NCBI GenBank assembly: GCA_031296345.1
Contig: JARLFW010000108.1
Span: 1 to 18,212 of the forward strand
DNA length: 18,212 bases
Origin: Nitrosotalea sp.
Lineage (GTDB): Archaea > Thermoproteota > Nitrososphaeria > Nitrososphaerales > Nitrosopumilaceae
Direction: 5' to 3'
In this document: positions 1 through 18,212 of the stretch, piece by piece
How positions within the stretch are numbered: position 1 is the stretch's first letter
How the letters are laid out: each line of letters opens with the position of its first letter
Notes under the pieces: generated by a model
Databases searched by the model: none
What the model was told of the DNA's origin: nothing
Seen by the model: the letters and a program-made list of their open reading frames with translations, nothing else
Program-made: the position numbers and the translations under genes

Positions 1-538
1 CTACTGGCATGTCTGCCTGTCCCTCTTGGTCTTCTTCATTATTAACATCTAGAACTATTCTATCTGCAACTTTACCTGCAGCACATGCAGAAACCAAGTC
101 ACGCATTGGGATACCTGCATCTGCAAGAGCTACAGATGCAGCATCAAGTGCTGCACATCTTGAACCACCGTCTGCTTGAAGCACTTCAATGAATACATCG
201 ATTACAGTACGTGGATAGTCTTTTAGTATCACAGCTGGTTGTAATGCTTCTTTGATAACCTTAGAAATTTCAATTTCTCTTCTAGATGGAGCAGGATTCT
301 TTCTTTCAGTAACAGAGAATGGGGACATGTGATATCTACAACGTAAAATTCCAGAATCTTGATTTGCCATGTGTTTTGGATGAACATCTCTGGGACCAAA
401 AACACCAGCTAAAATCTTATTCTTTCCAAATTCAATATATGCAGAACCGTCTGCATTTTTTAGTACTCCTACTTTAATTGAGATATCTCTAAGCTCGTCT
501 AGTTTTCTCCCGTCACATCTAATTCCATCTTCAGTCAT
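1..538 (-). CDS. rrp41: Exosome complex exonuclease subunit Rrp41 (partial, C-terminus off the left edge)
   Basis: The first 179 residues are visible, starting at ATG 538-536. Rrp41 is the catalytic RNase PH-like subunit of the archaeal exosome; it pairs with Rrp42 in a hexameric ring and degrades RNA 3'-5' with phosphate or adds tails with NDPs. Visible signs are the N-terminal [10 protein letters not shown] opening, the RNA-binding RREIEISK segment (arginines at about 87-88), [15 protein letters not shown] at about 121-135, and the acidic active-site stretch [11 protein letters not shown], with the likely metal-binding Asp176, just before the edge. The start overlaps the end of rrp4 by 8 nt, so the two are probably translationally coupled. 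The remaining 60-70 residues, and probably rrp42, lie to the left. Identification is firm; only the truncation by the window is a limit. Confidence 0.95.
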
Positions 539-1235
539 TAATTGTGTCATTATTTTCACCATCTGTTACCCCAAGCATAGATTTGACCCGTTCAGTCAAG
601 TTTGGCGTATGCGCTAGGGCATCGATCATTTTCACTGCTTCTACTGCCTTTAATAATCCCTCTGAATCTTCACATGAAATTACTATCCATCCATTTTGAC
701 CTATTGTTATAATTGCTTTAGTGGCCATCTCAATTGTTTGAATCATTGAACCGCGTTTGCCAATCAGTCTAGGTACTTTACTTGGGGAAATCTCAACTAG
801 TTCACCTGAATCAATCTTACCAAGATCTCTATCTTGTACTGTCAAAAGTGGATCTCTTGATCTATCAAAATTAGCAATTCTAGTTGCAACCAAATCTCCG
901 ATATCTAATCTTTGTTTAAGTTCATCTTTAGTGGGCGAATAATCTCTACCAAAAACATCTTGTGCTGGCAAGAATCCTACAAAGCAGGAATTTATGTCAA
1001 ATTCCCAAGAAAGCGGTGAAGTTCCAATTACTTTTCCAATAACCAAGTCATTTGTCTTTGGCATATATCCACCAGTGAGAGGAATTACTTTAACAGAATT
1101 TTCAAAAATTTCAGAAATTCCAACACATGTTGAAATCATTCTGTCACCATCTTGATACACATTTTGTTCGGGTCGTAGAGGACCAGTTGCTATTACATCT
1201 CCAGGAATAACATATCTTCTTTTTATGTCCATCAT
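531..1235 (-). CDS. rrp4: Exosome complex RNA-binding subunit Rrp4
   Basis: This 234-residue protein is the Rrp4 cap of the archaeal exosome, which sits on the Rrp41/Rrp42 ring and feeds RNA into the central channel. Domains in order: an N-terminal beta domain (about 1-60, with [11 protein letters not shown] near the start), an S1 domain (about 62-140, with DLVIGKVIG and the GDLVATRI strand) and a KH domain (about 148-215) with the GKRG loop at 159-162 and the GQNGWIVI strand typical of Rrp4. The ATG at 1235 forms an ATGA overlap with the stop of SBDS, and a GAGGT Shine-Dalgarno-like stretch lies about 8 nt before it. A second ATG follows immediately, so the start is certain to within one codon. 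It belongs to the SBDS-rrp4-rrp41 operon. Confidence 0.95.
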
Positions 1236-1936
1236 TTTGCAACCTCAATAGAAGCAGTACCTTTTGTTACAGATCCTAATCTGTCCATTACATTTGCCCT
1301 TGCCGCCGCCGGTATATCTAGTATTACTTTAAGTCCACCATTTGCTTGCCATTCTTCTTTTTTCAAAGTTCCAAAGGACTTTAAAACAGAATAAGATTGT
1401 GCTGCAAATTGAGCCGGCACTAGAATTTCGAGAAGCATGTTTTCAGACTTTAACGGAATTATCGAGCGGAGTTGTTCTATTATTTCTTTGATCTGTTCAT
1501 CAGTATTTCTAAAAGGATCAACTGATACTCTTGCATCATCCATAGCTTGTTCTATTCTAAGTGGAGGATGTGGAAGATGTGATCTTGGATCAACATAGCT
1601 TTTAGCAATAAAATCTACTATCTGTTTACGTTTCTCAGATACCATCTTTCTTCGCTGATCAGTAGTAAGATTCAGTTCTCCTTTCTCAAGCATTATAGTA
1701 GCAATTGCATTTGAGTCAGTGGTTTTGAATGCCTTCATAAGTTTCTCTGTAGATGCCCTTGTTCCTTTGTTGGAATCAGAGTAAATTTCATCTGAAATCA
1801 ATACTCCAGAGATATCCTTACGTTTACCTATCTTGAATTCCAAAGCAGGATCTGGTTTTACCAATATTTCGAACTTTTCCCCTTCTACTGAGAACCTCAC
1901 GACTGTTACCTTGGTATCCATAATTGGGGTACTCAT
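1232..1936 (-). CDS. sdo1: SBDS family ribosome maturation protein
   Basis: This is a 234-residue homologue of the Shwachman-Bodian-Diamond syndrome protein (yeast Sdo1), which in eukaryotes works with EFL1 to remove the anti-association factor Tif6/eIF6 from new 60S subunits; in archaea the role is inferred to be similar. Three domains fit the family: FYSH (about 1-95, with GEKFEILVKPDPALEFK and SDEIYSDSNKGTRAS), a central helical domain (about 96-165) and a C-terminal ferredoxin-like domain (about 166-234). It heads an operon with the exosome genes, as in many archaea. A TATA-like box at 1951-1956 is only about 18 nt from this ATG but 33 nt from the in-frame Met6 codon at 1921-1919, so translation may start at residue 6. 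Confidence 0.93.
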   Translation of the reverse strand: MSTPIMDTKVTVVRFSVEGEKFEILVKPDPALEFKIGKRKDISGVLISDEIYSDSNKGTRASTEKLMKAFKTTDSNAIATIMLEKGELNLTTDQRRKMVSEKRKQIVDFIAKSYVDPRSHLPHPPLRIEQAMDDARVSVDPFRNTDEQIKEIIEQLRSIIPLKSENMLLEILVPAQFAAQSYSVLKSFGTLKKEEWQANGGLKVILDIPAAARANVMDRLGSVTKGTASIEVAK

Positions 1937-1948
1937 ACTCGGTATTTA

Positions 1949-1958
1949 TCTATAAAGA
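1949..1958 (-). promoter_or_regulatory. TATA-like box of the SBDS-rrp4-rrp41 operon
   Basis: On the minus strand the sequence reads CTTTATAGAT, a good archaeal TATA element. It lies about 18 nt before the first ATG of SBDS and about 33 nt before the second in-frame ATG (1921). The usual TATA-to-start distance of about 26 nt would place transcription initiation near 1928. A second, weaker A/T block (AAATAAAAAT, 1980-1971) could serve the first ATG. Assigned by pattern and spacing only. Confidence 0.45.
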
Positions 1959-1969
1959 AAAACTCGCTA

Positions 1970-1982
1970 GATTTTTATTTGG
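1970..1982 (+). promoter_or_regulatory. Possible TATA-like box of the rpoD operon
   Basis: The A/T block GATTTTTATTTGG lies about 30 nt before the TTG start of rpoD, in the 70-nt divergent gap shared with SBDS. The match to an archaeal TATA box is weak and rests mostly on position. Confidence 0.3.
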
Positions 1983-2006
1983 AATTTTAGTCCCCTTTCG
2001 TAAGAT

Positions 2007-2642
2007 TTGACTTCTTTAGAGATTATTGAGGAAAGTGGCAACAATATGGTTGTAAAATTGAAGGGCATACCCATTCAATATGCTAATGCACTTAGACGAA
2101 TTTGCTTATCAGGAATTCCCACATTTGCTGTTGATGATGTTGTAATTATTGAAAATTCATCAGTTTTGCCTGATGAAGGAGTAGCTCATAGACTCGCAAT
2201 GATGCCATTAAAAACAGATCTTGAGAGATTTATTGAGCCATCTGCATGTGACTGTCATAGTGAGCTTGGCTGTAGTCGATGTAGAGTCTTACTTATGCTT
2301 GATTCTGGCAGCGCAGATACAACTCGTACAATAACTTCAGCAGAAATTAGCTCAGAAGATGAAGTTGTAAAGCCTGTTAGTCCTAACATTCCAATTGTCA
2401 CACTAGCTCCAAGTCAGAAATTGAAGGTAGAAGCATATGCAAGACTAGGTAGAGGTAGCGATCATGCCAAATGGAATTCTGCCACAGTCTCAGCCCTTAC
2501 ATCTACAAATAATCCCGATGAACATGTTCTGCTTATAGAGACTACCGGTAGTTTATCTCCAAAAGAGGTTCTAAGAGCAGCCATCGAAGAGCTTGAAAAA
2601 AGATTGAATGAATTCCAGAAAAACGTAGCCGCACTCGGTTGA
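2007..2642 (+). CDS. rpoD: DNA-directed RNA polymerase subunit D
   Basis: Archaeal RpoD is the counterpart of eukaryotic Rpb3 and the bacterial alpha N-terminal domain; with subunit L it forms the platform on which RNA polymerase assembles. The 211-residue product shows the dimerisation helix segment ANALRRICLSGIPTFAVDDV (about 26-45), LPDEGVAHRLAMMPL (about 54-68), and a cysteine loop C81-x-C83-x5-C89-x2-C92 resembling the Rpb3 zinc site. At 211 residues it is clearly shorter than the roughly 265-residue Sulfolobus protein and seems to lack the extra Fe-S domain 3. The start is TTG at 2007, giving the N-terminus MTSLEIIEE; the first ATG (residue 14) would cut into the first conserved strand. 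It opens the operon that continues with eL18, uL13 and uS9. Confidence 0.95.
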   Translation: MTSLEIIEESGNNMVVKLKGIPIQYANALRRICLSGIPTFAVDDVVIIENSSVLPDEGVAHRLAMMPLKTDLERFIEPSACDCHSELGCSRCRVLLMLDSGSADTTRTITSAEISSEDEVVKPVSPNIPIVTLAPSQKLKVEAYARLGRGSDHAKWNSATVSALTSTNNPDEHVLLIETTGSLSPKEVLRAAIEELEKRLNEFQKNVAALG

Positions 2643-2646
2643 AGCA

Positions 2647-2655
2647 TATATTATA
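2647..2655 (+). promoter_or_regulatory. TATA box before eL18
   Basis: TATATTATA lies immediately after the rpoD stop and is centred about 32 nt before the eL18 ATG. The spacing would give a leader of roughly 6 nt. It implies that the ribosomal protein genes can be transcribed separately from rpoD. Confidence 0.6.
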
Positions 2656-2682
2656 TTTGGGTAAAAGTGGGCATTATTACAC

Positions 2683-3030
2683 ATGACTAATCAGGTTGTT
2701 ATTCAAATGGTAAAGACATTGCGTGGTGCATCAAAGAAGAACAATGCACCCATATGGGAAAAACTGGCAGAACTGGCTTTAAAACCAACCAGAGCCAAGA
2801 GAACACTCAACTTGGGTCAGATAGATAAATTAGCATTAGACAATGATGTAATTGTAGTTCCAGGAAAAGTATTGGGAACAGGAAATCTTTCACATAAAAT
2901 AACATTATGTTCATTCTCCATATCAGCTACTGGTGCAAAGAAGATAATAGAATCAGGTGGAAAGATATTAGATATATCTCAAATTATCAAGAATCATCCA
3001 ACAGGAAAAGGAGTGAAAATCATTGGTTAA
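2683..3030 (+). CDS. rpl18e: Large ribosomal subunit protein eL18 (L18e)
   Basis: This 115-residue protein matches the archaeal/eukaryotic eL18 family, related to bacterial uL15, and is a structural part of the 50S subunit. Recognisable segments are LRGASKKNNAPIWEKLAELA (about 13-32), the basic RAKRTLNLGQIDKLA stretch, VIVVPGKVLGTGNL (about 56-69) and the C-terminal HPTGKGVKIIG. Length is normal for archaea. It lies between rpoD and uL13 in the conserved archaeal order rpoD-rpl18e-rpl13-rps9. Its last 8 nt overlap the TTG start of uL13, which suggests coupled translation. A TATA box sits just upstream. Confidence 0.95.
   Translation: MTNQVVIQMVKTLRGASKKNNAPIWEKLAELALKPTRAKRTLNLGQIDKLALDNDVIVVPGKVLGTGNLSHKITLCSFSISATGAKKIIESGGKILDISQIIKNHPTGKGVKIIG
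3010..3016 (+). promoter_or_regulatory. Shine-Dalgarno site for uL13
   Basis: GGAGTGA inside the end of eL18 lies 6 nt before the TTG at 3023. It is the best ribosome binding site in the region and supports the unusual TTG start for uL13 over later codons. Confidence 0.55.
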
Positions 3031-3502
3031 ACAAGTTACTGAAGTAAAATCAGAAGAGAAGAATCCATCTTCACAAACAATCATAGTAGACGGAACAAAT
3101 TTGATTGCAGGTAGACTTTGTTCACATGTTGCCAAACTTCTCATAAAAGGAAATAGAGTATCAATTGTAAATTCTGAAAACATTATGATTTCAGGAGATA
3201 GAAAAGCAATCATAGAAGAATATAGAAAGTTTTTGGAAGTAGCCAGTATCAATAATCCTAAATTCGGTCCATTTCACCCTCGTAGACCAGACACCATCAT
3301 AAGCAGAATGGTACGAGGTATGTTACCAAAGAATAAACCTTCAGGTAAGACATCTTTGAAAAGATTAAGAGCTTATCTTGGAGTACCAAATGAATTAAGA
3401 TCAAAGAAAACAACACAGTTCGATGATGCAAAAATTAGAAGACCTTCTCCATATTATACAACTCTAGGAGAATTAGGTAAAATGGTTGGGTGGCACGAAT
3501 AA
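3023..3502 (+). CDS. rpl13: Large ribosomal subunit protein uL13
   Basis: This 159-residue uL13 is a 50S structural protein that binds 23S rRNA early in assembly. The family core is clear: IIVDGTNLIAGRLCSHVAKL (about 20-39), VNSENIMISG, FHPRRPDTIISRMVRGMLP (about 87-105) and the LRAYLGVP segment. The TTG start at 3023 leaves an N-terminal tail of about 18 polar residues before the core; a good Shine-Dalgarno site 6 nt upstream supports it. The gene overlaps eL18 by 8 nt, and its TAA shares one base with the ATG of uS9 (TAATG), so the three ribosomal genes look translationally coupled. Confidence 0.95.
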   Translation: MVKQVTEVKSEEKNPSSQTIIVDGTNLIAGRLCSHVAKLLIKGNRVSIVNSENIMISGDRKAIIEEYRKFLEVASINNPKFGPFHPRRPDTIISRMVRGMLPKNKPSGKTSLKRLRAYLGVPNELRSKKTTQFDDAKIRRPSPYYTTLGELGKMVGWHE

Positions 3503-3945
3503 TGGTAAAGTTAGAAAGCTATTATGCATCTAGAAAGACTGCACGAGCACATGCATTTATCACAAAGGGAGTAGGTCGTGTAAGAATTAACAATGTTCCA
3601 GTAGAAATGGTTCAACAAGAAGTAGCACGAGAAATCATGCTAGGACCTTTAGAAGTTGCAGGAGATCTTAGAAATAAAATAGATGTTTCAGTTAAAGTCA
3701 AAGGCGGTGGTTTTGTTGGACAATCATATGCAAGTGCAATCGCAATTTCAAGAGCCATGACAGGATGGACAAAGTCCAGAAAAGAACCAAAGGATCATCC
3801 ACTTACAAGAACCGTAAGAGAGGATCTTAGAAAACGAATAACAGAATTCGATAAACATTTGCTAAGTGGTGACGATAGACGAAAGGAACCAAAGAAATTT
3901 GGCGGTCCTGGTGCTAGAAGAAGAAAACAGAAATCGTATAGATAA
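3502..3945 (+). CDS. rps9: Small ribosomal subunit protein uS9
   Basis: This protein of the 30S head has a C-terminal tail that reaches the P-site tRNA. Visible hallmarks are YYASRKTARAHAFITKGVGR (family R-K-T-A-x-A pattern), VKGGGFVGQSYASAIAISRA and the basic end KKFGGPGARRRKQKSYR, whose terminal Ser-Tyr-Arg matches the universal S9 tail. I chose ATG 3502 (147 residues) because it shares one base with the uL13 stop and has GGGTGG 8 nt upstream; an in-frame GTG at 3490 would add four residues. It ends the ribosomal part of the operon. The rpoN and rpoK genes that often follow uS9 in other archaea are absent here. Confidence 0.95.
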   Translation: MVKLESYYASRKTARAHAFITKGVGRVRINNVPVEMVQQEVAREIMLGPLEVAGDLRNKIDVSVKVKGGGFVGQSYASAIAISRAMTGWTKSRKEPKDHPLTRTVREDLRKRITEFDKHLLSGDDRRKEPKKFGGPGARRRKQKSYR

Positions 3946-3947
3946 CC

Positions 3948-4682
3948 TTGAAAGCTGTAATTCTGGCAGGAGGCCGTGGAACACGCGGAAGGCCATTTAC
4001 AGAATATATCCCAAAAGCAATGATTCCTGTTCAGGGAAGACCACTCATTTATTATGTTGTGAAATATCTTTCCAAATTTGATATCATTGATAGTATAATC
4101 ATACTAGGGGATTTTTCAGGAATTGGGAAACAGATAGAGAAATATTTTGAAAATCATATTTCAGTTAAAAAACCAATAAAGTTCATACAAGATACACAGA
4201 GTGGAACAGGTGGAGATCTCATCCATCTAAGATCAAAACTTGGAAAGAATAAGGAATTCATCTTGTGGTTTGTTGACAATCTATGTCCAGTTGACATAAA
4301 CAAGATGTATCGTTTTCACAAGGATTCAAAGACCGTAGCTACAATAGCTGTGCGCAGATATAGAAAAGAAGAAACAGGATTTGCAATAGTCAATAAAGGA
4401 ATTATTGAGGAATTTAAAGAAAAACCCACAATCGAATTGCAGATGGCAGAATGCTTAGGGATATACATCATTAATTCTGAAATAATAAATAAAATAAAAA
4501 TTAAAAAACAAAATAAAAAAGACCTGAATTTATCTTATGATATTTTACAGCCATTATCCAAGAAAAGAAAGATTGCAGCATATGACATAGGAAAAACCCA
4601 GTGGTTAGACATAGATTCTCCAACACGTGTTGATAGAAACAAAGAATTGATTGATTCTATAATAAAGAAATTCGGCACTTAG
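3948..4682 (+). CDS. Sugar-phosphate nucleotidyltransferase-like protein
   Basis: This 244-residue protein has the fold signature of nucleotidyltransferases that make NDP-sugars from sugar-1-phosphate and NTP (GlmU/RfbA/ManC superfamily). The nucleotide loop is LAGGRGTRGRPFTEYIPKAM (6-25), followed by the SGTGGDLI base-contact segment (85-92), a likely metal Asp110 in FVDN, and WLDIDSPTR (219-227), matching the family W-x-D-I-x-T-P element. There is no C-terminal left-handed beta-helix, so it is a catalytic-domain-only form. Two positions differ from the usual motif: Gly replaces Leu after G-T-R, and Ala replaces the second Pro of P-K-P. It starts at TTG two bases after the uS9 stop, so it is very likely co-transcribed with ribosomal genes. 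Substrate is unknown. Confidence 0.8.
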   Translation: MKAVILAGGRGTRGRPFTEYIPKAMIPVQGRPLIYYVVKYLSKFDIIDSIIILGDFSGIGKQIEKYFENHISVKKPIKFIQDTQSGTGGDLIHLRSKLGKNKEFILWFVDNLCPVDINKMYRFHKDSKTVATIAVRRYRKEETGFAIVNKGIIEEFKEKPTIELQMAECLGIYIINSEIINKIKIKKQNKKDLNLSYDILQPLSKKRKIAAYDIGKTQWLDIDSPTRVDRNKELIDSIIKKFGT

Positions 4683-5251
4683 ATTTTGTGAGAACGTTCG
4701 TATTTTGTAATTTGACTTGCATGTTGTAAAGTCATTGCAATATCATCTAGGCCTTCAAGTAGAATCTTTTTCCAATGAGGCTCAATATCAAATGAGACAG
4801 GTGTATTATTTACCATGATTGTTTGATCTTCCAAATCTACTTCAATTTCAGATTTTGTTGAAAATAATTTTTGTAATATTTCATCTGAGACTCTAATTGG
4901 TAAAATTCCATTTTTGAAACAATTATTATAAAATATATCAGCAAAAGATGTAGAGATTATCGCCTTAAACCCAAAATCATCAAGCGCCCACACTGCATGC
5001 TCTCGGCTAGAACCACAGCCAAAGTTATCCCTAGCAAGTAAGATCTTGGAATTCTTGTATTCTGGATCATTTAAGATAAAATCTGTTTTTGGAATACCAC
5101 CTTGTTCATACCTCCAGTCATAAAACAAGTATTGACCAAAACCAGTTCTCTGAATTAGTTTTAGAAATTGTTTTGGAACTATTTGATCAGTATCAACATT
5201 GACCTTGTCAAGTGGTGTGACTATGCTTTTTATCTTCTTGAATGGTTCCAT
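4679..5251 (-). CDS. leuD: 3-isopropylmalate dehydratase small subunit, bacterial type (LeuD)
   Basis: LeuD pairs with LeuC to isomerise 2-isopropylmalate to 3-isopropylmalate in leucine synthesis. The 190-residue length and sequence match the long bacterial form: VNVDTDQIVPKQFLKLIQRTG near the N-terminus, DNFGCGSSREHAVWALDDFG (about 94-113), and the GLDDIAMTL element near the C-terminus that shorter archaeal LeuD proteins lack. It starts 1 nt after the leuC stop and so is in the leuC-leuD operon. Its stop overlaps the stop of the convergent nucleotidyltransferase gene by 4 nt, leaving no room for separate terminators. Substrate is inferred from family type. Confidence 0.92.
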   Translation of the reverse strand: MEPFKKIKSIVTPLDKVNVDTDQIVPKQFLKLIQRTGFGQYLFYDWRYEQGGIPKTDFILNDPEYKNSKILLARDNFGCGSSREHAVWALDDFGFKAIISTSFADIFYNNCFKNGILPIRVSDEILQKLFSTKSEIEVDLEDQTIMVNNTPVSFDIEPHWKKILLEGLDDIAMTLQHASQITKYERSHKI

Positions 5252-5252
5252 T

Positions 5253-6665
5253 CTAGTTCAGATCCAATTCTCTTACATCCACAAAATGGCCATTAATTGC
5301 AGCGGCAGCTGCCATTACAGGACTTACAAGGTGTGTCCTTCCACCAGAACCTTGTCTTCCTTCAAAATTTCTGTTCGAAGTACTAGCACATCTCTCACCT
5401 GCTGCCAAGATATCAGGATTCATTCCAAGACACATGCTACAGCCAGATTCTCTCCATTCAAATCCAGCATCTTTGAATATTTTATCAAGACCCATCTCTT
5501 CAGCATTTTTCTTTACGAGTTGTGACCCTGGTACCACCATTGCTCGCACTTTTGATGCAACTTTTTTTCCTTTTACAACTTTTGATGCTTCTATCAAATC
5601 TTCTAATCTCGCATTAGTGCACGATCCAATAAACACCCTATCAATTACAATATCTATAATTGGAGTACCAGGTTTAAGATCCATATACTGGAGTGCTTTT
5701 GTTGCACCCTTTACTTCTTCTGGGTTTCCTTTACCATATTCATCTGGGAATGGAACACTTCCAGTGACATCATCCGTCATGGCAGGATTAGTTCCCCAGC
5801 TAACCTGAGGTGCAATGTTTTCTGCACTAAGTGTAAATGATTTATCAAATTTTGCCCCGCTGTCTGTTTTTAGATTATCACGCCAATCATTGACAAGTTC
5901 ATCATAATTATTTGGAGTGTATTTTCGTCCTTTAAGATACTGGTATGTTTTTTCATCAGGTGCAATCAATCCAGCACGTGCTCCTGCCTCTATTGACATG
6001 TTACATATTGTCATTCTCTGCTCCATTGTCAATTCAGATATTGTGTCACCACGATACTCAATTACGGTTCCAGTTCCCCCCGCAGTTCCAATTTTTCTTA
6101 TAATTGATAGAATTATGTCTTTTGCAGTTACAGCATGAGGATTCTTTCTCTTTCCTTGTATTTTGATTTCAAAAGTTTTTGGTTTCTCCATCATAATACA
6201 TTGAGTTGCCAAGACGTGTTCAACATCACTTGTACCAATTCCAAAGGCAAGAGAGCCAAAAGCACCATGTGTTGAGGTATGACTATCACCACAAACAATT
6301 GTTGTTCCCGGAAGCGTAATTCCTAGTTCAGGACCTATTACGTGTACTATACCTTGATTTGGACTATGAATGTCAAAGAGAGTAATTCCAAATTCTTTAC
6401 AGTTTCTTTCAAGTGCTTTAATTTGCACAGATGATGTCTGATCTAAAATAGGTAATGTTCTATCACTTGTAGGTACGTTATGATCCATTGTTGCAAATGT
6501 AAGATCAGGGCGTCTTACTTTTCTTGCATTAAGACGTAAACCTTCAAAGGCTTGAGGAGATGTAACTTCATGAATAAGATGTCTGTCTACATAAAGTAGT
6601 GAACGTCCATCCTCATTTACAACAATATGAGAATCCCATATTTTTTCAAATAGTGTTTTTGACAT
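5253..6665 (-). CDS. leuC: 3-isopropylmalate dehydratase large subunit, bacterial type (LeuC)
   Basis: This is the catalytic, [4Fe-4S]-carrying subunit of isopropylmalate isomerase. The 470-residue length is that of bacterial LeuC and clearly longer than the archaeal-type paralogue next door. It shows the N-terminal [30 protein letters not shown], the [13 protein letters not shown] segment (125-137) and three cluster-binding cysteines: C349 in [11 protein letters not shown] and C409/C412 in GCSMCLGMN. The NRNFEGRQG segment and the [10 protein letters not shown] end are also standard. A TATA-like element at 6691-6697 gives it a promoter separate from the upstream paralogous pair. LeuD follows after 1 nt. 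Confidence 0.93.
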
Positions 6666-6690
6666 TCAAATCATCTTAATCAGAACCGGA

Positions 6691-6708
6691 GATATAATGG
6701 TATAATAC
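6691..6708 (-). promoter_or_regulatory. TATA-like elements of the leuCD operon
   Basis: The minus strand carries two adjacent TATA-like blocks, TATTATA (6707-6701) and TTATATC (6697-6691). The second is centred about 29 nt before the leuC ATG, a good distance for a very short leader. The 48-nt gap to the upstream gene holds nothing else evident. Confidence 0.55.
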
Positions 6709-6713
6709 CTGAG

Positions 6714-7196
6714 CTAAGGTTTGTAGTTGAACAGCCCGCCAGCTTCTATTATTTTACCTATCAATTCTGGAAAAGGCTTCATTTTGTATACCTTGTTTTT
6801 GGTCAAGTTTTTAATTTCATTTTTAGAGATATCTACTTCAAGTGAATCGCCATCTGAGATATCATGATATGCACTTTCATCAATTTCAATTGGGAGTAGG
6901 AAAGCTCCGTCTACTGCATTTCTATAAAATATTCTTGCAAAAGACAAAGCCAAGACTGCTTTTACTCCAGAATAAGATAGAGCTATTGGAGCGTGTTCTC
7001 TAGAAGAGCCACAGCCAAAGTTTTTCCCTGCAACAATAAAATCACCTGGTTTAACTCGTTTATGAAAATCCTTGTCAAGTCCTTCCATGGCGTGTTTTGC
7101 CAACTCGGCATAATCATGAATCTTAAGATAAGGGCCTGGTAAGATTACATCTGTATCGATGTTATCTCGTTCATATTTTATTACCGAGCCTTTCAT
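6714..7196 (-). CDS. Aconitase-superfamily small subunit, archaeal LeuD/homoaconitase type
   Basis: This 160-residue protein is the swivelling small subunit of a hydro-lyase of the isopropylmalate isomerase/homoaconitase group. It shows NIDTDVILPGPYLKIHDYAE (12-31), AMEGLDKDF, and GKNFGCGSSREHAPIALSYS (57-76). The loop after YL (here KIHD) is the segment known to help set substrate choice in archaeal enzymes; an arginine here (YLRT) goes with homoaconitase in Methanocaldococcus, and this protein has lysine. Candidate roles are homoaconitase for LysW-dependent lysine synthesis, a second isopropylmalate isomerase, or an aconitase; I cannot decide. It overlaps the large subunit by an ATGA junction. 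Confidence 0.85.
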   Translation of the reverse strand: MKGSVIKYERDNIDTDVILPGPYLKIHDYAELAKHAMEGLDKDFHKRVKPGDFIVAGKNFGCGSSREHAPIALSYSGVKAVLALSFARIFYRNAVDGAFLLPIEIDESAYHDISDGDSLEVDISKNEIKNLTKNKVYKMKPFPELIGKIIEAGGLFNYKP

Positions 7197-8467
7197 TTCA
7201 AATCCCTCGGATCAGTAATCTTTCCCGTTATAGCAGATGCTGCTGCGACAAGTGGTGATGCAAGATATGTCTGGGATTCTACATGCCCCATTCTTCCTGG
7301 AAAGTTTCTGTTTGTCGTACTGATACAAATTTCATCTTTTGCCAACACACCCATATGAGCACCACAGCAGGCACCACATGTAGGAGGACCTACAACTGCG
7401 CCCGCATCTAAGAAAATTTTCAATAATCCTTCTTCCATTGCTTTTCTAAATATCGATATTGCAGCAGGTAACACTTCGGTTCTTATTTTTACAGTTCTTC
7501 CTTTGAGAATTTTTGCTGCAGCCCGTAAATCTTCTAGCTTTGCACCAGTGCATGAGCCAATGTATGCTTTATCAAGTTCAATTGAAGACAAGTCACGTGC
7601 AATTGCAATATTTTCAGGAGAGAATGGTTTTGCTACAGTGGGCTCTATTTCTGAGCCTTCATACTCGTAAATTTTTTCATATTGAGCATCGGCATCACTA
7701 TGAACTTCATCATATTTTGTAACTCCCCTCTCTGCAAGATAATCTCGTAATTTTTGATCAGGTTCTACTATACCGCTCTTGGCACCTGCTTCAGTTGTCA
7801 TATTTGTTAGTGTCAATCTACTTTCAACTGACATTTCTGATACTCCTGTACCTCCAAACTGCATTGTCTTGTATGCCGCACCATCGTTTCCAATATCCCC
7901 AATTATTTGTAGTATCAAGTCTTTTGCCATCACATGATCTGGAAGTTTTCCATTTAGCTTAAAGTATAATGTCTCAGGTATCTTGAACCAAATTTTACCA
8001 TTTAACAAAACATATGCAACATCAGTATGTCCAAGACCTGCCGCAAATGCTCCAAGAGCACCAGTAGTATTTGTGTGAGAATCACCTCCAACATACACTT
8101 CTCCTGGAAGCACCATGGCTTCCTCATGAGACAAAGTATGACATATGCCATATTGACCCATTCCATATTTGAAATGCCTCTTAATTCCAAATTGTTTTGT
8201 AAAGTTTGTTAGTGATACAATATTTTGTGCAGATATTTTATCTGCTGCAGGTACAAAGTGATCTTCTGCAACCCAAACTCTATCTGGATCCCATATTTTA
8301 TCAATTTTCATTCCTGTCTTTCTCAATTTTTCAAAAACTGCTATTACTCCAGGTCCAGATACATCGTGAATCATCACTTTATCAACATTAACAAAAACCA
8401 CATCTCCTGGGGAAACCTTTGATTTTCCAGAAGCGTGGGCTAGGATCTTTTCAGTAATATTCAACAT
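7193..8467 (-). CDS. Aconitase-superfamily large subunit, archaeal LeuC/homoaconitase type
   Basis: This 424-residue protein is the Fe-S catalytic partner of the small subunit that follows it. The length is that of archaeal LeuC/homoaconitase large subunits. Landmarks are TEKILAHASGKSKVSPGDVV at the N-terminus, VGGDSHTNTTGALGAFAAG (about 127-145), C306 in GSCTGAKLEDLR, and C364/C367 in GPPTCGACCGAHMG; an extra C368 sits where many homologues have Leu. The dehydratase acts on a 2- or 3-hydroxy-di/tricarboxylate. The neighbouring bacterial-type leuCD most likely covers leucine, so this pair may be homoaconitase (lysine) or another citrate-like isomerase. An A/T block at 8486-8495 is at about the right distance for a leaderless start. 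Confidence 0.85.
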   Translation of the reverse strand: MLNITEKILAHASGKSKVSPGDVVFVNVDKVMIHDVSGPGVIAVFEKLRKTGMKIDKIWDPDRVWVAEDHFVPAADKISAQNIVSLTNFTKQFGIKRHFKYGMGQYGICHTLSHEEAMVLPGEVYVGGDSHTNTTGALGAFAAGLGHTDVAYVLLNGKIWFKIPETLYFKLNGKLPDHVMAKDLILQIIGDIGNDGAAYKTMQFGGTGVSEMSVESRLTLTNMTTEAGAKSGIVEPDQKLRDYLAERGVTKYDEVHSDADAQYEKIYEYEGSEIEPTVAKPFSPENIAIARDLSSIELDKAYIGSCTGAKLEDLRAAAKILKGRTVKIRTEVLPAAISIFRKAMEEGLLKIFLDAGAVVGPPTCGACCGAHMGVLAKDEICISTTNRNFPGRMGHVESQTYLASPLVAAASAITGKITDPRDLK

Positions 8468-8485
8468 GAAAAATCAACTTGGTAG

Positions 8486-8515
8486 AAATTAAAATGTTTG
8501 CAGAACCCTAAATAG
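8486..8515. promoter_or_regulatory. Divergent promoter region between the aconitase-like pair and cofE
   Basis: The 70-nt gap carries one TATA-like block for each direction. ATTTTAATTT on the minus strand (8495-8486) lies about 24 nt before the ATG at 8467, and CTAAATAG on the plus strand (8508-8515) about 26 nt before the cofE ATG at 8538. Both are assigned by spacing and composition, so they are tentative. Confidence 0.4.
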
Positions 8516-8537
8516 TAATTATTATTTAAAACCAGAC

Positions 8538-9308
8538 ATGCCTCTTACAGTTTTACCTATAAAGTCCACATTAAAAAAAGAACAATTTGATTTGTTTGAA
8601 AGCCTTGTAATAGATTTGGATAATGCTAGCATAGTTCCTGTAAATGGTGATGTTATAGTTATTTCAAGCAAGTATGTTGCAAATTCACAGGGCAGAATTT
8701 TAGAGTATGATAAAGTCGTCCCTTCTTTTGACGCAGAAAAAATTAGCAAGAGATTCCACATGAAATCCAAAATAGCAGAAATAATTCTTAGGGAATCTGA
8801 TACAATATTTGGCGGAATTCCAGGATTTGTAATTACATCATCAGATAACATCATGGCACCAAATGCAGGAATAGACAAATCCAATACACAGAGTGGAACT
8901 GTGGTTTTGTACCCAAACGAGCCATATCTCATAGCAGAACATCTTAGAAGAAAATTTCTGTTAAAGTATAATGCACATGTTGGAATAATTATCACAGATA
9001 GCAGACTAATGCCAGGAAGAGTGGGAACTGTAGGAGTTGCAATATCTTGTTCAGGCATTGAGCCAACTTCTGATCTTCGAGGAGAAAAAGACTTGTATGG
9101 TAATTCTCTCAAAGTAACTTTTCAAGCCATAGCAGATGATCTTGCATCCATTGCAAATCTAAAGATGGGTGAAGGTTCAGATGCAACCCCATGTGTGTTG
9201 ATAAGAGATTCTGATGCAAGACTCACTGACAGAAAGATAAGAGAAAGCGATATGGCCATTTCATATGAGCAATGTGTCTATGTTCGTGGACTAGGAACAA
9301 GAATTTAA
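8538..9308 (+). CDS. cofE: Coenzyme F420-0:L-glutamate ligase family protein
   Basis: CofE adds gamma-linked glutamates to F420-0 using GTP, finishing the deazaflavin cofactor F420 in the cytoplasm. The 256-residue length fits. Family segments seen are NGDVIVISSKYVANSQGR (36-53), APNAGIDKSN (107-116), ITDSRLMPGRVGTVGVAISC (152-171) and SDLRGEKDLYGNSL (178-191), the last two around the nucleotide/metal site. In the ITDS segment it has SRLMPGR where methanogen CofE usually has a THGRPFR-like stretch, so divergent substrate handling is possible. It stands alone, divergent from the aconitase-like genes. No other F420 gene is in view; thaumarchaea are known to make F420. Confidence 0.87.
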   Translation: MPLTVLPIKSTLKKEQFDLFESLVIDLDNASIVPVNGDVIVISSKYVANSQGRILEYDKVVPSFDAEKISKRFHMKSKIAEIILRESDTIFGGIPGFVITSSDNIMAPNAGIDKSNTQSGTVVLYPNEPYLIAEHLRRKFLLKYNAHVGIIITDSRLMPGRVGTVGVAISCSGIEPTSDLRGEKDLYGNSLKVTFQAIADDLASIANLKMGEGSDATPCVLIRDSDARLTDRKIRESDMAISYEQCVYVRGLGTRI

Positions 9309-9319
9309 GACAACTATAG

Positions 9320-9328
9320 TTTTAATAT
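9320..9328 (+). promoter_or_regulatory. TATA-like box before the membrane-anchored orphan gene
   Basis: TTTTAATAT in the short gap after cofE is centred about 26 nt before the ATG at 9350. This fits a leaderless transcript. Confidence 0.5.
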
Positions 9329-9349
9329 GACTAAAATGGACGCAGAGTC

Positions 9350-9901
9350 ATGGTAGAGTTTCTTACTAGATATCCCAAAACCATGTACTTTATGGATGGT
9401 AACAAGAGTAAGGTCAAGGTTGACACAAAGGGAGTAGAACAACTCACCATAGTAGTAAAGAAAAGCGTTGATGAACTATTGAAGATATTTTCTCATGAAG
9501 GTTTCACTCATGTAAAATTTGAGCATAAACAGGAAGCACAGATTGGTAGTGGTTTATCTCTCAAGCTAAAAAAACCATGGGAGATGCATGTAAGACTATT
9601 AGAAATGAAGAAAGGCTTTGTTGCAATCCAAGCAGAAGTGGAAGTGTCACGTGACTATTTGCAGCATCTTTTTTGTCAGAGAACCCCAGTATTTTACGAG
9701 GTAGAAACACTGCTAAAAAAACATCAGGTAGAATACAAAATCTGGAATGAACGAATAAGAAAGTATGTCAATACAGTCATTGATAACTATAAAGTTAAAC
9801 TTGCCACTCCAAGTTTTCCAGTATTAGCATGGAAACCCATGGTGTATGTAATTTCAACAGTAAGTATATTGTATCTGTTCAAGTATATCATGACAGTTTA
9901 G
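9350..9901 (+). CDS. Conserved-looking orphan protein with C-terminal membrane anchor
   Basis: I do not recognise this 183-residue protein. The first 160 residues form a soluble, lysine-rich alpha/beta region, including a segment (about 20-110) with alternating strand-like and helical stretches such as KGVEQLTIVVKKSVDELLKI and KGFVAIQAEVEVSRDYLQHL. The last 21 residues or so (about 162-183, MVYVISTVSILYLFKYIMTV) form one hydrophobic helix, and no signal peptide is seen at the N-terminus, so it looks tail-anchored with the bulk in the cytoplasm. One cysteine (in HLFCQR) is present. It lies 41 nt downstream of cofE with its own TATA-like box. Base composition resembles its neighbours, so there is no sign of recent transfer. 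Confidence 0.8.
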   Translation: MVEFLTRYPKTMYFMDGNKSKVKVDTKGVEQLTIVVKKSVDELLKIFSHEGFTHVKFEHKQEAQIGSGLSLKLKKPWEMHVRLLEMKKGFVAIQAEVEVSRDYLQHLFCQRTPVFYEVETLLKKHQVEYKIWNERIRKYVNTVIDNYKVKLATPSFPVLAWKPMVYVISTVSILYLFKYIMTV

Positions 9902-9904
9902 AAA

Positions 9905-9913
9905 CTTTAATTA
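9905..9913 (+). promoter_or_regulatory. TATA-like box before the second orphan gene
   Basis: CTTTAATTA is centred about 28 nt before the TTG at 9937 in a 35-nt gap. It supports the TTG as a leaderless start. Confidence 0.45.
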
Positions 9914-9936
9914 GAAATTTTTACCATTGTCTGTAA

Positions 9937-10470
9937 TTGAGTACAACCAAACTTCCACTTTCCCTAAGATTTTACGGTATTTCTCCATGGGAGCTTGAAG
10001 TTATCTACAGTCTATTACATAACATATTCAATGTAAGTGAAGATCCCAATGCTAACCAAGATGAAAATTTTACAACAATGATGGATATTACATTTCCATT
10101 AGAATTTAATGAAACTTTTTTCAAATGGTTTGGAACTCCACGATGGGACAAAATCAAGGGCATCATAAAAGAAATGAAACGAAGAAGAGGAGGAGGAAAT
10201 AGTTTACGTATATACATGAAATTCACAGGAAAACCAGACATTATTTTTACAATAGATCTTGATGACAGACGTTCTTTTGATACAGCTATTGATAAAATTG
10301 ATTTTGTTCTAGAATTGCTGCCATATCATTTTGATCCTAAAAAACTACCCAAAGAAATCACCGAAGTCTCATACCAATTTGATTACATCACAGGAAAATG
10401 GATTGTTAAGGCAGGTGAATCAGGAGAACAGACGTACCAATTTTCAGAAAATGAATGGAAGATTACTTGA
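9937..10470 (+). CDS. Hypothetical protein, 177 residues
   Basis: No known family is recognised. The protein is soluble, rich in aromatic and charged residues, with no signal peptide or membrane segment. The N-terminal third looks globular (LRFYGISPWELEVIYSLLHN); the middle has a very basic patch KEMKRRRGGGNSLRIYM (about 78-94), which could bind nucleic acid or phosphate; the C-terminal part has alternating strands ending FSENEWKIT. The TTG start is supported by a TATA-like box 28 nt upstream and by reading straight into good coding sequence. Its final 8 nt overlap the end of the convergent gene at 10463-10897. Probably specific to thaumarchaea; function unknown. Confidence 0.75.
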   Translation: MSTTKLPLSLRFYGISPWELEVIYSLLHNIFNVSEDPNANQDENFTTMMDITFPLEFNETFFKWFGTPRWDKIKGIIKEMKRRRGGGNSLRIYMKFTGKPDIIFTIDLDDRRSFDTAIDKIDFVLELLPYHFDPKKLPKEITEVSYQFDYITGKWIVKAGESGEQTYQFSENEWKIT

Positions 10471-10897
10471 TCTCTTTTTCAAGAGGCTCCAACATAGAGT
10501 GTAGTTCACGGTATTTTTTTTCAATAAAATCTAGCGATTCTTCTAGTTTTTTCGATTTTCCATACTTGTATCGGATAAGTTCTCTATGTCTCCAAAAATT
10601 TTTCCCCTCTCCTATTGATATAGTGCTAAAATAATCAGGACCTTTGAGTTTATCAGGAATCTTTATGCTATATGGAAAAAGAAATTCTGCCATAAACCAT
10701 TCATCACCATCAGGGTAATCAGAACCCGTATCAATATCAAAGAAGAGATGCAGTAAATTAGTTTGCATCAGTCCGTCATCTCTAATTGTAGGATGTTTTA
10801 CGTTTGATTTTTTAAAATCAAGTTTTACCAAGTTTGGCTCGAAATATCCATCAATTATAGATTTGCGAAATATCTTGTTTACTTCTTCCAGATTCAA
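10463..10897 (-). CDS. Hypothetical protein, 144 residues
   Basis: No family is recognised. The start is TTG at 10897 (MNLEEVNKIFRKS). The product is acidic in the middle, with FFDIDTGSDYPDGDEWFMAE (about 52-71), then ISIGEGKNFWRHRELIRYKY (about 93-112), and a C-terminal region likely to be a coiled coil (about 113-144, many Lys/Glu/Leu). No cysteines, signal peptide or membrane helix are seen. It converges on the 9937-10470 gene with an 8-nt overlap of the coding ends. The 89 nt before it, to the end of the oxidoreductase beta gene, hold only a weak TATA-like stretch near 10926. Confidence 0.7.
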   Translation of the reverse strand: MNLEEVNKIFRKSIIDGYFEPNLVKLDFKKSNVKHPTIRDDGLMQTNLLHLFFDIDTGSDYPDGDEWFMAEFLFPYSIKIPDKLKGPDYFSTISIGEGKNFWRHRELIRYKYGKSKKLEESLDFIEKKYRELHSMLEPLEKEIK

Positions 10898-10986
10898 AGT
10901 AGAATTACTCTTTTTACGAAGATGCTAATAACTTATTTCATTATTGGAGGCGACTATCAAGGTTTCCAAAGGATTGCAAAAGTTTG

Positions 10987-11952
10987 TTAGATTTCCAGCT
11001 TGTCAAGCATTTTAGATATATCAGATATTGACTTGCTACCTTCAGAAATTATTTGATATGCAGGAGGGTTTTCAAGATAGTTTGGAATACGTTCTAACAT
11101 TCTTTGATCATATGATTGAGCTATATCATTTTGGTAAAAAATTCCTGTCGGGATCTTTGAATCCCATTCGTTTGATTTTATCAAGGCTTGAGTTAGTTTC
11201 TCATTTTCTTCTTCTGGTGAGTCTATGTGTACAATTGGATCATATCCTGTATCCTCAAGCTTGTATATCCTAGGTCGTGGTCTATTTGTCATTTCATCAA
11301 TGTTATCCATTCCTGAGAACCAGTCTCTTGTATTGATATCATTGTAAGTAGGACATGGTTGTAAAACATCAAGAAATGAAAGACCTCTGTGTTTTATTCC
11401 TGCAATAATCAAATCCTTGAGCTGTCTAACATCATACGCATAACCTCTTGCAACAAATGTAAATCCACTTGCAATAGCTAATGCAATAGGATTTACGGAT
11501 TGATTGACATTGGGTTCTGGAAGAGATTTGGTTTTCAATCCCAGTTTTAGTGTAGGAGATGCTTGTCCTTTAGTAAGGCCGTACACTCCATTATTAAAAA
11601 TAAGATAAGTCATATCCACGTTTCTTCTACCAGCTGCAACAAAATGTCCTGCTCCAATTCCCAATCCATCACCGTCTCCACCTACTGCAACAACAGTCAT
11701 CTCAGGATTTGCAAGTTTTGCACCCTGTGAAAATGGAAGTACTCTTCCATGTAGAGTATGAATACCATATACATTAAGATAATGAGATGTTTTTCCAGAA
11801 CAACCAACTCCAGAAAATATTGCAGCTTTATGCCTTGGAATTTCCATCTCTGCCATAGCCATTTGAATTGCACTAACAATTCCAAAATCTCCACATCCTG
11901 GACACCAGTCATTGTGTACTTCGGTTTTGTAATCTGCTACATTAGACACCAT
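10987..11952 (-). CDS. 2-oxoacid:ferredoxin oxidoreductase, beta subunit
   Basis: The beta subunit holds thiamine diphosphate and a [4Fe-4S] cluster and transfers electrons from 2-oxoacid decarboxylation (pyruvate, 2-oxoglutarate and others) to ferredoxin. At 321 residues it has CPGCGDFG (C17, C20), GVGCSGKT (C51, with the Lys of the Sulfolobus active site), the thiamine-binding GGDGDGLGIG (91-100), NNGVYGLTKGQ (120-130) and a fourth cluster cysteine at about C200 in LQPCPTYND. These four cysteines and the L-T-K-G-Q element match the broad-specificity Sulfolobus enzyme. It overlaps the alpha gene by 11 nt, with a good AGGTG ribosome site about 7 nt before its ATG. No separate ferredoxin-like delta subunit is present. 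Confidence 0.93.
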   Translation of the reverse strand: MVSNVADYKTEVHNDWCPGCGDFGIVSAIQMAMAEMEIPRHKAAIFSGVGCSGKTSHYLNVYGIHTLHGRVLPFSQGAKLANPEMTVVAVGGDGDGLGIGAGHFVAAGRRNVDMTYLIFNNGVYGLTKGQASPTLKLGLKTKSLPEPNVNQSVNPIALAIASGFTFVARGYAYDVRQLKDLIIAGIKHRGLSFLDVLQPCPTYNDINTRDWFSGMDNIDEMTNRPRPRIYKLEDTGYDPIVHIDSPEEENEKLTQALIKSNEWDSKIPTGIFYQNDIAQSYDQRMLERIPNYLENPPAYQIISEGSKSISDISKMLDKLEI

Positions 11953-13855
11953 ATTTTAGCACCTGTTTTTTCTCAGCTTTGTTGTCGATAATTTTCTTGA
12001 TAGAGTCAAAGAGTTCATCACATGTCATTGGTCTTCCTGTGTATTTTAATATGTAATAGTCAACTTTTCTGTCCAGATATTCATTAAGTAATGAGCCCAT
12101 TTGGCCATATTGATTTGCTTCAATATCAATTATTTTTTTAACTCCCGTAAGCAAGGACTGGACATATTTTGTTGGAAATGGATGAAGCATCTTGATTTGA
12201 ATAAATCCAACCTTATACCCTGCTTTATTGAGCATTTCAATAGCATCTAGAATAGGTCCTTTTGTTGAACCCCAGCTAAGAATGCAATAGTCGGATATGC
12301 CATAGTTTATCGCCTGATCTTCTTTAGGAATTTGTTCTAGTGCAAGTTCCATTTTATGCTCACGCTTATCCATTTTATAGATACGATTTTCCGGGTCTTC
12401 GGATATGTGACCTGATTCATCACTCTCATCTCCAGTATTCCAAAATATTCCATTTTCAAGTCCAAGTCTTGATCTTGGAGATACACCATCAGGAGATGGT
12501 CTGAATCTTTTATAGTCTGGCTCGTCAATTTTTTCAAGAAGTTTTCCGCGTTCTATTGTTATTTTAGTTGGATCAAATCTTTTTACTGTGGAAACGGTAC
12601 TTGCAATAAATTTGTCCATCATGTGTATAACAGGAATTTGATAAATGTCAGCAAAGTTGAAACATTTTGCAGTATCATAAAATCCCTCCTCCGTATCACC
12701 TGACGCATATACAATTCGTGGAAAGTCACCATGTCCAGCATGAATTGCAAATTGTAAATCATCTTGTCCATGTCTTGTAGGAAGACCTGTTGAGGGACCA
12801 CTTCTTTGATACAAAGTTAATACAAGTGGAACTTCATTTATGCCAGCCCAACCAAGAGCTTCTGCCATAAGTGAAAATCCTGGACCAGATGTACTAGTTG
12901 AAGATCTTGCTCCTGTCAATGATGCACCAATTACCATGCCAATTGCAGATATCTCATCTTCTGTTTGTACAACTAGAGTAGATCCAGGTCTGTTGTTTTC
13001 AACCTCAATAATTTCATTTGATTCTAAAAATACACTTTCATCTGATGCTGGAGTAATTGGATAGTATGATTGAAACCTGCAACCACATGCTATCTTTCCA
13101 AGGCTGGTAGATTGAAAGCCTTGGGCTAGCATAATATGGTCTTCTTTTGGAATTGGAGATAATTGATACTTGAATTTAGAATATTTTACTGTAGAAAAAT
13201 TATAAGCATAATTTGCTGCAGTTTTATTCATCTCCGCAATCTCTGCTTTTCTTGAAAATACAGAACCAACTGACTTTAACAATGTTTCAGGAGGAAGTCC
13301 TAGTAACCCAATAGATATAGAGACAGCAAGTACATTTTGCATACGAAACATTCCACGTAATTTTGGATTGTTGGTCTCATCTGATAAATTTCCCAGAATT
13401 TCTTTAAATGAGACTGGGTAAAGTGTAACTCCTCTCTCCTTGGCTGTGTCAAGTGCTCCTTGTATAGTAAATGGTTTATTTTTGGATGAAAGGTATGTCT
13501 CAAGGCGTTTCTTGAATTGCGCATCAAGTGTATGAACTTCATCTGTTTTTATTGCAGATAAATCCGATTCATACACTATAGCACCGTCATCAAATACTGC
13601 ATCTGCATGTCGAAAGATGGTTTCAGCATCAAAGCCCACTAGCATTGTAATTCCACTAACATTTGATCTTACAATTTTGTCAGAAATTCTTACTCCAAAG
13701 TAGCTGTGTTCACCTTTAATATTTGAATAAAATTCTCTTTTGCCAAATACCTTTAGGCCACAACCTGCACATGCACCAGCAAAAATATTTGCGGCAGTTT
13801 CAACACCTCCACCTTGAGGCCCACCAATAACCCAAGTTAGATCAATAGAGGACAT
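11942..13855 (-). CDS. 2-oxoacid:ferredoxin oxidoreductase, fused gamma-alpha subunit
   Basis: This 637-residue protein fuses the gamma domain (about 1-210, starting with the glycine-rich GGPQGGGVETAANIFAGA) to the alpha domain (about 245-637). The alpha domain shows YYPITPASDES (264-274), STSGPGFSLMAEALGWAG and QRSGPSTGLPT (350-360), whose R351 and T360 align with Arg344 and Thr353, known to matter for substrate binding in Sulfolobus. After LPT it reads RHGQDDL where many relatives have R-T-E-Q-x-D-L. The enzyme makes or uses acyl-CoA with reduced ferredoxin and could supply 2-oxoglutarate or pyruvate chemistry in an autotroph. A TATA-like box lies 25 nt before the ATG, so the transcript is probably leaderless. 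Confidence 0.93.
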   Translation of the reverse strand: MSSIDLTWVIGGPQGGGVETAANIFAGACAGCGLKVFGKREFYSNIKGEHSYFGVRISDKIVRSNVSGITMLVGFDAETIFRHADAVFDDGAIVYESDLSAIKTDEVHTLDAQFKKRLETYLSSKNKPFTIQGALDTAKERGVTLYPVSFKEILGNLSDETNNPKLRGMFRMQNVLAVSISIGLLGLPPETLLKSVGSVFSRKAEIAEMNKTAANYAYNFSTVKYSKFKYQLSPIPKEDHIMLAQGFQSTSLGKIACGCRFQSYYPITPASDESVFLESNEIIEVENNRPGSTLVVQTEDEISAIGMVIGASLTGARSSTSTSGPGFSLMAEALGWAGINEVPLVLTLYQRSGPSTGLPTRHGQDDLQFAIHAGHGDFPRIVYASGDTEEGFYDTAKCFNFADIYQIPVIHMMDKFIASTVSTVKRFDPTKITIERGKLLEKIDEPDYKRFRPSPDGVSPRSRLGLENGIFWNTGDESDESGHISEDPENRIYKMDKREHKMELALEQIPKEDQAINYGISDYCILSWGSTKGPILDAIEMLNKAGYKVGFIQIKMLHPFPTKYVQSLLTGVKKIIDIEANQYGQMGSLLNEYLDRKVDYYILKYTGRPMTCDELFDSIKKIIDNKAEKKQVLKYGV

Positions 13856-13874
13856 GATGCGTCTAGATTTTCAT

Positions 13875-13885
13875 CAAATATTAAC
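13875..13885 (-). promoter_or_regulatory. TATA-like box of the 2-oxoacid oxidoreductase operon
   Basis: GTTAATATTTG on the minus strand is centred about 25 nt before the ATG at 13855. It lies downstream of the 46-residue cysteine-rich gene, so the oxidoreductase operon can be transcribed without that gene. Confidence 0.55.
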
Positions 13886-13916
13886 AATTCTATGATTTTT
13901 TTGAAAAGACTGGTAG

Positions 13917-14057
13917 TTAGCCGCCAGTTGCTGCATCAAATAAGGCACATTCACATTTATCTCGTTCACCACAAAATGGACAAACGCATACACATTTTTC
14001 TAAAGGATTTCTACATTGTACACAAATGGCAAACTCATCTTTGTGTTTCAATTGCAT
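13917..14057 (-). CDS. Cysteine-rich 46-residue mini-protein (probable zinc-binding)
   Basis: A short reading frame on the minus strand runs from ATG 14057 to TAA 13917. Its 46 residues contain eight cysteines at 12, 15, 22, 24, 26, 29, 35 and 37, in the pattern C-x2-C-x6-C-x-C-x-C-x2-C-x5-C-x-C, with CPFCGER at 26-32. This spacing fits two zinc sites or a rubredoxin/zinc-ribbon-like fold better than chance coding. It ends with AATGG and has no signal peptide. It lies 62 nt upstream of the 2-oxoacid oxidoreductase alpha gene on the same strand. A TATAA-containing block lies about 20 nt before the ATG. It may be a small nucleic-acid- or protein-binding zinc protein; function is unknown. Confidence 0.7.
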   Translation of the reverse strand: MQLKHKDEFAICVQCRNPLEKCVCVCPFCGERDKCECALFDAATGG

Positions 14058-14072
14058 ATCATTACTTTGATT

Positions 14073-14083
14073 AATTATAAATG
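14073..14083 (-). promoter_or_regulatory. TATA-like box before the cysteine-rich mini-gene
   Basis: CATTTATAATT on the minus strand is centred about 20 nt before the ATG at 14057 and about 26 nt before an in-frame TTG two codons later (14051). The spacing is slightly short for the ATG. Confidence 0.4.
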
Positions 14084-14158
14084 AGTTGTTGTAAAGGCAT
14101 AAAATGAATTCTTTTTGTCGATTTTTACTCAGGATTAGTTAATTTTTCATCATGATAC

Positions 14159-14169
14159 GCTTAAAATTG
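14159..14169 (+). promoter_or_regulatory. TATA-like box of the 2-hydroxyacid dehydrogenase gene
   Basis: GCTTAAAATTG is centred about 27 nt before the TTG at 14191, which fits a leaderless transcript and supports that start. Confidence 0.5.
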
Positions 14170-14190
14170 TCATTTACTCATTGAAAATAG

Positions 14191-15153
14191 TTGAAAATAT
14201 TACTCACACGAAGACTACATGATTTTGCTGTAAAGGAACTCAAAAAGAAATACGATGTAGAAATATACACCGGAATGATTCCTATGCCAAAAAAGTTACT
14301 GATATCAAAAATCAAGGATAAAGATGGCCTGATCTGTTACCCGTATGATTCTATAGATGCAGATGTGATTAATGCTGGAACTAAACTAAAGGCAATTTCT
14401 ACCTATAGTGTAGGCTATGACCACATAGATGTCAAGACTGCTACTAGTAGAGGTATCCCAGTAGGCTACACACCAGAGGTATTGACTCGAGCTACTGCTG
14501 ATATGACTATGGCTTTGATGCTATCTCTTTTCAGAAGAATTCCTGAAGGTGATAAATTAATTCGTAACGATAAATGGAATACAATATTTGGTCCTTATGA
14601 ATTTCTTGGAACTGATCTATATCAAAAGACACTGGGCATATTCGGAATGGGAAGAATAGGAAAAGCAGTGGCTAAAAGAGCTGCAGGTTTTGAGATGAAC
14701 ATAATTTATCACAATAGAACTAGATTATCAATTAAAGAGGAGAAAAAATTAGGAGTAAAATACGTATCACTAGATAATCTTTTTAGAACAAGTGATGTTG
14801 TTAGTATACATTCACCACATACACCACAAACACATGAAATTGTGAATTTAAAATTACTTAAGAAAATGAAGAAGACTTCATTTTTAATTAATACTGCCCG
14901 TGGTAAAATAATAAATGAAAAAGATCTTGCCATTGCATTAAAAAGAAAAATAATTGCAGGAGCAGGTCTTGATGTATTTCAAAGAGAGCCAATTAATTCC
15001 AAACATTCGATTGTAAAAATGAATAATTCCATATTAACACCTCATAGTGGGAGTGCAACTATAGAAACAAGAAAGAAAATGGCAGAGATAGCAATTAGGA
15101 ATTTAGCACTTTCACTCTCTGGAAGAAAACCGATTTATCAAGTTAGGTTATAA
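14191..15153 (+). CDS. D-isomer-specific 2-hydroxyacid dehydrogenase (glyoxylate/hydroxypyruvate reductase-like)
   Basis: This NAD(P)-dependent enzyme interconverts a 2-oxoacid and a D-2-hydroxyacid. The 320-residue length is typical. The N-terminal substrate domain (1-100 and 290-320) encloses a Rossmann domain with GMGRIG (152-157). The catalytic triad of the family is present: R237 in NTARGKI, E266 in FQREP and H285 in LTPHSGSAT. YSVGYDHIDV (72-81) is the usual substrate-contact segment. The closest types by eye are archaeal glyoxylate or hydroxypyruvate reductases; phosphoglycerate dehydrogenase is unlikely because no ACT domain follows. TTG at 14191 is the start; another TTG ten bases earlier is out of frame. 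It is monocistronic and converges on the 103-residue gene. Confidence 0.88.
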   Translation: MKILLTRRLHDFAVKELKKKYDVEIYTGMIPMPKKLLISKIKDKDGLICYPYDSIDADVINAGTKLKAISTYSVGYDHIDVKTATSRGIPVGYTPEVLTRATADMTMALMLSLFRRIPEGDKLIRNDKWNTIFGPYEFLGTDLYQKTLGIFGMGRIGKAVAKRAAGFEMNIIYHNRTRLSIKEEKKLGVKYVSLDNLFRTSDVVSIHSPHTPQTHEIVNLKLLKKMKKTSFLINTARGKIINEKDLAIALKRKIIAGAGLDVFQREPINSKHSIVKMNNSILTPHSGSATIETRKKMAEIAIRNLALSLSGRKPIYQVRL

Positions 15154-15173
15154 AATAATCATTAAGCCACAAA

Positions 15174-15485
15174 TTAGAGTTCAATTAGATCATTAGGATC
15201 TATTCTGATACAATTAGTACCCACTGGTTTTAAGCCAGTAAAATTAATAGTTCCCAGGGGAACCTTACCTTCCTTTTGGAGAGACTCTAACTTTTCTGTA
15301 AATGCATTTTTGTGCCCATCACATGCAACACCAACCATGTATTCACCATCTTTAGATTGTATAGAAATTACAAATTCAGGCGGCATTGGACAATCTTGTC
15401 CCTTTTTTCTAATGGAGCAATGTTCTGGAAACACAGATACATTTTTTGATTTCAGAATATTAATCTTGATTGAAGTTACTTTCAC
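15174..15485 (-). CDS. Small cysteine-containing hypothetical protein downstream of the flavoprotein
   Basis: No family is recognised in this 103-residue protein. It starts at GTG 15485, 5 nt after the stop of the flavin oxidase gene, so the two almost certainly share an mRNA. Cysteines at 23, 32, 55 and 92 and the VACDGHK segment (53-59) hint at a metal site or redox disulfide. The rest alternates beta strands (SIKINILK, FVISIQS, EYMVGVAC) with one helix (about 61-72), a small alpha/beta or ferredoxin-like fold by eye. No signal peptide or membrane helix is present. Its tight link with the oxidase suggests a partner or regulator, which is inference only. Confidence 0.75.
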   Translation of the reverse strand: MKVTSIKINILKSKNVSVFPEHCSIRKKGQDCPMPPEFVISIQSKDGEYMVGVACDGHKNAFTEKLESLQKEGKVPLGTINFTGLKPVGTNCIRIDPNDLIEL

Positions 15486-15490
15486 TAGAC

Positions 15491-16780
15491 TTAGATAATA
15501 GTTTCAAAATCCCAAATGGAATCAGTTTTTCGCGTTTTATACGGTAACAGTCCTTTTTCCTGCATAGATTTTATTACAAATGCAGAATAGGCAGGAGCCC
15601 CAGTTGCACCAGGAGAATTGTAGTTTAAAATATGATATGAATTTGGACCCATCAGTTCTAACACATCTGGCAAGAAGTTTCCTTCGGGAGTTATGATAGG
15701 AGTTCTAATTCCAGCAGTACCTCGCTCTGAAAAGAACTCAGGTTTTACCTTGGGCATAAATTCCTGTATACGCTCTATCATGACAGTTTTCGATAAGGAG
15801 CTTAGCCATTCCTTTGCAACCAAATTCATAAAATCTGCATTAAGAAGTAATTTTCTCGTACTTCCTGTTACTATCTCTGTAAGTTTAGAAATGAATGTTT
15901 CAATATCTCCTACATAACCAGAATAAGTTTCAGGGCTTGGAACAGGAACTGCATTTGGTCCTACCTCACTTTTTCCATCAGATCTGATAATCCAATGTGG
16001 ATCAAGAAATGGAAAATCAGGATATTTTGGAACAGAGTAAACATTAGTCTTGACTAGATTAGTGTATTCAGCATTTGCAATCCAGTACTCTCCTCTAAAA
16101 TGAAGACTTGAATGATCATTTGCCAATCCAAACTTTTTTGCAACATCAAGTGAATATCCGCCCGCACAATTTATTACAATTTTTGAACTAATTTTTTCTT
16201 TATTTTGAAATGCAAGTATTGTGGCATCATCAAGGTTTTCAACAGATTCTAGTTGTCTATTAAACAAAAATTTAGTTCCATTTCTTTGTGATTCTTCTTT
16301 TAATTTCCTTGTAAACTCTCCGTAATCAACCACTGCATCAGTTTTACAATGAATTGCAGAATGGCATCTGATGTTTGGTTCTCTTTGTGCTACATCACTA
16401 CTGTTCAACAATTCTATATTTTTCTCAGACATCCCATTTCTTGGACCCCAATCCATATACTTTTCAAGAATTTTGTGTTGAGTCTCATCAAGTGCAATCT
16501 CCATGGTACCTACCATATTCCATGGTAATCCCTTTTTTTTGGCAAATGTCTCCCACATTTCATGAGAAAGAAATGCAGCTCTTGCAAGCTTTCCTTTTTT
16601 ATCAGGATTAAGATAGAATGGAGAATGTACTACTCCTGTGTTACGACTACTTGTATGCATTCCAACATCAGATTCTTTCTCAATTACTGCAACCTTTGCA
16701 TCATACAAATTTGAAATCCAATATGATATAGAAGTTCCAAGTAACCCTCCACCGATAATTGCTACATCATATTTTTCCAA
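15491..16780 (-). CDS. lhgO: FAD-dependent L-2-hydroxyglutarate oxidase/dehydrogenase-like protein
   Basis: This 429-residue flavoprotein of the D-amino-acid-oxidase superfamily most resembles LhgO/L2HGDH, which oxidise L-2-hydroxyglutarate to 2-oxoglutarate. The FAD-binding GGGLLGTS (10-17) is followed by the family SRNTGVVHSPFYLNPDKKG (45-63). Later come INCAGGYSLDVAKKFG, the substrate-side FRGEYW, a VPKYPDFPFLDPHWIIRSDG segment with GPNAVPV, and a C-terminal NSPGATGAPAYSAFVI flavin contact. No signal peptide or membrane helix is seen, so it is probably cytoplasmic or peripheral; bacterial LhgO passes electrons to quinone. It is followed by a small cysteine-containing gene. A role in repairing L-2-hydroxyglutarate made by side reactions is the simplest reading. 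Confidence 0.87.
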   Translation of the reverse strand: MEKYDVAIIGGGLLGTSISYWISNLYDAKVAVIEKESDVGMHTSSRNTGVVHSPFYLNPDKKGKLARAAFLSHEMWETFAKKKGLPWNMVGTMEIALDETQHKILEKYMDWGPRNGMSEKNIELLNSSDVAQREPNIRCHSAIHCKTDAVVDYGEFTRKLKEESQRNGTKFLFNRQLESVENLDDATILAFQNKEKISSKIVINCAGGYSLDVAKKFGLANDHSSLHFRGEYWIANAEYTNLVKTNVYSVPKYPDFPFLDPHWIIRSDGKSEVGPNAVPVPSPETYSGYVGDIETFISKLTEIVTGSTRKLLLNADFMNLVAKEWLSSLSKTVMIERIQEFMPKVKPEFFSERGTAGIRTPIITPEGNFLPDVLELMGPNSYHILNYNSPGATGAPAYSAFVIKSMQEKGLLPYKTRKTDSIWDFETII

Positions 16781-16783
16781 TGA

Positions 16784-16793
16784 TATAAAAATA
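16784..16793 (+). promoter_or_regulatory. TATA-like box pointing into the intergenic stem-loop
   Basis: ATATAAAAAT on the plus strand, just outside the lhgO start, is centred about 26 nt before 16814, close to where the stem-loop begins. It is too close to the lhgO ATG to serve that gene in reverse. Confidence 0.35.
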
Positions 16794-16818
16794 ACAAGGT
16801 GTGATTAATGGATTTGTA

Positions 16819-16867
16819 AAAGGCGCTGGGAGAGAGATCTTGTGAACTAGCTTAACGCCCAGCCTTT
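16819..16867. ncRNA. Candidate structured RNA or leader element (stem-loop)
   Basis: The left arm (16819-16824, AAAGGC, then 16827-16830, TGGG) pairs perfectly with the right arm (16858-16861, CCCA, then 16862-16867, GCCTTT), a 10-bp stem with a two-base bulge (16825-16826) and a 27-nt loop. It lies in the 201-nt gap between the 51-residue gene and lhgO. On the plus strand a TATA-like box is suitably placed at 16784-16793. On the minus strand a TATA-like block at 16900-16911 would make the stem part of a roughly 100-nt lhgO leader. It matches no tRNA or C/D-box pattern. Direct repeats AACTAG and AGATCT flank and enter the right half. Strand and function are unresolved. Confidence 0.35.
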
Positions 16868-16981
16868 AAAACTAGATCTGAGTGTGTGTTTGGTTAAATT
16901 AGTTTAAAATATCCTACCCGAGTTTTACCTTGATTTCTTACTTTAGACGTACAGAACTTACCTTAAACAACTCATTAGGTT

Positions 16982-17137
16982 CTACGGTCTTACAATTGTC
17001 AAAACGTGTCCTTCACGTATGCATTGAGCATGATTGTTAACAATGATTTGATTTAATTGATCATCAGAAAAATATTTTTCGTTATACCTACCTAGTTTTT
17101 TCTTACAGGTTGAACAGTAAATCTCCTTAGATCCCAT
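16982..17137 (-). CDS. 51-residue CxxC mini-protein at the end of the hydrogenase-like operon
   Basis: A short frame from ATG 17137 to TAG 16982 overlaps the end of the hydrogenase-like small subunit gene by 11 nt, with AGGATGAT as a ribosome site 4-5 nt before the ATG. The product begins MGSKEIYCSTCKKKLG and has CxxC at 8-11, then H39-x-C41 and H47, so a C-x2-C...H/C zinc site is possible. It is basic and soluble with no membrane helix. The overlap and good ribosome site suggest translational coupling to the complex, as an accessory or assembly factor, or simply a small zinc protein riding in the operon. No family is recognised. Confidence 0.65.
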   Translation of the reverse strand: MGSKEIYCSTCKKKLGRYNEKYFSDDQLNQIIVNNHAQCIREGHVLTIVRP

Positions 17138-17930
17138 TTGCAATCATCCTATCAACAGCTAACAATAATCCTTGAATCAACACTTCTGGTCTGGGAGGAC
17201 ATCCTGGAATGTAGACATCAACAGGAACAACCTTGTCAATGCCACCTGTTGTTGCATAAGTATCGCCAAATATTCCACCACTACATGCACAGGCACCCAC
17301 GGCAATTACAATTTTAGGACCAGGCGTTGCTTCATAGGTTCGCAGTAGAGCAATTTCCATATTTTTTGATGCAGGTCCTGTCACCAGTAAGACATCTGCG
17401 TGTCTTGGTGATGCAACAAAATGAATTCCAAATCTTTCAATGTCGTATATTGGATTATTGAGAGCGGTAATTTCAATTTCACAGCCATTGCATGATCCTG
17501 CATCAACTTCACGTATTGAAAGTGAACGCCCAAATATTTTTTTTATTTTTTCTCTGAGTTCATTTCCAATTTCTTCAAATGATTTTTCAGACTGGATATG
17601 AGAATTAGAATATTCTGATAATTGTTTTTTGATTTTAACTGGCGATGCAGGTTTGCTTTGAATCGTAATAAATTCGGGTGCTACCTGACTACAATTTCCA
17701 CACATTATGCATTTACCGTGGTCTATTGCGATTGTTGTTTGTTCATTATCTTTGGTTGTAGATAACGCTCTTGTAGGACATGAATTTAGAATTGATTCTT
17801 CATTTCCAACGAAAGGTCCCACATTAAATGAAATACTGCCCCTGTAAGTTGATGAAATAGATTGATTATCCATATTCCTGACTGTTTCAATGCCATTTCC
17901 CAGTATTTCCTTATCAAATTTTTTCTTCAT
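17127..17930 (-). CDS. Group 4 hydrogenase-like small subunit (HyfI/NuoB family) with N-terminal ferredoxin domain
   Basis: This 267-residue protein joins an N-terminal single-cluster ferredoxin-like domain to an HycG/HyfI-type 20-kDa subunit. In the ferredoxin part C51 (SCPTRAL) and C74/C77/C80 (CIMCGNC) would bind one [4Fe-4S]; the other half of a two-cluster ferredoxin is missing. A linker (about 92-130) precedes the small-subunit domain (about 137-267) with C147 and C150 in GSCNGCEIE, C214 in GACACSGG and C244 in IPGCPPRPE, ligands for the proximal cluster. The spaced C-x2-C is the hydrogenase type; complex I NuoB has adjacent cysteines. SPRHADVLLVTG is also a family hallmark. It overlaps the large subunit gene by ATGA. 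It should sit on the cytoplasmic side of a membrane complex and take electrons from ferredoxin. Confidence 0.87.
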   Translation of the reverse strand: MKKKFDKEILGNGIETVRNMDNQSISSTYRGSISFNVGPFVGNEESILNSCPTRALSTTKDNEQTTIAIDHGKCIMCGNCSQVAPEFITIQSKPASPVKIKKQLSEYSNSHIQSEKSFEEIGNELREKIKKIFGRSLSIREVDAGSCNGCEIEITALNNPIYDIERFGIHFVASPRHADVLLVTGPASKNMEIALLRTYEATPGPKIVIAVGACACSGGIFGDTYATTGGIDKVVPVDVYIPGCPPRPEVLIQGLLLAVDRMIANGI

Positions 17931-18212
17931 AGGTCATTCCCCGAATATGACAAGTCTAGGCTTTTGTTGACCAATGGAAAATCTGGAACAATATCATTTA
18001 GTACAGCATGCTCAATTATGGGCCAGTTGAAAAATGACGCAGTTCTCACCTTGTATCTAAATATGGAATTATTTTCCCCTACCATAACCCAGTGAACTGT
18101 TTGCCCTCGGTGTGACTCTGTATACCCTAGAGAAGATCTGAATGGTTCTAGATTTTGTGGCATATGGACGTATAGACCATCATTTTCCAAATTGAGAGAT
18201 GCTCTTATGATA
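17927..18212 (-). CDS. Group 4 hydrogenase/NuoD-like large subunit, C-terminal part (partial at the right edge)
   Basis: Only the last 94 residues are in view; the gene continues past the right edge. Family landmarks are YTESHRGQTVHWVMVG (the R-G-E-like segment), YKVRTASFFNWPIIEHAVL and VPDFPLVNKSLDLSYSGNDL at the terminus. In true group 4 hydrogenases the end reads D-P-C-x2-C-T-x-R and two cysteines bind NiFe; in NuoD it is D-P-V... ending D-R. Here the corresponding stretch is DLSYSGNDL: both cysteines are replaced (Ser and Gly), and the Pro and final Arg are gone. The protein therefore cannot bind a standard NiFe centre at this site. The small subunit follows with a 4-nt overlap. The N-terminal C-x2-C pair and the membrane subunits are not visible. 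Confidence 0.82.
   Translation of the reverse strand, partial: IIRASLNLENDGLYVHMPQNLEPFRSSLGYTESHRGQTVHWVMVGENNSIFRYKVRTASFFNWPIIEHAVLNDIVPDFPLVNKSLDLSYSGNDL

What the first reader, a model, noticed from the sequence alone, without database searches (positions are those of the whole stretch)
17127..18212. Hydrogenase-derived complex that has lost its NiFe site
The large subunit ends in DLSYSGNDL, aligning with the D-P-C-Y-S-C-T-D-R end of HycE-type hydrogenases; both NiFe-binding cysteines are gone. The small subunit still has all four proximal-cluster cysteines in hydrogenase spacing (C-x2-C, not the adjacent Cys-Cys of complex I NuoB). Loss of the metal site with the electron path kept matches the idea of 'energy-converting hydrogenase-related' (Ehr) complexes, which couple ferredoxin oxidation to an unknown acceptor or ion pumping. 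In an ammonia oxidiser that already has a NuoEFG-less complex I, a second such complex would be a notable and poorly described energy module.
Basis: partly seen in the sequence, partly recalled or inferred. Interest (0 to 1): 0.75.

Follow-up and report, generated by a model that had tools for sequence, protein, structure and literature searches.

The report
Hydrogenase-like ion pump without its metal
This ammonia-oxidising archaeon carries a relative of hydrogen-producing membrane enzymes that has lost the nickel-iron site but kept its electron wire and ion-pump parts; the family (Ehr) is already known in such microbes, but what it does has not been established.

Summary
Window 17127-17930(-) is a HyfI/NuoB-type small subunit; 17927-18212(-) is the end of a HycE/HyfG-type large subunit cut by the contig edge. 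The rest of the large subunit, HyfF, HyfE, HyfC and the tail of HyfB lie on contig C147. All four [NiFe] cysteines are gone and HypD and HypF were not found in the own genome or in N. devanaterra. Trees put both subunits outside complex I. This is an energy-converting hydrogenase-related (Ehr) complex. Its occurrence is already in print: a 2023 review names Ehr in Nitrosotalea. What I add: the small subunit has a fused ferredoxin domain keeping the ligands of one [4Fe-4S] cluster; the former metal-site loops are conserved and dN/dS is about 0.1; 49 of 400 class genomes hold this type, 45 of them without HypD; a second, distinct Ehr occurs in 14 of 400. Best mechanism: ferredoxin-linked electron transfer to an acceptor in the empty pocket, probably quinone, coupled to ion pumping. 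Donor, acceptor, pumping and direction are inferred, not shown.

The parts
17927..18212 (-). C-terminal 94 residues of the Ehr large subunit (HyfG/HycE-like, no [NiFe] ligands); 5' part runs off the contig and lies on G000:C147
   Evidence: 76% identical to N. devanaterra residues 446-539
17930..17968 (-). former L4 metal-site loop NKSLDLSYSGNDL, the last 13 residues of the protein
17127..17930 (-). Ehr small subunit (HyfI/NuoB-like) with fused N-terminal ferredoxin-like domain, 267 aa
17619..17843 (-). ferredoxin-like domain (about residues 30-104); one [4Fe-4S] ligand set C51, C74, C77, C80
   Evidence: Fer4_15 above its cut-off; block pLDDT 76-89 over residues 31-110
17145..17549 (-). NuoB-like domain (residues 128-262) with proximal-cluster ligands C147, C150, C214, C244

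Best explanation
An Ehr complex: a six-subunit membrane oxidoreductase (HyfB-HyfC-HyfE-HyfF-HyfG-HyfI) from the same stock as formate-hydrogenlyase-type group 4 hydrogenases, without the [NiFe] site. A low-potential donor, most simply reduced ferredoxin from 2-oxoacid:ferredoxin oxidoreductases such as the one in this window, gives electrons one at a time to the single [4Fe-4S] cluster of the fused ferredoxin domain. They pass to the proximal [4Fe-4S] cluster of the NuoB-like domain and on to an acceptor bound in the cavity where [NiFe] used to sit. The acceptor is most likely the membrane quinone. The redox step drives ion export through HyfC/HyfE and the antiporter-like HyfF and HyfB. Shown: gene content, lost [NiFe] ligands, kept Fe-S ligands, kept antiporter Glu/Lys, clade, conservation. 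Inferred: ferredoxin as donor, quinone as acceptor, pumping, direction.
For: Gene content in the own genome and relatives. No [NiFe] ligands in the aligned Ehr large subunits. 45 of 49 Ehr-bearing genomes lack HypD; HypF absent in the two genomes tested. AlphaFold model of the N. devanaterra large subunit (pLDDT 88) best matches HycE of E. coli FHL, 7z0s_E, TM 0.92. Eight Fe-S cysteines invariant in 46 chosen ferredoxin-fused small subunits. N. devanaterra HyfB and HyfF and own HyfF keep the TM5 Glu and TM7 Lys of the antiporter fold. Former metal-site loops more conserved than 9,756 of 10,000 random window pairs, with G-D, N-K-S, Y, G and D identical in 46 of 46 rows. dN/dS 0.06-0.17 in 13 comparisons. 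No dehydrogenase seen by eye in the operon, and changing neighbours, as expected for a diffusible donor (neighbours not searched against families). A 2-oxoacid:ferredoxin oxidoreductase on the same contig passes NCBIfam equivalog cut-offs.
Against: No biochemistry of this type came up in my searches. Three same-genus genomes (G152, G219, G337; 3 of 30 loci) have cleanly deleted the ferredoxin domain, so it is not indispensable. The position of the complex I quinone-site Tyr (role recalled; E. coli NuoCD has Tyr there) is Gly in Ehr, so a standard quinone site is not shown; the genome's own NuoD has no Tyr there either, so this is weak in both directions. 5 of 19 same-genus genomes at least 90% complete lack the complex. 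The small-subunit model is poorly determined at the proximal-cluster ligands (pLDDT under 50 at 148-150 and 215-217).
Confidence: 0.55

Rival explanations
1. Same complex, opposite direction: the proton-motive force pushes electrons from quinol up to ferredoxin, supplying low-potential reductant to an autotroph whose substrate electrons enter at quinone level.
For: Host carries amoA and a complex I without NuoF, compatible with ferredoxin as partner; a ferredoxin-dependent oxidoreductase lies on the same contig.
Against: Sequence cannot give direction. The host's complex I could serve the same need, and 5 of 19 good same-genus genomes manage without Ehr.
Confidence: 0.2
2. Ion-pumping Ehr whose acceptor is not quinone, for example NAD(P)+ or sulfane sulfur as proposed for Mbx/MBS of Thermococcales.
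For: MBS is a hydrogenase-related complex too (6u8y, 76 bits; its function is in the entry title). The pocket of Ehr has its own invariant residues unlike complex I.
Against: No nucleotide- or flavin-binding subunit seen in the operon. MBS has a Cys at L1 (RICVPEP) where Ehr has Ser/Ala. The large subunit is far closer to FHL (278 bits) than to MBS.
Confidence: 0.15
3. The complex mainly serves acid resistance, exporting protons at low pH; the redox partner is secondary.
For: The genus includes N. devanaterra, an acid-soil species (PMC13109103, passage). The same paper reports hyfBCEF upregulation in an acid-tolerant comammox Nitrospira (passage); whether that is an Ehr I did not check.
Against: Also present in Nitrosarchaeum, Nitrosocosmicus and rhizobial loci, and absent from some same-genus genomes. 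Not exclusive with the main explanation.
Confidence: 0.07
4. A second ordinary complex I, or a functional group 4 hydrogenase.
For: Named in databases as NuoB or as Ni,Fe-hydrogenase III small subunit. The missing C-terminal extension alone would not exclude a hydrogenase: the Butyrivibrio Ech row has the cysteines and no extension.
Against: No CxxC pairs, no HypD in 45 of 49, 52 Ehr rows on one side of a branch at SH-aLRT 99, apart from NuoD and group 4, with the metal-site columns removed.
Confidence: 0.02
5. A decaying remnant without function.
For: Ligand loss in the large subunit and in half of the ferredoxin domain.
Against: dN/dS about 0.1, intact reading frames, invariant residues, conserved gene order.
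Confidence: 0.01

Closest known systems
Ehr complexes (Marreiros et al. 2013, not read, cited; reported for AOA in PMC10432482, Nitrospira in PMC10284858 and PMC12342949, Margulisbacteria in PMC6349859; passages only)
   Same: Group 4-like operon with antiporter subunits, no [NiFe] ligands
   Different: Small subunit carries a fused ferredoxin domain with one cluster; six genes with no separate HyfA or HyfH seen
E. coli formate hydrogenlyase / hydrogenase 4 (hyc, hyf)
   Same: Fold (TM 0.92 to 7z0s_E), NuoC-NuoD-like fused large subunit, C-x2-C proximal cluster, HyfB/C/E/F homologues
   Different: No [NiFe] cysteines, no C-terminal extension, no HyfA, HyfD or HyfH gene in the operon
Thaumarchaeal complex I without NuoEFG (own contig C99)
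   Same: NuoB/NuoD/NuoH/antiporter ground plan
   Different: Adjacent Cys-Cys in NuoB, separate NuoC and NuoD, eight-Cys NuoI, outside the Ehr clade
MBS/Mbx of Thermococcales (6u8y)
   Same: Hydrogenase-related membrane complex with another acceptor
   Different: L1 reads RICVPEP; distant in sequence (76 bits against 278 for FHL)

Membership tests
Ehr complex | HyfG-like large subunit without the four [NiFe]-binding cysteines | tested here: met
   RIAGDES on C147 and DLSYSGNDL in the window
Ehr complex | small subunit with the proximal [4Fe-4S] ligands | tested here: met
   C147, C150, C214, C244; invariant in 46 chosen homologues
Ehr complex | HyfC/NuoH-like and antiporter-like membrane subunits in the operon | tested here: met
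   HyfC, HyfE, HyfF and HyfB tail on C147; Pfam on N. devanaterra homologues
Ehr complex | large subunit groups with other Ehr, not Nuo or group 4 | tested here: met
   52 Ehr rows one side of a branch, SH-aLRT 99 with loop columns removed; quick tree, no published Ehr rows such as Nitrospira included
Ehr complex | couples electron transfer to ion translocation | not testable with these tools
   only residue evidence: TM5 Glu and TM7 Lys kept
group 4 [NiFe] hydrogenase | two CxxC pairs binding Ni and Fe | tested here: not met
group 4 [NiFe] hydrogenase | Hyp maturation genes in the genome | tested here: not met
   HypD and HypF not found in own genome and G040; HypD absent in 45 of 49 Ehr genomes; HypA, B, C, E not tested; own genome 78% complete
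group 4 [NiFe] hydrogenase | C-terminal extension removed at maturation | tested here: inconclusive
   absent here; 15 of 16 hydrogenase rows have 32-37 further residues, but Butyrivibrio Ech has none
respiratory complex I | adjacent Cys-Cys in NuoB | tested here: not met
   C-x2-C here, Cys-Cys in own NuoB
respiratory complex I | subunits fall inside NuoB/NuoD clades | tested here: not met
   few Nuo rows (5 NuoD, 3 NuoB)
MBS/Mbx | sequence group of the Thermococcales large subunit | tested here: inconclusive
   76 bits against 278 for FHL, L1 Cys absent; no MBS row in the trees

The most novel reading that the evidence does not exclude
Ehr is not a crippled hydrogenase but an enzyme class of its own: the conserved R-I-[SA]-G-D and N-K-S...Y-x-G-x-D loops build a new acceptor site, and thaumarchaea, ammonia oxidisers among them, use it, in two versions each with a one-cluster fused ferredoxin, as a reversible ion-pumping ferredoxin:quinone oxidoreductase beside complex I.
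Probability: 0.35. Interest if true: 0.7.

Novelty: new member of a known kind. Interest (0 to 1): 0.42.

Why it matters
Ammonia-oxidising archaea are central to the nitrogen cycle, and how they obtain low-potential electrons and keep a proton gradient, above all in acid soils, is poorly known. A widespread second complex-I-like machine with a defined electron entry and an unknown acceptor makes that question testable in cultivated strains such as N. devanaterra. The natural variants (ferredoxin domain present or deleted, complex present or absent within one genus) are ready-made comparisons.

Tried and rejected
Functional hydrogenase: rejected (ligands, HypD and HypF). Ordinary complex I: rejected (Cys spacing, trees). 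Pseudogene: rejected (dN/dS, conservation). A dedicated donor gene in the operon: looked for by eye in ten archaeal loci, none seen; the flanking genes were not searched against families. Structure-based proof of the ferredoxin domain: the small-subunit model gives it block pLDDT 76-89 over residues 31-110, but the PDB comparison covered residues 130-267, so its fold rests on Pfam (of the Fer4 models only Fer4_15 passes its cut-off) and on the Cys pattern. Distances between clusters could not be measured, as no coordinates were returned. The small-subunit tree does not group the second Ehr type with the first, unlike the large-subunit tree; with 132 columns this is unresolved. No RNA family was found in the window at gathering thresholds. 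Literature: 8 searches, none of which asked for the fused ferredoxin or the second type by name; in their listings and in passages of nine papers I saw neither described. Only open-licence papers are held. Two Thaumarchaeota genomics papers have no mention of hydrogenase or Ehr in the main text; one mentions a partly duplicated complex I operon in marine NP-delta genomes, which I did not follow. Rows dropped: 16 near-duplicate or poor rows of 88 before the large-subunit tree, further rows before the small-subunit tree (70 used; number dropped not printed); type-2 loci L150, L152, L153 were not extracted. Scripts failed and mishandled reversed loci; one search replaces them.

Full report
WHAT IS THERE. 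The window is the whole of contig C56 of a 1.24 Mb, 78% complete genome that carries archaeal amoA. It lies in the same genus as G040, which I take to be N. devanaterra because its large subunit is 100% identical to the N. devanaterra query. On the minus strand at the right edge lie the last 94 residues of a large subunit and, overlapping by the four bases of stop and start, a 267-residue small subunit. The next listed gene on that strand, about 350 bases further, is an unrelated FAD-dependent oxidase (L-2-hydroxyglutarate oxidase-like, 229.6 bits, below its cut-off of 299).

REST OF THE OPERON. A Complex1_49kDa search of the own genome found the missing part of the large subunit at the end of contig C147. 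C147 reads, in operon order, the tail of HyfB (34 residues, 79% identical to N. devanaterra), HyfC (313 aa), HyfE (222 aa), HyfF (501 aa) and 438 residues of HyfG. The contig ends share no overlap; about 9 residues are missing between the two matches. N. devanaterra shows the full set of six genes: HyfB 681, HyfC 313, HyfE 224, HyfF 497, HyfG 539, HyfI 262 aa, with the expected Pfam domains in the first five (HyfE 26.0 bits, just under its cut-off of 26.1). The gene order recurs in archaeal loci with changing neighbours and in Rhizobium ruizarguesonis; an Azospirillum plasmid shows the same row with no annotated HyfE. In other bacterial loci the small subunit comes first.

LOSS OF THE METAL SITE. 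In the alignment of large subunits the hydrogenase rows read R-[IV]-C-G-I-C and D-P-C-[YF]-S-C-[TA]-[ED]-R. The Ehr rows read [RST]-[IVL]-[SA]-G-D and N-K-S-...-[ST]-Y-[SAC]-G-x-D-[LR]-stop. So all four ligands are lost. The protein ends where 15 of 16 hydrogenase rows continue for 32-37 residues; the Butyrivibrio Ech row ends there too although it has its cysteines, so the missing extension is not decisive. HypD, needed to make the Fe(CN)2CO centre (recalled), was found in 33 of 400 genomes of the class and in 4 of the 49 that have Ehr (G190, G203, G258, G260); none of the 21 same-genus Ehr genomes has it (recount in 101). HypF was not found in the own genome or G040. No [NiFe] large subunit passes the cut-off in the own genome. 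Many of these genomes are incomplete, so single absences are weak.

SMALL SUBUNIT. Residues 147, 150, 214 and 244 are the proximal-cluster cysteines, in hydrogenase spacing. The Ignavibacteriota relative L040 has the complete two-cluster pattern, CxxCxxCxxxCP twice. The archaeal form keeps the last Cys of motif one (mostly CPT, also CAT, CAS and others) and CxxCxxC of motif two and lacks the other four. In the usual fold (recalled) the kept four bind one cluster, corresponding to N6b, the one next to N2 in complex I, and the lost four bind the distal N6a-type cluster. So one ligand set is lost as a whole, and the other is invariant in the 46 sequences that I aligned (chosen, all with the domain). 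Of 30 archaeal loci checked, 27 keep all four; the other three (G152, G219, G337, same genus) have deleted the domain cleanly while keeping its flanks. 28 of the 30 show all four proximal ligands; in L107 and L109 the frame ends before the last two. Bacterial relatives of the Rokubacteria/Chloroflexi/Acidobacteria type show no such Cys pattern.

IS IT MAINTAINED? In 46 Ehr large subunits the two former metal-site loops have a mean majority share of 0.82 against 0.62 for all columns; 244 of 10,000 random window pairs were as conserved. G-D in L1, and N-K-S, Y, G and D in L4, are identical in all 46; the archaeal locus L135 (G214), not among the 46, has Ala for the Gly of L4. The positions of the old ligands read Ser/Ala, variable, Ser in 96% and Gly in 100%. 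dN/dS is 0.10-0.17 in 8 large-subunit pairs and 0.06-0.13 in 5 small-subunit pairs. This is a working protein with its own pocket, not a relic.

MEMBRANE PART. HyfB and HyfF of N. devanaterra, and own HyfF, keep the TM5 Glu and TM7 Lys shared by antiporter-like subunits; HyfB also has the TM8 Lys; HyfF has Asn there, as E. coli HyfF does (the roles of these residues are recalled). Ion pumping is plausible but not shown.

TREES. Large-subunit tree (73 rows, metal-site columns removed): all 52 Ehr rows are one side of a branch (SH-aLRT 99); the 21 archaeal type-1 rows 100; NuoD 99; type 1 without type 2 only 81. With NuoD as outgroup, Ech branches first and the FHL-type hydrogenases are sister to Ehr, which favours loss of the site on the Ehr stem. 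The small-subunit tree agrees for archaeal Ehr (81), with the ferredoxin-fused Verrucomicrobia/Ignavibacteriota form as sister (90), but leaves type 2 unplaced. These are quick trees, with long branches flagged by the program and few Nuo rows.

DISTRIBUTION. 49 of 400 sampled genomes of the class carry the type-1 large subunit (at least 253 bits; the next match is 177 bits). In the own genus it is 21 of 32, and 14 of 19 among those at least 90% complete. Named relatives include Nitrosotalea, Nitrosarchaeum, a lake Nitrosopumilus and Nitrosocosmicus.

HOW IT PROBABLY WORKS. Donor, most simply reduced ferredoxin, to the fused cluster, to the proximal cluster, to an acceptor in the former [NiFe] cavity, with ion export through HyfC/E/F/B. 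The same contig carries a two-subunit 2-oxoacid:ferredoxin oxidoreductase above its NCBIfam cut-offs, so the cell has an enzyme that works with ferredoxin. Quinone is my preferred acceptor because I saw no other redox subunit in the operon and the hosts include an ammonia oxidiser, Nitrospira and rhizobia (their aerobic life style and quinones are recalled). I give quinone about 45% and the forward direction somewhat more than the reverse. Acid defence is an alternative emphasis.

WHAT IS KNOWN. A 2023 review says that some Nitrosotalea, Nitrososphaera and Nitrosocosmicus have Ehr without the CxxC motif and that its advantage is unknown (PMC10432482, passage). [quoted passage not shown] Passages also state that the complex was not expressed, or not more expressed, with H2 in N. 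moscoviensis. The finding is therefore correct but a new member of a known kind. I did not meet the one-cluster fused small subunit or the second thaumarchaeal type in the papers searched, within the limits told under Tried and rejected.

SECOND TYPE. Fourteen of 400 genomes (349.9 bits or more; next 190) carry another [NiFe]-less large subunit. In the five loci looked at, its operon order is C-E-F-G-I-B where the stretch is long enough; the large subunit of about 447 aa lacks the NuoC domain (RSAGNFS; FGLSYADSDR or close variants at the end), and the small subunit has the same one-cluster ferredoxin pattern in five of five. Only G087, in the own genus, has both types.

Noticed in passing
L129:4088-11356 (G087:C37) and L130, L131, L132, L133: Second, distinct Ehr-type operon (C-E-F-G-I-B) in Thaumarchaeota, without [NiFe] ligands and with a one-cluster ferredoxin-fused small subunit; 14 of 400 genomes. 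Near it in L129 lie a ferredoxin-like gene and a DUF190 gene (Pfam) and a gene that looks by eye like a universal stress protein.
   Followed up: partly
L026:1409-1999, L027:9953-10498, L037:9896-10489: Small subunits of three Thaumarchaeota relatives have lost the ferredoxin domain by a clean internal deletion.
   Followed up: partly
L038:512-2939, L041:169-2789, L042:397-3018: Three verrucomicrobial-type loci carry a second large/small subunit pair upstream of the first Ehr operon; its small subunit has an eight-cysteine N-terminal part and its large subunit ends FNLSYCGFDL.
   Followed up: no
window 4679-8467 (-): Two different isopropylmalate-isomerase (LeuCD-like) pairs side by side, one bacterial-type (470+190 aa) and one archaeal/homoaconitase-type (424+160 aa).
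   Followed up: no
window 10987-13855 (-): Two-subunit 2-oxoacid:ferredoxin oxidoreductase above NCBIfam equivalog cut-offs, a possible source of reduced ferredoxin.
   Followed up: partly
L164:3409-10887 (Rhizobium ruizarguesonis plasmid): Same six-gene Ehr-like operon on a plasmid typed as conjugative, annotated as hydrogenase 4 / NADH-quinone oxidoreductase, with a helix-turn-helix regulator gene in front.
   Followed up: no
literature, PMC8397731: Marine NP-delta genomes are said to have a partly duplicated complex I operon (passage); whether that is an Ehr was not checked.
   Followed up: no
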